DNA of 64,000 nt. It comes from Plantactinospora sp. BC1 (GTDB lineage: Bacteria; Actinomycetota; Actinomycetes; Mycobacteriales; Micromonosporaceae). The stretch covers positions 558,001 through 622,000 of the forward strand of contig NZ_CP028158.1 in NCBI RefSeq assembly GCF_003030345.1, written 5' to 3'. Numbering within the stretch: the first letter of the stretch is position 1; every line of letters starts with the position of its first letter. The position numbers and the translations under genes are program-made. The notes beneath the pieces were generated by a model. That model saw only the letters and a program-made list of their open reading frames with translations. It was not told the origin of the DNA and did not search any database. This document shows, piece after piece, positions 1 to 64,000 of this stretch.

Positions 1-76
1 CCGACCGGGTGCGCCGCACGGAAACCGGTGAGCGGTGGCACTGCCGCCGGCCGGCCACGGCCCGAACAATCGAGAC

Positions 77-1078
77 ATGAACCAGACCATGACGGCCACC
101 GACCCCGGGTCCGGGGCGCTGGACCGGGAGACCGTCGTCCAGGTCGACGACCTACGGCGACGGTACGGCGGAAGTGGCGGCTTCGAGGCGGTGCGCGGGA
201 TCTCCTTCTCGGTCGGCCAGGGCGAGCTGTTCGCGCTGCTCGGCACCAACGGTGCGGGCAAGACCTCCACACTGGAACTCGTCGAGGGACTGGACCGGCC
301 CAGCGGCGGCACGGTCCGGGTCTTCGGGCGGGACCCCTACCGGGACCGGGCGGCGGTACGGCCCCGCACCGGCGTGATGCTCCAGGAGGGCGGCTTCCCC
401 GCCGACCTGACCGTGACGGAGACCGCCCGGATGTGGGCCGGTACGCTGCCCGACCCGCAACCCGTCGACCGGGTACTGGAACTGGTGGACCTGCGCCACC
501 GGGCGCGTACCCAGGTCAAGGCGCTCTCCGGCGGCGAGCGGCGCCGGCTCGACCTCGCCATGGCGATCCTCGGCCGGCCGGACGTGCTCTTCCTCGACGA
601 GCCGACCACCGGGCTGGATCCGGAGAGCCGGCACAACACCTGGCAGTTGGTCCGGGCGCTGCTCGTCGACGGCCTCACGGTACTGCTCACCACGCACTAC
701 CTCGCGGAGGCGGCGGAACTCGCCGACCGGCTGGCGATCATGCACCGGGGACGGATCGTCACCGCCGGTACCGTCGCCGAGGTGGTGGCCGCCTACCCGG
801 CCCGGATCAGCTTCGTACTCCCGGACGGGCTCGACCGCGCTGAGCTGCCGGCGCTGCCCGGCGCCCAGCCGCCGCCGGCCGGTGCGCCGGCCGCCGGTGC
901 CGGCGGCCGGCTGACCCTCTACACCGACGCGCTGCAACCCGCGCTGACCACGCTGCTGGGCTGGGCCAACGGGCGCGGCCTCGAACTGGCCGGACTGGAC
1001 GCCCGGTCCGCGTCCCTGGAGGAGGCGTTCCTCGCGGTGGCGCACTCCGAGGAACCCGTCGAGGAGGAGATCCGATGA
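77..1078 (+). CDS. ABC transporter ATP-binding protein (drug/lipid exporter type)
   Basis: ATPase subunit of an ABC-2 exporter, expected on the cytoplasmic face of the membrane. It shows a Walker A (GTNGAGKTS, about residues 56-64), the signature LSGGERRRLDLA, Walker B LFLDEPTTGLD and the switch histidine in TTHYLAEA. At 333 residues it is slightly longer than the usual 300-320, with a C-terminal extension. I chose ATG 77; GTG 35 is an in-frame alternative. No Shine-Dalgarno is visible, and a weak hexamer AACAAT ends 6 nt upstream, so the mRNA may be leaderless. The stop overlaps the permease start (ATGA), so the two are translationally coupled. The substrate cannot be read from sequence. Confidence 0.93.
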   Translation: MNQTMTATDPGSGALDRETVVQVDDLRRRYGGSGGFEAVRGISFSVGQGELFALLGTNGAGKTSTLELVEGLDRPSGGTVRVFGRDPYRDRAAVRPRTGVMLQEGGFPADLTVTETARMWAGTLPDPQPVDRVLELVDLRHRARTQVKALSGGERRRLDLAMAILGRPDVLFLDEPTTGLDPESRHNTWQLVRALLVDGLTVLLTTHYLAEAAELADRLAIMHRGRIVTAGTVAEVVAAYPARISFVLPDGLDRAELPALPGAQPPPAGAPAAGAGGRLTLYTDALQPALTTLLGWANGRGLELAGLDARSASLEEAFLAVAHSEEPVEEEIR

Positions 1079-1914
1079 CCGCATCGACGCAGGCGACCGG
1101 CGGTGGTGGCCTTCTCCGGCGGCTCGGGCTCGGCCGGGTGAGCCTGCGCCGGATCGGCGCGCTCGGCCGGGCCGAGATGATCCTGCTGCTGCGCAACAAG
1201 ACCGCCACGACCACCGCGCTGCTGCTGCCGCTGGGCACGGTGGCGCTCTTCTCGACCTTCATCGACGGTGCCGGGCACGTCTCCACCGGGGCGATGCTCG
1301 CCACCACCATGTTCGGCTTCGTCCTGCTCTACGTCGTCTACTACAACCTGGTCACCACCTACGTGGCGCGGCGCGAGGAGCGGGTGCTCAAACGGCTGCG
1401 GACCGGGGTGGTCACCGACGCCGAGATCCTGGTCGGCGCGGCGGTGCCGGCCCTGGCGCTGGCCCTGGTCCAGCTGCTGCTCACCGTCGTCGCGGCCACG
1501 GTCTTCTTCGGCCTGCCGGTACCGGTCAACCTGCCGCTGCTGCTCGTCGCGGTGCTGGCCGGCTGTGCCATCTTCGTACTGCTCGCCGCCGCGTCGTCGG
1601 GCTTCACCAGGACGGTGGAGACCGCACAGATCACCACGCTGCCGGTACTGGTGCTGTCGATGATCGGTTCCGGGTTCACCGGCCCGGTGGAATCGCTGCC
1701 GGACGGGATCGCGGCGGTGTTCCAGATGCTGCCGCTGACTCCGGTGCTCGAACTGGTCCGGCTCGGCTGGGTCGGCACCACCGGAACGGACGCGCCGCGC
1801 GACTTCGTCGGCGTACTGGCCGAGGCGGGGCGACCGGCGCTGATCATACTGGTGTGGCTGGCTGCGGGTGTCTCGGCGACCCGCCACTGGTTCCGCTGGG
1901 ACACGCGACACTAG
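1075..1914 (+). CDS. ABC-2 type transporter permease
   Basis: Membrane partner of the preceding ATPase, 279 residues with about six hydrophobic segments and a short basic amino-terminal tail. The cytoplasmic motif ARREERVLKRLRTG is typical of ABC-2 permeases of the daunorubicin/DrrB and NodJ type. It overlaps the ATPase gene by 4 nt. A histidine kinase and response regulator follow 26 nt downstream, the arrangement of exporters induced by a signal sensed at the membrane. An exported antibiotic, peptide or lipid is plausible, but the substrate is not determined. Confidence 0.92.
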   Translation: MTASTQATGGGGLLRRLGLGRVSLRRIGALGRAEMILLLRNKTATTTALLLPLGTVALFSTFIDGAGHVSTGAMLATTMFGFVLLYVVYYNLVTTYVARREERVLKRLRTGVVTDAEILVGAAVPALALALVQLLLTVVAATVFFGLPVPVNLPLLLVAVLAGCAIFVLLAAASSGFTRTVETAQITTLPVLVLSMIGSGFTGPVESLPDGIAAVFQMLPLTPVLELVRLGWVGTTGTDAPRDFVGVLAEAGRPALIILVWLAAGVSATRHWFRWDTRH

Positions 1915-1940
1915 TCGACGGAGGACAGGGAGGTCCCGGG

Positions 1941-3425
1941 ATGCGTGAGCTGATCGGCTGGTGGACCAGACGTGGCCAGCCCGAGCGGTTCGACCTGGTG
2001 ACCCGGGCCACCCTCTACGTGGTGTTGGTGACCGAGCCGATCGCGCTCCTCAACGCGACCGGGGACGCGTGGCCACTGGCCGGCCGCGTCGTGGTGCTCG
2101 GGCTCGGTACCGCGCACATGGTGCTCTGCCTGCTCGCCGTACGGGCCGGGGTCGAGCACTTCCTCGGCCGTCGGGAACGTCCCACCCGGCTGGTGCTGGC
2201 GACCGGCGGCCTGACCCTGGTCACCATCGTCGCCGCCGAGGCCACCAACGCGCTGACGCGGCACCAGGCCGACTCCGCCGGCTGGACGCTGCCGGTGACG
2301 GTACTCGTCTCGTGCTACTTCCTCGGCACGCTCTGCACCGTGACCCCGCCCCGGTACGCCTTCGTCGGCGCCGTCGGACTGGCCGGTCTCATCCTGCTGG
2401 TGGGGCTGCTCGACGGGGCGCCGGCCGCTCTGCTGTTCTCGTCGGTCTGGATGCTCCTCTTCGGCTTCGTCGTGCTGCTCTCCACCTTCCGGTGCTCGCT
2501 CTGGATGCTCGGGGTGCTCTGGGAACTGGAACGGTCCCGGGGCAACCAGGTCCGGCTGGCGGTCGCCGAGGAGCGGCTGCGGTTCGCCCGGGACCTGCAC
2601 GACGTACTCGGCCGGAACCTCTCGGTGGTGGCGTTGAAGAGCGAGCTGGCCGCGCAGTTGGCGAAGCGGGACCGGCCCCGGGCCGTGGAGGAGATGCTGG
2701 AGGTGCGCCGGATCGCCCAGGACTCGCTGACCGAGGTACGCGAGGTCGTCCGGGGCTACCGCTCCGTCGACCTGGACGCGGAACTGGCCGGCGCCCGCGC
2801 CGTGCTCACCTCGGCGGGCGTGCGGTGCCGGGTGCTGGGGGAGGGGCGCGACCTGAGCCCGCAGGCGCAGAGCGCGCTCGGGTGGGTGGTCCGGGAGGCC
2901 ACCACCAACGTACTGCGGCACAGCGAGGCGCTGACCTGCACCGTCTCGCTGCGGCGGGAGCGATCGGCAGCCGAGCCGGACGCTGCCGGGGCCACCGGCG
3001 GCGCCAACGCCGGACACCTCGCCGATCCGTCCGACGGCGCGCGGGTGGTCACGCTGGTGATGGAGAACGACGGGGCACGTCCGGGCGGCCCGCCCGTGTT
3101 CGGCAACGGCCTGCTCGGGCTCACCGAACGGCTGGCGCCGCTCGGGGGTCGGGTGACCGCCAGCCGACCCGGCCCGGAGCGGTTCCGGCTCACCGCGCAG
3201 CTGCCGCTGGCCGCGGCGGCCCCGTCGACCGTCTCCCCGTCGGCCGTCTCCCCGTCGACGGTCGGCGCGTCGTCCGTCTCCCCGTCGACGGTCTGCCCGT
3301 CGACCGACGAGGCGCAGGTTGTCTCGCCGTCGACCGCCGGGGCGCAGGGCGTTTTCCCGGTGGGCGGCGGGGCGCCGTCGGGTGCGGTGACCGGCTCCGT
3401 CCCGAGCCGGCGGGACCGATCGTGA
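1941..3425 (+). CDS. Sensor histidine kinase, NarL/DesK class, with Ser-Pro-Thr repeat tail
   Basis: Membrane sensor kinase of 494 residues. Five or six transmembrane segments (about residues 20-195) precede a HisKA_3 dimerisation box, RFARDLHDVLG, with phospho-acceptor His220. A HATPase domain follows with WVVREATTNVLRHS and GNGLLGLTERL. An insertion rich in Ala, Gly and Asp sits inside the HATPase domain at about 340-375. The last 65 residues are low-complexity, built on a five-residue S-P-S-T-V repeat, and are not part of the kinase fold. ATG 1941 is preceded by GGAGG-rich sequence; an upstream in-frame start at 1854 would overlap the permease. It probably controls the exporter genes upstream with the regulator whose GTG overlaps its stop. 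Confidence 0.9.
   Translation: MRELIGWWTRRGQPERFDLVTRATLYVVLVTEPIALLNATGDAWPLAGRVVVLGLGTAHMVLCLLAVRAGVEHFLGRRERPTRLVLATGGLTLVTIVAAEATNALTRHQADSAGWTLPVTVLVSCYFLGTLCTVTPPRYAFVGAVGLAGLILLVGLLDGAPAALLFSSVWMLLFGFVVLLSTFRCSLWMLGVLWELERSRGNQVRLAVAEERLRFARDLHDVLGRNLSVVALKSELAAQLAKRDRPRAVEEMLEVRRIAQDSLTEVREVVRGYRSVDLDAELAGARAVLTSAGVRCRVLGEGRDLSPQAQSALGWVVREATTNVLRHSEALTCTVSLRRERSAAEPDAAGATGGANAGHLADPSDGARVVTLVMENDGARPGGPPVFGNGLLGLTERLAPLGGRVTASRPGPERFRLTAQLPLAAAAPSTVSPSAVSPSTVGASSVSPSTVCPSTDEAQVVSPSTAGAQGVFPVGGGAPSGAVTGSVPSRRDRS
3221..3345 (+). repeat. 15-bp in-gene repeat encoding S-P-S-T-V
   Basis: The 3' end of the histidine kinase gene consists of imperfect 15-bp units based on CCGTCGACSGTCTCC, read as S-P-S-T-V with substitutions (SPSAV, SPSTV, GASSV, SPSTV, CPSTD). 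The unit length is a multiple of three, so copy-number changes keep the frame. It looks like replication slippage that has lengthened the cytoplasmic tail. Confidence 0.8.
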
Positions 3426-4060
3426 CCGGCCGGCCGGGACCGCCGCAGCCGGAGCCGATCCGGATCCTGCTCGCCGAGGACGAGCACCTGATCCGTGGGG
3501 CGCTGACCGCGCTGCTCGGGCTGCACGACGACCTGGTGGTGATCGGCGAGGCCGCTACCGGTACCCAGGCGTTGTCGCTGGCCCGGGCACTGCGGCCCGA
3601 CGTGGCCCTGCTCGACATGCAGATGCCGGAGCTGGACGGCATCGCGGTCGCCGAGGCGATCCGGGCCGAGGTGCCGGGCTGCCAGACGATGATCGTCACC
3701 AGCCATGGCCGGCCCGGTCACCTGAAGCGGGCCCTCTCGGTGGGGGTACGGGGGTTCCTGCCGAAGACGGTCTCCGCCGAGGTGCTCGCCGACGTGGTCC
3801 GCAGCGTTCACGGCGGCGGCCGGTACGTCGATCCGCAGTTGGCCGCCGAGGCGATCAGCGCCGGGGACAGCCCGTTCACGCCCCGCGAGTCCGACGTGCT
3901 GGAGTTGGCGGCGGACGGCGCGCCGATCGAGGAGATCGCCCAGCGCATCTCGCTCTCGCCGGGGACGGTGCGCAACTACCTCTCCTCGGCGGCCGGCAAG
4001 GTCGGTGCGGCCAATCGGCACGAGGCGGTCGCCATCGCCCGCAGGTACGGCTGGCTCTGA
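3422..4060 (+). CDS. Response regulator, NarL/FixJ family
   Basis: DNA-binding response regulator of 212 residues, the partner of the upstream kinase. The receiver domain (about 15-130) has the acidic pair ED, phospho-acceptor Asp65 in LLDMQMPELDG and the conserved Lys in LPKTV. A LuxR-type helix-turn-helix (FTPRESDVLELAADG to the C-terminus) follows. GTG 3422 overlaps the kinase stop, indicating translational coupling. Transcription of the ABC exporter operon is the obvious target, by inference from gene order. Confidence 0.92.
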   Translation: MTGRPGPPQPEPIRILLAEDEHLIRGALTALLGLHDDLVVIGEAATGTQALSLARALRPDVALLDMQMPELDGIAVAEAIRAEVPGCQTMIVTSHGRPGHLKRALSVGVRGFLPKTVSAEVLADVVRSVHGGGRYVDPQLAAEAISAGDSPFTPRESDVLELAADGAPIEEIAQRISLSPGTVRNYLSSAAGKVGAANRHEAVAIARRYGWL

Positions 4061-4120
4061 ACCCCGGCCCCGGGTCGGCGCGTCCCGGCGCGGCGCCCGA
4101 GTTCGCCCGACGGCCGGGGT
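4061..4120. terminator. Inverted repeat between convergent genes
   Basis: ACCCCGGCC at 4061-4069 is complementary to GGCCGGGGT at 4112-4120. The GC-rich segment between them can form further hairpins. It lies exactly between the convergent response-regulator and cupin genes and could end transcription from both sides. There is no U-tract, as usual in high-GC actinobacteria. Confidence 0.45.
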
Positions 4121-4130
4121 GTGCCACCGC

Positions 4131-4523
4131 TCAGCGGGCCCAGGGCAGCTCCCGGGGCTGGGGATCGTCCGGGACGGTGGCGGTCCCGCCGGCCGGCATG
4201 CAGACCAGCGCCTCGGCCGGCTCGGCGCCGGCCCGGATCTGTCGGGCCACCCCGGCGGGCAGGATCGCCGCCTGGCCGGCGCCGATTACCCGGGTCTGGC
4301 CGTCCACGGTGACGGTGAAGGACCCGGCCAGCGGCATCCAGACCTGCTCACGGTCGACCGCGTGCACCGGCCCGGCGCCGTCCGGCGCCATCCGGACCCG
4401 CCAGGTGGCCAGCTCGGCGCTGCCCTGGCTGGGGGTGGCCAGCCCGGACATCGTGCCACCCGGGGTACGCGTCGTCCGGCTCTCGCTCTCGGTCACCACG
4501 ACCACGTCCGCTCCTCGGATCAC
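4131..4523 (-). CDS. Cupin-domain protein
   Basis: Small single-domain cupin of 130 residues. The core has VHAVDREQVWMPLAG followed by a beta-strand region with TVDGQ and AAILPAGVARQI, matching the two cupin motifs, though only one or two of the usual metal-binding histidines remain. GTG 4523 follows GAGGAG at good spacing. It diverges from a MarR-family gene across a long palindrome and is probably that regulator's main target. Possible roles are binding or turnover of a small metabolite; no specific reaction can be assigned. Confidence 0.8.
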   Translation of the reverse strand: MIRGADVVVVTESESRTTRTPGGTMSGLATPSQGSAELATWRVRMAPDGAGPVHAVDREQVWMPLAGSFTVTVDGQTRVIGAGQAAILPAGVARQIRAGAEPAEALVCMPAGGTATVPDDPQPRELPWAR

Positions 4524-4537
4524 GTCGTCTCCTCGCT

Positions 4538-4580
4538 AGTCAAGTTGCTTTACTCAGATCACGAGTAAAGCAACTTGACT
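4538..4580. promoter_or_regulatory. Perfect 18-bp inverted repeat, probable MarR operator
   Basis: The left arm at 4538-4555 (AGTCAAGTTGCTTTACTC) and right arm at 4563-4580 are exact reverse complements, separated by 7 nt. The element sits in the space between the cupin gene and the MarR gene and is AT-rich against a GC-rich background. It contains TTGACT in both orientations, which may serve as -35 boxes. MarR dimers bind such palindromes, so autoregulation of both genes is likely. Confidence 0.8.
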
Positions 4581-4601
4581 CGCCCGTGTCAAGATGGGGC
4601 G

Positions 4602-5075
4602 GTGACCACAGACGACCCACTGGCCCGTACCGAGCTGACCTTCCTGCTCGGGATGGGTTTCCAACTGGTGCTCGCCGAGTTCGTTCGGCGGGTGGCCGAG
4701 GCCGGCTACCCGGACCTGCGCCCGGTGCACGGACTGGCGTTCCAGGCGTTGCGCGGCGGGGGTGCCACCGGCACCGAGCTGGCGGAGCGGCTCGGTGTGA
4801 CCAAGCAGGCCGCCGGGCAACTCGTCGACGAACTGGAACGGCGGGGTTACCTGCGCCGCGAGCCGCACCCGAGCGGTGGGCGGCGTCGGCTGATCGTGCT
4901 GACCGATCGGGCCACCGAACACCTCGCGGTCGCCGGCCGGGTACTGCACACCCTGGAGGCCGAGCTGGTCGCCGGAATCGGCGCCGACGGCCTCGCCGCG
5001 CTGCGTACCGAGCTGAGCCGGCTGGTACGGCACCTGGCCGGCGACGAGCCACCGCCGCTGCGCCCACTCTGGTAG
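4602..5075 (+). CDS. MarR-family transcriptional regulator
   Basis: Winged-helix regulator of 157 residues. The DNA-binding segment runs from about residue 40, with GTELAERLGVTKQAAGQLVDELE as recognition region and the wing REPHPSGGRRRL. A C-terminal helix provides the dimer interface. GTG 4602 is used; there is no clear Shine-Dalgarno and CAAGAT ends 6 nt upstream, so it may be leaderless. The perfect palindrome directly upstream is its likely operator. MarR proteins usually release DNA when a phenolic or lipophilic ligand binds; the ligand here is unknown. Confidence 0.9.
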   Translation: MTTDDPLARTELTFLLGMGFQLVLAEFVRRVAEAGYPDLRPVHGLAFQALRGGGATGTELAERLGVTKQAAGQLVDELERRGYLRREPHPSGGRRRLIVLTDRATEHLAVAGRVLHTLEAELVAGIGADGLAALRTELSRLVRHLAGDEPPPLRPLW

Positions 5076-5166
5076 CGGCGGCGACCACCGCTCCGGGCGG
5101 GGCACCGGATGCGCGGGAGGCGCACACCCTATCGCACTAACACTATAGATAATTAGGATGTACGGC

Positions 5167-5568
5167 GTGCTGGAGTTCTACCTGGATCGTCACGCCGGAA
5201 TCCCGACCTATCTGCAACTGGTGCAACAGGTCACCCACGCCCTGCGGGTCGGTGCGTTGCATCCCGGTGACCGGCTGCCCACCGTCAAGGAGGCGTCGGC
5301 GCAACTCGCCATCAACCCGAACACGGTGCTCAAGGCGTACCGCGAATTGGAGCGCGGCGGGTTGGTCGAGGCACATCCCGGCCGGGGCACCTTCGTCCGC
5401 TCCGGGGTCGCGGTGGCCGCGGTGCCCGACCACCCGGTGCTGCGCGACCAGCTCGCGGCCTGGGTCGACCGGGCGCGGGCGGCCGGGCTGACCGCCGACG
5501 ACGTGCTGGCCCTGGTCAGCACGGCGGTACGCCGCGGCTATCCGGAACGGACCGAGCCAGCGGCCTGA
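5167..5568 (+). CDS. GntR-family regulator, YtrA type
   Basis: Short GntR regulator of 133 residues: N-terminal winged helix (PTYLQLVQQV, LAINPNTVLKAYRELE, HPGRGTFV) and a short helical C-terminal tail, as in the YtrA subfamily, which lacks a large ligand-binding domain. GTG 5167 is preferred over ATG 5158 because a TAGGAT hexamer (5154-5159) sits exactly 7 nt upstream, the leaderless-promoter spacing, and homologues begin at this point. YtrA-type regulators normally control an adjacent ABC transporter operon, but none follows here: the next genes are on the other strand. Confidence 0.88.
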   Translation: MLEFYLDRHAGIPTYLQLVQQVTHALRVGALHPGDRLPTVKEASAQLAINPNTVLKAYRELERGGLVEAHPGRGTFVRSGVAVAAVPDHPVLRDQLAAWVDRARAAGLTADDVLALVSTAVRRGYPERTEPAA

Positions 5569-5603
5569 CGCCGGAGCCGCCCCGCGCGATGCCGTCGGGC
5601 GGC

Positions 5604-6206
5604 TCAGTGCACCCGGACCGGGCTGGCGGCGTCGATCCGGGCGGTCACCTCCAGCCGGCGCGGGGCCAGCCCGGAGGTGGTCCGGAACCGCTCGACCGCC
5701 GTCGTCACATGGTCCCGGACGGCGGTCATCCCGGCCCGGGAGTTGAGCTGCAACTCGATCCAGAGTTCCGGCCGGGGTGCGGTGCCGGCCAGCGTGACCG
5801 ACGCCCGGCGGACCTGCGGATCCCGGGCGAGGTCGCGTTCGAGGCCCCGGGCCAGCCGGGCGCCCCGGACCCGGGTGGCGCCGGGCAGCGCCGGGCCGGC
5901 GGCCGCGGTCTGGCCGGTGACGGACCGCAGGTCGAGGTCGCCGAGCACCGGGTAGCGACGGGCCCGGAGTACCCGACCGAGCAGCTTCGAGCCGAGCCAG
6001 GCGAAGAGGAGCCCGAGTACGCCGAGGATGACCAGGCCCCACGGGTCGATGCCGCGCCAGGTGCGCAGCAGTCCCGACCAGAGCAGCGGTGCCTCGTTGT
6101 CGACTCCGGCCAGGTGCCCGAGGCTGGCGATCAGCCCCACCACGCCGATGGCGGTGAGCACGAGCCCGACCACCGTCCAGAGCACCCGGATGGCGCTGTT
6201 CGTCAT
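5604..6206 (-). CDS. Alkaline-shock membrane anchor protein, AmaP-like
   Basis: Membrane protein of 200 residues with two transmembrane segments near the amino end (about 8-30 and 55-78), then a soluble domain of about 120 residues. This is the topology of AmaP, the anchor that recruits Asp23 to the membrane in Gram-positive bacteria. It is the last gene of an operon that also holds an Asp23 protein, which supports the assignment. ATG 6206 follows GGGGAG. The role in envelope-stress tolerance is inferred from the family and context. Confidence 0.78.
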   Translation of the reverse strand: MTNSAIRVLWTVVGLVLTAIGVVGLIASLGHLAGVDNEAPLLWSGLLRTWRGIDPWGLVILGVLGLLFAWLGSKLLGRVLRARRYPVLGDLDLRSVTGQTAAAGPALPGATRVRGARLARGLERDLARDPQVRRASVTLAGTAPRPELWIELQLNSRAGMTAVRDHVTTAVERFRTTSGLAPRRLEVTARIDAASPVRVH

Positions 6207-6228
6207 GCCGGCTCCCCGCGTCGCCGCA

Positions 6229-6780
6229 TCAGCCCTCCACCCGGGCTACCTCGGTTCGTGGCCGGCTGCCCGACCGGACCATCTGCACGTCGACGTGGTC
6301 CTGGGACGAGGCACCCAGATTCTCCAGTTCGCGCCGGACCGTGAACTCCACCGCCAGCCGGACCGAGGCGTCGCCGGTCGCCCGGATCCGGGTCCGCCAG
6401 CCGAGGCCCTCGCGGCGGACCCGGGCGCTCGCCGACTCGACTCCGGGTACCGAGTTCGCGGCCGTCGCCAACTGCCGTTCCACCGACCGGCGTTGCAGGT
6501 GCCAGCCGTCGGCGAACCGGGCCGGTAGCCGCTCGGGCTTCCAGCGGACCAACTGTCCCCACAGGATCAGCAGTCCGACCACACCGGCGGCGATGATCCC
6601 GGTCCGCACCCAGGGATCCGCCAGCCGGGTACCGGTCAGGGTGCGGTACCAGTCCGTCCGGTCGATCACCACCGAGCCACGGTCCAGGGCCACCGCGAAG
6701 ACCTCCACGATCAGCAGCAGTCCACCGCCCAGCAGCGCGCAGCCGAGCAGCAGGGTGGCGAGCCGGTTGACCAGGCGCAT
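6229..6780 (-). CDS. DUF6286-like membrane protein of the Asp23 operon
   Basis: Protein of 183 residues with two hydrophobic helices (about 8-30 and 60-80), then a basic soluble part ending in an alpha/beta region resembling the Asp23-like fold. It resembles the family annotated DUF6286 in actinobacterial Asp23 operons. It starts 3 nt after the stop of the preceding gene, with GGGAG upstream. Together with the AmaP-like gene it gives the operon two similar two-helix membrane proteins, perhaps two anchors for the two Asp23-like proteins. Confidence 0.7.
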   Translation of the reverse strand: MRLVNRLATLLLGCALLGGGLLLIVEVFAVALDRGSVVIDRTDWYRTLTGTRLADPWVRTGIIAAGVVGLLILWGQLVRWKPERLPARFADGWHLQRRSVERQLATAANSVPGVESASARVRREGLGWRTRIRATGDASVRLAVEFTVRRELENLGASSQDHVDVQMVRSGSRPRTEVARVEG

Positions 6781-6783
6781 CGG

Positions 6784-7242
6784 TCAGCTCCCGTCCACCG
6801 GTACCGGCAGGTCGATGTCGTCGACCACCACCTCCACCGAGGGGCGCTGCCCGAAGTCGGCCAGTACGGCGCGGACCGCCCGCTGGATCTGTTCGGCCAC
6901 CGGGGCGATCGGGACCGGAGCGACCTCGACGTGCACCTCGACCGGGTTCCCGAGCCGGATACCGACGATCTTGCCGCCGGGGAAGAGGGTGGCCACCTCC
7001 ACGCCGGTGCCGGCGGTCAGTCCGGACACTCCGGGGACGGCGAGTACGGCGTCCCGGACTCTCCCGGCGACCGTGGCCAGATCGGCGACCGTGGCCAGTT
7101 CCGCGACGGCGGCCGGGCCGCTGACAGTGGTCGGGCGGGTCGGCGTGCCCCGGTCGGCGGTCGTGACCCGGGTGGCGTCGGAAGCAGCGGCGTCGGAAGC
7201 GTTCGCGTCGGAAGCCGCGTCGGTGGCCGCCCGGCTGGTCAT
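6784..7242 (-). CDS. Asp23-like protein with Ala/Ser/Asp-rich N-terminus
   Basis: Protein of 152 residues. The first 25 residues are a low-complexity repeat of A, S and D (ASDANASDAAASDA). From about residue 50 there is a domain with the Asp23-type pattern: VRDAVLAVPGVSGLTAG, GKIVGIRL, VEVHVEVAPVPI, then an amphipathic helix IQRAVRAVLADF. Its ATG overlaps the stop of the full Asp23 gene, so the two are co-translated. It appears to be a diverged second Asp23 copy. Confidence 0.72.
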   Translation of the reverse strand: MTSRAATDAASDANASDAAASDATRVTTADRGTPTRPTTVSGPAAVAELATVADLATVAGRVRDAVLAVPGVSGLTAGTGVEVATLFPGGKIVGIRLGNPVEVHVEVAPVPIAPVAEQIQRAVRAVLADFGQRPSVEVVVDDIDLPVPVDGS

Positions 7243-7739
7243 CGGGCCCGCTGCTGGGGGTCGTCGCCGTCGCCGTCCTGGTCACCCTCGACGAAGACGT
7301 CGTCGACGTTGATGTTCACCTCGACGACCCGGAGGCCGGTCATCGCCTGCACCCGCTCGACGACGTTGCGGCGTACCGCCTCGGAGACGTCGACGATGCT
7401 CTGGCCGTAGAAGGTGACGATGTCCAGGTCGACCGCTGCCTCGCGCTCGCCGACCTCGACCGAGACGCCCTGCCGGATGGTCTCGCTGCCGCCCGGGACG
7501 AGGCCGCGGAGCTGCCCGACCCGCCGGGCCAGCCCGGCACCCATCGAATGCACGCCCGGAATCTCCCGGGCCGCGAATCCGGCGATCTTGGCGACCACGC
7601 CCTCCGCGATGCGGGTCTTGCCGGCCTCGGTGCTCAACTCGGCCCGGGGCGGTCCGCCGCCGTCCGGGCTGGCCACCGGTCCCGGCGCGGCGGCCTGCTT
7701 CCGGTTGTCGTTCCTGGTGGCGGTCTTGCTGTCAGCCAT
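7239..7739 (-). CDS. Asp23/Gls24 family envelope stress response protein
   Basis: Protein of 166 residues. The first 45 are polar, then the Asp23 domain: IAEGVVAKIAGFAAREIPGV, VEVGEREAAVDLDIVTFYG, then VSEAVRRNVVERVQAMTGL and VNINVDDVFVEGD, all family hallmarks. Asp23 proteins are abundant cytoplasmic proteins that polymerise near the membrane and affect cell-wall stress tolerance. ATG 7739 has GAGGAGAGG upstream. It is the core gene of the five-gene operon running from 7984 down to 5604. Confidence 0.92.
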   Translation of the reverse strand: MADSKTATRNDNRKQAAAPGPVASPDGGGPPRAELSTEAGKTRIAEGVVAKIAGFAAREIPGVHSMGAGLARRVGQLRGLVPGGSETIRQGVSVEVGEREAAVDLDIVTFYGQSIVDVSEAVRRNVVERVQAMTGLRVVEVNINVDDVFVEGDQDGDGDDPQQRAR

Positions 7740-7795
7740 CGCCTCTCCTCATCTCCTGCCGCTGCTCGGTGGATATCCGGGTGCCCGGCACCCGC

Positions 7796-7984
7796 TCAGC
7801 GCCTGCGGGAGGCGGTTGCCCGGTCGGCGAGTCCGGCGACGTTGAGGTCACCGTCGATCACCCGTACGGCGAGCCACCCGACCAGGCCGGCGAGCACGGC
7901 CCCGGCCGCCGCTCCGAAGCCGGCGACGGCCCACACCGCCGCGATGAGGAAACCGGCGACGAAACCGAACTGTTGGCGTGACAT
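7796..7984 (-). CDS. Small membrane protein, DUF2273-like
   Basis: Protein of 62 residues, nearly all hydrophobic, with two closely spaced helices ([18 protein letters not shown] and [17 protein letters not shown]) and a short charged tail. Length and topology match DUF2273 proteins that accompany Asp23. ATG 7984 is preceded by GGGGAGGA. It is the first gene of the operon and lies 56 nt ahead of the Asp23 gene. Confidence 0.8.
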
Positions 7985-8139
7985 GGGGTTCCTCCCCGGC
8001 TGGTGCGGCGTGCGGCAGGTCGCAGTGGCTTACACATTTGGCGGAGAAGTCGAACCCGGCCGGGCGGAGGAGATGTGTGATCTGCGTCACTCCGGCTCTT
8101 GCGATCATGCTTGCCCGTGTCGCCGGTACCGTGGCCGGG

Positions 8140-8736
8140 GTGCGGCTCACCAAGTACACCCATGCCTGCGTACGGCTCGAACACGACGGCGCCGTCCTCG
8201 TCATCGACCCCGGCTCCTGGAGCGAACCGGCGGCGCTGCGCGGTGCCGACGCGGTACTCGTCACGCACGAGCACACCGACCACATCGACGTACTGCGGCT
8301 GGCCGGCCTCGGTGTCCCCGTCTACGCGCCGGCCGGGGCGAACATCCCCGACCTCGACGTGCACCCCGTCGCGCCCGGGCAGGAGTTCACCGCCGCCGGC
8401 CTCCGGGTACGCGCCTTCGGCGGCCGGCACGCCACCATCTACGGCGGGAAGCCGGACTGCCCGAACCTCGGGTACCTCGTCGAGGGGCGGGTCTACCACC
8501 CCGGCGACTCGGTGCACCGGCCGGAGGTGCCGGTGGAGACGCTGCTCGTGCCGGTGCAGGGATCGTGGCTGAAGACCGCCGAGGCGATCGACTTCGTCCG
8601 GGACGTCGCACCCGAGCGGGCGTACGGCATCCACGACGCGCAGGTCAACGAGCGGGGATTGCAGAGCGTGCACGGGTGGCTAGCCGAGGAGGCCGGCGAC
8701 TGCTACCGCTGGCTCACCCCGGGCCAGACGGCCTGA
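8140..8736 (+). CDS. MBL-fold metal-dependent hydrolase
   Basis: Metallo-beta-lactamase-fold protein of 198 residues with the metal motif THEHTDHID (about residues 40-48), further ligands in GDSVH and a terminal HDAQ. This small UlaG-like type is usually an uncharacterised hydrolase. GTG 8140 is chosen because it is preceded by TACCGT and exactly 7 nt, fitting a leaderless transcript, and homologues start with RLTKYTHAC; ATG 8107 is an alternative. The substrate is unknown. Confidence 0.88.
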   Translation: MRLTKYTHACVRLEHDGAVLVIDPGSWSEPAALRGADAVLVTHEHTDHIDVLRLAGLGVPVYAPAGANIPDLDVHPVAPGQEFTAAGLRVRAFGGRHATIYGGKPDCPNLGYLVEGRVYHPGDSVHRPEVPVETLLVPVQGSWLKTAEAIDFVRDVAPERAYGIHDAQVNERGLQSVHGWLAEEAGDCYRWLTPGQTA

Positions 8737-8768
8737 CGCATCCCCCGCCACTCCCTCGATGACGGCCA

Positions 8769-8799
8769 ACCGACGGCCGGTCGACGACCGCGCGTCGGT
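8769..8799. terminator. Hairpin between convergent genes
   Basis: ACCGACG (8769-8775) pairs with CGTCGGT (8793-8799), and within it GGTC pairs with GACC around a three-base loop. The element sits between the converging hydrolase and exporter genes and is a plausible bidirectional terminator. Confidence 0.5.
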
Positions 8800-8819
8800 G
8801 ATTCCGCACTCCGTAGCCG

Positions 8820-10346
8820 TCAACCGCTGCGGCCGGGGCCGGCCGGGCTGCCGGGCCGTTCGGTCCAACTGTCCACGATCGCCGCGACCAGCGCGACGAG
8901 TACGAATGCGATGGTGGCCAGCAGGGCGTCCCGGAAGGCCCGCGACCAGCCGCCGTGGGTGGCGGCCAGGGTGCTGAAGAAGATCGCGCCGACTCCGGCG
9001 ATGCCGGCGGCGGCGCCGATCCGCTGGCCGGTCTGCAACATCCCGGCCGCGCTGCCGGCCTGGCCGACCGGCACCTCGGAGAGCGTCAGGTTCTGGTTGG
9101 GGGTGATCACCAGGCCGCTGCCGAGCCCGGCGACGAGCAGCGGCAGGGCGGTCGCCAGCGGCGCGCCGTGCCCCGGCACGAAGTGCAGGGCCAGGATCAC
9201 CCCGCCGAGCCCGACCGCGACGGTGGCCAGGCCGATCGCGACCAGCGGCCGGCCGAACCGGTTGACGATCCGGCCGCCGACTCCCGCCGTGAGCGCCGAG
9301 CCGAGCGCGAACGGCGTGATCGCCAGGCCGGCCTCCAGCGCGCTGTACCGCAGGCCGCTCTGGAGATAGAGGGTGAAGAGGAAGAAGACCGCGACGAAGC
9401 CGCCGAAGTAGAGCAGCCCGATCAGGGTGCCGAGCGAGTACGACCGGAGCCGGAACAGCGCCAGGTCGAAGAGGGGTTCGCGGTGGCGCCGGTACCGCAG
9501 TTCCCAGCCGACGAAGCCGAGCAGCACCAGCAGACCACCGGGGATCAGCAGCCACTTGAGCGGCCCGTGCCACTGCTGCCGTTGCACCAGCGGCAGCAGC
9601 AACAGGACGACACCGGCGCCGAGCAGCAGTACGCCGACCGGGTCGAGGCCCTTGCGGCTGGCCCGGCGCCCGGGACCGGTCGGCAGCAGCCGCCAGGCGA
9701 AGAGGATCGTGGCGATGCCGACCGGCACGTTGACGAAGAAGACCAGTCGCCAGCCGAGGTGCTGGCCGCCGAGTTCGATCAGGGCGCCGCCGAGCAGCGG
9801 GCCGACGGCGGTGGAGATGCCGATGGTGGCGCCGAGCATCCCGAACGGGCGACCCCGGTCCGCACCCCGGTAGAGCTGCTGGATCAGCCCGATCACCTGC
9901 GGGTTCACCAGTCCGGCCGCCGCGCCCTGGAGCAGCCGGGCACCGATCAGCCAGGCCGGCGACTCGGCCAGCCCGGCCGCCGCACTGGTCAGGGTGAACA
10001 GCGCGAGGCCGAGCATGAAGACGTTGCGTCGGCCCCGGATGTCGCCGAACCGGCCGGCGGGTACCAGCATCAGCCCGAAGGTCAGCGCATACCCGGAGAG
10101 GATCCATTGGAGATCGCTCGGGTCGGCGTGGATGGCCTGGTCGATCGAGGGGATCGCGACGTTCACGATGCTGACGTCGAGCAGCGTCATGAACGCGGCG
10201 ACCAGTCCGATGGTCAGGATCTGCCTGCGCCGCCGGGCGGCGGTCCGCTCGTCGAGCCCGGCCAGTGGATCCGGTTCCGGTTCGTCCGGGCCGCCCGGCC
10301 CGGATCGACCGGCACGACCCGGTGGATTGCCTTCTGCCGCGCTCAA
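8820..10346 (-). CDS. MFS transporter, DHA2 (EmrB/QacA) family
   Basis: Proton-driven multidrug exporter of 508 residues with about 14 hydrophobic segments. The family motifs are present: LDVSIVNVAIPSI in helix 1, WILSGYAL in helix 2, GRFGDIRGRRN after it, and the GxxxGPxxGG motif of helix 5 (ISTAVGPLLGGAL). The first 40 residues are a charged, Pro/Gly-rich leader. TTG 10346 is used with GAGG 6 nt upstream. It probably expels hydrophobic drugs or an endogenous metabolite. No regulator is directly attached; the next gene upstream is a small winged-helix-like protein. Confidence 0.92.
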   Translation of the reverse strand: MSAAEGNPPGRAGRSGPGGPDEPEPDPLAGLDERTAARRRRQILTIGLVAAFMTLLDVSIVNVAIPSIDQAIHADPSDLQWILSGYALTFGLMLVPAGRFGDIRGRRNVFMLGLALFTLTSAAAGLAESPAWLIGARLLQGAAAGLVNPQVIGLIQQLYRGADRGRPFGMLGATIGISTAVGPLLGGALIELGGQHLGWRLVFFVNVPVGIATILFAWRLLPTGPGRRASRKGLDPVGVLLLGAGVVLLLLPLVQRQQWHGPLKWLLIPGGLLVLLGFVGWELRYRRHREPLFDLALFRLRSYSLGTLIGLLYFGGFVAVFFLFTLYLQSGLRYSALEAGLAITPFALGSALTAGVGGRIVNRFGRPLVAIGLATVAVGLGGVILALHFVPGHGAPLATALPLLVAGLGSGLVITPNQNLTLSEVPVGQAGSAAGMLQTGQRIGAAAGIAGVGAIFFSTLAATHGGWSRAFRDALLATIAFVLVALVAAIVDSWTERPGSPAGPGRSG

Positions 10347-10471
10347 TCGGGCCTCGCTGACTGTGCCGCGTCCGGGTGCGGGCCCCGAACGGTGACCGCC
10401 GGGGACAGACTATCGCAAATCACTCCGAACGCCTGGTCAGCGACGTGCCGGCCGGGTCGTCGCCCCGCCGC

Positions 10472-10708
10472 TCAGGCGAGCTGCTGGGAGCACCAACGCG
10501 GGCCGAAGTCCAGACCCTCCAACGGGGAGTCCTCGCGGTGCAGCAGGTTCTTCTCGCCGAGCACGTGCAGCGGCGTCGTCAACTGGTCCGGCGGCAGGCC
10601 GACCTCTTCCGCGATGGCCTCCGGGAACGGTACCTGTCCCCGGGCCTCCAGGGTGGTGACCGCCTGGTACACCCGCTGTTCGATGTCGGTGAGATGCAGC
10701 TGTTGCAT
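10472..10708 (-). CDS. Small winged-helix-like protein, unknown role
   Basis: Protein of 78 residues with predicted helices (LHLTDIEQRVYQAVTTLEARGQV, FPEAIAEEVGLPPDQL, TPLHVLGEKNLLHRE) in a winged-helix order, followed by a GLDFGPRWC tail. ATG 10708 is chosen because GAGGAGGT precedes it; upstream in-frame codons have no such site. It could be a minimal DNA-binding protein or a protein-interaction module. I do not recognise a named family. Confidence 0.7.
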   Translation of the reverse strand: MQQLHLTDIEQRVYQAVTTLEARGQVPFPEAIAEEVGLPPDQLTTPLHVLGEKNLLHREDSPLEGLDFGPRWCSQQLA

Positions 10709-10864
10709 GGTGACCTCCTCGCCCGCGCACAGCGCGCGGGCAGTTCGCGAGGCGGCGATTACCCACCGAGACGGCGTTGATGCACCGGGTAGTGGATCCG
10801 CCACCGATCGTCGACCGGCGTCCCGTTCCCGGCGCCGCCCGGCCGGTCACCTAGGCTGCTACCC

Positions 10865-11977
10865 GTGACCTGGGACGTCGCCGTGATCGGGGCCGGACCG
10901 GCCGGGCTCTCCGCCGCGTTCGCCGCCGCGCGGGCCGGAGCCCGGACGGTGGTGCTGGAGAAGTCCGAGCATCCGCGCTACAAGACCTGCGGCGGCGGGC
11001 TGATCGGCACCTCGTTGGCGGCCGCCGAGGCGCGGATCGAGGTACCCGCCGACGACCGGGTGGACCGGGTGACCTTCACCGCCGACGGGCGGCGGGAGTT
11101 CACCCGCCGGCACCGGCCGGGGCAACTGCTCACGATGGTGCGGCGGGAGGAGTTCGACGACCGGCTGCGGGGCGCCGCCGTCGGCGCGGGCGCCGAGATC
11201 CGGCAACGGGTCGCGGTGCGCGGGGTCGAGCAGGACCCGGAGGGCGTACGCGTCCGGCTCGCCGACGGCACCGAACTGCGCGCCCGTACGGCGGTCGGCG
11301 CCGACGGCTCTGCCGGGGTGACCGCCCGCCAGGTCGGGGTGCGGTACTCGCAGGTCGACCTCGGGCTGGAGCTGGAGATCCCCGTCCCCGCCCCGCTCCA
11401 GCAGCGTTGGCGGGGCCGGCTGCTGCTCGACTGGGGACCGCTGCCCGGGTCGTACGCCTGGGTCTTCCCCAAGGGCGACCGGTTGACGGTCGGGGTGATC
11501 GCGGCCCGGGGCGAGGGGGAGCGGACCCGGCGTTACCTGCGGGGGTTCGTCGAGCGGCTGGGCCTGGCCGGCCTGGAGCCGGCGCACGACTCCGGGCACC
11601 TGACCCGGTGTCGCGCCGACGACTCCCCGCTGCGGCACGGCCGGGTGCTGGTCGCCGGGGACGCGGCCGGCCTGCTGGAGCCGTGGACCCGGGAGGGGAT
11701 CAGCTTCGCGCTGCGCTCCGGGACGCTCGCCGGCACCGCCGCGGCCGGTGGTGACCTCGACGGGTACGTCCGGGCGGTGCACGACCAGCTCGTCCCGCCG
11801 ATGCGGGCCGGGCACCGGATCCTCGACGCCTTCTCCCGGCATCCCGGCATCTTCCACACCGCCCTGGCCACCCCGCCCGGCTGGCGGATGTTCACCGCCT
11901 TCTGCCGGGGCGAGACCAGCTTCGACCGCACCCTGGAGCGTCGCCGGGTACGCGCCGCACTGGCCCTGCTCGGCTAG
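10865..11977 (+). CDS. FAD-dependent oxidoreductase, geranylgeranyl reductase family
   Basis: Flavoprotein of 370 residues. The FAD-binding motif VIGAGPAGLSAAFAAARAG opens the protein, YKTCGGGL follows near residue 40, and GDAAGLLEPWTREGI near residue 260 is the second FAD signature of this family. Members reduce isoprenoid double bonds (menaquinone side chains, archaeal-type or carotenoid lipids). GTG 10865 lies 7 nt after TAGGCT, the leaderless spacing. It stands alone with no linked isoprenoid genes, so the substrate is open; menaquinone saturation is a reasonable guess. Confidence 0.88.
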   Translation: MTWDVAVIGAGPAGLSAAFAAARAGARTVVLEKSEHPRYKTCGGGLIGTSLAAAEARIEVPADDRVDRVTFTADGRREFTRRHRPGQLLTMVRREEFDDRLRGAAVGAGAEIRQRVAVRGVEQDPEGVRVRLADGTELRARTAVGADGSAGVTARQVGVRYSQVDLGLELEIPVPAPLQQRWRGRLLLDWGPLPGSYAWVFPKGDRLTVGVIAARGEGERTRRYLRGFVERLGLAGLEPAHDSGHLTRCRADDSPLRHGRVLVAGDAAGLLEPWTREGISFALRSGTLAGTAAAGGDLDGYVRAVHDQLVPPMRAGHRILDAFSRHPGIFHTALATPPGWRMFTAFCRGETSFDRTLERRRVRAALALLG

Positions 11978-12059
11978 TTGCAGTGCTCACGCGCGTTGTC
12001 GACGGCGTGTCGGCCTGATCCAGGCAGAGGGTGCTGACGCCCGTACCTACCGGAGGCCG

Positions 12060-12755
12060 CTACGGCCCACCGGGCGTGGCGAGGTGGTGGAACAGGTCAC
12101 GTGCCGCTCGGCCACTGTCTTTGATCAACTGCGGTAGGTGCTCGGCGATCTCCTCGGGCTGCCGGCCCGCGATGTGTCGGTTCCAGCGGTTTATCAGCTG
12201 CTGTAGCTGTTCCGGGACGTCGCGGCCCTTGAGCAGGGTGACCCACAGGCGCGACATCTGGGCCGAGAGCTGGTCGAAGGTCGACCGCAACCAGCGGTTC
12301 GCGCTCGCGACGGCCAGGAGCTGGAAGACGCGCATCGACAGCTCGGAGAAGCGCAGGACCGCTTCCAACCGGTACTCACCGTCGGTGTCGGGCGGGGACC
12401 ACTCGGCCAGCAGCCGGGCAAGCTCTCGGGCCTCGGCGTCGGACAGGCGCTCCAGGCCCAGTCGGACAAGCTCGGGGCCGATGAGATCCCACGCCTCGAC
12501 CAGCTCCGACACTCGCTGGGCGTCGAGGGGGCTCACGACGTACCCGGCCCGGGGCAGCGTGATGATCAGCCCCTCGCGGTCCAGCCGGGCGAGCGCCCGA
12601 CGAATCGGCGTCAGGCCGTACGGGGTCGAGCTGGCCAGTCCCCGCTCGGTGAGCGACGACCCCGGCGGAAGCTCACAGGCCACGATGCGGGTACGCAGCG
12701 CCGCGTAGGCCTGCTGCGTGAGCGATGCCTCTCCCGTCGCACCCTGGTCGGTCAC
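12060..12755 (-). CDS. GntR-family regulator, FadR/FCD type
   Basis: Regulator of 231 residues: N-terminal winged helix (LTQQAYAALRTRIVACELPPGSSLTERGLA) and an all-helical C-terminal domain as in FCD/FadR members, where a small acid usually binds. GTG 12755 is preferred because TAGGGT lies 8 nt upstream on the minus strand; an in-frame GTG at 12842 would add 29 untypical residues. It diverges from a glycosyltransferase gene, with a 12-bp palindrome between them, and probably controls it. Confidence 0.85.
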   Translation of the reverse strand: MTDQGATGEASLTQQAYAALRTRIVACELPPGSSLTERGLASSTPYGLTPIRRALARLDREGLIITLPRAGYVVSPLDAQRVSELVEAWDLIGPELVRLGLERLSDAEARELARLLAEWSPPDTDGEYRLEAVLRFSELSMRVFQLLAVASANRWLRSTFDQLSAQMSRLWVTLLKGRDVPEQLQQLINRWNRHIAGRQPEEIAEHLPQLIKDSGRAARDLFHHLATPGGP

Positions 12756-12858
12756 AAGAGGAAACCCTAGCTCCGCCCGCCACTGCGAATCCCAGGAGAC
12801 ATCGCACACTCTCCGCGAACCGGACTTGACCACCCGGGCCACCGAGAGACATGCTGGG

Positions 12859-12870
12859 CTGAAATTTCAG
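12859..12870. promoter_or_regulatory. Palindrome between GntR and glycosyltransferase genes
   Basis: CTGAAATTTCAG is a perfect 12-bp palindrome, flanked by GCTG and CAGC arms that extend the symmetry. It is AT-rich in a GC-rich region and sits in the divergent intergenic space, where a GntR dimer operator would be expected. Confidence 0.55.
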
Positions 12871-12940
12871 GCAGCTCAGAAGGGGACTGCCGGTCTCGGA
12901 GCTCCTCGGGGCCCGGTGGAACAGAGGGGATCTCAGCAGG

Positions 12941-14218
12941 ATGAAGGCATTCGTGCTCGCGTTCGGGACGCGTGGCGACGTACAGCCGTTCGTCGCCCTG
13001 GGACGCGCGCTCTCCGACGCCGGCCACGAGGTACTGGTGGCCGGGCCGGCGTGTTACCAGTCGCTCGCCGCTGCCGGCGGCGTTCCGTTCGCGCCCGTCG
13101 ACGACCGGTGGAACCGGCTCACCGACGAGCCCCACATCCAGGAGGCGCTCGCGACGAACTACCGAGGGCCGAAGGCGAAACGGACAGCCCTCGAGGTGGT
13201 ACGCCGGACCCGGCAGTACATCGCCGCCGCGCTCGACGACATCGCCGCAGCCGTTCCCGCCGGAACCGACGTCGTCGTGCACCACACCATGCTCCCCGGC
13301 CAGCACCTCGCCGAGGCCCTCGGCGTCCCCTCGGTCCCGGTGGCACTACAGCCGAACTGGGTGCCGACCGGCGCCTTTCCGTGCCCGATGTGGGCCCCGC
13401 CGTGGCTGCCCCGATCCTTCAACCGGCTGAGCTACCGACCGGCCGCGCTCGCTCCTCAGTTGCTCCTCGGAGCGGTGGGGAAGCACTGGCGGGCACGACT
13501 CGGGCTGAGGTCTCGGCGTGGGTCCGGCGATCCGTTCCGCCGCCCCGACGGAGGCCCCGCCTTCGTACTGCAGGCGTTCAGTCGGCACGTCCTGCCGCAG
13601 CCGGCGGACTGGCCCGGGTACGCGCCCGTCACGGGATACTGGACCCTCGCCAGCGAGGACCGGGGCCCGTCGCCCGCCCTGGCCAGGTTCCTCGACGGCG
13701 GAGCACCGCCGATCTACGTCGGCTTCGGCAGCATGCGAGGCCAGAACCCCGAGGCGATCGGCGAGATGGTCCAACGGATGGTCCAGGCGACCGGAGAGCG
13801 AGCCGTTGTCGCCACCGGCGGCGGCGGGATCGCGATGGCCGCCTCGGACAGCGACCTCGTCCACGTCGTCGACGACGCTCCGCACGACTGGCTCTTCCCC
13901 CGCACCGCGGCGATCATCCACCACGGCGGAGCGGGAACGACGGCCGCCGCGCTGCTCGCCGGACGCCCACAGGTGATCTGCCCCTTCACCGGTGACCAGC
14001 CGTTCTGGTCCGAGCGGATGCGATCCATCGGCGTTGCCCCGGACCCGATCCCACAGCGGCAGATCACCGCCGAACGCCTCATCAGGGCGGTCGAGGCGAC
14101 CAGATCCGACACGGCGATGCCCCGGAGGGCCGCCGAAATGGGCGAGCTGGTGCGCTCCGAAGGCGGTACACGTCGTGCAGTCGAACTCCTACTCGAACTC
14201 ACGGCCCACCAGGCCTGA
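12941..14218 (+). CDS. Glycosyltransferase, GT1 family (MGT/UGT type)
   Basis: GT-B-fold glycosyltransferase of 425 residues. The amino end has FGTRGDVQPFVALGRALSDAGHEV, and the sugar-nucleotide motif HHGGAGTTAAALLAGRPQV with GDQPFW lies near residues 325-350. Such enzymes move a sugar from UDP- or TDP-sugar to macrolides, rifamycins, sterols or other lipophilic acceptors. ATG 12941 is used. No sugar-biosynthesis or scaffold genes are adjacent, so a xenobiotic-glycosylating role is as likely as a biosynthetic one. The divergent GntR gene suggests inducible expression. Confidence 0.88.
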   Translation: MKAFVLAFGTRGDVQPFVALGRALSDAGHEVLVAGPACYQSLAAAGGVPFAPVDDRWNRLTDEPHIQEALATNYRGPKAKRTALEVVRRTRQYIAAALDDIAAAVPAGTDVVVHHTMLPGQHLAEALGVPSVPVALQPNWVPTGAFPCPMWAPPWLPRSFNRLSYRPAALAPQLLLGAVGKHWRARLGLRSRRGSGDPFRRPDGGPAFVLQAFSRHVLPQPADWPGYAPVTGYWTLASEDRGPSPALARFLDGGAPPIYVGFGSMRGQNPEAIGEMVQRMVQATGERAVVATGGGGIAMAASDSDLVHVVDDAPHDWLFPRTAAIIHHGGAGTTAAALLAGRPQVICPFTGDQPFWSERMRSIGVAPDPIPQRQITAERLIRAVEATRSDTAMPRRAAEMGELVRSEGGTRRAVELLLELTAHQA

Positions 14219-14242
14219 ACCCGACGCCCCCTGGTGTGCCGG

Positions 14243-16534
<2,292 letters not shown>

Positions 16535-16548
16535 TGCTGCCTCCTGGG

Positions 16549-17544
16549 CTAGTTGTGTCCGTGTCCGGGCTCGCCGTGACCGGACTCGTCCGCTCCCGGG
16601 GTGGCCGTCGGCGCCGGCTGCCCGGGTGTGGCGCCGCCGCCCGGGGTACCGGTCGGCGACGGCTCGGCCGGCGTTCCGGCGGAGAGGGTGAACTCGGCGG
16701 TGCGGACGGTGCCGCCGTGCTGGAAGTCGAGATAGAGCCGGTAGCTGCCGGCCGATGGCACGTCGGCGTAGAAGGTGATCTCGGGACCGGACGCTGTCCG
16801 GCCGTCGCCCGGCTCGCCGTCCGGGTGCACGTGCAGGTAGGCCAGGTCGCCCTGGCGGAGCGCGACCAGGTGGCCGTACGCGCCGAGGTAGGGCTCCAGG
16901 TCGGTGACGGGTCGCCCGTCGCGGCTGACGGTCAGGGTCAGTTCGCTGGTCTGTCCCGGCGTCAGGGCGCCGTCGAGGCGTACCCGGTATCCGTCGACCT
17001 CGGCGGTCGGTGCCGGTGCCGGCAGCGGCCGGGGCCGGAAGTCGCCGGCCACCGCGACGTCGAGCCCGAGGGTGAGTGCCGCCGCGCCGCTGGGCTTGAA
17101 GTCGGCGAACGCGCGCCAGCTGCCGGGACCGGTGAGCGGCGAGGCGACCCGCCAGGTGCCGTCGGCCGACATCTCCGGGTGCACGTGCCGGAAGCCGGAG
17201 AGGTCCCGACGGGCGACGATCAGGTGCATCCGCTTGTCGTGTTCGACGTCGTAGCCGGTCACCGGGTGCCCGTCCGGCCCGATGATCCGGAACGCGAACT
17301 CGCCGGCCGGGGCGGGTACGCCGGTCAGCGTGTAGCCCCGGTCGGAGACGAGCAGCCCACCGGGTAGCCGTGGTGCGCCGGTCGTCCCGGCGTCGGTGCC
17401 GTGCCCGGTCGAGTGGGCCGAACCGGTCGAGTCGGTGGAGTCGGCGGTGCGTACGGGGCCGGTGAGCTGACCGACCCCGTACGCCGCGCCGAACACTGTC
17501 GCGAGCCCGAGCGCGAAGGCGCTCAACTTCGTCGCGGTGTTCAT
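16549..17544 (-). CDS. Exported protein of copper operon, His/Met-containing
   Basis: Protein of 331 residues with an N-terminal hydrophobic segment (about 5-28) that looks like a signal or anchor. A linker of Ser, Thr, Asp and His ([14 protein letters not shown]) follows, then two beta-rich modules containing [19 protein letters not shown] and [20 protein letters not shown] Pro/Thr linker leads to an HGEPGHGHN tail. The paired HVHP motifs recur once per module and could bind copper outside the membrane. It lies between copZ and copA. I do not know a characterised homologue; extracytoplasmic copper binding is inference. Confidence 0.75.
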
Positions 17545-17593
17545 CGTGCTACCTGGTTTCTGCTCTTCGGGCGTGGTCAGTCTTCCGGCGTGG

Positions 17594-17803
17594 TCAGGAG
17601 GTGACGAGTTCGTAGCCGGCCTCGTCGACGGCGGCGCGGAGCCGCTCGGTCTCCACCGGGCCGTCGCTGGTGACGGTGACCGCGCCGGAGGTCACGTCGA
17701 CGCTCACCTCGGTCACCCCCGGGATCGCGCCGACCTCGGTGCTGACGGCGTTGGCGCAGTGTCCGCAGGTCATGCCCTTGACCTGGTAGCTCTCGGTGAT
17801 CAT
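17594..17803 (-). CDS. copZ: Copper chaperone, heavy-metal-associated domain
   Basis: Single HMA domain of 69 residues with the Cu(I)-binding loop GMTCGHCANAV near residue 10 and a ferredoxin-like beta-alpha pattern. It should hand copper to CopA and to CsoR. ATG 17803 is preceded by AGGAAAGGGAG. It is the first gene of the minus-strand copper set and is directly next to the CsoR operators. Confidence 0.93.
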   Translation of the reverse strand: MITESYQVKGMTCGHCANAVSTEVGAIPGVTEVSVDVTSGAVTVTSDGPVETERLRAAVDEAGYELVTS

Positions 17804-17831
17804 TGCTGTTCTCCCTTTCCTGCCCCACCCT

Positions 17832-17914
17832 ATACCCTAGGGGGGTATGCGACGCGCGGTTTACCCCTCAGGGGTATCCGTACTCCTGGACCGTAGCATA
17901 CCCCTGGGGGGTTA
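17832..17914. promoter_or_regulatory. Three CsoR operator-like sites between copZ and csoR
   Basis: Three GC-flanked inverted repeats of the TACCC-N-GGGTA type lie in the divergent space. Site 1 is ATACCCTAGGGGGGTAT at 17832-17848. Site 2 is TACCCCTCAGGGGTA at 17862-17876, a perfect 7+1+7 palindrome. Site 3 is ATACCCCTGGGGGGTTA at 17898-17914, just before the csoR -10 box TATGCT (17917-17922). CsoR tetramers bind such sites and leave when Cu(I) binds. Their placement would control both directions. Confidence 0.85.
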
Positions 17915-17928
17915 GCTATGCTTGTGGC

Positions 17929-18231
17929 ATGACGACACCCGCCGAGACCCCGACCCGCGGCTACACCGCCAGCAAGGATCAGCTGCTCGCCCGGCTGCGT
18001 CGGGTCGAGGGGCAGGTGCGCGGGATCGAGCGGATGGTCGAGGACGACCGCTACTGCATCGACGTGCTGACCCAGATCTCCGCCATCCAGGCCGCGCTGG
18101 ACAAGGTCGCGCTCGGGCTGCTCGACGGGCACGCCCGGCACTGCATGCACGAGGGCGCCGCCGAGGGGCGGGCCGACGAGATGGCCACCGAGATGATGGC
18201 CGCCGTCGGGCGCCTGATGAAGCGCGGCTGA
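17929..18231 (+). CDS. csoR: Copper-sensing repressor CsoR
   Basis: Four-helix metal-sensing repressor of 100 residues. The Cu(I) ligands of the family are present: Cys43 (YCIDVLTQ), His68 and Cys72 (HARHC). The DNA-facing RVEGQVRGIERM motif is near residues 25-36. ATG 17929 is preceded by TATGCT and 6 nt with no Shine-Dalgarno, so a leaderless mRNA is likely. It should repress both itself and the copZ-copA set until copper accumulates. Its last codons are reiterated downstream. Confidence 0.95.
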   Translation: MTTPAETPTRGYTASKDQLLARLRRVEGQVRGIERMVEDDRYCIDVLTQISAIQAALDKVALGLLDGHARHCMHEGAAEGRADEMATEMMAAVGRLMKRG

Positions 18232-18275
18232 TCAGCCGCGGTTGATCAAGCGCGGCTGATGGGGCGCGGCTGATC
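18220..18275 (+). repeat. 14-bp tandem repeat spanning the csoR stop codon
   Basis: Four units begin at 18220, 18234, 18248 and 18262, based on AAGCGCGGCTGATC. The first unit contains the final codons and TGA stop of csoR. Units one and two together form the perfect palindrome CGCGGCTGATCAGCCGCG at 18223-18240, which could also act as a terminator hairpin before the convergent gene. Confidence 0.8.
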
Positions 18276-18278
18276 CGG

Positions 18279-18869
18279 TCAGCCCTGGGCCGGGTCGACC
18301 CGGCCCTCCGGCGCCGGGGTCGGGAAGAGGTCGACCTGGCCGCCGAGCCGCACGTCCCCGCCCAGGTGGGCCGGCGCCGGCCGGTCGGTGGCCGGCAGCC
18401 TCGAGTACCGCCGGCCGGAGCCCTCCCGGTCGGGTCGGGAGGTGACCCGGAACGGCACCAACGCGATCGGGGCCGGCGGCGGCTCGAACCTGCGGTCGCC
18501 CCAGCGCAGCCAGACGGCGATCCGGCCGGCCTCCGCCTCCAGCCTGAGCTTCTCGACCGAACGCTGCCGGTCGGAGTGGTCGACCTCGACCACCACCGGT
18601 GCGCCGTCCGGCCGCGCGCACCCGACGTCCACTATGGAATGCCGGTGCTCGTACGGCGGCGGCAGCGGCATCACGCTGGCGGCCCGCCGGTACACCCGCC
18701 AGCCCTGGGCCATCGCCCAGGCCGCCACCGAGTCGATCAGCAGCACGGTGACCTCGTCACTCGTCTGGTCGGTGAACGTCAGCCGGCCCAGCCAACCGGT
18801 CAGCGCGGCGCCGATCCGGGCGCCCTCCTCGGCCTGGTCCACGATCCGACCGTACCGCCTCGACGTCAC
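18279..18869 (-). CDS. Conserved hypothetical protein
   Basis: Protein of 196 residues with no signal or membrane segment. The central part alternates hydrophobic strands and basic stretches (VVVEVDHSDRQRSVEKLRLEAEAGRIAVWLRWG), recalling the core of small nuclease-like or restriction-like folds, but no catalytic signature is certain. The C-terminal 55 residues are Pro/Arg-rich. GTG 18869 gives the longest form; GTG 18842 (VDQAEEGARIG) is a good alternative. The function is unknown. Confidence 0.65.
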   Translation of the reverse strand: MTSRRYGRIVDQAEEGARIGAALTGWLGRLTFTDQTSDEVTVLLIDSVAAWAMAQGWRVYRRAASVMPLPPPYEHRHSIVDVGCARPDGAPVVVEVDHSDRQRSVEKLRLEAEAGRIAVWLRWGDRRFEPPPAPIALVPFRVTSRPDREGSGRRYSRLPATDRPAPAHLGGDVRLGGQVDLFPTPAPEGRVDPAQG

Positions 18870-18883
18870 CGCGCGGCGACCGT

Positions 18884-18934
18884 GCTGACGTCACGACGCG
18901 GGTTTGCCGGCTGACGTCACGACGCGGGTTTGCC
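18884..18934. repeat. Two 25-bp direct repeats containing TGACGTCA
   Basis: The 25-bp sequence at 18884-18908 recurs without mismatch at 18910-18934, one base apart. Each copy carries the palindrome TGACGTCA near its left end and CGCGGGTTTGCC at its right. A third partial TCGACGTCACCGCG occurs at 18860. The block is upstream of the minus-strand hypothetical gene and may be regulatory, or a slippage product. Confidence 0.85.
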
Positions 18935-19039
18935 CTTCTCGGCCGTGGCGGTGATCGTGGCGCCACGGCGGCGCGGTGCCCTGGGGGAGCGAGGCAGCGC
19001 CGGAGGCCGACCGAGCGGGGTGTTCGGGCCGCGCGACCG

Positions 19040-20023
19040 TCAGGTGACCGCCGGCAGGACGACCCGCTCCAGCAGCGTCACCGGGGTGCGCCACTGGTCC
19101 GGGGCGTTGTAGTTGCCGGCGGTGACCGCCACGGTGAGGTCCAGGTCGGGCAGCACGAAGAGGCGTTGGCCACCGTTGCCGCTGCCGGAGACCATTCGGT
19201 GGCCCGAGACGGTCTCGACATACCACTGGTATCCGTACCCGGCGCCCCAGGTGGTCTCCAGGCGGGGGCGGAGCATCTCGTCGATCCAGCCGGCGGGGAC
19301 GAGCTGCCGGCCCTGCCACGCCCCTCCGCCGAGTACCAGCTCGCCGATCCTGGCCAGCGCGCGCGGCGTGAGCCGGAGACCGGAGGCGGCCGAGGCCACC
19401 CCGTCCGGACCCCTCATCCACTCGATGTCGTGGATCTCCAGCGGTGTGAACAGGGCCGCCCGGCCATACTCCGTCAGCGACCGCCCGGTCCCGTCGGCGA
19501 TGAGCCGGCCGAGCAGCGCCGCCGCGCCTCCGCAGTAGTGCCAGCGGAGACCGGGTGGCTCGACGACCGGCCGCTCCAACACGTACCGGTACCGGTCCGG
19601 CGCCAGCTCCATGGCGATCTCGGCGTTGTCCGGATCGTCGTACGGCAGATCCTCGCGCCACTGCAGCCCGAGCGACATCGTCAGCGCGTGCTCGACGGTG
19701 AGCCGGGCCCGGGCCGGATCGGCCGCCAGGTCGGGATATTCCGGGAACTGTCCCAGCAGCGGCGCCGTGACCTCGGGAACCAGGCCGTCACCGAGGGCGA
19801 TGCCGTAGAGCAGCGCGGTGACGCTCTTGCTGATCGACCGGACGTCGTGCAGCGTCTCCGGCCCGAACTCGACGACGCCGAGCGAGGTGCCCCAGGCGAA
19901 GTCCTCGCCCGTGCCGTAGTACTCCAGCAGGGTCTCACCGCCCCGGACCGCCACGGCCGCGTGCAGGCCCTCGAGCGCGCCCTCCCGGAGCGGCTCGGCC
20001 AGCCGGTCGTGCGGCTCCGTCAC
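19040..20023 (-). CDS. Serine hydrolase, class C beta-lactamase fold
   Basis: Cytoplasmic-looking enzyme of 327 residues of the beta-lactamase/esterase EstB type. The catalytic SxxK is Ser63-Ile-Ser-Lys66, and the tyrosine motif is YCG (in HYCGGAA) rather than the usual YxN. A VSGSGNGGQ segment replaces the KTG box. GTG 20023 follows GGGAGG. No signal peptide is visible, so esterase or D-amino peptidase activity inside the cell is more likely than antibiotic resistance. Confidence 0.88.
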   Translation of the reverse strand: MTEPHDRLAEPLREGALEGLHAAVAVRGGETLLEYYGTGEDFAWGTSLGVVEFGPETLHDVRSISKSVTALLYGIALGDGLVPEVTAPLLGQFPEYPDLAADPARARLTVEHALTMSLGLQWREDLPYDDPDNAEIAMELAPDRYRYVLERPVVEPPGLRWHYCGGAAALLGRLIADGTGRSLTEYGRAALFTPLEIHDIEWMRGPDGVASAASGLRLTPRALARIGELVLGGGAWQGRQLVPAGWIDEMLRPRLETTWGAGYGYQWYVETVSGHRMVSGSGNGGQRLFVLPDLDLTVAVTAGNYNAPDQWRTPVTLLERVVLPAVT

Positions 20024-20126
20024 CGGGCACCTCCCTGGCGGAGCGGCGTCGCGCGCACGGTCCGGTGCGGCCTCGGCCGGCGACGACGTCCGTCGGGGTG
20101 GGTGGGGAGAGTCACGCCGCCGAACG

Positions 20127-21548
20127 TTACCGGACTCCGCGCCGGCCCGCGGGCCACCGACCGGCTACCCGAACCCGGCCGGACGCCCGATCGCTCCGAT
20201 GTGGACGGTGCGCTGCCTCCTCGGCGGGTGCCGGTTCGGGTGGGAGCGGCTCGGCGTCGGGCGAGTCCGGCGCACCGGGCCGTCGGAGAGCACCGGGTGG
20301 CCCGGCGGCGCGGTGGACCGGACCGCGCCGCCCGGCCCGCCACAGGTGGACCGGGAGGTAACCGAGCCCGGCGAGGCCGACCAGCACGTAGAGGTTGCTG
20401 TAGAGCAGGCCCCAGCCCCGGAAGTGCAGGTCCCAGCCGTGCAGGCCGGCGAGCACCCAGCCGGTGCCGCCGACGAAGACGAGCCAGGCCAGGCCGGCGG
20501 CGGCGAGCCCGAGCCGGCTGCGCGCCCGCCGGGAGCGTACGGCCAGCAGCGCCAGCGCGGGTACGCACCAGACCCAGTGGTGGTGCCACGAGACGGGGGA
20601 GACCAGCACACCGGTCGTGGCGCAGGCGAGGACGCCGAGCAACTGCTCCCCGACCCGGGCGCAGTACGCCGCGACCGCCATCCCGAGCGCGGCGACGGAT
20701 ACGGCCAGCACGAGCCAGCCGGTCCCCGGCTCGGCGGAGTCGGTCAGCCGGGTCAGCGCACCGGCCAGCGACTGGTTCAGGATCGTCCGGGGATCGGCGG
20801 TGACCCGGGCGGTGTCGAAGAGCGCGCCCGTCCAGAACCGTACCGAGTCCTCCGGCCGCCAGGCGAACCCGAGCGCCACCGTGCCGGCGAAACCGGCGAG
20901 CGCGGTACCGGCGGCCCGGAACCGGCCGGTGACCAGCAGGTACACCACGAAGACCAGCGGAGTGAGCTTGATCCCGGCGGCGATTCCCACTCCGAGGCCG
21001 GACCAGCGCCGCCGGGGGTCGCCGGTCAGGTCGAGCAGTACGAGCAGCATCAGGAAGAGCCCGACCTGTCCGGCCTGGAGGTGCCCGGAGACCGGGAACA
21101 TCGGCAGCGCGACAGCCGCGCCGGCCAACGTCGCCAGCGCCCGCCGCTCGGCCGGCACGCCCGCCGCCCGGAGTGTCACCCGGAGCGCCGCCAGCAGTGC
21201 GAGGACCGAGGCGAGGGTCCAGAGCCCGACGGCGACGGGCACGCCGAGCGGTACGAGCGGCTGGAACAGCAGGGCGGCGAATGGCGGATAGGTGAAGCCG
21301 AGCGCGATTCCGTCCGTACCCCGATGGGTTGCCTGGTAGAGGGCGCCGTCGGCGGAGGCGGCGGCGGAGGCCCCCGAGTGGTACGTCGCCAGGTCCCCCC
21401 AGAAGCTCCCGGTCGCCTGCTGCACGGCCACCGCGGCGGCGGCGACCAGCAGGGGGAGCACGACCAGACCGACCCTCGGGTACGCCGGGCGGCGCGGCGG
21501 CGAAGGCCGGACCTCGGCCGCGTCGGCGCCCAGATAGGTGCTGGTCAC
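20127..21548 (-). CDS. Glycosyltransferase 87 family membrane protein (mannosyltransferase-like)
   Basis: Integral membrane protein of 473 residues with about ten to twelve hydrophobic helices. The first outer loop holds GDLATYHSGA, and FTYPPFAALLFQPL and GIAAGIKLTPLVFV are typical of GT87/DUF2029 enzymes such as mycobacterial PimE. They use polyprenyl-phosphate mannose to extend lipoglycans. GTG 21548 is chosen because GGAGGA lies 7 nt upstream; an ATG at 21563 would lie before that site. The C-terminus is a basic, Pro-rich cytoplasmic tail. A role in cell-envelope lipoglycan synthesis is inferred. Confidence 0.85.
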   Translation of the reverse strand: MTSTYLGADAAEVRPSPPRRPAYPRVGLVVLPLLVAAAAVAVQQATGSFWGDLATYHSGASAAASADGALYQATHRGTDGIALGFTYPPFAALLFQPLVPLGVPVAVGLWTLASVLALLAALRVTLRAAGVPAERRALATLAGAAVALPMFPVSGHLQAGQVGLFLMLLVLLDLTGDPRRRWSGLGVGIAAGIKLTPLVFVVYLLVTGRFRAAGTALAGFAGTVALGFAWRPEDSVRFWTGALFDTARVTADPRTILNQSLAGALTRLTDSAEPGTGWLVLAVSVAALGMAVAAYCARVGEQLLGVLACATTGVLVSPVSWHHHWVWCVPALALLAVRSRRARSRLGLAAAGLAWLVFVGGTGWVLAGLHGWDLHFRGWGLLYSNLYVLVGLAGLGYLPVHLWRAGRRGPVHRAAGPPGALRRPGAPDSPDAEPLPPEPAPAEEAAHRPHRSDRASGRVRVAGRWPAGRRGVR

Positions 21549-21823
21549 GGCGCTCCTCCGCATCCACCGAGCCGGTCGTCCGGATCCGGGGCCGGGCAGC
21601 GGTAAGGAGAAAAGTAACGATCTCTCCTCTACCGTTCCTGGACCGAACCTCGATCACGCGCGGTTCCGGCCGCGAAGCGCGGACTGCTCCGCGTTCCGCC
21701 GGTGGAGCGCGTCGGGCCACCGAGTGGCGTCGGCGGCGGGCGCGGGTGGTCGGGAGTGGACTCGCGCCTCGGGACCGGTCGGAGGTGTTGTGCCGGACTC
21801 TCCGACTCGGCTAGACAGATCAC

Positions 21824-22594
21824 ATGACGGAATCACCCGGAGCTGAGCACCCACTGCCACGGATCGTCGACCGGCAGACCTGGCAGGCGCGGATCGACGA
21901 ACTCCGGGTCAAGGAGAAGGCGCACACCAGGGCCGGGGACGCCCTGGCCGCCGAACGCCGTCGGCTGCCGATGGTCGAGGTCGATCCGCAGACTCCGCTG
22001 CTCGGAGCCGACGGTCCGACACCATTGATCGACATCTTCGGCGGCCGGTCCCAACTGATTGCCTACTTCCAGATGTGGCACACCGGTCGACCTGCGGCCG
22101 AGCAGTGCGAGGGCTGCACCTTCTCCACCACCCACATCGACGAGTTGTCCTACCTGCACTCCCGGGACGTCAGCTATGCCACCCTCTGCCAGGGGCCGTA
22201 CGAGGAGAGTTCGCGCTATCGCGACTTCATGGGCTGGACGATCCCCTGGTACTCGGTGCCGTCCGAGTCGGTGGACCGGTTGGTCGCGAACCGGCACTTC
22301 GGCATTCTGGTCAGCTATCTCCGGGACGACGACAGGGTCTACGAGACCTACTGGACCACCGGTCGCGGCAACGAGGTGATGGCACCGTCGTACGGGCTGC
22401 TGGATCTGACCGTCTACGGCCGGCAGGAGTTCTGGGAGGACTCGCCGGAGGGTTGGCCGCAGCGGTGGGACGCCCGGGGCGGCCAGTTCCGGCTGGACGG
22501 CCGACCGACCGCGCAGTGGTCCCGGATCGGGGCCGGGCGCGACGACGACCTCGGCACCTCGGCCGATGCCCGGCACCAGCCGCACCAGCACTGA
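21824..22594 (+). CDS. DUF899 family thioredoxin-like protein
   Basis: Protein of 256 residues with the DUF899 pattern: KEKAHTRAGDALAAERRRLPMVEV, LIAYFQMWHTGRPAAEQCEGCTF with a CxxC, LSYLHSRDVSYATLCQGP and NEVMAPSYGLLDLTVYGRQEFWEDSPEGWPQ. The fold is thioredoxin-like, and the CEGC motif lies where redox cysteines would be, but no reaction is established for the family. ATG 21824 is used; TAGACA lies 6 nt upstream. It stands alone. Confidence 0.87.
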   Translation: MTESPGAEHPLPRIVDRQTWQARIDELRVKEKAHTRAGDALAAERRRLPMVEVDPQTPLLGADGPTPLIDIFGGRSQLIAYFQMWHTGRPAAEQCEGCTFSTTHIDELSYLHSRDVSYATLCQGPYEESSRYRDFMGWTIPWYSVPSESVDRLVANRHFGILVSYLRDDDRVYETYWTTGRGNEVMAPSYGLLDLTVYGRQEFWEDSPEGWPQRWDARGGQFRLDGRPTAQWSRIGAGRDDDLGTSADARHQPHQH

Positions 22595-22774
22595 GTACGC
22601 GTCGAGAGCTGGCAGTCGTTCCCGCCGGGCAACGGCGGGCGGGGGAGTGTGCGGACGCCGCCGTGTTATCGTCCGCATAGACCTCTGTCGATGAATATGT
22701 GTTGACGGAGCATCCTGCTGGCCAGATTTACCGTGGCCGACACCTCCCACCACCCGCAGGAGAGGAAAGCTCAG

Positions 22775-24391
22775 GTGATCATCCGTCCAGGTCGTTTCAG
22801 AATCCGTTCGACGGTCGTGGCGGTGGCGGTCGCGGCCCTCGCGGTCGGTGGAGCGGTGACCGTGGTGACCCAGACCACGACCCCCGCCCTCGCTGCCGCC
22901 GCACCGGTGGAAGACGAGGGCGCCGACTGTTCGGTGTCGCTTCCCGGCTCGCTGACCGCCAACTCCCGGCTCCCCGACCCGTTCCGAAGGCTCGACGGCT
23001 CGCGCATCTCCAGCAGGGCAGACTGGCGGTGCCAACGCGCACAGCTCAAGGAGATGGTCGAGCGTTACGTCTACGGCGACAAGCCGGCCAAACCGGCGAC
23101 GGTGACGGGTACGGTCTCCAGCAGCAGCATCACGGTGAACGTGTCGCACAACGGCAGGAGTTCCAGCTTCTCGGCCAGTGTCCAACTGCCCAGCGGTACC
23201 GGCCCCTTCCCGGCGGTCGTCGTGCTGGGCGGCTTCGGTGCCGACACGGCCGCCATCCGAGCCGCGGGTGCCGCCGTCATCAACTACGACCCCTACCTGG
23301 TCGGTCGGGAGGGGACGCCCCGGAACAACAAGCAGGGCGCCTTCTACAGCATCTACGGCAACACGAGCAGTACCGGCCTGCTGGCCGCCTGGTCGTGGGG
23401 CGTGAGCCGGATCATCGACGTCATCGAGTCCTCCGGCGGCAACACCCTGCGGGCCGACGCGATGGGCGTCACGGGCTGCTCCCGGTTCGGAAAGGGCGCC
23501 TTCGCCGTCGGCGCCCTCGACCAGCGCATCGCGCTCACCATGCCGATCGAGTCCGGCAGTGCCGGTGTTCCCATCTTCCGTGGCATCCCGGGGGAGGGCG
23601 CCCAGAGCCTGAGCAGCGCCTACGGCGAACAGCCGTGGCTCGGCGACGGTTTCGGCTCCTTCACCGGCAGCCCGAACAACCTTCCGGTCGACACCCACGA
23701 GATCGTCGCGATGGTCGCCCCGCGAGGACTCTTCATCATGGACAACCCGCACATCGCCAACCTGGGCCCCAGGTCCGCGAGCGTGGCGGCCCTGGGCGGA
23801 GCGCAGGTCTACCAGGCCCTCGGTGCCGGCGACAACATCACGTACTGGTCGGACGTCCAGGACGGCAGCCACTGCGCGAACCGGTCCGAATGGCGGACCC
23901 CGCTCCAGCAGCACATCCAGAAGTTCCTGCTCAAGACGGGCAACGCCCCGGGCACGATGCGGATCGCCAGCAAGGCGGCCGGCAACCTGGCGCAATGGCG
24001 GGACTGGCAGACGCCGACCCTCACCGACGGCCCGAACACTCCGCCGCCGACCGGCCCCACACCGACGACTCCGCCCGCGACCACCCCGCCGCCGACCACC
24101 CCGCCGCCGACCGGTGACAGCTGCACCGCGTCGATCACCCCCGGCACGGTGTGGGGTGACCGGTACAACACCTCGGTGACCGTCAGCGGGGCCAGTGCCT
24201 GGACCGTCGTCGTGAACATCACCGCGCCGCAGAGGGTCTCGACCACCTGGAGCGGCACCTTCAGCTGGGACAGCAGCGGAAGCGTGATGACCGTACGGTC
24301 CAACGGCAGCGGCAACACGTTCGGCTTCACCACCATGACGAACGGGAACAGCTCGGCCCGACCACAGATCAGATCCTGCACCGCCGGCTGA
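22775..24391 (+). CDS. Secreted glucuronoyl methylesterase (CE15) with CBM2-like tail
   Basis: Exported enzyme of 538 residues. A signal peptide (about 1-40, ending near LAAAAP) precedes a CE15 alpha/beta-hydrolase domain. The nucleophile is Ser236 in GCSRFGKG, with a Glu in PIESG and His in QDGSHCAN completing the likely triad. A Thr/Pro linker leads to a C-terminal module of about 90 residues with CBM2 features (bounding cysteines, W-G-D, WSGTFSW). CE15 enzymes cut ester bonds between lignin and glucuronoxylan, so the protein probably acts on plant biomass outside the cell. GTG 22775 is chosen over an upstream start because GGAGAGGAAAG precedes it. Confidence 0.88.
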   Translation: MIIRPGRFRIRSTVVAVAVAALAVGGAVTVVTQTTTPALAAAAPVEDEGADCSVSLPGSLTANSRLPDPFRRLDGSRISSRADWRCQRAQLKEMVERYVYGDKPAKPATVTGTVSSSSITVNVSHNGRSSSFSASVQLPSGTGPFPAVVVLGGFGADTAAIRAAGAAVINYDPYLVGREGTPRNNKQGAFYSIYGNTSSTGLLAAWSWGVSRIIDVIESSGGNTLRADAMGVTGCSRFGKGAFAVGALDQRIALTMPIESGSAGVPIFRGIPGEGAQSLSSAYGEQPWLGDGFGSFTGSPNNLPVDTHEIVAMVAPRGLFIMDNPHIANLGPRSASVAALGGAQVYQALGAGDNITYWSDVQDGSHCANRSEWRTPLQQHIQKFLLKTGNAPGTMRIASKAAGNLAQWRDWQTPTLTDGPNTPPPTGPTPTTPPATTPPPTTPPPTGDSCTASITPGTVWGDRYNTSVTVSGASAWTVVVNITAPQRVSTTWSGTFSWDSSGSVMTVRSNGSGNTFGFTTMTNGNSSARPQIRSCTAG

Positions 24392-24420
24392 CCGCCGCCG
24401 GCCGACAGCAACCCACCACC

Positions 24421-24456
24421 GGCCGTGCGTGGCGACCCCGGTCACCACGCACGGCC
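24421..24456. terminator. Strong hairpin between convergent genes
   Basis: GGCCGTGCGTGG at 24421-24432 pairs perfectly with 24445-24456. The 12-nt loop itself contains GACC and GGTC, which extend the stem. It lies between the esterase and reductase genes, which converge, and is the clearest terminator-like hairpin in this part of the window. Confidence 0.75.
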
Positions 24457-24588
24457 ACGATTCCAGCGGGAGCCGCACCTCACGATCCGCGCGGTCACCC
24501 TGCCGGCATCCGTGGCCCGTCCGGCGCGGCATCGGCGACAGAACCGCTGACGAGCACTCCCGGCGTCGGAGGGGCGCTCCCGGCGGCG

Positions 24589-25167
24589 TCAGCGATGCAG
24601 GGTGGGCCGGTAGACGAGCTGCTGGGTGCGGCCGTCGAGCGTCCGGCTCTCGATCAGTTCGAGGTCGAAGTCGGCCGCACCCTGGAAGATCGGCTCCGTC
24701 CCGGTCCGACCGGTGATCACCGGGAAGATCGTCACCTGGACGCGGTCGACCAGACCGGCGGCCATCAGCGCCCGGTTCATCGACAGGCTGCCGTGCGATC
24801 GCAGCGGCACCTCGGATTCCTTCTTCAGCCGGGCGACGACGTCGACGGCGTCACCGCGCGCGACGGTCGCGTCCGGCCAGTCGAGGGGTCCCTCCAGGGT
24901 GCGCGACACCACCGTCGCCGGAAGGTTCCGCATCCGGGTGACCCAGGGGTCCCGTACCTCGGACTCCTCGGTGCTCGCGGCCAGCATCCGAGCGAACACC
25001 CGGTACGTCTCGGCCCCGAAGACCATCCGCTGCTCCTCGCTGTACTGGGCGAGGCGGTGGTCGAGCAGCTCGGGACCCTGCTTACCCCAGTAGCCGCCCC
25101 AGTTGCCGCTGGTGGTGCCGAAGCCGTCGAGGCTGGCGAAGACGTCGAAGGTGTAGCTGGCGGTCAT
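24589..25167 (-). CDS. Dihydrofolate reductase-like protein (RibD C-terminal fold)
   Basis: Protein of 192 residues of the DHFR/RibD C-terminal superfamily: YTFDVFASLDGFG at the amino end, a WPDATVARGD strand-turn, and SHGSLSMNRALMAAGLVDRVQVTIFPVITGRTGTEP, the nucleotide-binding region. It probably reduces a small molecule with NADPH, but true folate activity is unlikely because catalytic residues of DHFR are not evident. ATG 25167 follows AGGAGA and overlaps the stop of the sigma-factor gene (ATGA), so it is the third gene of that operon. Confidence 0.85.
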   Translation of the reverse strand: MTASYTFDVFASLDGFGTTSGNWGGYWGKQGPELLDHRLAQYSEEQRMVFGAETYRVFARMLAASTEESEVRDPWVTRMRNLPATVVSRTLEGPLDWPDATVARGDAVDVVARLKKESEVPLRSHGSLSMNRALMAAGLVDRVQVTIFPVITGRTGTEPIFQGAADFDLELIESRTLDGRTQQLVYRPTLHR

Positions 25168-26363
25168 GATGGTCTCCTGGTGCGGCTGAGTTCGGTCTGA
25201 CGGGTTTGCAGGAAGGCCCGCTCGGTCTCGTTGGTGGCCAGTGCCATGGCCTCGTCGTAGGCGGCTCGGGCCTCCGCCTCGCGTCCGAGCCGGGCCAGCA
25301 GTTCGGCCCGGGTGGCCGGCAGCCGGTGGTAGCCCGGAAGGTCGAGGTCCTCCAACGCGGCGAGGGCCACCGCCGGTCCGTGCACCTCGGCGACGGCGAC
25401 CGCACGGTTGAGCGCGACGACCGGGGTCGGCACGAGCGCGAGGAGCTGGTCGTAGAGTGCCAGGACCTGCCGCCAGTCGGTGCTGGCGCCGTCGGTGTGC
25501 ACCGCGCTGATCGCGGCCTGGATCTGGTACGGGCCGGGCCGGTTGCGCCGCAGGCAACGGCGGACCAGGTCGTGACCCTCGGCGATGAGCGCCCGGTTCC
25601 ACAGCGACCGGTCCTGGTCGGCCAGCAGCACCAGTTCGCCGGTCGGGTCGAGCCGGGCCGGGCGGCGCGCCTCGGTCAACAACAGCAGGGCGAGCAGGCC
25701 GAGGACCTCCGGCTCGTCCGGCATCAACGCGGCGAGTTCACGGGCGAGCCGGATCGCCTCGGCGCACAGGTCCGTTCTGATCAGCGGTCCGGCGGTGGAC
25801 GCGTAGCCCTCGTTGAACATCAGGTAGAGCACGGTGAGTACGGGCGGCAGCCGGTCCGGCAGCTCGTGTTCGGCGGGTACCCGGTAGGGGATGCCGGCGT
25901 CCCGGATCTTCTTCTTGGCGCGCACGATCCGCTGGGCGACCGTCGCCTCCTGGATCAGGTAGGCCCGGGCGATCTCCGGTACTTCGAGGCCGCCGAGCAG
26001 GCGGAGCGTGAGGGCGGTCCGGGCGTCCGGGGCGAGCGCCGGGTGACAACAGGTGAAGATGAGTCGCAACTGGTCGTCTTTCACCGGTCCCACCTCCTGG
26101 GGTTCGTCCTGTTGGTGCAGCAGCAGGGCCTGGGCGTACCGGGCCTCGCGGGTCGATTCCCGGCGGAGCCGGTCGACGGCCCGGTTCCGGGCGGTGGTGA
26201 CGATCCAGGCGCCCGGGTTCGGTGGCGGGGTCTGCCACTTCTGCACCGCTGTGGTGAAGGCGTCCTGGACCGCCTCCTCGGCGAGGTTGATGTCACCGAG
26301 GAGGCGGGCCAGGGTGGCGACGCAGCGGCCGTACTCCGCGCGGTAGATGCTCGCCAGGTCCAT
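25164..26363 (-). CDS. ECF RNA polymerase sigma factor, ECF42-like
   Basis: Sigma factor of 399 residues, twice the usual ECF length. Region 2 is near residues 10-80 (ARLLGDINLAEEAVQDAFTTAVQKW) and region 4 near 110-165, where the helix-turn-helix contains VPEIARAYLIQEATVAQRIVRAKKKI. A C-terminal extension of about 200 residues with TPR-like helical repeats follows (FNEGYASTAG, LCAEAIRLARELAAL, AISAVHTDG). This architecture with an adjacent DGPF protein is the known signature of ECF42. No anti-sigma factor is present, as in other ECF42 loci. ATG 26363 gives a normal start. Confidence 0.9.
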   Translation of the reverse strand: MDLASIYRAEYGRCVATLARLLGDINLAEEAVQDAFTTAVQKWQTPPPNPGAWIVTTARNRAVDRLRRESTREARYAQALLLHQQDEPQEVGPVKDDQLRLIFTCCHPALAPDARTALTLRLLGGLEVPEIARAYLIQEATVAQRIVRAKKKIRDAGIPYRVPAEHELPDRLPPVLTVLYLMFNEGYASTAGPLIRTDLCAEAIRLARELAALMPDEPEVLGLLALLLLTEARRPARLDPTGELVLLADQDRSLWNRALIAEGHDLVRRCLRRNRPGPYQIQAAISAVHTDGASTDWRQVLALYDQLLALVPTPVVALNRAVAVAEVHGPAVALAALEDLDLPGYHRLPATRAELLARLGREAEARAAYDEAMALATNETERAFLQTRQTELSRTRRPS

Positions 26364-26382
26364 GTCGGCTGACCGGCCCCGT

Positions 26383-26736
26383 TCAGGCCTGGGACAGGTC
26401 GTCGAAGGGGCGTACCTCGACCGGCCCGCAGGCCGCCGCGCACTTCTCGGCCCAGGCCAGCGCCTGGTCCAGATCCGCACACTTGATGACCCAGAATCCG
26501 GCGATGTGCTCCTTCGTCTCGGCGAACGGCCCGTCGCTCATCGTGGTGGTGCCGTTCTCGACCCGTACGACGGTGGCGCTCTCCGGCGACCGGAGTCCTC
26601 CGGCGAAGACCCAGGCGCCCGCGGCCTGGAGTTCGTCGTTGATCCGGTCGGTTTCCCTGAACATGGTCTGCATCTCCTCGTCGGTCGGCGTCGGTGCGCC
26701 CTCGACGAAATGCACGGACAGCAGGTACTGCTTCAT
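26383..26736 (-). CDS. YciI/DGPF-domain protein
   Basis: Protein of 117 residues of the YCII superfamily. It contains the family signature DGPFAETKEHIAGFWVI near residues 68-84 and a C-terminal WAEKCAAACGPVEVRPF. DGPF proteins are standard targets and genomic partners of ECF42 sigma factors; their biochemical role is not known. ATG 26736 follows GGAGGA. It is the first gene of the operon DGPF - sigma - reductase. Confidence 0.9.
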   Translation of the reverse strand: MKQYLLSVHFVEGAPTPTDEEMQTMFRETDRINDELQAAGAWVFAGGLRSPESATVVRVENGTTTMSDGPFAETKEHIAGFWVIKCADLDQALAWAEKCAAACGPVEVRPFDDLSQA

Positions 26737-26775
26737 GACGGTCCTCCGGTAGCTCGTTAGGTGGATGGCGACAGG

Positions 26776-27189
26776 TCAGGCGGCCAGGCGGCGCGCCACG
26801 GCGGGGATCACGATCGCGGCCGCGACCAGGTGGGTGAGCATCAGCAGCGCCTTGGTGGCCACCCCGGCGTCGACGATCACGTCCGGCACCAGCGACAGGA
26901 CGGTCAACACCACCGTGGTGCGGACGAACGTGCGCCGCGGACGCCGGGCGAAACGGGACAGCAGCGCGGCCATGACCACGCCGATCAGCGAGAAGACGGC
27001 GGTCAGCATGCCGAACCCGCTGACCGGGATCGGGGCGCCGCTCATATCGAGGCTGATCCCGGCCGCATGCCCGGCGGCCGCGACGGCCATGGTGGCGGCG
27101 CTCGCGGCGACCGTGGCGATGACGCCGGTGCGGATCACCGTACCGACGGTCGAGGTGGTGGCGCGGGTCGGGTTGACAGTGCTGGTCAT
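26776..27189 (-). CDS. Four-helix membrane protein, DUF6069-like
   Basis: Protein of 137 residues with four hydrophobic helices and a short basic loop (RFARRPRRTF) between helices two and three. The ISLDMSGAPIPVSGFGMLTAVFSLIG segment resembles proteins annotated DUF6069. ATG 27189 follows GGAGGG. It lies 40 nt upstream of the DGPF gene on the same strand and could share its transcript. The function is unknown. Confidence 0.75.
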   Translation of the reverse strand: MTSTVNPTRATTSTVGTVIRTGVIATVAASAATMAVAAAGHAAGISLDMSGAPIPVSGFGMLTAVFSLIGVVMAALLSRFARRPRRTFVRTTVVLTVLSLVPDVIVDAGVATKALLMLTHLVAAAIVIPAVARRLAA

Positions 27190-27421
27190 CGTGCCCTCCA
27201 GTGGCGGTGGACCGGCTCCGTGCCGGCCTCTCACCAGGGCTACGAAAAGGATCAAGCCCAATCGACAGGCCGCCCCAGATCTTTTCGAAGAAATTCGAGT
27301 CCGGCGTCCGTCAGGGCGATATCGGGCAATAACGGACGGTCCCACGATAGGCCGCCGACGACCCGGCCACGACCAGCCGCGCGGCGGTCGTGGCCGGCTC
27401 GACCCTGCGCGACCCGGTCGG

Positions 27422-30019
27422 TCAGGGCAGGATCTCGACGTACCCGTCGGCCCCGTGCACCCGGATCCGCTGCCCGTCCCGGATGAGCCGGGTCGCGTCG
27501 ACCACACCCACGACGGCCGGCAGGCCGTACTCCCGGGCGATCACCGCGCCGTGGGTCATCAGGCCGCCCACCTCGGTCACCAGGCCCGTGATCGCGACGA
27601 ACAGGGGCGACCAGCTCGGATCGGTGTAGGCCGTGACCAGGATGTCACCGGCCTCGAGGTCGGCCTGCGCCAGGTCGAGGATGACCCGGGCCCGCCCCTC
27701 GACGGTCCCGGTGGAAACCGGCAGGCCGACCAGGGCACCGGCCGGCACGTCGTCGCGCCGGTACGTCCCGACGACCGCCTCGCCGTCCGAGGTGAGCACC
27801 CGGGGCGGCGTGAGCGCCTGGTACGACCGGAACGCCTCCCTGCGCTGCTCGATGAGCCGCTCGTCCACTCGATTCGCGCGCACGACGTCGTGCAGTTCCT
27901 GGAACGTGAGATAGAAGATGTCCTCCGGCGCGCTGAGCACGTCGGCCCGCACGAGGCGCTCCGCCTCGGCCAGCAACGCCTGCTTGTAGACGAAGTAGCG
28001 GCTGACGATGCCGTACTTCGGGTACTCCCGGTACCCGATGAAGGTCCGGACCCGGTCGATCATCCGCTTCGTCTCGTCGGCCTTCCGCGCCCCGTCCGGC
28101 AGGTCCCGCAAGCGTGCGAGTACCTCCTGTTCCTTCTGCTGTGCCGCCCGCCGCCCGTGCTCGAAGCGCCGCCCGGCGGCGCCCGGCTCGAAGTTGCGGA
28201 CGTTGTCGAGGATCAGCGGCACGAGGGTGCTGGGGCGTTCTCTCCAGCGCGGCCGGGTGATGTCGATCTCGCCGACGCAGCGCATGCCGTAACGGTCGAG
28301 GTACGCCTCGATGGCGTCCCGCGCCTCGTTCCCACCCGCGAGCTTCGGCAGCTCGTCCAGGAAACCCTCGTCCTCGACGCCCTGGAGGAACGCGACCACC
28401 TCCGGGTACGGGCGGATCACGTCGGCGACGTCGAGCAGCGCCAGCCCCATCTCCGAGGTGACGTTGTTGGGAGCGGAGAGGGTCAGGGTGTCGGCCGCGT
28501 TCTTCTCGCCCAGCCACTCCTGCAACCGGTCGTTGAGCCACCAGGTGGCCTCCATGCCCGCCATGATCGCCTGCATGCTCAGCGGATCGCCGAGAACCCG
28601 CTTGTGATCCTGGAACGCCTCCAGCAGGAAGTCGAAGAGCGCGGCTCCGCTCTTCGTGCGGATCTCGTGCCGCAGCGCGGCGATGGACGCCTCGCTCCGC
28701 TCGATCAGCTCGGTGACGATGGCCGGATCGGTCTCGATCGGGGCGGGCGCGCCGCCGGCCGGCGGTCCGGCGGGCTCCGCCTCCGGGACGGGCGGGAGGA
28801 AGTCGTCGCGGTCGAGGACGGTCTCCAGTGCGTCCCTGGTCAACGGATCGGCTCGCTGCATGGCTTCCAGGATGCCGGCGCGGCTGGCGGCCGAGCCGAG
28901 CCTCGGGGTGACGTCGACGAACAGCCGCCCGCCGGCCTCGTGCATCGGTGCCATCGCCGTCAGCTGCCACATCGAGTACCCCAGGGGCCTCATCGGGTCG
29001 GTCATCATCTGCTGGTGGCCGACCGAGAGGTAGACGCGGTTCTGCGCGTCCGGGGCCGCGGGGATGGGAAACAGCGTGGTGATCGGCCGGCTCTGGACGA
29101 TCTGGAAGTCCTCGTCGACCAGGCACCATTCGATGTCCTGCGGGCGGCCGAAGTGCGCCTCGATCCGCCGCCCGAGCCGTACGAGCCGCACCACCTGCGC
29201 ATCCGTCAGCGCCGGCTGCTCCTGCCGCTGCGGGTCGATCGTCACCTCCTCGGTACCGCCCGCCGGCAGGGCGTGCACGGCACGCTTCTTCGCCGCGATC
29301 ACCCGCTCGACGATCTCGCCGTCGCGCACCTTGAAGACGTCCGGGTTCACCAGGCCGGAGACCAGGGCCTCGCCGAGGCCGAAGCTGGCGTCCACGGTGG
29401 CGACCCTCCGGTTGCCGGTGACGGGGTCGGCCGTGAAGAGGATGCCCGCCGTGCGCGGGAAGACCATCCGCTGTACGACCACGGCCATCGTGACCGTACG
29501 GTGGTCGACGCCGTTGCGCTGCCGGTAGGTCACCGCCCGCTCGGTGAACAACGATGCCCAGCACCGGCTGACGTGCTGGAGGATCGCGGCCGGCCCCACG
29601 ACGTTCAGGTACGTGTCCTGCTGACCGGCGAAGGAGGCCGTCGGCAGGTCCTCGGCCGTCGCGCTGGATCGGACGGCGTAGGCCGCTTCCGGGCCGAACC
29701 GGGCGAGGGCGCGGGTGATCGCAGTCGCGAGATCATCGGGGATGGCGATTCCCTCGATGGTCCGGCGGATCTCCGCGCTGAGCGTACGGATCGTCTCCCG
29801 ATCGTCCGGCTTCGACCGGGAGAGCCGATCGAGCCGATCGCCGATCGAGGGCGCCTCCGCCATGATCCGCCGGAAGGCATCCGTCGTCACACAGAAGCCG
29901 GCCGGCACCCGGACACCCTCGATCCGGGAGAGCTCGCCCAGGTGCGCGCCCTTGCCACCGACGGTCGCGACCCGCGTCGCGTCAACCTCTCGAAGATCCA
30001 CAACGTACTGCTCGGTCAC
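27422..30019 (-). CDS. rph: Rifampin phosphotransferase (rifamycin-inactivating)
   Basis: Three-domain enzyme of 865 residues, the length typical of RPH. Residues about 1-320 form the ATP-grasp domain (GGKGAHLGELSR, AVRSSATAEDLPTASFAGQQ, DIEWCLVDEDFQIVQSRPI). A central rifamycin-binding region follows (EYPKYGIVSRYFVYKQALLAEAERL). The swivelling phosphohistidine domain carries GGLMTHGAVIAREYGLPAVVG with His823, matching the catalytic His near 825 of the Listeria enzyme. ATP supplies the phosphate placed on the rifamycin ansa chain. PEP synthase was the alternative, but the length, the central domain and the rifamycin-associated element upstream favour RPH. GTG 30019 has GGAGG 8 nt upstream. 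Confidence 0.9.
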   Translation of the reverse strand: MTEQYVVDLREVDATRVATVGGKGAHLGELSRIEGVRVPAGFCVTTDAFRRIMAEAPSIGDRLDRLSRSKPDDRETIRTLSAEIRRTIEGIAIPDDLATAITRALARFGPEAAYAVRSSATAEDLPTASFAGQQDTYLNVVGPAAILQHVSRCWASLFTERAVTYRQRNGVDHRTVTMAVVVQRMVFPRTAGILFTADPVTGNRRVATVDASFGLGEALVSGLVNPDVFKVRDGEIVERVIAAKKRAVHALPAGGTEEVTIDPQRQEQPALTDAQVVRLVRLGRRIEAHFGRPQDIEWCLVDEDFQIVQSRPITTLFPIPAAPDAQNRVYLSVGHQQMMTDPMRPLGYSMWQLTAMAPMHEAGGRLFVDVTPRLGSAASRAGILEAMQRADPLTRDALETVLDRDDFLPPVPEAEPAGPPAGGAPAPIETDPAIVTELIERSEASIAALRHEIRTKSGAALFDFLLEAFQDHKRVLGDPLSMQAIMAGMEATWWLNDRLQEWLGEKNAADTLTLSAPNNVTSEMGLALLDVADVIRPYPEVVAFLQGVEDEGFLDELPKLAGGNEARDAIEAYLDRYGMRCVGEIDITRPRWRERPSTLVPLILDNVRNFEPGAAGRRFEHGRRAAQQKEQEVLARLRDLPDGARKADETKRMIDRVRTFIGYREYPKYGIVSRYFVYKQALLAEAERLVRADVLSAPEDIFYLTFQELHDVVRANRVDERLIEQRREAFRSYQALTPPRVLTSDGEAVVGTYRRDDVPAGALVGLPVSTGTVEGRARVILDLAQADLEAGDILVTAYTDPSWSPLFVAITGLVTEVGGLMTHGAVIAREYGLPAVVGVVDATRLIRDGQRIRVHGADGYVEILP

Positions 30020-30203
30020 CGCGACACCTCCGAGGCGGCCGTGCCGCGCCGCACCGCACCGGCCGACCGGAGCACCGACGAGTCGGCGGGGCGTACCGCC
30101 GGTTCGACGGCACCGCGTCTGCTGAACTTCGTTGACAACACCCGCACCTCGGGCCCCCATTTCCGCAGGTTGTGGCTCGGCCGACGATTCTGCGCCAGGA
30201 CCC

Positions 30204-30222
30204 GGGTCTTGCCGCAAGCCCC
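30204..30222 (-). promoter_or_regulatory. Rifamycin-associated element (RAE) upstream of rph
   Basis: Read on the minus strand the 19 bp are GGGGCTTGCGGCAAGACCC, with the near-perfect dyad CTTGCGGCAAG. As I recall the published actinomycete RAE consensus (GGGGCTTGCGGCAAGGCCC), this matches at 18 of 19 positions. The element lies 185 nt before the rph start codon, implying a long leader or an additional upstream start site. Within it TTGCGG could be a -35 box for a CAGAAT hexamer at 30187-30192, though the 19-bp spacer is long. Confidence 0.88.
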
Positions 30223-30244
30223 CCGGTGCGGTATACGTTAAGAG

Positions 30245-30268
30245 TGGCAGGGAGAGATCTCCCTGCCA
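30245..30268. repeat. Inverted repeat 22 bp upstream of the RAE
   Basis: TGGCAGGGAG at 30245-30254 pairs with CTCCCTGCCA at 30259-30268 around a four-base AGAT spacer. It could be an operator or a terminator hairpin for transcription arriving from either side. It separates the rph control region from the gene debris at 30383-30635. Confidence 0.65.
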
Positions 30269-30382
30269 TCGTTGCTTTCTCGTCCCGTTCTTTGCTGGCC
30301 CGATCCTCTCGTTGCGGCCCGTTCTTCTGCCCGCCCGTCGCACCCGACAATCTTCTGTCGGTCCCCCTGTCGGGTCGGTCGG

Positions 30383-30440
30383 TCAGGGACGCAGCAGTGT
30401 CTTGATCGCGCGGCGTTCGGTCATCGCCCGGTAGACCACC
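30383..30440 (-). pseudogene. C-terminal remnant of an alcohol dehydrogenase
   Basis: On the minus strand this encodes VVYRAMTERRAIKTLLRP followed by a stop, which matches the extreme C-terminus of zinc-type alcohol dehydrogenases (family ending AxxRRAIKxLLRP). No upstream part of such a gene exists; the reading breaks at about 30440 where a different gene remnant begins on the opposite strand. Only about 18 codons survive. Confidence 0.7.
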
Positions 30441-30635
30441 CCACCGTCGGCCGCCTCGACCTCGGCTTCGAAGCCATGCCGCTACCCGCCGACCCCGGGC
30501 TGACGATCACCGCCTACAGCGTCCAGCCCGGCACCCCGACCCACGAAGCCCTCCCGCCTGCTGGCGAGCTGCGAAGCGAGTCCCGCCGATGCCCGTACCG
30601 CCCCGGCAAACCCTGACACGCTCTCCTCCGGCTGA
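30437..30635 (+). pseudogene. C-terminal remnant of an MmyB-like XRE regulator, frameshifted
   Basis: The plus strand reads HPTVGRLDLGFEAMPLPADP, then LTITAYSVQPGTPTHEAL, the end of the MmyB-like ligand-binding domain of XRE regulators. One extra C at 30553-30555 shifts the frame; in the next frame it continues RLLASCEASPADARTAPANP to a stop at 30633-30635. The helix-turn-helix and most of the ligand domain are missing. Joined head-on to the dehydrogenase remnant, it marks a deletion that removed the centre of a divergent regulator/dehydrogenase pair. Confidence 0.75.
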
Positions 30636-30701
30636 CCACGGTTCGGCCGGAACGGCGGTCGGCTGTGGAGGTCGCGGAGGACCTGACCGGTGTCGTCCTG
30701 G

Positions 30702-31223
30702 CTACGCCAGGCGTGCCGCGTAGACGCGTACCGGTAGCCCCGACCGGGAGGTGGTGGCCCGTTCGAAGCGCAGGCCGATCTTCTCGGCGACCCGTTGCGA
30801 CGGCGTGTTGTCGGGATGGACTATCGCGATGAGCCGTTCGACGCCCAACCGGTCGCGGGCATGGTCGCGGCAGGCGATCGCGGCCTCCGTGGCGTATCCG
30901 TGACCCTGTAGATCACCCCGGACGTGGTAGCCCACCTCGATGTCGATCGTCCCGTCGATCTCCTGCGGCGTCAGACCGCAGTCGCCGACGAACTCGCCGG
31001 TCTCCCGCAACCTGAGGGTCCACAGACCGAAGCCCTCCCGCTGGTACAGGTCCTGGTTCCACCTGATCCAGCCCAGCGCCTCGGCGCGATCCTTCGCACG
31101 CGGGTAGTACCGCATCACGTCCGCGTCACCGAGCAGCGCGGCCATGTCGTCGAGGTCGTCGACCGTCATCTCGGCGAACGCCAGCCGTTCGGTGTCCGCG
31201 GGCGTACGCCGACCCAGGTCCAC
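30702..31223 (-). CDS. GNAT-family N-acetyltransferase
   Basis: Acetyltransferase of 173 residues of the RimJ/RimL type. It contains MRYYPRAKDRAEALGWIRW, the GDCGL strand and the acetyl-CoA loop VRGDLQGHGYATEAA, then VERLIAIVHPDNTPSQRVAEKIGLRFE, which is diagnostic. GTG 31223 is chosen because GAGGAGG precedes it. The acceptor (protein N-terminus, antibiotic or metabolite) is not predictable. Confidence 0.9.
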   Translation of the reverse strand: MDLGRRTPADTERLAFAEMTVDDLDDMAALLGDADVMRYYPRAKDRAEALGWIRWNQDLYQREGFGLWTLRLRETGEFVGDCGLTPQEIDGTIDIEVGYHVRGDLQGHGYATEAAIACRDHARDRLGVERLIAIVHPDNTPSQRVAEKIGLRFERATTSRSGLPVRVYAARLA

Positions 31224-31299
31224 GGAGCCTCCTCGCCACCGGGGCGGGCCCGCCACCGGCTGTCCCCGGAAACCTAAGGTACGGCATCGGGTGCCGGCG

Positions 31300-32481
31300 T
31301 CACTCCTGCGCGACCGGGCCCCGGTCCATCTCGTCCCGGAAGGTGTTCCCGGGGTCGGCATTGCGGTGCCGGAAGATCTCCTCCATCGCGGCGAGCCCGC
31401 CCACGAGCAGGATCAGCAGCCCGAGGGCGGCGATGGCGGGGAGGAGTGCCATCAGCGGCAACAGGCTGAAGCAGGCGACGGCCACGCCGAGCCGCCGCCA
31501 GGCGATCTTCCGGTCGATCCGCCAGTGTGTGTAGGTGAAGGTGCCCAGGAAGAGGGCACAGCCGCCGACGAGCCGGGTCATCTCGCTGTCGGTCAGCAAC
31601 TCGGCCGGGGCCATCACGACGTCGGCCAGGCCGTCGGCGATCGCGATGATTGCCAGGCTGAACAGCAGGTGGCAGTAGATCAGGATCGCCCGCCGCAGCC
31701 GCGCCTGCTCCTGGCCCCCGGACCGCTCCAGCGCGGACCGGAAGGCGTGCACGCCGTAGCCGAAGTACGTCCACCAGAGGGCCGCGATCAGGGCGTACCC
31801 GGCCGCCATGGCCAGCAGCCGGGTGGCCGTCAGCGGCTGCTCGACGGCCGCCGCCCCGAGCCGGATCACCGACTCGCCGAGTACGAGAATGATCAACAGT
31901 CCGTAGCGGTGCGCGTAGTGCCGTGGCTGCACCCGGACCAGCTGTACCGTCCGGGCGGCCAACCACGGGCTCAACACGTCGAGGGCGGCGGCGACCGCCC
32001 AGAGCACGATCCGGGTCGTGCCCTGGGAGAGCGCACCGGCCAGCAGCAACGGGGCAGTCGCCACGACCACCCCGTGCGGGCTGAGGAAGAAGGCCCGCCA
32101 GCGGGGGAGATTGCGCAGCGAGACGACGCCGAGCAGGATCCGGGCGCCCAGCGCGGCGCCGACGAAGAGCAGACCACGGTCGCCGTACGCCTCGGGAACG
32201 GTCATCGCCAGCAGCACGCTGGCGAAGCCGAGCGTGAGTATCACGATCCGGCCGGACACCATGCTGACGTTCTGCTGGTCGGTGTAGAGACCGGCGCCGC
32301 CCCAGATCCAGTAGACCGACACGAAGAGGATCAGGGCCTTGCCGACACCCGCCCAGGTGTGGTCGTCGTGCAGTACGTGCGAGAACTGGGTGAGCGCGAA
32401 GACGAAGGCCAGATCGAAGAAGAGTTCCTCCCACGTCACACCCTTGTCGCTCGGCTGCTCAGGAGGGCACCGGCACACCAT
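31300..32481 (-). CDS. Low temperature requirement protein A (LtrA) family
   Basis: Membrane protein of 393 residues with about ten to twelve helices. It carries the LtrA signature near the start (TWEELFFDLAFVFALTQFSH) and in the centre (RYGLLIILVLGESVI). LtrA was named from a Listeria cold-growth mutant; its transport or other activity is not established. ATG 32481 is used. The gene is probably monocistronic. Confidence 0.88.
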   Translation of the reverse strand: MVCRCPPEQPSDKGVTWEELFFDLAFVFALTQFSHVLHDDHTWAGVGKALILFVSVYWIWGGAGLYTDQQNVSMVSGRIVILTLGFASVLLAMTVPEAYGDRGLLFVGAALGARILLGVVSLRNLPRWRAFFLSPHGVVVATAPLLLAGALSQGTTRIVLWAVAAALDVLSPWLAARTVQLVRVQPRHYAHRYGLLIILVLGESVIRLGAAAVEQPLTATRLLAMAAGYALIAALWWTYFGYGVHAFRSALERSGGQEQARLRRAILIYCHLLFSLAIIAIADGLADVVMAPAELLTDSEMTRLVGGCALFLGTFTYTHWRIDRKIAWRRLGVAVACFSLLPLMALLPAIAALGLLILLVGGLAAMEEIFRHRNADPGNTFRDEMDRGPVAQE

Positions 32482-32541
32482 ATCGGGACGGTGGGCACGG
32501 AGAATCCGGTTCGGCCGGGCGGGCTCGCCGGGGTGGCCCGG

Positions 32542-33408
32542 TCAGGGCCGGCCGGCGGTGAACAGCAGCGGGGTGTCGACCCCCTGCCCGGCGGCCAGGT
32601 CGGCGAGGAAGCCGGCCAGCCAGCCGAGCGTGTCGAGCGACCACTCGGCGAGCGTGCCGTGGAAGGTCACCCGGTGCCGGGGCGGGCCGTTCCAGAGAGC
32701 GTCGTCGAACGGCGGTGCCGTCGCCAGCGGGTCATGATCGACCAGCGAGGACGACTCGCACGCGAAGACGTCCTGGTCCAGCCGGCCGATCCGCTCCCGG
32801 ATCAGCGGTGCCGCCGAGGTGATGGCCGGGGCCCGGCCGCCGTCCAGGCTGACCCGGACCGGCGTACGCGACCCCGGGTCAGCGGCGCCGAACCAGCCGG
32901 CCGTGCGCAGCGACGGCATCCCGGCGTACTCCGGGGGCGACGACGCGGGGTCGAGGCCCTGTACGGGCAGCAGCACCTGCACCGCCCGCAGATCCAGGGT
33001 GCCGAGCCGGGCGAGCACGTCGCCGGCGCAGCGCAGGAAGGGCTGCACCGGCAGCGGCCGGTCGACCGGCAGCGGCTCGACCCCCACCTGGAACCAGCCG
33101 ACCAGGGACGAGCCGGGGAGGGCGAGCGGGTGCTCCTGCCCGGCGTCGTTCATGCCCCACAGGCCCGGTGCGCCGGTCCTCCGCTCCCGGGGGCCGGCGT
33201 CGGTGATCTGGACGACCCCGCCGACGTCGTCGAGCCAGCCCATCGCGAGCGACCGGTCGTAGAACAGCGCGTACGCGTCCCGGGTGTCGTCCGGGTCCCG
33301 CCACGGATGCGGCGTCAACCCGCCGTAGAGCGCCGCGAACATGGTGCCGACCGGCGAGCGGGCACCCGGTGCCAGCCCGGGACGGGCCTCGGTGCTGTCG
33401 TCGGTCAT
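32542..33408 (-). CDS. Conserved hypothetical protein, unknown function
   Basis: Soluble protein of 288 residues, no signal or membrane segment. It has MFAALYGGLTPHPWRDPDD, then LVGWFQVGVEPLPVDRPLPVQPFLRC, a LLPVQGLDP strand and an acidic region around ACESSSLVDHDPL. It ends with TLAEWSLDTLGWLAGFLADLAA. I recognise no family or catalytic motif. ATG 33408 is assigned. It diverges from a phosphotransferase gene about 230 nt away, and the two may share a control region. Confidence 0.7.
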   Translation of the reverse strand: MTDDSTEARPGLAPGARSPVGTMFAALYGGLTPHPWRDPDDTRDAYALFYDRSLAMGWLDDVGGVVQITDAGPRERRTGAPGLWGMNDAGQEHPLALPGSSLVGWFQVGVEPLPVDRPLPVQPFLRCAGDVLARLGTLDLRAVQVLLPVQGLDPASSPPEYAGMPSLRTAGWFGAADPGSRTPVRVSLDGGRAPAITSAAPLIRERIGRLDQDVFACESSSLVDHDPLATAPPFDDALWNGPPRHRVTFHGTLAEWSLDTLGWLAGFLADLAAGQGVDTPLLFTAGRP

Positions 33409-33640
33409 CCGCGCTCCGCCGGCCGTCGAGGCACCGGGTTCGGGCGCCAGCCGGACGACCCGACGGCGCGAAAGCCGGGCCGGCGCGGTGGCTTCGAGGT
33501 CGACGGCAAGGGTCCTCCTGTCCCGGGCGCGGGTGTCCTGGAACATCGCCGCGACGGCCGCGACGGTCGAACCTGGTTGCCCGGGGGCCGGCCGATCGGC
33601 GATGCTGCCGCAAGTCTGCCCCTCGATCAGGAGAGCTGTC

Positions 33641-34549
33641 TTGCCCGTTGTGAAGATGCACGAGGATGAGATCGACATCTCGGCGGAGATGGTCGCCCGG
33701 CTGGTCGCCGGGCAGTTCCCCGAGTGGGCGGATCTGCCCGTGCGTCCGGTGGCCGCCTCCGGCACCGTCAACGCGCTGTTCCGGCTCGGCCCGGAGCTGG
33801 TGGTGCGGCTGTGCCGGGTGCCGTGGGCGGCCGGCGAGGAGGCCGAGGAGCACCGCTGGCTGCGGCGGTTGGCGCCGTACCTGCCGGTCGCCGTGCCGGC
33901 ACCGCTGGCGGTGGGGCAGCCCGCCGAGGGGTACCCGTGGACCTGGTCGGTGCTGCGCTGGCTGCCCGGCACCAACCCGGTGCCCGGCCGGCTCACCGCG
34001 GCTGAGGAACTCGCCGCCGACCTGGCCGGCTTCGTCCGCGCGTTCCGCTCCGTCCCGCTGCCGGACGGGCCGGCGGCGCACCGGGGTGGGCCGTTGGCCG
34101 CACTGGACGTGCCGACCCGGGACGCCATCGCCCGGTTGGCGGGGAGCGTCGACCCGGAGGCGGCCACCGCCGCCTGGGACGACGCCCTGGGCGCGCCCGA
34201 CTGGGCGGGCCCGCCCACCTGGGTACACGCCGACCTGATGCCGGGCAACCTGCTCACCGTCGACGGGCGGCTCAGCGCGGTGATCGACTTCGCCACGGTG
34301 GGCGTCGGCGACCCGGCCTGCGACCTGATCGTCGCCTGGAACCTGCTGCCCGCCGGCGTCCGGGACGCGTTCCGGGCGGCGGTCGACGTCGACGACGCCA
34401 CCTGGCGGCGGGCCCGGGGCCGGGCGCTGTCGATCGCGCTCATCGCGCTGCCCTACTACCGGGACCGGGCACCCGGGTACGCGGCCGAGGCCCGGCACAC
34501 GATCGAAGAGGTTCTGGGCGACCTCGACTCCGGTCCGGGCCCCCCATGA
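33641..34549 (+). CDS. Aminoglycoside phosphotransferase-family kinase
   Basis: Kinase-fold protein of about 300 residues with the Brenner-type loop WVHADLMPGNLLTVDG (catalytic Asp and metal Asn) and DFATVGVGDPACDL (magnesium Asp). The N-terminal lobe has SGTVNALFRLGPELVVRL. The group includes resistance kinases but most members act on unknown small molecules. TTG 33641 is supported by AGGAG 7 nt upstream; GTG 33650 and ATG 33656 are alternatives that fit homologue starts (KMHEDE). Confidence 0.85.
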   Translation: MPVVKMHEDEIDISAEMVARLVAGQFPEWADLPVRPVAASGTVNALFRLGPELVVRLCRVPWAAGEEAEEHRWLRRLAPYLPVAVPAPLAVGQPAEGYPWTWSVLRWLPGTNPVPGRLTAAEELAADLAGFVRAFRSVPLPDGPAAHRGGPLAALDVPTRDAIARLAGSVDPEAATAAWDDALGAPDWAGPPTWVHADLMPGNLLTVDGRLSAVIDFATVGVGDPACDLIVAWNLLPAGVRDAFRAAVDVDDATWRRARGRALSIALIALPYYRDRAPGYAAEARHTIEEVLGDLDSGPGPP

Positions 34550-34697
34550 GACGCTCGGATCCCTAGCCGGATCGGCCGGGCGAACTATCCGGATCCACCC
34601 TGCGTCTTGCGTCCGTTGTGAGAGGGTTTGCCCTGTGGGGCCCGCTGTTTCACCGCGACGCCCCGCGTCAGCATTCGACGTCGACGGGGGCCGACAC

Positions 34698-35186
34698 ATG
34701 CGGTGGCTGGTCACAGGGGCGGCAATGGTCGCCGGTGGATACGTCGCCCGGCGGCTGTTCGGCAGGTCGGAGGAGGGCGACGGGCAGTGGCCACAGCGCC
34801 TGGTCGGCCGCCGGAAACGGCGCTGGCACGTCGCCACGGTCAACCGCCCGGTCGACAGGATCGGCGCGGACGGCCAGCTGCCCGAGCCGTTGACCGGGCT
34901 CGGCGACGCGGTGGAGATCCAGCTCCGGCCGGCGGCCGGCGACCGGGGTACCGAGATCGCGGTGCGGCTCAGGGACGGCGCCCGGCTCCCCGCCGTCGAC
35001 GTCGTGCGGCGGGCGATGGGCCGCGACCCCGAGCAGGCGATCCGGGCGGCGCTGCGGGAGGCGAAGCAGCTCATCGAGACCAGCGAGGTGCTGCACCCCG
35101 ACCATCCGCCGACCACCGAGACGACCCCGCTGAACAAGCCACTTCAGGTGGTCACCCGACACGGGCGCCGGGAGGGCCGGCTGTGA
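34698..35186 (+). CDS. Hypothetical protein with N-terminal membrane helix
   Basis: Protein of 162 residues. A short hydrophobic segment at 3-17 is followed by a basic stretch (RRKRRW). A soluble domain has VATVNRPVDRI, LTGLGDAVEIQLRPAAGDRGTEIAVRL and DVVRRAMGRDPEQAIRAALREAKQLIET, recalling polyketide cyclase/START-like small proteins. Its stop overlaps the GTG of the alcohol dehydrogenase, so they are coupled. No firm family is assigned. Confidence 0.7.
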   Translation: MRWLVTGAAMVAGGYVARRLFGRSEEGDGQWPQRLVGRRKRRWHVATVNRPVDRIGADGQLPEPLTGLGDAVEIQLRPAAGDRGTEIAVRLRDGARLPAVDVVRRAMGRDPEQAIRAALREAKQLIETSEVLHPDHPPTTETTPLNKPLQVVTRHGRREGRL

Positions 35187-36358
35187 AGGCACTCGTCTGG
35201 GAAGGGGCCAACGAACTCGCCGTACGCCAGGTGCCGGACCCGCAGCTCCGCAACGACCAGGACGCCATCGTACGGGTGCGCCGGACCGTGACCTGCGGCT
35301 CCGACCTGCACCTGCTCGGCGGGTACGTGCCGTTCATGGAGCGCGGCGACGTGATCGGGCACGAGTTCCTCGGTGAGATCGTCGAGGTCGGTTCGCAGGT
35401 GCGCCGGCACCGGGTCGGCGACCGGGTGGTGGTCTGCTCCTTCGTCTCCTGCGGCAAGTGCTGGTACTGCCAGCAGCAGCAGTACTCGCTCTGCGACAAC
35501 GGGAACACCAACCCCGCGATCACCGAGAACGTCTGGGGGTTCGCCCCCGGCGGCTGCTACGGGTACTCACACGCGCTCGGCGGCTTCGCCGGCAGCCACG
35601 CCGAGTACATCCGGGTGCCCTACGCCGACCAGGGCGCCTTCGCCGTCCCCGAGGGGGTGACCGACGAGCGGGCCGTCTTCGCCTCCGACTCCGCCCCGAC
35701 CGGCTGGATGGGCGCCGACCTCGGCGGCGTGCGACCCGGCGACGTCGTGGCGATCTGGGGCGCCGGAGCGGTCGGGCAGATGGCGGCCCGCGCCGCGACC
35801 CTGCTCGGCGCCGACCGGGTCATCGTGATCGACCGGCTGAGCGACCGGCTGGAGATGGCGGAGCGGCACCTCGGCGTGGAGACGCTCGACTACGAGCGGC
35901 AGGACATCGGCGGGGAACTGCTGGAACGCAGCGGCGGCCGGGGACCGGACGTCTGCATCGAGGCGGTCGGCATGGAGTCGCACAGCGGTGGTCCGCAGCT
36001 CTGGTACGACCAGGTGAAGCAGCAGCTGCGGATCGAGACCGACCGCCCGGTGGCGGCCCGGGAGGCGATCTACCACTGCCGCAAGGGTGGCAGCGTCTTC
36101 GTCCTGGGCGTCTTCGCCGGAATGGTGGACAAGTTCCCGCTCGGCGCGCTGATGAACAAGGGGCTGACCCTGCGCGGCGCGCAGCAGCACGGCCAGCGGT
36201 ACATCCCGATGCTTTTGGAACGGATGGCCCGGGACGAGCTGGTCACCGAGCACCTGGCGACGCACACCATGCCGCTGGACCAGGCGCCGCGCGGTTACGA
36301 CATGTTCAAGCAGAAGCTCGACGGTTGTGTACGGGTCGTCTTCGAACCCGCCGGCTGA
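35183..36358 (+). CDS. Zinc-dependent alcohol dehydrogenase, formaldehyde-dehydrogenase-like
   Basis: MDR-superfamily dehydrogenase of 391 residues. The catalytic zinc site has TCGSDLH and GHEFLGEIVEVG. The structural zinc loop starts CGKCWYCQQQQYSLCD. The coenzyme site has WGAGAVGQMAARAATLLGADRVIVID. The large insertion around YGYSHALGGFAGSHAEY is typical of glutathione-independent formaldehyde dehydrogenases. It overlaps the preceding gene and precedes a cytochrome oxidase subunit I gene by 114 nt. Aldehyde or alcohol oxidation with NAD is expected; the natural substrate is unknown. Confidence 0.9.
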   Translation: MKALVWEGANELAVRQVPDPQLRNDQDAIVRVRRTVTCGSDLHLLGGYVPFMERGDVIGHEFLGEIVEVGSQVRRHRVGDRVVVCSFVSCGKCWYCQQQQYSLCDNGNTNPAITENVWGFAPGGCYGYSHALGGFAGSHAEYIRVPYADQGAFAVPEGVTDERAVFASDSAPTGWMGADLGGVRPGDVVAIWGAGAVGQMAARAATLLGADRVIVIDRLSDRLEMAERHLGVETLDYERQDIGGELLERSGGRGPDVCIEAVGMESHSGGPQLWYDQVKQQLRIETDRPVAAREAIYHCRKGGSVFVLGVFAGMVDKFPLGALMNKGLTLRGAQQHGQRYIPMLLERMARDELVTEHLATHTMPLDQAPRGYDMFKQKLDGCVRVVFEPAG

Positions 36359-36472
36359 GCTGCCCGGGCTCGCCGCCGGCAGCTCCGTACGCCGGGACCC
36401 GGCGCCGGGCCGGGACCCGGCGCCGGAGCCGCTCCCGCCCTGCCACTGCGTTCTTCGATGGGATGAGCCGCG

Positions 36473-38482
36473 ATGCGGAAACGGGTAACCACCGAACCCG
36501 GACAGGACCCCGGACGGCTGATCCTGGCCCCCGCCCGCTCGGGCGGATATCCCGGGCCGGTCCGGGAGGCGGTGCGGGGCAGCCAACTCATCCGCCTGCT
36601 GGGCACCACCGACGCCAAACAGATCGGGCTGCTCTATCTGACGACGTCGTTCGGCTTCTTCATCGCGGCGGGGATCGAGGCGCTGCTGATGCGGGCCGAG
36701 CTGGCGCGCCCGGGAATGCAGTTCCTCTCGCCGGAGCAGTACAACCAGCTCTTCACCTCGCACGGCACGATCATGATGCTGCTCTTCGCCACCCCGCTGG
36801 CGTTCGCCTTCGGCAACTACCTGGTGCCGTTGCAGATCGGTGCCCCGGACGTGTCGTTCCCCCGGCTCAACGCGCTGGCGTACTGGCTGTATCTCTTCGG
36901 TGGCCTGATGGTGCTCGGCGCCTTCCTCATGCCCGGCGGGGGGCCCGACTTCGGCTGGACCGCGTACCCGACGTTGAGCCTCTACCAGCACACTCCGGGA
37001 GCCGGCGGCAACCTCTGGGTGGTCGGCCTGGTGCTCTCCGGACTGGGCACCATCCTCGGCTCGGTCAACCTGATCACCACCACCCTGACCCTGCGGGCGC
37101 CGGGCATGACGATGTTCCGGATGCCGCTCTTCACCTGGGCGATGCTGATCACCGCGCTGATGGCGGTCGTCGTCTTCCCGCTGCTGGCGGCGACGCTGCT
37201 GGCCCTGCTCGCCGACCGGGTACTCGGCTCGCACGTCTACGCCGCCGAGACCGGCGGACCGATCCTCTACCAGCATCTGTTCTGGTATTTCGGCCATCCC
37301 GAGGTCTACATCGTGGCGCTGCCGTTCTTCGGCATCATCAGCGAGATCATCCCGGTCTTCAGCCGCAAGCCGCTGTTCGGCTACAAGACCATGGTTCTCG
37401 CCATCGTCGTCATCTTCCTCTACTCGATGACCGTCTGGGCGCACCACATGTTCGCCACCGGTCAGGTACTGCTGCCGTTCTTCTCGGCGTTCACGTTCAT
37501 CATCGCCGTACCGACCGGGATCAAGTTCTTCAACTGGATCGGCACGATGTGGAAGGGGCAGTTGACCTTCGAGACGCCGATGCTCTTCTCGATCGGGTTC
37601 CTGGTCACCTTCCTCTTCGGCGGGTTGACCGGGGTGCTGCTGGCCAGCCCGCCGGCGGATTTCCACACCCACGACAGCTACTTCGTCGTCGGCCACTTCC
37701 ACTACGTACTCTTCGGCACGATCGTCTTCGCCGCCTTCGCCGGGGTCTACTTCTGGTTCCCGAAGATGACCGGCCGGCTCCTCGACGAGCGTCTCGGCCG
37801 GGTGCACTTCTGGACGATGTTCGTGGGGTTCCACGTCACGTTCCTGGTGCACCACTGGCTGGGTAACGAGGGGATGCCCCGCCGGTACGCCGACTATCTG
37901 CCGACCGACGGCTTCACCACGCTGCACACCGTCTCCACCATCGGCTCGTTCATCCTGGGCGCCTCCACGCTCTTCTTCATCTACAACGTCTGGAAGTCGT
38001 GGCGGTTCGGCCGGCTGGTCGGTGTCGACGACCCCTGGGGCTTCGGCAACAGCCTGGAGTGGGCGACCACCTCCCCGCCGCCGCTGCGCAACTTCGACCG
38101 GATGCCGCAGATCCGGTCGGAGCGGCCCGCCTTCGACGCGAAGTACGGCCCGCTCGTCGCCGACCTCGGCCGGGACCTGCCACAACGGGCCGCCGAGCCG
38201 CCGCAGCGGATCCGGGACGAGATGCACCGCGAGCGCAGCACGCCCGAGCCGCCGACGGTGCAAGGCGCGGAGGGTGCCCGGGAGACGGTCGGGCACTATC
38301 CGCCGGAGCAGTCCGGCGCCCGGCCGGTGGAGGTACCCGATCCGGAGCAGGTCCGCCGGCCGAGCTTCGAGCAGACCGAGGAGGCGACCGAGAACCCGTT
38401 CGACGCCGACCGCACCGGACCGAGTTCGAAACGGTGGCGGGACCCCGGCGGCGACGAGGAGGGCGACGACGAGGCGCGGTAG
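36473..38482 (+). CDS. ctaD: Cytochrome c oxidase subunit I with long acidic tail
   Basis: Haem-copper oxidase subunit I of 669 residues with about twelve helices in the first 510. Ligand motifs are present: SHGTIMM (low-spin haem His), FGHPEVYI with the Tyr of the active site, WAHHMF (CuB histidines) and [18 protein letters not shown] (both haem histidines). The K-channel region is normal. After KSWRFG comes a cytoplasmic extension of about 160 residues rich in Glu, Asp and Pro, much longer than usual. No subunit II or III gene is nearby, so this is an orphan copy, likely paralogous to a main ctaD elsewhere. Confidence 0.9.
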
Positions 38483-38542
38483 CTGGTTTTGTCGTACCCG
38501 GCCGCCAGGATGCGGGCGGACGACGAGACCAGGGAGTGACTG

Positions 38543-39262
38543 ATGATCGGAAAGCTGGAGATGGTGGTGCTCGACGCGCCCGACATCGAGAGGCTTGCCG
38601 CGTTCTACCGGGGGCTGGCCGGGTGGGTGGCGTCGGGCGTCGACGACGACTGGATCACGCTCGACACGCCCGACGGTTGGCAGGTCGGCCTGCAACTGGC
38701 GCCGGACCACCAACCGCCGCGCTGGCCCGGCCAGGAGCGGCCGCAGCAGGCCCATCTCGACCTGCGGGTGCCGGACCTCGACGCCGCACTCGACCGGGCT
38801 GTCGGGCTCGGCGGGACGCTGCTGGCCAAGAACGAGGCGTGGTACACGGTGGCCGACCCGGCGGGGCATCCCTTCGACCTCTGCCTGAAGGCGGACAACC
38901 CCGACACCACCCTGATGGGCGTGATGCTGGACTGCCCGGACGCAAAGGTGCTCAGCGCCTTCTACGCCGAGTTGCTCGGCAAGCCGGTCACCTACGAGGG
39001 CGACGGCATGGCGATGGTCGGCAACGACGGCGAGCAGCCGGTGCTGTTCCAGCAGGTGGCCGACTACAGCCCGCCGCGCTGGCCGGATCCGGCACACCCG
39101 CAGCAGTTCCACCTCGACGTGGTCGTCGAGGACTTCGACGTCGCCGAGCCGGCGGTGCTCGCCCTGGGCGCAACCCGGCAGCCCGGTGGCGGCAGGACGT
39201 TCCGGGTCTACACCGACCCGGCCGACAAGCCGTTCTGCCTGACCCGTTCCGAGACGCCGTAG
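38543..39262 (+). CDS. VOC-family protein, two tandem glyoxalase domains
   Basis: Protein of 239 residues made of two VOC modules: first from LEMVVLDAPDIERLAAFYRGL, second from GVMLDCPDAKVLSAFYAELL. Each ends with an HLDV/HLDL strand and a DPAG/DPADKPFCL turn. Two modules in one chain can form one active site. Some metal ligands seem absent, so it may be a binding rather than catalytic protein. ATG 38543 follows GGGAG. Its final codons are reiterated downstream. Confidence 0.88.
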   Translation: MIGKLEMVVLDAPDIERLAAFYRGLAGWVASGVDDDWITLDTPDGWQVGLQLAPDHQPPRWPGQERPQQAHLDLRVPDLDAALDRAVGLGGTLLAKNEAWYTVADPAGHPFDLCLKADNPDTTLMGVMLDCPDAKVLSAFYAELLGKPVTYEGDGMAMVGNDGEQPVLFQQVADYSPPRWPDPAHPQQFHLDVVVEDFDVAEPAVLALGATRQPGGGRTFRVYTDPADKPFCLTRSETP

Positions 39263-39340
39263 TCGCCCGAGATGCCGTAGTCGGCCGGGCCGTCGTAGTC
39301 GCCCCGAGCGCCGTAGTGGGCCGGGACGTCGTAGTCCCCC
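39251..39340 (+). repeat. 18-bp tandem repeat spanning the VOC stop codon
   Basis: Five units start at 39251, 39269, 39287, 39305 and 39323 and follow GAGACGCCGTAGTCGCCC. The first contains the last codons and TAG stop of the VOC gene. Since 18 is a multiple of three, each unit brings another in-frame TAG. Units diverge from each other at several positions. Confidence 0.85.
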
Positions 39341-39513
39341 CGGGGAGACGGGAGCCGCCTTTCCCCCCGGGGGAGGCGGCCGCCGTCGCAGGAACGTCGT
39401 AGCCGCCCGCCGGTCCCGTGCCGGCGGGCGGCATCGACGGGGCTGAAGTCGGTCTGAAGCCGGTCGGCGCTACGTTCTCGCCAGCGGAACCCATCCGAAC
39501 AGGAGGATCCCTG

Positions 39514-39987
39514 ATGAGAACCCGAGTGTTGGCGGCCGTGCTGACGGCGTCGCTCGTCGCGGTGTTCGCCGCCGCGCCCCAGGCGTCCGCGGCGACTCCC
39601 GCGCCCCGGACGGCGGCCGACTGCGAGCGCGGCGCGAACGGTTTCCGCGACATCCCGGACACGCTGCGCGGCACCCAGGCGGTCGCGCCGGTGACGCTGC
39701 CCGGCGGCCCCGTCGTCCGCCTCTACTACGGTACGGTCGCCGGGGCGCAGCGCGGCTGGGCGATGATCGACGGAGGCACCTACGCCCGCGACCGGGTCTG
39801 GCTGAACTGGAGTGTCGACGGCGGCGCGAACATCCACGTGCAGTGCGGTCCGTTCCTCGTCGACGCCACCGGCCGCACCAAGACCAGCGCGGCGAAGACC
39901 ACCAGCAGCAACCCCAGCTACCGGTTCCAGGCCTGCGGCCAGTCCTTCCCGTACGCCACACCGTTCCAGTGCACCGCCTGGTGGTGA
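39514..39987 (+). CDS. Small secreted protein, unknown
   Basis: Protein of 157 residues with a clear signal peptide (MRTRVLAAVLTASLVAVFAA, cleavage after AQASA-type site near residue 28). The mature part has four Cys (DCERG, VQCGPF, QACGQSF, FQCTAW), probably two disulfides, and ends in WW. ATG 39514 has AGGAGG 7 nt upstream. I do not recognise the family; small disulfide-bonded exported proteins of this size are common in actinomycetes. Confidence 0.82.
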   Translation: MRTRVLAAVLTASLVAVFAAAPQASAATPAPRTAADCERGANGFRDIPDTLRGTQAVAPVTLPGGPVVRLYYGTVAGAQRGWAMIDGGTYARDRVWLNWSVDGGANIHVQCGPFLVDATGRTKTSAAKTTSSNPSYRFQACGQSFPYATPFQCTAWW

Positions 39988-40072
39988 CCGGGTGCCCCGG
40001 TGACCAGCCGACGACCGGTGCCCGGCGTCACGGTGCCCGGAGCGGCCGGGACGGACGGAACGGCGGGCCGGC

Positions 40073-40462
40073 TCAGCCGTCCGGGGTGAAGAGGCCCTGG
40101 ATCCCGACGATGATGGCGATGAGGCCGAAGACCGCGAGTAGCAGGCCGACCCCGGTCGCCGCGCCGTCCGCCCCGGTCCGCGGCGCCTGCCGGCCGGTCA
40201 ACCTGTCCCAGAGCAGGGCGAGGCCGACGCCGATCCCGACCACCTCGAAGTGGAACGGGCGCGGCCCGGAGACCAGGTGGACGATGAGGTAATAGCCGCC
40301 CGCCACCAGGGCGACGATCCCGACGACCCAGCCGAACGGCGCGACCCGGGCGGCGAAGCGACCGAGGTCGTCGCCGACCCGGGGCAGCCGGCGCAGGAGT
40401 GCGACGGCGAGCAGGAAACCGCCGAGGATGTTGGCGAGATCGAGCAGCAAGGCCATGATCAC
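40073..40462 (-). CDS. Four-helix membrane protein, unknown
   Basis: Protein of 129 residues with four hydrophobic segments (about 5-24, 45-66, 74-90 and 103-122) and no known motif. GTG 40462 is preferred because GGAGGAG lies 8 nt upstream; an ATG two codons later is an alternative. Neighbours on both sides are exported proteins and no operon is evident. Confidence 0.7.
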   Translation of the reverse strand: MIMALLLDLANILGGFLLAVALLRRLPRVGDDLGRFAARVAPFGWVVGIVALVAGGYYLIVHLVSGPRPFHFEVVGIGVGLALLWDRLTGRQAPRTGADGAATGVGLLLAVFGLIAIIVGIQGLFTPDG

Positions 40463-40612
40463 GGGACGGTCTCCTCCACCGGCGCCACGAACGCGAACCC
40501 ACGCATGTCGATCGAGAGCATAGTGAGGTCCGGCCCGTCCCGCCCGGTGGCCGACCGCTCCGGGCGGGACGGGTGACGGCGGTCGGCCCGCGAGGCGACG
40601 CCGCCGGCGTAC

Positions 40613-42067
40613 TCAGCTACCGGGGCGGGGGAACGCCACCGGGCTGCGGTGCCCGGCGCGGTCGACGGCGCGTACGCCGAAGAAGACGTTGTCCTTGGAC
40701 AGGTCGATGGTGGCCGTGGTGACGTCGCCGACCGGGATCACGTGGGTCCACTCCGGCGCCGTGGTCTCCCGCCACACGATCTCGTAACCGGCCAGGTCCG
40801 GCTCGGTGCCCCGGGTCCAGCGCAGCTCGGTGTCGTTGGTCAGGTTCGTGGTGACGATGGTGACGCCCTTCGGCGTACCGGGGGCCTGGGCCAGGGACCA
40901 GAGTGCCGCCGCGTTCACCTTGGCGACCCGGGTGATGTACTCGAAGTCGCAGAACTCCGGCAGGTCGCCGTACTGCTTGCCGTCGACCACCCGGACGTCC
41001 TGGTGCTGGTGCGCGAAGTCCTCGTTCGGCTCGGTGAACCGGCCGGCCGGGTAGCCCTGCTCCAGGAAGGAGATGTGGTCGCTGCCGCGCAGGTAGCGGT
41101 CCCGGCGGTAGATCACCCGGACCCGCATCCCGGTGCTGTCGTTGTCCGCCACGTCGCTGACGTACCGGGCGAGTTGCCGGCTCGGCGAGTCGTTCTCGCC
41201 GCCGACGGAGCGCCGGGTGTTCGCCTCGGCCGGCGTCTCGGCCGTCGGCACGCCCTCGGCGAAGAGCCGGACCGTACGCCGGTCCCGGGTGCCGTCGTCC
41301 GCCGTCGAGCTGCCGACGATGTCGTCGCTGAACATGCCCTGTACGTCGGCGCCGGCCGCCCGGTACTGCCGGGCCATGTACCCCGAGCCGTAGAGGCCCT
41401 GCTCCTCGCCGGCCACCGCCGCGAAGACGATGGTGGCCTCGCTGCGCCGGGTCGCCATGATCCGGGCGAGTTCCATCGCCACCGCCACCCCGGAGGCGTC
41501 GTCGTCGGCGCCCGGCGCGTCGCTGGTGGCGTCCATGACGTCGGTGCAGCGCGAGTCGTAGTGGCCGGTGACGACGTAGATCCGCTCCGGCGAGGTCTCC
41601 CCGCGCAGCGTGGCGACCACGTTGGTGATCCGGGTCGGCACCGGGATCCGGGAGGCCGGCTCCTGGACGTACGACTGGAGTTCCACAGTCATCCGCCCAC
41701 CGGACCGGGCGGCGTAACCCCGCATCTGCTCGTAGATCCAGTCCCGGGCGGCCCCGATGCCCCGGACCGGGTCGTCCTGGCTGGAGAGGGTGTGCCGGGT
41801 ACCGAACTCGGCGAGCCGGCGGACGATCGCCTCGATCCGTCGCTGGTCGATCTCCCGGAGCAGCTCCCGCAGCTCCCGGTCGGGTGACTGGGGCCGGATC
41901 GGCCGACCGGGCCCGGACGAGCCGCCGCCGGTGGTGGCGGAGGCGGCCGAACCGGTGGCGAGCGGCGCGGCGACCGTTGCGGCGGCCGCGGTGACGGTGG
42001 CGGCGGACAGGAACGTACGGCGGCTCGGCTTCGTGGGCCCGTCGCCTCGGGAGTCCTGGGATGTCAT
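40613..42067 (-). CDS. Tat-exported M28-family metallopeptidase
   Basis: Zinc aminopeptidase-like enzyme of 484 residues. The N-terminus has a twin-arginine signal (PSRRTFLSAATV) and a hydrophobic Ala-rich stretch. Dinuclear zinc ligands appear as TGHYDS, GADDDASG, GEEQGL and GSDHISF. A fibronectin-type module (about 390-484, TNLTNDTELRWTRG) ends the protein. ATG 42067 is chosen because a complete promoter, TTGACA-18-GACGAT, ends exactly 7 nt before it, giving a leaderless mRNA. It should act outside the cell on peptides. Confidence 0.9.
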   Translation of the reverse strand: MTSQDSRGDGPTKPSRRTFLSAATVTAAAATVAAPLATGSAASATTGGGSSGPGRPIRPQSPDRELRELLREIDQRRIEAIVRRLAEFGTRHTLSSQDDPVRGIGAARDWIYEQMRGYAARSGGRMTVELQSYVQEPASRIPVPTRITNVVATLRGETSPERIYVVTGHYDSRCTDVMDATSDAPGADDDASGVAVAMELARIMATRRSEATIVFAAVAGEEQGLYGSGYMARQYRAAGADVQGMFSDDIVGSSTADDGTRDRRTVRLFAEGVPTAETPAEANTRRSVGGENDSPSRQLARYVSDVADNDSTGMRVRVIYRRDRYLRGSDHISFLEQGYPAGRFTEPNEDFAHQHQDVRVVDGKQYGDLPEFCDFEYITRVAKVNAAALWSLAQAPGTPKGVTIVTTNLTNDTELRWTRGTEPDLAGYEIVWRETTAPEWTHVIPVGDVTTATIDLSKDNVFFGVRAVDRAGHRSPVAFPRPGS

Positions 42068-42074
42068 GCCAGGC

Positions 42075-42104
42075 ATCGTCATCAATGCGAGCCGGGACTG
42101 TCAA
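42075..42104 (-). promoter_or_regulatory. Leaderless promoter of the M28 peptidase gene
   Basis: On the minus strand a perfect -35 TTGACA (42104-42099) is followed by an 18-bp spacer and GACGAT (42080-42075). Seven bases later comes ATG 42067. This is the clearest sigma-70-type promoter in the window, and transcription would begin at or near the start codon. Confidence 0.75.
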
Positions 42105-42230
42105 CGGGCATGATCGTCTTTCTTCGCCCGGTTTGCCGCCGTCCGGACCCGTCCCGCCCGCTCGGGCCCGGTCCGCCGGGTACGCCCACCGGTGGGTTTG
42201 CCCGGCCGATGCCCGGGAACGGGCGTTCTC

Positions 42231-43529
42231 ATGACCAAACCGCGCGTTGTGATCGTCGGGGCCGGGTTCGCCGGCTACCACGCGGCGAAGAGCCTGTCCC
42301 GGATCGCCAACGGCCGGGCCGAGGTCGTGCTGCTGAACCCGACCGACTTCTTCCTCTACCTGCCGCTGCTGCCCGAGGTGGCGGCCGGGATCCTGGAGCC
42401 GAGCCGGGTCTCGGTCTCCCTCGCCGGCACCCTCAACGGGGTCCGGGTGGTGATCGGCGAGGCGCAGCACATCGACCTGGCGGCGAAGCGGGTCGACTAC
42501 ACCGGCGCCGAGGGCGACCCCGGGCAGCTCGACTACGACCGACTGATCATCTCGGTCGGCAGCGTCAACAAGCTGCTGCCGATCCCCGGGGTCACCGAGC
42601 ACGCGCACGGGTTCCGGGGCCTGCCGGAGGCGCTCTTCCTGCACGACCACGTGGTCAGCCAGGTCGAGCTGGCCGAGGCGACCGACGACGAGGCGGAGCG
42701 GGACGCCCGGAGCACCTTCGTGGTGGTCGGCGCCGGCTACACCGGGACCGAGGTGGCCGCGCACGGTCAGCTCTTCACCGACGCGCTCGCCGCCCAGCAT
42801 CCGCGGCTCGGCGTACGGCCGCGCTGGATGCTGCTCGACCTCGCCGAGCGGGTACTGCCGGAACTCGACCGGCGGATGTCGGAGACCGCCCGCCGGGTGC
42901 TCGACGCGCGGGGCGTGGACGTCCGGATGGGCACCACCGTCTCGGAGGCGACGGCCGACGGGGTACGACTCAGCGACGGCGAGTACGTCCCGACCCGCTC
43001 GCTGATCTGGTGTGTCGGCGTCCGCCCCGACCCGCTCGTGGCCGACCTGGGACTGCCGACCGAGAAGGGACGGCTGGTGGTGGACGAGTTCCTGAACGTG
43101 CCCGGCTTCCCCGACGTCTACGCCTGTGGGGACGCCGCCGCCGTACCCGACCTGACCCGGCCGGGCGAGGTGACGGCGATGACCGCCCAGCACGCCCAGC
43201 GGCAGGGCAAACTGGCCGCGCACAACGTCGCCGCCTCGTACGGGCAGGGCAAGCGGCGGCCGTACCGGCACCACGACCTCGGGTTCGTGGTGGATCTCGG
43301 TGGCACCGACGCGGCCGCGAACCCGGTGCACGTGCCGCTCTCCGGGCTGCCCGCCAAGGCGGTTACCCGGGGCTACCACCTGATCGCGCTGCCGGCGAAC
43401 CGGGCCCGGGTCAGCGCCGACTGGCTGCTGGACGCGGCCTTCACCCGCCAGGCGATCCAACTCGGGCTGGTGCCGGCGCACGCCGTACCGCTGGAGAGCG
43501 CCTCCCCGGAGCTGCCGGCCCGCCGCTGA
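42231..43529 (+). CDS. FAD/NAD(P)-dependent oxidoreductase, NDH-2-like
   Basis: Flavoprotein of 432 residues of the type II NADH dehydrogenase group. It has two Rossmann motifs, VIVGAGFAGYHAAKSL (FAD) and VVVGAGYTGTEVAAHG (NAD), the TDFFLYLPLLPEVAAG and FPDVYACGDAAAVPD signatures and an AQHAQRQGK segment. The C-terminal part is probably membrane-associated and hands electrons to menaquinone. ATG 42231 is used; the in-frame GTG 42192 is less likely. Its final bases are duplicated downstream. Confidence 0.9.
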   Translation: MTKPRVVIVGAGFAGYHAAKSLSRIANGRAEVVLLNPTDFFLYLPLLPEVAAGILEPSRVSVSLAGTLNGVRVVIGEAQHIDLAAKRVDYTGAEGDPGQLDYDRLIISVGSVNKLLPIPGVTEHAHGFRGLPEALFLHDHVVSQVELAEATDDEAERDARSTFVVVGAGYTGTEVAAHGQLFTDALAAQHPRLGVRPRWMLLDLAERVLPELDRRMSETARRVLDARGVDVRMGTTVSEATADGVRLSDGEYVPTRSLIWCVGVRPDPLVADLGLPTEKGRLVVDEFLNVPGFPDVYACGDAAAVPDLTRPGEVTAMTAQHAQRQGKLAAHNVAASYGQGKRRPYRHHDLGFVVDLGGTDAAANPVHVPLSGLPAKAVTRGYHLIALPANRARVSADWLLDAAFTRQAIQLGLVPAHAVPLESASPELPARR

Positions 43530-43639
43530 CCCTGCCGGCCCGCGCCGTCAACGCGCTCGCGGCCCGCCGTCAACGCGCGCGGCCTGCCGTCAACGCGTGC
43601 GCGGTCTGCCGTCAGCGTGCGCGGCGTGTCGTCGACGCT
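43512..43639 (+). repeat. 20-22 bp tandem repeats spanning the NDH-2 stop codon
   Basis: CTGCCGGCCCGCCGCTGACC at 43512-43531 contains the gene's last codons and TGA. It is followed by CTGCCGGCCCGCGCCGTCAA and then by units with GCCGTCAACGCG at 43544, 43566 and 43586 and GCCGTCAGCGTG at 43608. Spacing alternates between 22 and 20 bp. The array runs directly into the hairpin at 43640. Confidence 0.8.
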
Positions 43640-43673
43640 GCCGGCCCGCCACCGTCGAGGGTGGCGGGCCGGC
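43640..43673. terminator. Perfect 14-bp hairpin between convergent genes
   Basis: GCCGGCCCGCCACC (43640-43653) pairs with 43660-43673 around a six-base loop GTCGAG. It lies between the converging NDH-2-like and DUF2267 genes and is the strongest terminator candidate in the window. Confidence 0.8.
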
Positions 43674-43688
43674 GGACGCCGTGGCGGC

Positions 43689-44708
43689 TCACGGACCGAA
43701 GCGGGGCCCTGGGGCCCGTTCCGGCGGGGCGGCCATCCCGGCGCCGACCTCGTCGATCGCGTCGTCGATCTGGTGCGCGAGCGTCACGTCCAGCGCGGTC
43801 ACCGCGTCCAGCGAACGGGTCCGGACGGTGAGCACCGCCGACTGTGGTGACTCGCGGCCGATGGTCGGCCCCCGCCCGGTCTCCGGCCGCAGCCGGGCCA
43901 GCCGGCCCAGCACCCGGTCCAGGTTCTCCGGCGGCAGCTCGATGGTGCGGGTCAGCCCGCGCCGGTCGCCGGACCAGTAGGGGAGGGTCGCCAGCGCGTC
44001 CCGGAGTTCGTCGTCGGTCAGCGCGGCGGTGGCCCCGGCCGGGTCGACCAGCCCGCCGCCGGCCGGTGGTGGACCGAGCAGCTCCCGCAGCTCCGGCGGC
44101 AGGTGCAACGAGTCGATCAGCCCGCCGTCCTGTGCGGCGAGCGCGCTCAACGTCGCCTGCGCCTGGTACCGGGCCTGCTCCGGGCTGCGATGGGTCGACC
44201 GGGCCACCTCGTCGAGGAAGCCGGCCAGGTCGCGGCGCCGGTCGCCGGCAGCCATCGCGCCGTCGTCGTGCAACTGGTTCGGTACGGCGTCGAGCAGCCG
44301 CTGCCGGTCTGCGGTGTCCAGCGCCCGGGCCAGTGCCGCCACGGTGGCTCCGGCGGCGGCGCGGGCCTGTTCGAAGTCGACGCCGGCCCGGCGCCCGATG
44401 TCGGAGACGAGATCCCGGTACGCGATCACCGGCACCTCGGCGGTGGTCGTGCCGACCAGCTCGTCGGGGGCCGGCATGGGGCGCTCGGCCGGTGCCGGCG
44501 GCGCAGTGGTCGGACCGCCGCGCTCGGTGCTCGGCTTGCGCGCACCGGCCGGTGGCGGACCGTCCCGACGGCTCCGGTCGAGGCTGGTGAGCTGCCTGTC
44601 CGCGCCGAAGGTCGCGCCAACCTCGCTCGGCCGCCGGCCCCGCTGACGGGCCTGCCGGGCCAGGGTACGGCGCCGCTGGTTGTCGCCCTCCATCTGCTTC
44701 CCGCTCAT
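43689..44708 (-). CDS. DUF2267 protein fused to a degenerate pterin dehydratase-like domain
   Basis: Protein of 339 residues. A basic N-terminal region (TLARQARQRGRRPSEVG) and Pro-rich linker lead to a DUF2267 domain (about 95-210; YRDLVSDIGRRAGVDFEQARAAA and LPPELRELL). The C-terminal 100 residues, LTDDELRDALATLPYWSGD through DVTLAHQIDDAI, resemble pterin-4a-carbinolamine dehydratase. The catalytic histidine pair expected after the first helix is replaced by RGPTIGRE, so dehydratase activity is unlikely. ATG 44708 has GAGGAG upstream. A regulatory or binding role is possible. Confidence 0.75.
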   Translation of the reverse strand: MSGKQMEGDNQRRRTLARQARQRGRRPSEVGATFGADRQLTSLDRSRRDGPPPAGARKPSTERGGPTTAPPAPAERPMPAPDELVGTTTAEVPVIAYRDLVSDIGRRAGVDFEQARAAAGATVAALARALDTADRQRLLDAVPNQLHDDGAMAAGDRRRDLAGFLDEVARSTHRSPEQARYQAQATLSALAAQDGGLIDSLHLPPELRELLGPPPAGGGLVDPAGATAALTDDELRDALATLPYWSGDRRGLTRTIELPPENLDRVLGRLARLRPETGRGPTIGRESPQSAVLTVRTRSLDAVTALDVTLAHQIDDAIDEVGAGMAAPPERAPGPRFGP

Positions 44709-45033
44709 GCCGTCTCCTCGCTGCGCTCGTCGTCGTGAGCCCCGAGTCGTACCGGACGTACCGGCCGATCCGGGTCCACCTCGGCTCGCTCCGCGTCTCG
44801 CCACCACCGGGCGGGGCCGGCCGCCGCGTGCGCCGGCCGACCGTACGCCCCGCGGTGCGACCAACCGCCTTCCCGACCGGGCATCGACGAAACCCGGTTG
44901 GATCCGGCCGCCGGCTCCCGGCAACTCATCCGGCCGGGGTGAGGGGAACTCACCCGACCGACGCCGATGATCGGGCTGCCCGGGACCCACGTCTTCGGCC
45001 CGGGACGCGCAGGTACCGCCGGAGGAGGCCACC

Positions 45034-45345
45034 GTGAAGAGGATCGTCGAGATCGTCCCCGCCCGGCCCGGTTGGTACGCCCGCTGGCGGCTCGCCCCGG
45101 ACACCACCCGTTGCTATCCGGTGTCGCTCTGGGCGCTGCTGGAGGAGACCGACGAGGGCGGTCGAGAGGTGATCGGGGTGGACGCCGTCGGCCAGTGGCC
45201 CGGCTCCGAGGAGAACGAGACGGGCGGCGAGTTCGTCCGCTACCTCTTCCAGCCGCCCGACAGCGGTGCGCCGGAGGACGCCGCCCGGCCGGACGAGCTG
45301 GGCATCGAGCCGACCCGTCAGCCGGCCCGGCTGAAAGCCGTCTGA
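45034..45345 (+). CDS. Small hypothetical protein
   Basis: Protein of 103 residues with a central WYARWRLAPDTTRCYPVSLWALLEE and an acidic middle; no signal or membrane segment. GTG 45034 follows GGAGGAGG. It resembles small uncharacterised actinobacterial proteins but I cannot name a family. Its last codons and TGA are the first unit of a 12-bp repeat. Confidence 0.7.
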   Translation: MKRIVEIVPARPGWYARWRLAPDTTRCYPVSLWALLEETDEGGREVIGVDAVGQWPGSEENETGGEFVRYLFQPPDSGAPEDAARPDELGIEPTRQPARLKAV

Positions 45346-45450
45346 ACCGTCCCCTGAACTACCGTCTGAACTCGGCTGAACCGGCCCGCACCGCCGCCTG
45401 AACCGGCCCGAGTTGTCGTCCGAGCCTTGCCCGAACTGCCGGCTGAACCG
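45337..45450 (+). repeat. 12-bp repeat spanning a stop codon, decaying downstream
   Basis: GCCGTCTGAACC at 45337-45348 includes the stop of the preceding gene. GTCCCCTGAACT and ACCGTCTGAACT follow at 45349 and 45361, each with an in-frame TGA. Further CTGAAC copies occur at 45376, 45398 and 45443 with irregular spacing. The array fills the space between two convergent genes. Confidence 0.7.
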
Positions 45451-45465
45451 CCGTCCGAGCGTCGG

Positions 45466-46314
45466 TCAGGGCAGTTCGAGTGGTTCGGGTGCGTGCGGTG
45501 CCGGGAAGGCGAGGTCGAGTTCGGCGAGGTCCTCTTCGCCGAGGATCAGCTCCATCGCTGCCCGGTTCTCCCGGACGTGCTTCGGACTGCTCGCCTCGGT
45601 CACCGTGCAGACCCCGTCCTGACCGAGCAGCCAGGCCAGCGCCACCTGCCCGGGAGTCGCGCCGTGCCGCCGTGCCACCCGGGCCAGTACCGGGTGCCCG
45701 AGCATCGGCTCCCGCTCCGGTGGTGGGTACGCCATCACCGGCAGGCCGGCGGCGCGACAGCGGGGCAGCAGATCCCGCTCGACGTCCCGCCGGACGAGGT
45801 CGTACGGGATCTGGTCGATCTCCACTGCGGTACCGCCCGGGATGGCGGCCAGTTCCACCACGTCCGGTACGTCGAAGTCGCGTACGCCCCAGTGCCGGAT
45901 CAGGCCCTGGGTGATGAGGCTGGTGAACGCCTCGACCGTCTCCGGCAGCGGCGCGTCGCCCCGCTGGTGCAGCAGGTACAGGTCGATCCGGTCGGTGCCG
46001 AGCCGCTCCAGGCTGCGGGCGCAGGCGTCGGCGGTCCCGGTGAGCCCCGCGTGCTCGGCGGAGACCTTGCTGACCAGGAAGACTTCCTCGCGCCGGTCGC
46101 CGAGCGCCTCCCGGACCAGTTCCTCCGCGCGGCCGTCGGCGTACGCCTCGGCGGTGTCGATCAGGGTGAGGCCGGCGTCCACCCCGGCGCGGAGGGCGGC
46201 GATCTCGTCGTCGCGCCGCCGTGGGTCCTCCGCCATGCCCCGGGTGCTCTGACCGAACGCCGGGATCGCCTCGCCGGAGGGGAGTGTCACCGTCGGGATG
46301 CTCCGATCCGCCAT
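45466..46314 (-). CDS. Aldo/keto reductase
   Basis: TIM-barrel NADPH reductase of 282 residues. The catalytic tetrad is present: Asp and Tyr in DTAEAYADG, Lys in FLVSKVS and His in DLYLLHQRG. The coenzyme region near the C-terminus has VTEASSPKHVRENRAAMELIL. ATG 46314 follows AGGAGG. It is a monocistronic carbonyl reductase, possibly for aldehyde detoxification; the substrate is open. Confidence 0.9.
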   Translation of the reverse strand: MADRSIPTVTLPSGEAIPAFGQSTRGMAEDPRRRDDEIAALRAGVDAGLTLIDTAEAYADGRAEELVREALGDRREEVFLVSKVSAEHAGLTGTADACARSLERLGTDRIDLYLLHQRGDAPLPETVEAFTSLITQGLIRHWGVRDFDVPDVVELAAIPGGTAVEIDQIPYDLVRRDVERDLLPRCRAAGLPVMAYPPPEREPMLGHPVLARVARRHGATPGQVALAWLLGQDGVCTVTEASSPKHVRENRAAMELILGEEDLAELDLAFPAPHAPEPLELP

Positions 46315-46487
46315 GCCTCCGCTCCCTCCTGACCAGGCCGTATTCGGCTGCCCGCCGGTGCGCGCCTTCCCCCGGCCGTGCACGGCAAACCGCGCTCGCA
46401 GGGCGGTGGACGGGGGAGGCGAGGGCCGGGCCATCGCACCGGTAGCCTCTGGCCACACCGGTCCTCGATGTAGATCTAGTCGATGCG

Positions 46488-46510
46488 TATACTTGCCTGA
46501 CTGCAAGTAT
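46488..46510. promoter_or_regulatory. Inverted repeat over a -10 box upstream of the STAS gene
   Basis: ATACTTGC at 46489-46496 and GCAAGTAT at 46503-46510 are exact reverse complements around CTGACT. The left arm overlaps TATACT (46488-46493), a good -10 hexamer for the STAS gene. A repressor bound here would block transcription. Confidence 0.6.
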
Positions 46511-46536
46511 TGGCTGTTGAGCGTACGGAGGCGGGT

Positions 46537-46881
46537 GTGGTTTTCTCCGTCAGGCATGTGGTGCACTCGAAGCTGGTGCGCCTCCACCTGGGGGGTGAAC
46601 TGGACATAACCACCGCGCCGAGGCTCAGCGCGGAGATCGACCAGTTGGTCGACGACGGGCACCGCCGCCTGCTCGTCGACCTCGCGGAACTCACCTTCTG
46701 CGACTCCAGTGGTCTGGCGGCGTTCGTCCGGGGAGACGACCGGGCAGGTGCCCGGGGCGGCTGGCTCCGGCTGACCGGTGCCACGGGGCGCGTCGAGCGG
46801 GTATTGCGGATCAGTGGCCTGGACGACTTGCTCCGTTATGACCAGGAACAGCATGACCCGGCCGCATTGCGCGACCGTTGA
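46537..46881 (+). CDS. STAS-domain anti-sigma factor antagonist
   Basis: Single STAS domain of 114 residues like SpoIIAA/RsbV. It has VRLHLGGELDITTAPRLSAEIDQLV, the strand LLVDLAEL, and the phosphorylatable serine region FCDSSGLAAFVR near residue 55. Dephosphorylated antagonists bind an anti-sigma kinase and free a sigma factor. GTG 46537 follows GGAG at 6 nt; TTG 46510 is a longer alternative. No kinase is adjacent, but a single-domain response regulator follows. Confidence 0.88.
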   Translation: MVFSVRHVVHSKLVRLHLGGELDITTAPRLSAEIDQLVDDGHRRLLVDLAELTFCDSSGLAAFVRGDDRAGARGGWLRLTGATGRVERVLRISGLDDLLRYDQEQHDPAALRDR

Positions 46882-46994
46882 TCGGTTAGAGTTCGCACGC
46901 CGCGTCGACGGTCGACGACTGCCGGCGACCAGACCATCGGCTCGCGGCGCGGGCCGCCGCCCCTAGAATTTCGACGACCAGAGACAGGTATGCC

Positions 46995-47441
46995 GTGGAC
47001 GCAGCCGAGTCGAACCCCGTACGCATTCTGGTCGTCGACGACGACCCGGGCGACGTCTTGATGATCGAGGAGGCGCTGGCCAACTCGGAGGTACCCAAGT
47101 CGATCGACGTGGTCAGCGACGGCCAGGAGGCGATGGAGTTCCTGCACCAGGAGGGGCGGCACCGGGACGCGCCCCGGCCGGACATGATCCTGCTGGACCT
47201 GAACATGCCCCGGATGGACGGTCGGCAGGTGCTCAACAAGGTCAAGAGCGACGACAACCTGCGGACGATCCCGATCGTCGTCCTGACCACGTCCAACGCC
47301 GACACCGACATCCTCGGCAGCTACAACCTGCGGGCCAACGCGTACGTCACCAAGCCGATCGACCTCGACGACTTCAACGACGTCATCCGGCGGATCGACG
47401 AGTTCTTCGGGCAGATCGTGGTGCTGCCGAAACACCGCTGA
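46995..47441 (+). CDS. Single-domain response regulator, Rcp1-like
   Basis: CheY-like receiver of 148 residues with no output domain. The acidic triplet DDD, phospho-acceptor Asp68 in MILLDLNMPRMDG, Thr in VLTTSN and Lys in YVTKPIDL are all present. The long loop EFLHQEGRHRDAPRPDM is the mark of Rcp1-type receivers paired with phytochrome-like histidine kinases. GTG 46995 follows a TAGAAT hexamer at 46964-46969. No kinase is present nearby, so its partner is elsewhere. Confidence 0.9.
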   Translation: MDAAESNPVRILVVDDDPGDVLMIEEALANSEVPKSIDVVSDGQEAMEFLHQEGRHRDAPRPDMILLDLNMPRMDGRQVLNKVKSDDNLRTIPIVVLTTSNADTDILGSYNLRANAYVTKPIDLDDFNDVIRRIDEFFGQIVVLPKHR

Positions 47442-47604
47442 CCGGCCCGCAGGCCCAACGTCTTCCGGAGCGGACCCGGGCCGATCACCCGGCCGCCCCC
47501 GAGGAGGCCGCCTACCGCGCGACCCTTCTTCGATCATGGACTACCGGCGGCGTGCGTCGCCTTGTTACCGTCGGCGCCCAGCGGGATCGAGAGGAGCACG
47601 GGCG

Positions 47605-48270
47605 TTGAACGGGGCAACGGCATACCTGGTGGCGGCGGCGGGTCTGCTGATCGCGGCGGCGGGCGTACTGGTGGCGGTGGTCGCGCTGCGTACCGCCCGG
47701 AAGCGGGCCGCCCGACCGGCCGGAACACCGGTACGCGATCCGTTCCGGAGCGTCGACGACGACGCCGACGCGCTGCGCGGCGATCCGCGTACCCTCAAGC
47801 CCGGTGACCTGGTGGAGATCCGGCACACCTCCTACGGGGTTCGCGGCACCCTCCGGTTCCGGGAGGGCGCCTGGGGCTGGGCGGAGCACCTGCTCGACGA
47901 CGCGCACGGCAGCAAGGTCTGGCTCTCGGTCGAGGAGGACCCGGACCTGGAACTGGTGCTCTGGACCGCGCTGCCGGACGTCGACGTCACCCCGGGCCCG
48001 GCCGAGCTGGAGGTCGCCGGCCGGCGCTACCGGCGGGACGAGTCGGGGCGGGCCACCTTCACCTCGGCGGGCAGCACCGGACTCGACCCGACCGGCACGG
48101 TCCGCTACCACGACTACGTCGCCGCCGACGGCTCCCCGCTCTCCTTCGAGGCGTACGGCGACAGCGAGCGCTGGGAGGTCGGCACCGGTGAACGGCTGCA
48201 CCGGGCCGAGGTGCTGATCTATCCACAGGCGACGGGCGCCGACGACCCGACGACGGGACGGATCGGCTGA
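47605..48270 (+). CDS. DUF4178 protein with N-terminal membrane helix
   Basis: Protein of 221 residues. One hydrophobic helix (about 6-28) anchors it; the soluble domain has LKPGDLVEIRHTSYGVRGTLRFREGAWGWAEHLL, EDPDLELVLW and YHDYVAADGSPLSFEAYGD, matching DUF4178. TTG 47605 is chosen because GAGGAG lies 8 nt upstream; the more upstream ATG 47536 has no ribosome-binding site. It is the first gene of the six-gene operon ending with an aminopropyltransferase. Confidence 0.85.
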   Translation: MNGATAYLVAAAGLLIAAAGVLVAVVALRTARKRAARPAGTPVRDPFRSVDDDADALRGDPRTLKPGDLVEIRHTSYGVRGTLRFREGAWGWAEHLLDDAHGSKVWLSVEEDPDLELVLWTALPDVDVTPGPAELEVAGRRYRRDESGRATFTSAGSTGLDPTGTVRYHDYVAADGSPLSFEAYGDSERWEVGTGERLHRAEVLIYPQATGADDPTTGRIG

Positions 48271-48273
48271 GCG

Positions 48274-48807
48274 ATGCTGGTCACCCTGCACACCGCGTAC
48301 GAGGACACCACCGCCGCCGAGCTGAGCCACGCGCTGGACACCCCGGAACAACCCGCGCTCCATCTGCTCGACCTCGGTCTGGCACACCTGGGCCGGCCCG
48401 GCACCCGGCTCCAGCTCCGGCTGCTCGGCGCCTCCCACCAGGTGGTGCTGGAAGGTCCCGCTGGCAACCTGATCGAGACGGTGGCCTGCCTGCCCGGTCG
48501 ACGCCCCGAACTGCCGGCGACGCTGGCCGACCCGGCCACCGGCTACCGGTTCACCGCCCGGGTGCGGCGGCTGGCGGCGGCGGAGATGTCGGCCCGGGCG
48601 GCCCGGCTGCGCCGCGATCTCGCCGACGACCCGTACGCCCTGGTCGGGGTCTTTCCCGGCGGCCCGGACGCGATCACGGCGCTGCGGGTGGCGCGCCGGG
48701 CGGACCCGGGCGGTGACGGGACCGGCGGGATCGGTTGGCGCACCTGGCACGCGTACCCGCAGAGCGGGGAACTGGTCGAGACGGAAACGGTGGTGACGGC
48801 GGTATGA
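48274..48807 (+). CDS. DUF2617 family protein
   Basis: Soluble protein of 177 residues beginning MLVTLHTAYEDTTAAELSHAL, with LGASHQVVLEG and TVACLPGRRPELP strands, and ending GIGWRTWHAYPQSGELVETET. The pattern matches DUF2617, an uncharacterised actinobacterial family. It starts 3 nt after the preceding stop and overlaps the next gene by 4 nt, so it is fully embedded in the operon. Confidence 0.85.
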   Translation: MLVTLHTAYEDTTAAELSHALDTPEQPALHLLDLGLAHLGRPGTRLQLRLLGASHQVVLEGPAGNLIETVACLPGRRPELPATLADPATGYRFTARVRRLAAAEMSARAARLRRDLADDPYALVGVFPGGPDAITALRVARRADPGGDGTGGIGWRTWHAYPQSGELVETETVVTAV

Positions 48808-49229
48808 CGTACCGCAGGTGGTTCCTGGTCGGTGGCGCGTTCGCCCTGGTGGGCGCCCTGGTCGCCGGCTTCGCCATCTTCTACGGCAACTTCTCCCCGC
48901 GCGGCTACGTGCAGGACCGGTACGCGCGGGCGGCGGCCCAGGACATCGGCCGGGACGCGACCGCGTACCGCTCGGACAAGTCGCCGAGCGTCGTCGCCGA
49001 CGAGATCACCGGGGCGTGGCGGCCGGCCGACCGGTACGTCGACGCCAGCGGCGTCTACCTGCGCTACGACGAGGACTCGGTGGTGATCCTGCCGCTGGCC
49101 GGCGGCTCGCTGATCCTGCTGGAGCGCATGGTCACCGCCTATCCCCGCTACTCCAGCACGGTCGGCAACGCCTGGGGCTGGGGGCGCGGCAGTTCGGTCC
49201 GGGGCGGCGGTCCCGGTGCCGGCAAGTGA
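48804..49229 (+). CDS. DUF4247 protein, membrane-anchored
   Basis: Protein of 141 residues with an N-terminal helix (about 5-29) that anchors or exports it. The extracytoplasmic part has PRGYVQDRYARAAAQDIGRDATAYRSD, RYVDASGVYLRYDEDSVVILPL and a Gly-rich tail. It fits DUF4247. ATG 48804 overlaps the previous stop. Its role is unknown; context suggests an envelope complex with the DUF350 protein. Confidence 0.85.
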   Translation: MTYRRWFLVGGAFALVGALVAGFAIFYGNFSPRGYVQDRYARAAAQDIGRDATAYRSDKSPSVVADEITGAWRPADRYVDASGVYLRYDEDSVVILPLAGGSLILLERMVTAYPRYSSTVGNAWGWGRGSSVRGGGPGAGK

Positions 49230-49307
49230 CCCCTCCGGCCTCCGCCCCGACCCACCACCACCCGCTTCGCCCACCACCACCCCCTCCTCATCCCTCCGGA
49301 GCCTGAT

Positions 49308-49733
49308 GTGTTGACGACCCTCGCCACCGACCTGCTGGCCACCCTCGCCTACGGGGTGGTCGGGCTCGTGCTGATGGCGGTCGGCTACGTGGTGGTCGAC
49401 ATGGCCACCCCGGGCCGGCTGCACGACCTGATCTGGGCCGACCGCAACCGCAACGCCGCGCTGCTGCTCGCCTCCAACCTGGCCGGGGTGGGCATCGTCG
49501 TCACCACCGCGATCGTGGTCAGCCACGACGACTTCGTCGAGGGGATCGTGAGCACCGCCGTGTACGGGCTGCTCGGTCTGCTGATCATGGGCGCGGCGTT
49601 CCTCCTGCTCGACCTGGCCACCCCGGGGCGGCTCGGCGAGATCCTGGTCGACCCGGAGCCGCACCCGGCGGTCTGGGTCTCGGCGGTGGTGCACCTGGCG
49701 ACCGGGGCCGTCATCGCGGCCGCGATCAGCTGA
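49308..49733 (+). CDS. DUF350 membrane protein
   Basis: Integral membrane protein of 141 residues with four helices. Two similar halves each contain a VVDMATPGRLHDLI or LLDLATPGRLGEIL motif, the internal duplication typical of DUF350. GTG 49308 follows GGAG at 6 nt. Families of this type occur in envelope-stress operons with PspA and polyamine-handling genes in other bacteria. Its stop overlaps the next start. Confidence 0.88.
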   Translation: MLTTLATDLLATLAYGVVGLVLMAVGYVVVDMATPGRLHDLIWADRNRNAALLLASNLAGVGIVVTTAIVVSHDDFVEGIVSTAVYGLLGLLIMGAAFLLLDLATPGRLGEILVDPEPHPAVWVSAVVHLATGAVIAAAIS

Positions 49734-50605
49734 TGGCCGCCGGCGGAAAGGGCGGCGGCGGGCAGGGCGCGAACGCGCGCCGGGCCGCCGCCGCCGGACG
49801 GGCGAAGGCGGCGGAGAAGACCGCCAGGCGACTCAAGATCACCCTGGTGGTCGCCGTGTGCCTGCTCGTCGCGGGAGGTCTCGTCGTCGCGGCGCTGAGC
49901 CCGGACGACGACAGCACGGTGGTGTCGCCGCCCGAGCCCGCCGAGCGGACCGACACCGTCACGCTGCTCCGGCAGGCGCACACGACACAGCAGATCTGTT
50001 ACGGCTGGCGGCTGCGCAGCGGCGGAGCGTCGTACGGCGCCGCACCGGTCAGCGTCGGCTCCAACCTCGGCGACACCGTCGCGGTGGACGGCGATCCGGC
50101 CCGCTGCCCCCGCTGGGTGGAGATCGACGCGTCGGTCTGGTACACCTCGGCGAGCAGCGAGTCGAACGACAGCGCCTCGTACCTGGTGACCAGCTCCTCC
50201 GATCTGGCCCACATCGACTTCGACCGGGGCCTGCGGCGACTCGGTGTCGACCCCGACCAGTTCGTCGACGATCCCGGCCGGGCGGTCTGCCAGGCCGCGA
50301 TCCTGCTGCCGCTGCTGGTCTCGGAGGCCGGCGCGGGCTCGGCGACCCGGGCGGCGCCGCCGTCGGCGGCCGGTGCGGCGCCCTCGCCGCTGCCCGATCC
50401 CGGTAACGACTTCTGGCGCGACCGCTGGGTCTTCCTGCTCGGCGCCGCCGGACTCTTCCTGCTCACCGCCCTCTTCCTGGCGATCGGCGTCTTCGAGCGC
50501 CGACACCAGAGCCCGCCGCCGGTCGAGTCCGCCGGCCTCGGCCTGAGCGCCGACAGCGTGGTCGCACCCGGGAACGGCCGCCGCGGCGGCGGTCGCGGGC
50601 GATGA
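49733..50605 (+). CDS. Two-helix membrane protein with extracytoplasmic domain
   Basis: Protein of 290 residues. A basic Gly/Ala-rich cytoplasmic head (about 1-35) is followed by helix one (36-56). An outside domain of about 160 residues has paired cysteines (ICYGW, ARCPRW, AVCQAA), and helix two (about 225-248) returns to a short tail. I recognise no family. It begins at the stop of the DUF350 gene and overlaps the aminopropyltransferase start, so it belongs to the same complex or pathway. Confidence 0.75.
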   Translation: MAAGGKGGGGQGANARRAAAAGRAKAAEKTARRLKITLVVAVCLLVAGGLVVAALSPDDDSTVVSPPEPAERTDTVTLLRQAHTTQQICYGWRLRSGGASYGAAPVSVGSNLGDTVAVDGDPARCPRWVEIDASVWYTSASSESNDSASYLVTSSSDLAHIDFDRGLRRLGVDPDQFVDDPGRAVCQAAILLPLLVSEAGAGSATRAAPPSAAGAAPSPLPDPGNDFWRDRWVFLLGAAGLFLLTALFLAIGVFERRHQSPPPVESAGLGLSADSVVAPGNGRRGGGRGR

Positions 50606-52218
50606 GCGCCACCCAGGCCGACCCGACCGCTGCGGCCACCTCCGCCGGCACCGCTCCCGGCCTGGCGGACCGGCCCCGGCGGCGGGCGGCCCGGGCGGCG
50701 GTGCTCGGCGCGGTCTTCGTCTGCGCCGCCTGCGGCCTGGTCTACGAACTGGCCCTGGTGGCGCTCGGCAGCTACCTGATCGGGGACACCGTCGGCCAGG
50801 CCTCGATCGTGCTCGGCGTGATGGTCTTCGCGATGGGCATCGGGGCGCTGCTGGCCAAGCCGTTCCAGCATCGGGCCGCCGCCGCGTTCGCGGTCGTCGA
50901 ACTCGCCCTCGCGCTCTTCGGCGGGCTCTCGGTGCTCGGCCTCTACGCCGCCTTCGCCTGGCTGGACCTCTACGCCCCGGCACTGGTCGGCACCGCCCTG
51001 CTGCTCGGGCTGCTGATCGGGGCGGAGATTCCGCTGCTGATGGTGCTCTTGCAGCGGATCCGGGAACAGTCCGCCGGCAGCGCCGTCGCCGACCTCTTCG
51101 CCGCCGACTACGTGGGCGCGCTGCTCGGCGGCCTCGCCTTCCCGTTCCTGCTGATGCCCTTCTTCGGCCAGCTCCGCGGGGTACTCGTGGTCGGGGTGGT
51201 GAACGCACTGGCCGGGCTGGCGCTGGTCGGCACCGTGTTCCGGCGTGAGCTGACCGCCCGGGTCCGGCTCGCGCTGACCGCCGGCACCGTCGCGGTCGGC
51301 CTGATCCTCGGGTACGCCTACCTGACCGCCGCCGACTTCGAGGTGACCGCCCGGCAGCAGCTCTTCCGGGACCCGGTGGTGCACGCCGAGCGCAGCAGGT
51401 ACCAGGAGATCGTGCTGACCCGGTCGGTGCCGCTGGTCTCGCAGGGCGTCACCGACCTGCGGCTCTATCTCAACGGGGACCTCCAGTTCAGCTCGGTCGA
51501 CGAATACCGCTACCACGAGGCGCTGGTGCATCCGGTGCTGGCCGGCGGCCGTCGTTCGGTACTGGTCCTCGGCGGCGGCGACGGGCTCGCCGTACGGGAA
51601 CTGCTGCGCTATCCCGACGTCGGCTCGGTGACCGTGGTGGAGCTGGATCCGGCGGTGGTCCGGCTGGCCCGGACCGAGCCGCAACTGCGGGCGCTGAACG
51701 GAGACGCCTTCGCCGACCCCCGGGTCCGGATCGTCAACACCGACGCCTTCGCCTGGCTGCGCGCCCAGCCGGACCGGTTCGACGCGGTGGTGGTGGACCT
51801 GCCGGACCCGGACGAGACGGCGACGGCGAAGCTCTACTCGGTGGAGTTCTACTCGCTGGTCCGGGCGGCGGTCGCCGAGCGGGGGCGGGTGGTGGTGCAG
51901 GCGGGTTCACCGTACTTCGCGCCCCGCTCGTACTGGTGCGTGGCGGCGTCGCTGCGGTCGGCCGGGTTCGCCACGGTCCCGTACCACGTCGACGTGCCGT
52001 CCTTCGGCGACTGGGGGTTCCTGCTCGCCGCCCCGGGGCCGACGGCTCCGGCGCTGGGGCTGCCGGCCGACGTGCCCCCGTTGCGCTATCTGGACTCGGG
52101 GACGCTGCGGGCCGCGATGAGCTTCCCGCCGGACCGGCACCGGTTGGAGTTGCCGCCCTCCACCCTGCTGCACCCACGGGTGCTGGAGTACGCCCGCGCG
52201 GAGTGGCGCCGCTACTGA
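50602..52218 (+). CDS. Membrane polyamine aminopropyltransferase (spermidine synthase family)
   Basis: Protein of 538 residues. The amino half has about seven transmembrane helices; the soluble half (about 255-538) is the spermidine-synthase fold. It has QEIVLTRS, LYLNGDLQFSSVDEYRYHEALVHP, the nucleotide motif VLVLGGGDGLAVREL, VVELDPAVV and VVDLPDPDE. The family moves an aminopropyl group from decarboxylated SAM to an amine. The membrane half is a feature of one actinobacterial subgroup whose substrate is not established. ATG 50602 overlaps the previous stop. Confidence 0.88.
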   Translation: MSATQADPTAAATSAGTAPGLADRPRRRAARAAVLGAVFVCAACGLVYELALVALGSYLIGDTVGQASIVLGVMVFAMGIGALLAKPFQHRAAAAFAVVELALALFGGLSVLGLYAAFAWLDLYAPALVGTALLLGLLIGAEIPLLMVLLQRIREQSAGSAVADLFAADYVGALLGGLAFPFLLMPFFGQLRGVLVVGVVNALAGLALVGTVFRRELTARVRLALTAGTVAVGLILGYAYLTAADFEVTARQQLFRDPVVHAERSRYQEIVLTRSVPLVSQGVTDLRLYLNGDLQFSSVDEYRYHEALVHPVLAGGRRSVLVLGGGDGLAVRELLRYPDVGSVTVVELDPAVVRLARTEPQLRALNGDAFADPRVRIVNTDAFAWLRAQPDRFDAVVVDLPDPDETATAKLYSVEFYSLVRAAVAERGRVVVQAGSPYFAPRSYWCVAASLRSAGFATVPYHVDVPSFGDWGFLLAAPGPTAPALGLPADVPPLRYLDSGTLRAAMSFPPDRHRLELPPSTLLHPRVLEYARAEWRRY

Positions 52219-52237
52219 GCGCCGCCCGGCGTACCGT

Positions 52238-53104
52238 TCAGACCAGGGCGCCGACCACCGTGCCGGCCCGCCCCTCGTGCTGGGCGTACGCGTCGGGGAA
52301 GGCGGAGATCTGTACCGCCTGCGCGGCGCCGGTCACGCTCATCTCCTGCCAGCCGGGGATCTGGAGCAGGGCGGCGTAGAACCGCTCCGCCGCGTACGCC
52401 GGGCGCATCAGGTCGGCGACGGTACCCCAGCCGGAGCTGGGTCGCTGCTGGAAGAGCCCGACCGAGTCGTGGTCGTAGCCGACGCCCTGGTTCGGCAGGT
52501 TCAGCGACTCCGGCAGTACGCCGCTGGCCAGGTTGTAGAGGTTGCTCTCCTGCATGGCGGTGGCGATCGCGACCACCAGTCCCCGGCGCGGGATGTCCAT
52601 CTTCACGCCCACCTGGACGATGGTGTGCGCGTTGTCCATCTGCGCCTGGGTGAGCCCGGCGACCGGGGTCGGTCGACTCGGCTTCTTGCTGACCCGGGCG
52701 ACCTTGGTCCGGGCCATCGTCGGTGTGGCGGTCGGCGTGGCCGAGGGGGTGCTGCTCGGCGTGGCGGTCGGGGTCGGCGCGGGGGCTCGTTCGGTGGCCC
52801 GGGAGGCGGGCTGGCGTTCGGCGCTGGCGGCGCGCTCGGCGAGCAGGTTGGCCGGGGCCGGGTCGGCCGGGGCGGTCGCGGTCTGCGACTCGACGAAGAC
52901 CACGGCGCCGAGGCAGCAGGCCAGCGCGGCGACCGAGCCGACCCGGAACGGGCCCGACGAGAGCAGCGCCCGGGTCCGACGCAGCCGGCGCGGCGCCGCG
53001 GCCCGGTGGCGACCGGTTACCTGGTCGGTGGAGCCGGTATCAGCCGAACGGCCAGCCTGCGCTCCGTTGTCCTGTCCACGATCAATCTGTTCCCTGTGAG
53101 GCAC
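52238..53104 (-). CDS. Exported lytic-transglycosylase-like cell-wall protein
   Basis: Protein of 288 residues. A cytoplasmic basic tail precedes a transmembrane segment (about 57-75), a Pro/Thr-rich wall-spanning linker (TPTATPSSTPSATPTATPT), then a helical domain. The domain has AIATAMQESNLYNL, GYDHDSVGLFQQRPSSGWG and AAERFYAALLQIPGW, typical of transglycosylase-like enzymes of Micromonosporaceae. The Glu in MQESN is the likely catalytic acid. GTG 53104 is preceded by TAACCT and 6 nt on its strand, consistent with a leaderless start. It probably cuts or binds peptidoglycan. Confidence 0.82.
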   Translation of the reverse strand: MPHREQIDRGQDNGAQAGRSADTGSTDQVTGRHRAAAPRRLRRTRALLSSGPFRVGSVAALACCLGAVVFVESQTATAPADPAPANLLAERAASAERQPASRATERAPAPTPTATPSSTPSATPTATPTMARTKVARVSKKPSRPTPVAGLTQAQMDNAHTIVQVGVKMDIPRRGLVVAIATAMQESNLYNLASGVLPESLNLPNQGVGYDHDSVGLFQQRPSSGWGTVADLMRPAYAAERFYAALLQIPGWQEMSVTGAAQAVQISAFPDAYAQHEGRAGTVVGALV

Positions 53105-53596
53105 CCGCCGAGGTTAGGTAACACCGAGCTGAATGGGGTGGCCCAGATCGGTGGCCTGCGCCACACTTTTCCCTGGTCAACCGGGCACTCGTCGGCAGCC
53201 CGGCCCGGGGCCGCCGGGACGGGACACATGCGGCATGTCCGTCTTGCCGTGCTGCCCGTGCCGGGTGGGCACGCTTCGCCGCCGACGCCCGGACCGACGG
53301 TGAAGATCGCCCGGTTCGGTCGTTCGGTCCAGTTCCGCTGGCCCGGTCGGGCCCGCTGCGAGTTGGTCCGAATGGTCGAGCAGCGCCAGCGTCGAGCGAA
53401 AGGCCACCATTTCGAGCCCGCGTGCTTCCGACAGCTTCGAGCCCGCGTGCTTCCGGCGGCGTGCTTCCGACGGCTTCGGGCCGGCGTGCTTCCGACGGCT
53501 TCGGGCCGGCGTGCTCGGCAACTCGCCTCGGGTCGAGCCGGCGGGGCGGTTCGGTCCCCGGTCCCGGGCCGCGCCGGCTTCGATACGATGCGCTCG
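53105..53596. other. Intergenic region with no gene
   Basis: This stretch of about 490 bp between divergent genes shows no credible coding sequence. It holds the probable promoter of the lytic protein at its left end, the 25-bp tandem repeat block in the middle, and the leaderless promoter hexamer TACGAT (53584-53589) of the next gene at its right end. Confidence 0.6.
53411..53520. repeat. 25-bp tandem repeat block
   Basis: Units begin at 53411, 53436, 53475 and 53500 and follow TTCGRGCCSGCGTGCTTCCG plus ACRGC. The second unit is longer (39 bp) because GCGTGCTTCCGRCGGC is duplicated inside it. The minus strand reads as an open frame rich in RKHAGSKLSEA, but this is a property of the repeat rather than evidence of a protein. 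Confidence 0.8.
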
Positions 53597-54544
53597 GTGG
53601 CGGAGAGCAAGATCAAGCCGGCGGATGGCGGGCCGGCTGGACGGGGGCGGCGCCGCGGCACGCTGATCCTGGGCGCGGCCGCCCTGCTGACCGCCCTGAT
53701 GGCGGGCCACCGGTTGATTCCCAACGTGCGCGGCCTGGGCAGCCTGGTGGACAGCGGCGCCCCCTTCCTCGGTCTCGGCGTCCCGCTGCTGCTGCTCGCC
53801 GCCGCGCTGCGCCGGTCCCGGATCGCGCTCGCCGCCGCGCTGGTGCCGGCGGTGCTCTGGGCGGTGCTCTTCGGCACCGCATGGCTGCCCGGCGGCGGTG
53901 GCGGCTCGGTCCGGCTGCGGGTGGCCAGCCAGAACCTGCGGGCCGGCAACCCCGACCCGGTGGGCACGGTGACCAGCCTCGCCGACACCGAGGCCGACCT
54001 GATCGGGTTGCAGGAGGTCTCCGGCGACACCCGTACCCCGGTCTCCGAGGCGCTCGCCGAGCGGTACCCGTACCGGGCGGACGTCTCCACGGTCGCGCTC
54101 TGGAGCAGGTACCCGATCCGCGAGGACGTCGGCGTCGACACCGGGCTGGCCTGGACCCGGGCGCTCCGGGCGGTGGTGGCCGCGCCCGGCGGCGACGTGG
54201 TCGTCTACGTCGTGCATCTCGGTTCGGCCCGGGCCGGGGACACCGGCACCCGGGACCGTACCGTGACGGCGCTCGCCACCCGGATCAGGCAGGACCCGGC
54301 CGAGCGGCTGATCGTGCTCGGTGACCTGAACACCGCCACCACCGACCGCATGATCGAGCCGCTGACCGAACTGCTCAAGGACGCCCAGGCCGACGCCGGC
54401 CGGGGACCGGGCTTCACCTGGCCGGCCGCCCTGCCGGTGACCCGACCCGACCACGTGCTCTACCGGGGGCTCACCGCGGCGTACGCCCGGGTGGTTCGTA
54501 CCCCGGCCAGCGACCACCGGGCGGTGACCGCCGGCTTCCGGTAG
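53597..54544 (+). CDS. Endonuclease/exonuclease/phosphatase family protein, membrane-anchored
   Basis: Protein of 315 residues. Two to three N-terminal helices (about 20-100) precede an EEP domain with ASQNLRAGN, the catalytic Glu in LIGLQEVSGD, VVYVVHLGS, GDLNTATTD and the terminal SDHRAV. The active site probably faces outside, hydrolysing phosphodiesters of nucleic acid or lipid. GTG 53597 is chosen: TACGAT lies 7 nt upstream, the leaderless spacing; ATG 53588 overlaps that hexamer. Confidence 0.88.
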   Translation: MAESKIKPADGGPAGRGRRRGTLILGAAALLTALMAGHRLIPNVRGLGSLVDSGAPFLGLGVPLLLLAAALRRSRIALAAALVPAVLWAVLFGTAWLPGGGGGSVRLRVASQNLRAGNPDPVGTVTSLADTEADLIGLQEVSGDTRTPVSEALAERYPYRADVSTVALWSRYPIREDVGVDTGLAWTRALRAVVAAPGGDVVVYVVHLGSARAGDTGTRDRTVTALATRIRQDPAERLIVLGDLNTATTDRMIEPLTELLKDAQADAGRGPGFTWPAALPVTRPDHVLYRGLTAAYARVVRTPASDHRAVTAGFR

Positions 54545-54608
54545 CGCCCGAGGCCGTGCGGCGATGCCGTGCGGGGTCGCCGTGCGGGGTGGTCAGCGGT
54601 GGGGTCGG

Positions 54609-55031
54609 TCAGCGCTGGCCGGGTTCGGCCGGGCCGACGGTGAGGGTGTGCCGGCCGCCGTCGCTGGAGAACGGCCAGAGCCGATCGGCGTACCGGGCCA
54701 GGTCGGTGAGCTGGTCACGGTTCAGCCCCACCGAGGCGATGCTGGCCCGTACGTCGGCCCGGTAGAGCCCGTCGGCGTCCCGGGCGAGCCGGGCCTGGGC
54801 GCGGACCTGCACGGTGTGCGCCTCGTCGGTGATGCCGGTGGCCGCCTCGACCGCCGCGTGGTGCAGGCAGGAGGCGAACGCCGCCGCGAGCAACTGCTCG
54901 GGGGCGAGCCCGGTGCAGTGCGGCGCCAACGGCGAGGCCAGGGTGGTGGAAAGTTCACCGTCGTCGGTACGCAGCCGACCCCCCTCGGCCGTCGCGGTGG
55001 CCTCGTGCACCCAGGCTTCCGATTCCGGCAT
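54609..55031 (-). CDS. OsmC/Ohr-family peroxiredoxin
   Basis: Protein of 140 residues with the Ohr/OsmC region CTGLAPEQLLAAAFASCLHHAA, containing the first redox cysteine in ASCLHH. The second cysteine of classical Ohr (NCPFS) is not found; RLWPFSSDG stands there instead. It may be a one-cysteine relative rather than a true organic hydroperoxide reductase. ATG 55031 follows a GGGGGGG stretch. It is unlinked to a MarR/OhrR gene. Confidence 0.85.
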   Translation of the reverse strand: MPESEAWVHEATATAEGGRLRTDDGELSTTLASPLAPHCTGLAPEQLLAAAFASCLHHAAVEAATGITDEAHTVQVRAQARLARDADGLYRADVRASIASVGLNRDQLTDLARYADRLWPFSSDGGRHTLTVGPAEPGQR

Positions 55032-55109
55032 CCCGCACCCCCCCGTGTGGTTCCCCGGCCGGGCTACCCGGCAGGGCCGCCGGGAAACCCGCAGCTCAGC
55101 CCGCTCCGC

Positions 55110-55131
55110 ACGTCAAGATCACGTCAAGAAG
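55110..55131 (+). promoter_or_regulatory. 11-bp direct repeat, candidate KdpE box
   Basis: ACGTCAAGATC (55110-55120) and ACGTCAAGAAG (55121-55131) are tandem copies agreeing at 9 of 11 positions. OmpR-family regulators such as KdpE bind tandem direct repeats of this size. The block lies 117 nt upstream of the first kdp gene, in the right place for an activator. Confidence 0.6.
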
Positions 55132-55247
55132 CGGGTGGCCCGCGTAGCCGAACCGTCAGAACCGGCCACCCCGACCGGCATCCGCGTTTACCTGGATCGG
55201 GCGGCCGAGAACGGTCGCCTGGACGCGCGAGCTGGAGAGGACGTTCG

Positions 55248-55331
55248 GTGATCGACGTCGTGTTCGTGGTGCTGACGCTGGGGCTCTTCGCGGCCCTCGC
55301 CCTGCTCGTCCGGGCGGTGGAGCGGCTGTGA
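55248..55331 (+). CDS. 27-residue membrane peptide upstream of kdpF
   Basis: A short gene for one hydrophobic helix (VVFVVLTLGLFAALALLVRA) with an acidic-basic end. GTG 55248 follows GGAGAGG. Its stop overlaps the kdpF GTG. Its size and membrane nature resemble KdpF, so it may be a second KdpF-like stabilising peptide or a leader peptide. It is too short for most gene finders. Confidence 0.7.
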   Translation: MIDVVFVVLTLGLFAALALLVRAVERL

Positions 55332-55417
55332 GCGCCGTCAATCTCATCGGCCTGGTGCTCTCGGCCGGGCTGGCCGTCTTCCTGTTGTTCGCACTCCTCT
55401 TCCCGGAGCGTTTCTAG
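55328..55417 (+). CDS. kdpF: Potassium-transporting ATPase subunit KdpF
   Basis: A peptide of 29 residues with one helix (NLIGLVLSAGLAVFLLFALL) and the LFPERF end typical of KdpF. It stabilises the KdpFABC complex in the membrane. GTG 55328 overlaps the preceding small gene and its TAG stop is directly followed by the kdpA ATG. Confidence 0.85.
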   Translation: MSAVNLIGLVLSAGLAVFLLFALLFPERF

Positions 55418-57073
55418 ATGAGTACGACGACCGCGGGCATCATCCTCGTCGCCGCGCTCGCCGTGGTGCTGGTGGCGGTGCACAGGCCCTTCGGCGACCA
55501 CCTCTACCGGGTGGTCGCCGGCTCCCGACACTCCCGGGTGGAGCGGGGCATCTACCGGCTGATCGGCGTCGACGCGAAGGCCGAGCAGTCCTGGGGCACG
55601 TACGCCCGCAGCGTACTGGCGTTCTCGCTGCTCTCCCTCCTCTTCCTCTACGCCTTCCTGCGGTTGCAGGACAGGCTCTGGCTCTCGCTCGGCTTCGACG
55701 CGGTACCGGACCACGTCGCCTGGAACACCGCGGTCAGCTTCGTGACGAACACGAACTGGCAGGCGTACTCGGGTGAGTCGACCATGGGTCACCTGGTGCA
55801 GATGGCCGGGCTGGCGGTGCAGAACTTCGTCTCCGCGTCCGTCGGCGTCGCGGTGGCGGTGGCCCTGGTCCGGGGCTTCGCCCGCAGCCGGACCGACCGG
55901 CTCGGCAACTTCTGGGTCGACCTGGTCCGGATCACGCTGCGGGTGCTGCTGCCGATCGCGGTACTCGGCAGCGTGGTGTTGATGATCGGCGGGGTGGTGC
56001 AGAACCTCTCCGGCGGTACCGACGTGACCACGGTGACCGGCGGCACCCAGACGATCACCGGCGGCCCGGTCGCCTCGCAGGAGGTGATCAAGGAACTCGG
56101 CACCAACGGCGGCGGCTTCTACAACGCCAACAGCGCGCACCCGTTCGAGAACCCGACCACCTGGACCAACTGGGTGGAGTTGTTCCTGATCCTGGTGATC
56201 CCGTTCAGCCTGCCCCGGGTCTTCGGCCGGATGGTCGGGCAGAACCGGCAGGGCCACGCGATCGTCGCGGTGATGGCGATCCTGGCGATCGTCAGCATCA
56301 CCCTGACCAACGTCTTCGAGCTGACCGGCGACGGCACGGTGCCACAGGCGGTCGGGGCGGCGACGGAGGGCAAGGAGGCCCGGTTCGGGGTCTCCAACTC
56401 GGCGACCTTCGCCGCGGTCACCACGCTCACCTCGACCGGTGCGGTGAACTCGTTCCACGACTCGTTCACCCCGCTCGGCGGGATGATGCCGCTGGTCAAC
56501 ATGATGCTGGGCGAGGTGGCGCCCGGCGGGGTCGGTGCCGGCCTGTACGGCATGCTGATCCTCGCCGTGATCACGGTCTTCGTGGCCGGCCTGATGGTGG
56601 GCCGCACGCCGGAGTACGTCGGCAAGAAGATCGGCGCCCGGGAGATCAAGTTCGCCTCGCTCTACTTCCTGGCCACCCCGATGCTGGTGCTGGTCGGCAC
56701 GGCGGCGGCCTTCGCCACCGGCAACAACGCGACCGCGCTGAACGTCGGCCCGCACGCCCTGACCGAGGTGCTGTACGCCTTCACCTCGGCGAGCAACAAC
56801 AACGGCTCGGCGTTCGCCGGCATCACGGTCAACACCCCGTGGTGGGACACGGCGCTCGGGCTCTGCATGCTGCTCGGCCGGTTCCTGCCGATCGTCTTCG
56901 TGCTCGGCCTGGCCGGCGCGCTGGCCCGGCAGAGGCCGGTACCCGCCTCGGCGGGGACGCTGCCGACGCACCGGCCGCTCTTCGTCGGGATGCTCGCCGG
57001 GGTCACGGTGATCCTGGTGGCGCTGACCTTCCTGCCGGCGCTGGCGCTCGGCCCGCTGGCCGAGGGGCTGTGA
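55418..57073 (+). CDS. kdpA: Potassium-transporting ATPase channel subunit KdpA
   Basis: Membrane subunit of 551 residues with about ten helices that selects and translocates K+. Selectivity-filter segments are visible as [40 protein letters not shown] and [12 protein letters not shown] 55418 follows the kdpF stop without a gap. It is part of kdpFABC, an ATP-driven uptake system for potassium starvation. Confidence 0.95.
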
Positions 57074-57114
57074 GCCCGGTGAGAGTTCTGTTCGACATGG
57101 TGAGGAAAGGGAAG

Positions 57115-59318
<2,204 letters not shown>

Positions 59319-59319
<1 letters not shown>

Positions 59320-60224
59320 TGCGCCTACCCACCTGGCTCGCCCAACACCTGGCCGCGTTCCGGGCCGTGCTGGTCTTCACCGCACTGCTCGGGTTGGCCT
59401 ACCCACTGGTCATGGTCGGGGTCGGCCAGCTGCCCGGCCTGCACGACCGGACCGAGGGCTCGCTGGTCCGCGACGCGGGCGGCACCGTCGTCGGCAGCAG
59501 CCTGATCGGCCAGTCCTTCACCGACGCCGACGGCAACCCCGTCCCGCGCTACTTCCAGCCCCGCCCGTCGGCGGCCGGGGACGGCTACGACCCGACCGCC
59601 TCCGCCGCCAGCAACCTGGGGCCGGAGAGCGTCGAGGACACCCTCCCGGTGCCCGGCGCGGTCGACGCCGAGGGCAACCCGGACGAGGGTACCCAGAGTC
59701 TGCTCACCCAGGTCTGCGCCCGCAGCCGGGCGGCGGGCGAACTCGACGGCGTCGACGGCCGGCGACCGTTCTGCACCCCGGACGGCGTCGGCGCGGTGCT
59801 GCGGGTCTTCCACCGCGACGGGCTGACCGGCCCGGTGACCCGGGCGGTCAGCGTCAACCAGGCCTGCCCGGCCACCCCGTTCGTCGCCACCTTCGGCGGG
59901 GTGCCGGTGGAGTGCGCGGTGCCGGGGCAGGACTACTCCGGCGGGCTGATCACCCCGGTCCGGGGCGACGCGCCGGACCGCCCGGCGGTACCGGCCGACG
60001 CCGTCACCGCCAGCGGCAGCGGCCTCGACCCGCACATCAGCCCGGCGTACGCGTCGATCCAGGTCGCCCGGGTCGCCCGGGAGCGGCAGACCAGCCCGGA
60101 CGAGGTACGCCGGCTGGTCGCCGAGCACACCGACGGGCGCGGGCTCGGCTTCCTCGGCGAGCCCCGGGTCAACGTGCTCGAACTCAACCTCGCCCTGGAC
60201 CGCGAGCTGCCGGCCGGCGGCTGA
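59319..60224 (+). CDS. kdpC: Potassium-transporting ATPase subunit KdpC, elongated
   Basis: Subunit of 301 residues with one N-terminal helix (about 13-35), then the outside domain with SLIGQSFTD, YFQPRPSAAGDGYDP, SGLDPHISPAYASIQVARVAR and GRGLGFLGEPRVNVLELNLAL, all KdpC signatures. It is about 100 residues longer than the E. coli protein because of an insertion (about 110-215) with four cysteines. The insertion is found in some actinobacterial KdpC but its role is unknown. Confidence 0.93.
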
Positions 60225-60266
60225 TCGGCACCGGGCGGCCCCGAGAGATAAGGCAGGATCGGCAGC

Positions 60267-62807
60267 GTGGCACGCGGGCAACTGCGCATCTACCTCGGGG
60301 CCGCCCCGGGGGTCGGCAAGACGTACGCGATGTTGGAGGAGGCGCACCGCCGGGCGGCGCGCGGTACGGACGTGGTCGTGGGTCTGGTCGAGACGCACGG
60401 CCGCCGGCACACCGCCGCGATGCTCGGCGACCTGCCGACGGTCCCGCGCCGGACGATCCGCTACCGGGACAGCGAGTTCACCGAGATGGACACCGACGCG
60501 GTGCTGGCCCGCCGCCCCGAGGTGGCGGTGGTGGACGAGCTGGCCCACACCAACGTGCCGGGCTCGCGCAACGGCAAGCGCTGGCAGGACATCCAGGAGC
60601 TGCTGGACGCCGGCATCGACGTGCTCTCCACCGTCAACGTCCAGCACCTGGAGTCGCTCAACGACGTCGTGGAGCAGATCACCGGGGTCGTCCAGCGGGA
60701 GACCGTGCCGGACGGCGTGGTACGCGGTGCCGAGCAGGTCGAACTGGTCGACATGACCCCGGAGGCGCTGCGCCGACGGATGGCGCACGGCAACATCTAC
60801 CACCCGGACAGGGTCGACGCGGCGCTGGCCAACTACTTCCGGATCGGCAACCTCACCGCGCTGCGCGAACTCGCCCTGCTCTGGCTGGCCGACAAGGTCG
60901 AGGACCAGCTCGACCGGTACCGGGCCGACCAGGGCATCGCGGCCACCTGGGAGACCCGGGAACGGGTGGTGGTCGGGCTGACCGGCGGGCCGGAGGGCGA
61001 CACGCTGATCCGCCGGGCGGCCCGGATCGCGGCCCGGGGCCGGGGCGCCGAGCTGATGGCGATCCACGTCTCCCGCAGCGACGGGCTGCGCGGCGCGGAC
61101 CCGAGCACCCTGGAGCGGCAGCGGATGCTGGTGGAGCGGCTGGGCGGCAGCTACCACCAGGCGATCGGCGCCGACATCCCGACCGCGCTGCTCGACTTCG
61201 CCCGGGGGGTCAACGCCACCCAGATCGTGCTCGGGGCCAGCCGGCGGGGCCGGTTCGCCCAGATCCTCTCCCGGGGCGTCGGTGCCACCACCGCCGCGCT
61301 CTCCGGGCCGATCGACGTGCACCTGGTCACGCACGAGCAGGCCGGCCGGGGTCGCCTGGTGACACCGCCGGCCGCGCTCTCCCGGCGGCGCCGCCTGATC
61401 GGGCTCGCCCTGACCGTCGTCGGAGTACCGCTGCTGACGTACCTGCTCTGGCTGCTCGCCGACGAGCTGTCGCTCACCAGCGACCTGCTGCTCTTCCTCG
61501 CCGCCGTGGTCGGGATCGCCCTGGTCGGCGGCTGGTGGCCGGCGCTGCTCGCCGCGCTGCTCAGCTCACTGCTGATCAACTTCTTCTTCACCCCGCCGGT
61601 ACGGAAGTTCACCATCGCCGAGACCGAGAACCTGCTCGCGCTGGTGGTCTTCCTGCTGGTCGCGGCGGCGGTCAGCGGGGTGGTGGACCTGGCCGCCCGA
61701 CGTACCCGGGAGGCGGCGAGAGCCAGCGCGGAGGCGCAGTTGCTCGGCGCGGTCGCCGGCAGCGTGGTCCGGGGCGCCCGGCCGGTGACGGCGCTGCTGG
61801 AACGGCTGCGCGAGACCTACGCGCTCGGCTCGGTCACCCTGCTGGAACGCTCCCCGGACGCGCCGGAGAGCCCGGACCGGCAACGGGACCCCCGGGCCTG
61901 GCGGGTGGCGGCGAACGTCGGCGCCGAGCCCTGCGGCACCCCGGCCGCCGGGGACGTCGAGGTGGGGGTCGACGACGACCTGCGGCTGGTGCTGCGCGGC
62001 CGGGTACTGCCGGCGGCCGACCGGCGCATCGTCGAGGCGTTCGCCGCGCAGGCCGCCGTGGCGCTGCGGCAGGAGCGGCTGGCCGAGGAGGCGGCGGCGG
62101 CCAAACCGATCGCCGAGGCGGACCGGCTGCGTACCGCACTGCTGGCGGCGGTCAGCCACGACCTGCGTACCCCGCTCGCCTCGGCGAAGGCGGCGGTGAC
62201 CAGCCTGCGCAGCGCCGACGTCGAGTTCGACGACACCGACCGGGACGAGTTGCTGGCCACCGCCGAGGAGTCGCTGGACCTGCTGACCCGGCTGGTGGCG
62301 AACCTGCTGGACATGAGCCGGCTCCAGGCCGGGGCGTTGGGGCTGCGGCCGGCGGTGCTCGGGTTGGAGGACGTGGTGCCGTCGGCCCTGGACGAGCTGG
62401 GCGAGCCGGCCCGCCGGGTCCGGGTCAGCCTCCCCGCGCACCTGCCGGCGGTCCGCTCCGACCCCGGCCTGCTGGAACGGGTACTCGTCAACCTGGTCGC
62501 CAACGCGCTGCGGTTCAGCCCGGCGGACCGGCCACCGGCGGTCACCGCCAGCGAGCACGGCGGCTTCGTCGAGCTGCGGGTGGTCGACCAGGGCCCGGGA
62601 CTGCCGCGCGAGCAGTGGGAGCGGGCCTTCCTGCCGTTCCAGCGGCAGGGCGACCGGGGCAACCACGCCGGGATCGGGCTCGGACTGGCGCTGTCCCGGG
62701 GCCTGGCCGAGGCGATGGGTGGCAGCCTGGAGCCGGAGGAGACCCCGGGCGGCGGGCTGACCATGGTGCTGCGGCTGCCGGTGGCGGACGAGGAGGGGGC
62801 CGGGTGA
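60267..62807 (+). CDS. kdpD: Sensor histidine kinase KdpD
   Basis: Kinase of 846 residues. The N-terminal KdpD domain has Walker A GAAPGVGKTY and VAVVDELAHTN, followed by a universal-stress-like domain (about 235-360), four membrane helices (about 375-470) and a GAF-like linker. HisKA with His631 in AVSHDLRTPLAS and a HATPase with NLVANALRFS and GIGLGLALSRG follow. It senses K+ need and phosphorylates KdpE; USP domains of some KdpD proteins bind c-di-AMP. GTG 60267 is preceded by CAGGAT and 7 nt, so it may be made from its own leaderless transcript. Confidence 0.93.
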   Translation: MARGQLRIYLGAAPGVGKTYAMLEEAHRRAARGTDVVVGLVETHGRRHTAAMLGDLPTVPRRTIRYRDSEFTEMDTDAVLARRPEVAVVDELAHTNVPGSRNGKRWQDIQELLDAGIDVLSTVNVQHLESLNDVVEQITGVVQRETVPDGVVRGAEQVELVDMTPEALRRRMAHGNIYHPDRVDAALANYFRIGNLTALRELALLWLADKVEDQLDRYRADQGIAATWETRERVVVGLTGGPEGDTLIRRAARIAARGRGAELMAIHVSRSDGLRGADPSTLERQRMLVERLGGSYHQAIGADIPTALLDFARGVNATQIVLGASRRGRFAQILSRGVGATTAALSGPIDVHLVTHEQAGRGRLVTPPAALSRRRRLIGLALTVVGVPLLTYLLWLLADELSLTSDLLLFLAAVVGIALVGGWWPALLAALLSSLLINFFFTPPVRKFTIAETENLLALVVFLLVAAAVSGVVDLAARRTREAARASAEAQLLGAVAGSVVRGARPVTALLERLRETYALGSVTLLERSPDAPESPDRQRDPRAWRVAANVGAEPCGTPAAGDVEVGVDDDLRLVLRGRVLPAADRRIVEAFAAQAAVALRQERLAEEAAAAKPIAEADRLRTALLAAVSHDLRTPLASAKAAVTSLRSADVEFDDTDRDELLATAEESLDLLTRLVANLLDMSRLQAGALGLRPAVLGLEDVVPSALDELGEPARRVRVSLPAHLPAVRSDPGLLERVLVNLVANALRFSPADRPPAVTASEHGGFVELRVVDQGPGLPREQWERAFLPFQRQGDRGNHAGIGLGLALSRGLAEAMGGSLEPEETPGGGLTMVLRLPVADEEGAG

Positions 62808-63484
62808 CCCGGGTACTGGTGGTGGACGACGAGCCGCAGATCCTCCGCGCGCTGCGGATCAACCTGAAGGCCCGGCGGTACGACGTCGAGGTCGCCGGGG
62901 ACGGCGCCACCGCGCTGCGGCTGGCGGCCAGCCACCGCCCCGACATCGTGGTGCTCGACCTCGGCCTGCCGGACATGGACGGGGTGCAGGTGATCCGGGG
63001 GCTGCGCGGCTGGACCAACGTGCCGATCATCGTGCTGTCGGGCCGGGCCGGCAGCCAGGACAAGGTGGCGGCGCTGGACGCCGGGGCGGACGACTACGTC
63101 ACCAAGCCGTTCGGGGTGGACGAGTTGCTGGCCCGGGTCCGCGCGGTGACCCGGCGGGCCGCCGGGGCGGGCGAGGAGGTGCCGGCGGTGGAGGTCGGCC
63201 GGCACACGGTGGACCTCGGCGCGCACGCGGTACGCGGTGCCGACGGGGCCGAGGTGCGGCTCACCCCGACCGAGTGGCACCTGCTGGAGATCCTGGTACG
63301 CAACCCGGGCCGGCTGGTCAGCCAGCGTCAACTGCTGCACGACGTGTGGGGTCCGCAGTATCAGTCGGAGACGAACTACCTGCGGCAGTACATGGCGCAG
63401 TTGCGCCGGAAGCTGGAGGACGACCCGTCCCGCCCCCGCCACCTGCTCACCGAGCCGGGAATGGGCTACCGCTTCCAGCCGTGA
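62804..63484 (+). CDS. kdpE: Response regulator KdpE
   Basis: OmpR-type regulator of 226 residues. The receiver has VVDDEPQ, phospho-acceptor Asp52 in VVLDLGLPDMDG and Lys in YVTKPFG. The C-terminal winged helix (about 130-226) has LTPTEWHLLEILVRNPGRLVS and SETNYLRQYMAQLRRKLEDD. GTG 62804 overlaps the kdpD stop. It should activate the kdp operon through direct repeats; the pair at 55110-55131 fits. Confidence 0.93.
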   Translation: MTRVLVVDDEPQILRALRINLKARRYDVEVAGDGATALRLAASHRPDIVVLDLGLPDMDGVQVIRGLRGWTNVPIIVLSGRAGSQDKVAALDAGADDYVTKPFGVDELLARVRAVTRRAAGAGEEVPAVEVGRHTVDLGAHAVRGADGAEVRLTPTEWHLLEILVRNPGRLVSQRQLLHDVWGPQYQSETNYLRQYMAQLRRKLEDDPSRPRHLLTEPGMGYRFQP

Positions 63485-63520
63485 CCGATCGCGGCTGCTG
63501 GCCTGACATCCGCTCCCCGT

Positions 63521-64000
63521 TCACCTGGACACCAGAGGCGTTGAACCGCGCGGGTGACGCTCCCGGTGTCCGGGTGAGGGTCTCGCCGCCCGCACCACCA
63601 TGGCCAGCCCGACCAGTACGACGACACCCGCCACGATCTCCGCCCAGGTGATCGGCTCGCCGAGCAGCAGGGCGGCGGCGGCCAGCCCGAAGATCGGCAC
63701 CAGCAGGCTGAACGGGGCGACCCGGGCCACCGAGTACGTCCCGATGAGCCGGTTCCAGATGCCCCAGCCGACCAGCGTGGAGAGGTACCCGACGTAGCCG
63801 ACCGCCAGCACCGCGCTCCAGGACATCCCGGTGATCGCGTCGAAGACCACCCGTGGCCCGTCGACCACCCCGGCCAGGCCGAGCAGCGGCAGCGGCGGTA
63901 CCAGGCTGGACCAGACCAGCAGCGACAGCGGTCGGGTCTCGCCGCTGGCCCGGACCACCACGTTCGCCAGCGCCCAACTGCCGGCGGCGGCGAGGGTGAG
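63521..64000 (-). CDS. EamA-family (DMT) transporter, partial at right edge
   Basis: The final 160 residues of a drug/metabolite transporter, cut by the window end. Four to five helices are visible. The EamA repeat is recognisable: WSSLVPPLPLLGLAG, VAPFSLLVPIFGLAAAALLLGEPITWAEIVAG and VVLVGLAMVV. The start lies beyond position 64000. It converges on kdpE with 36 nt between them. Likely an exporter of amino acids or metabolites. Confidence 0.88.
   Translation of the reverse strand, partial: LTLAAAGSWALANVVVRASGETRPLSLLVWSSLVPPLPLLGLAGVVDGPRVVFDAITGMSWSAVLAVGYVGYLSTLVGWGIWNRLIGTYSVARVAPFSLLVPIFGLAAAALLLGEPITWAEIVAGVVVLVGLAMVVRAARPSPGHRERHPRGSTPLVSR

Follow-up and report, generated by a model that had tools for sequence, protein, structure and literature searches.

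The window analyzed here is a stretch of 64,000 nucleotides of the Plantactinospora sp. BC1 genome, in which six open reading frames, all confirmed, follow one another on the plus strand between positions 47605 and 52218, separated by a 3-nt gap, a 4-nt overlap, a 78-nt gap, a 1-nt overlap and a 4-nt overlap. Five of the six proteins match Pfam families above the cut-offs (DUF4178, DUF2617, DUF4247, DUF350 and Spermine_synth); the Pfam search with the fifth protein retrieved no family above cut-off, and none of the six matches the GSP_synth ligase family (PF03738). The tightly spaced six-gene operon that an earlier, sequence-only reading had recognized is thus borne out, along with its assignment of membrane segments to five of the proteins, given that hydropathy reveals hydrophobic segments in every one of the six proteins except DUF2617. 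The genes and the features discussed below are as follows.

47605..48270, + strand: DUF4178 protein, 221 aa (PF13785, E 1.8e-36), one N-terminal membrane segment by hydropathy; the TTG start is uncertain
48274..48807, + strand: DUF2617 protein, 177 aa, soluble (PF10936, E 3.2e-49); proposed divergent AdoMet decarboxylase, from the displacement pattern and hhalign
48433..48438, + strand: Ser54-His55 of DUF2617, proposed pyruvoyl-forming site; each residue in 102 of 103 sequences
48676..48678, + strand: Thr135 of DUF2617, aligned by hhalign to the invariant Thr of AdoMetDC; 103 of 103 sequences
48748..48750, + strand: His159 of DUF2617, in T-x-H-x-Y-P; 103 of 103 sequences
48804..49229, + strand: DUF4247 protein, 141 aa (PF14042, E 3.1e-19), N-terminal anchor by hydropathy, predicted to be exported; proposed acceptor
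49200..49226, + strand: C-terminal tail RGGGPGAGK of the DUF4247 protein, last lysine invariant in the comparison of loci
49308..49733, + strand: DUF350 membrane protein, 141 aa (PF03994, E 4.4e-28)
49733..50605, + strand: fifth protein, 290 aa, with a Cys-containing domain enclosed by two membrane segments (hydropathy); no Pfam family above cut-off
50602..52218, + strand: membrane aminopropyltransferase, 538 aa, its spermidine-synthase domain preceded by seven hydrophobic segments (NF002956, E 2.8e-205; Spermine_synth, E 3.9e-32)
51571..51585, + strand: GGGDG donor-binding motif of the enzyme, residues 324-328; D327 in 53 of 53 rows
51796..51810, + strand: DLPDP catalytic motif of the enzyme, residues 399-403; D399 in 53 of 53 and D402 in 52 of 53 rows

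The operon is conserved across Actinomycetota, and the order DUF4247-DUF350-enzyme is kept in 78 of the 80 enzyme loci that were fetched, the remaining two being contig ends, so that a chance row of genes can be ruled out and the genes, as the sequence-only reading implied, belong together. The fifth protein is optional (33 of the 80 loci), and a scan of viral contigs yielded no relatives of it. In the DUF4178 protein, a basic stretch comes after the N-terminal membrane segment, which suggests that the DUF4178 domain is cytoplasmic.

Operons of this class have been described by Ravi et al. (2024, mSystems, PMC11237479), and the relevant passages of that paper present the combination of DUF350, 7TM-spermine-synthase and DUF4178, name a variant in which DUF4247 (CCP45395.1) and DUF2617 (CCP45394.1) replace the CesT/Tir-PspA dyad, and suggest that other substrates are aminopropylated. 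The window falls within this class, with DUF350, DUF4178 and a membrane-fused spermine synthase in one operon, and contains DUF4247 together with DUF2617, the alternative to the dyad in those passages. Hence the association with PspA modules that the sequence-only reading mentioned for DUF350, DUF4178 and enzymes of this type is already in print there, and its view of the operon as a candidate for an undescribed system is not supported (PMC11237479). Two observations reported below, that the DUF4247 protein has a lysine tail and that DUF2617 and AdoMetDC alternate, are not found in the passages of PMC11237479 on these operons; both of them and the weak profile similarity between DUF2617 and AdoMetDC appear to be new here.

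The DUF4247 protein ends in lysine behind a glycine-rich tail, typically RGGGPGxGK, in all 110 reads (78 of 78 loci, 20 of 20 aligned proteins including that of the window, L039 and 11 of 11 further loci), a total that does not represent independent counts because several species contribute twice (G050 and G449, for example, are the same species, as are L144 and L170, mentioned below). A general preference for basic C-termini can be ruled out: among background ORFs, which are long, GC3-rich frames and not proven genes, 6 of 540 end in lysine compared with 104 of 540 in arginine, and the final residues listed as common in the remaining five proteins of the operon do not include lysine. Nor does the tail belong to the DUF4247 body, being carried by ORFs without a DUF4247 match. 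In operons that lack DUF4247, unrelated anchored proteins end in lysine too (the anchors and lipoprotein signals of these small partners were assessed by eye); such an end is present in the ORF directly upstream of DUF350 or the enzyme in L139-L142, L144 and L168-L170, and in a lipoprotein-like ORF without a DUF4247 match in L152. The tail is kept also at L160, whose genome has its only DUF350 match at another place.

A lysine tail in every DUF350 operon can be ruled out. When the operon encodes a GSP_synth ligase, the partner ends in glycine or serine, in nine of the nine loci with a ligase match (two ligases confirmed by Pfam and seven identified by similarity to those two; L185 was examined and has no ligase match, and L173-L175, L177 and L187 fall outside this count). 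The tail rule itself has an exception in Rhodovulum (L171), where the enzyme gene is partial. The Burkholderia loci L143 and L167 possess the enzyme, with no DUF350 match and no recognized tailed partner, and the neighbors of the haloarchaeal enzymes carry no such tail. Furthermore, 11 loci (L046, L048, L050, L148, L154, L156, L157, L159, L161, L165 and L166) comprise a pair of DUF2617 and the enzyme without the tail, DUF350 or DUF4247, and are of one family, probably from Streptomyces. An ORF that ends in lysine is present in both Burkholderia loci (at 6298 in L143 and at 5847 in L167); it has no visible anchor and was left out of the counts.

So where could the aminopropyl donor come from? 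A profile search of the whole BC1 genome gave no match to the AdoMet decarboxylase family PF02675; a search for PF01536 gave no match in BC1 but also none in the controls, and is therefore uninformative. The absence of AdoMetDC is not phylum-wide, with PF02675 matched in 21 of 149 genomes of the phylum. Among 50 operon-bearing genomes chosen from the 78 complete loci (all 20 without DUF2617 and 30 of the 58 with it), PF02675 is present in 20 of 20 genomes without DUF2617 and in 3 of 30 with it (27 of 30 lack it), a displacement that on the enzyme tree, from which L090 is missing, amounts to only two independent losses, within Actinomycetota, with a sign test that is not significant. A second comparison gave 2 of 2 genomes without DUF2617 versus 1 of 17 with it, two further sets of DUF2617 genomes gave 1 of 17 and 1 of 7, and speD is found in three proteobacterial loci without a DUF2617 match. 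In 14 of the 20 speD-bearing genomes, a second SpeE-like match is located no more than about 1 kb from speD, which may therefore serve ordinary spermidine synthesis there. The earlier statement that no decarboxylase is present accordingly stands as far as PF02675 is concerned, for the whole genome, but has to be amended with respect to DUF2617, a candidate for this role.

We propose, on sequence grounds, that DUF2617 is a divergent pyruvoyl AdoMet decarboxylase. Conserved Ser, Cys, Thr and His residues occupy matching positions in the two families and are candidates for the pyruvoyl Ser, the catalytic Cys and the processing Ser/Thr and His of AdoMetDC; the arrangement of Ser54, Cys72, Thr135 and His159 agrees with the two-half plan of the class 2 (eukaryotic) enzymes. 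Unlike AdoMetDC of class 1b (prokaryotic) or class 2, it does not match the PF02675 model (PF10936 is its sole Pfam match), and its N-terminal half is similar by motif only: Thr135 and His159 are aligned to AdoMetDC by hhalign, whereas Ser54 and Cys72 are matched by motif. Three hhalign runs yielded probabilities of 10.5 (E 0.0029), 54.6 (E 1.2e-4) and 39.3 (E 3.1e-4) percent, the third of which places residues 108-169 on the AdoMetDC core; an hhalign score of 33.0 compares with a maximum of 17.7 over 200 column shuffles, a lenient null. Among the 103 DUF2617 sequences, the one without Ser54 and His55 comes from L064 and is probably a frame or start artefact because its DUF2617 match is split. 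A search for solved relatives of DUF2617 and DUF4247 found no convincing one; for DUF2617, the best rows of the fold search were PsbP/LpqN/Mog1-like (Z of 5.2 or less, no clear match), and the rows shown include human spermine synthase (chain residues 5-81, Z 3.9) and not AdoMetDC.

The enzyme scores 682.7 bits against NF002956/PRK03612 ('polyamine aminopropyltransferase', cut-off 472) and keeps D300, E301, Y304, D327, D349, D381, D399, D402 and Q433, which we take to be the residues that serve donor binding and catalysis in this family, with one exception at D402 and three at Q433 over 53 aligned rows (L167, a wrong ORF, and L169, with a wrong start, were not used). The haloarchaeal enzyme of L208 lacks 5 of 12 key residues (D300, E301, E306, D402 and Q433) as well as W471. 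In the absence of a PF02675 match from the genome, it is doubtful that the BC1 enzyme carries out ordinary spermidine synthesis; the earlier preference for modification of an envelope component over free spermidine stands to this extent, and the likely target can be sharpened to the C-terminal lysine of DUF4247.

These observations suggest a hypothesis to which we would give somewhat less than an even chance, namely, that the operon is a protein-tailing system in which DUF2617 makes the donor and the enzyme aminopropylates the exported DUF4247 protein on its C-terminal lysine. In the chemistry that we infer, DUF2617 would decarboxylate AdoMet, the membrane enzyme would move the aminopropyl group of decarboxylated AdoMet onto the side-chain amine of that lysine, the presumed acceptor, and the anchored protein would thereby display a polyamine-like tail at the cell surface. 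The complex might be held together or regulated by DUF350, DUF4178 and, where present, the fifth protein. Against the proposal, Lys/Arg counts place the transferase domain outside (segments 5 and 6 are ambiguous in the AF2 secondary structure), where decarboxylated AdoMet is not known to exist, and the loci that have the enzyme but no tail count against it too; the membrane side on which the reaction would occur is a presumption.

Could the tail be a mere docking device that brings DUF4247 to DUF350 or the enzyme, with the latter converting a small amine into a free polyamine by means of decarboxylated AdoMet obtained via DUF2617 or by uptake? The active-site residues match those of ordinary aminopropyltransferases, and the DUF2617-plus-enzyme pairs have no tailed protein; however, a docking motif need not stop exactly at a C-terminal lysine in unrelated proteins, and the switch of the tail end to glycine or serine in the presence of a ligase also argues against such a role, so we consider this scenario unlikely. 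A different donor is conceivable as well. MccD of microcin C uses AdoMet itself and transfers the 3-amino-3-carboxypropyl group, and if the enzyme did the same, DUF2617 would decarboxylate the product or be an accessory, in keeping with the lack of PF02675 in most DUF2617 genomes. The aspartate of GGGDG, which in spermidine synthases contacts the donor amine, is nevertheless invariant, and related operons without DUF2617 are accompanied by speD, which makes this route improbable in our judgment. We see still less of a case for an operon that serves mainly as a PspA-type scaffold in envelope stress, in which the enzyme and DUF2617 would sense polyamines or AdoMet with no covalent modification: PspA and chaperone-like genes do occur in related operons, but the conserved catalytic residues, the invariant lysine tail and the alternation of DUF2617 with an enzyme, AdoMetDC, all speak against it.

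The protein-tailing hypothesis has a broader version, which we put forward even more tentatively: aminopropylation of C-terminal lysines on exported surface proteins by membrane-bound aminopropyltransferases in several phyla would be a new post-translational modification, and DUF2617 would be a third class of AdoMet decarboxylases that replaces SpeD in most of the operon-bearing Actinomycetota examined and, judging by neighbors, in haloarchaea. If valid, it would account for the 'spermidine synthase' retained by Actinomycetota without a known AdoMet decarboxylase and would jointly assign functions to DUF2617 (donor maker), DUF4247 (acceptor) and DUF350 (shared membrane partner). Membrane-fused spermidine synthases that cluster with DUF350 were reportedly studied by Li and colleagues (Biochem J, 2019) and thought to be inactive on putrescine; those enzymes come with AdoMetDC, whereas for the operon of the window, which comes with no known AdoMetDC, we propose one particular protein as the acceptor. 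Deoxyhypusine on eIF5A is an aminoalkyl group on a lysine side chain, but the enzyme, the donor and the protein are different, and that lysine is internal rather than C-terminal.

Escherichia coli offers a closer parallel. The genes yjfIJKLM-yjfC resemble the operon of the window in that they place DUF350 (YjfL) next to a polyamine enzyme and an anchored protein whose C-terminal tail is Gly-rich. YjfM and YgiB, which add to the nine ligase loci above, both have Gly-rich C-terminal tails that end in GG; they adjoin YjfC and YgiC, respectively, which RefSeq names peptide-spermidine ligases. Within the E. coli stretch examined, no DUF350 gene accompanies ygiBC. If the tailing hypothesis holds, C-terminal carboxyl ligation and C-terminal lysine alkylation would be variations on one theme, the attachment of a polyamine to the terminus of a protein at the surface: the yjfC and ygiC systems combine an ATP-grasp ligase with tails that end in GG, whereas the window operon combines an aminopropyltransferase with a tail that ends in lysine.

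The six-gene operon at 47605-52218 (+), which runs DUF4178, DUF2617, DUF4247, DUF350, a fifth protein and a membrane aminopropyltransferase (the enzyme), has the position, strand and spacing attributed to it by the sequence-only reading, except that DUF4178 and DUF2617 are separated by a 3-nt gap. Pfam and NCBIfam bear out the five DUF and enzyme identities and yield zero families above cut-off for the fifth protein; hydropathy agrees with the claim of membrane segments in five of the six products. The neighbours, by Pfam, are as follows.

45466-46854, - strand, upstream: aldo/keto reductase
46510-46881, + strand, upstream: STAS-domain protein
46995-47441, + strand, upstream: single-domain response regulator
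52238-53104, - strand, downstream: no Pfam match up to E 0.1

Two Micromonospora loci (L062, 11106-11663; L063, 10437-11012) have a second DUF4178 gene, located 3' of the operon.

The expectation that the genes are conserved together was upheld in a public-genome scan with the enzyme, which gave 576 relatives; the 80 best of them were kept, and these are all from Actinomycetota. DUF4247, DUF350 and the enzyme follow in this order in 78 of these 80 loci, the remaining two being contig ends, and DUF2617 is present in 58, DUF4178 in 65 and the fifth protein in 33. The enzyme occupies the same gene row in 23/23 loci (L030-L052) chosen by a DUF2617 match over cut-off; its best matches among named genomes are from Plantactinospora (95 and 91 percent), which makes this genus the probable source of the window, and 28 of 396 sampled Actinomycetota genomes have a match, one of them partial. 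The pair of DUF2617 and enzyme alone is often found in one family, probably Streptomyces. In three loci of one family, also probably Streptomyces (L173-L175), the ORFs listed around a DUF350 gene include neither an obvious enzyme nor an obvious tailed partner.

The operon is not the undescribed system that had been supposed, because PMC11237479, in its main text, describes operons with DUF350, DUF4178, 7TM-spermine synthase and PspA as well as a variant whose PspA dyad is exchanged for DUF4247 and DUF2617. That text proposes that the membrane is altered by polyamine levels or by aminopropylation of other substrates, predicts DUF2617 to be an enzyme with a beta-sandwich fold in which His, Asp and Glu are conserved, and names a polyamine oxidase among the genes of such operons; the word "lysine" has 0 occurrences in it. 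Neither a lysine tail nor DUF2617 as a decarboxylase appears in the titles and abstracts listed by the literature searches. Within that literature, both the constant C-terminal lysine and the alternation of AdoMet decarboxylase (AdoMetDC) with DUF2617 are apparently new.

Aligning 20 DUF4247 proteins leaves just four columns without variation: Gly135, Gly136, Gly138 and Lys141, with which the Gly-rich tail ends. Lysine ends 78/78 DUF4247 proteins from the 80 loci that are the best of 576 relatives, and also those of L039 and 11/11 further loci, compared with 6/540 background ORFs of the same 80 loci, in which Arg is terminal in 104/540. Because DUF4247 has an N-terminal membrane segment by hydropathy and, in some relatives, a lipoprotein signal recognized by eye, the tail is predicted to be exported. 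One locus with zero DUF4247 match (L152) has, between DUF2617 and the enzyme, a lipoprotein-like ORF with zero Pfam matches that ends in FRGGGSGSGK. Outside Actinomycetota, a different, apparently anchored protein directly upstream of DUF350 or the enzyme likewise ends in lysine (GGGPESGK in Ensifer; RGPSSGK in Alteromonas; GPSHK, GPSHK and GPTHK in three Novosphingobium; NSNRVK in two strains of Tritonibacter; RFRHGK in Gemmatirosa).

In loci combining DUF350 with a GSP_synth ligase, the ORF whose end meets the ligase start carries a Gly-rich tail, [RQ]GG[FL].., whose last residue is Gly or Ser in 9/9 loci with a ligase hit; E. coli YjfM (..WGG) and YgiB (..MGG) have similar tails. YjfC and YgiC are peptide-spermidine ligases by RefSeq annotation, an assignment that reportedly originates with Pederick et al. 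in 2023. The tail ends fit the chemistry, given that a ligase requires a C-terminal carboxyl and an aminopropyltransferase an amine, and this match to enzyme type is our strongest reason for thinking that the tail is the substrate; that the C-terminal lysine is the acceptor we consider an even bet. In one genome (G363; loci L160 and L183), the aminopropyltransferase operon has no DUF350 of its own, and the sole DUF350 match lies in the GSP_synth locus, so that a single DUF350 may serve both. An annotated FAD-dependent oxidoreductase 3' of the enzyme (L141, 7920-9536; ORFs with a similar end in L140, 8607-10172, and L143, 7717-9576) could perform a further step on the tail.

The catalytic domain of the enzyme aligns to spermidine synthases of solved structure (best E 1.9e-48), whose key residues it retains. 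Q433 is replaced by His in 3/53 enzyme rows, all three from DUF2617-plus-enzyme pairs with no tailed partner. By Lys/Arg counts across 78 enzymes, the favoured topology has seven membrane segments, the N-terminus lying on the inside and the catalytic domain on the outside; segments 5 and 6 are not separated in the AF2 model because residues 158-212 run as one helix. It is also possible that the tail is modified before export. The window's own genome has a second, weak PF01564 match (31.8 bits, G000:C1:3463362-3463691).

Could DUF2617 be the donor source? The AdoMetDC family PF02675 has zero matches in the window's whole genome. Among 50 operon-bearing genomes, PF02675 is found in 20/20 that lack DUF2617 (E 1.7e-28 or better), whereas it is missing in 27/30 that have it, the exceptions being those of L061 (2.2e-14), L107 (2.4e-22) and L118 (two matches near 1e-22); Fisher p is 3.8e-11 with kinship ignored. 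In further, partly overlapping sets, PF02675 occurs in 2/2 genomes without DUF2617 versus 1/17 with, in 1/17 DUF2617-bearing relatives and, in another set, in 1/7 genomes with DUF2617; among 14 control genomes, DUF2617 is confined to C. glutamicum and Haloferax volcanii and PF02675 is present in eight others. The enzyme tree shows two losses of DUF2617, one in Nocardia and one in Saccharopolyspora/Actinopolyspora, and every genome of both groups has PF02675, although a sign test is not significant because two pairs are too few. A search covering Alteromonas, Novosphingobium and Ensifer located speD within or close to the operon, with no DUF2617 match at these loci. In haloarchaea, DUF2617 or a relative adjoins a spermidine synthase in the five loci examined, and such a relative is present in 12 plasmid records. 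Counting against a donor role, 14/20 speD genomes have a second SpeE-like match within about 1 kb of speD, and therefore ordinary spermidine synthesis is possible in those genomes; the remaining six are all Nocardia and have no PF01564 match besides the operon enzyme.

The last part of the predicted DUF2617 structure (pLDDT 94.5) runs strand, helix, four strands, which is the order in AdoMetDC. For that part hhalign pairs Thr135 with an invariant Thr, and T-x-H159-x-Y-P with the H-T-[YW]-P motif of AdoMetDC; the score is 25.0 without haloarchaea, compared with 12.9 to 21.0 for five other operon families, and 33.0 with five haloarchaeal sequences, 200 column shuffles all being lower (maximum 17.7). 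The N-terminal half, LxLLGASH..E-x3-C, resembles LxLL[SA]ESH..D-x3-C of AdoMetDC; the residue preceding Ser54 is Ala in 98/103 sequences, while two haloarchaeal copies share the Glu of AdoMetDC. Across the 103 sequences, S54 and H55 are each conserved in 102, C72 in 98, and E68, T135 and H159 in 103. Human AdoMetDC is described as deriving its pyruvoyl from Ser68 and requiring Ser229 and His243 for processing (PMC3975893), and the eukaryotic enzyme as a fusion of two class 1b units whose C-terminal half has lost self-cleavage (PMC10407285, PMC1282579), a plan into which DUF2617 would fit. Fold searches with the DUF2617 model did not confirm the AdoMetDC plan and the PF02675 family model gave no match, and for these reasons DUF2617 is not assigned to PF02675. 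On balance, we lean towards DUF2617 as the donor source.

Because the lysine is constant and AdoMetDC and DUF2617 alternate, we tentatively suggest, at slightly under an even chance, a protein-tailing system equipped with a donor enzyme of its own: DUF2617 would supply the aminopropyltransferase, and the lysine end of the DUF4247 tail would be the acceptor amine.

Four genomes (G437, G439, G451 and G453; loci L199, L203, L200 and L198) have an apparent SpeD-SpeE fusion: the AdoMetDC and SpeE-like domain matches adjoin and fall in open frames of equal length (405-416 aa). In four haloarchaeal loci (L172, L208, L209 and L211), the synthase and DUF2617 are preceded by an ORF with a lipoprotein-like start, as judged by eye, and followed by a protein of 313-317 aa.
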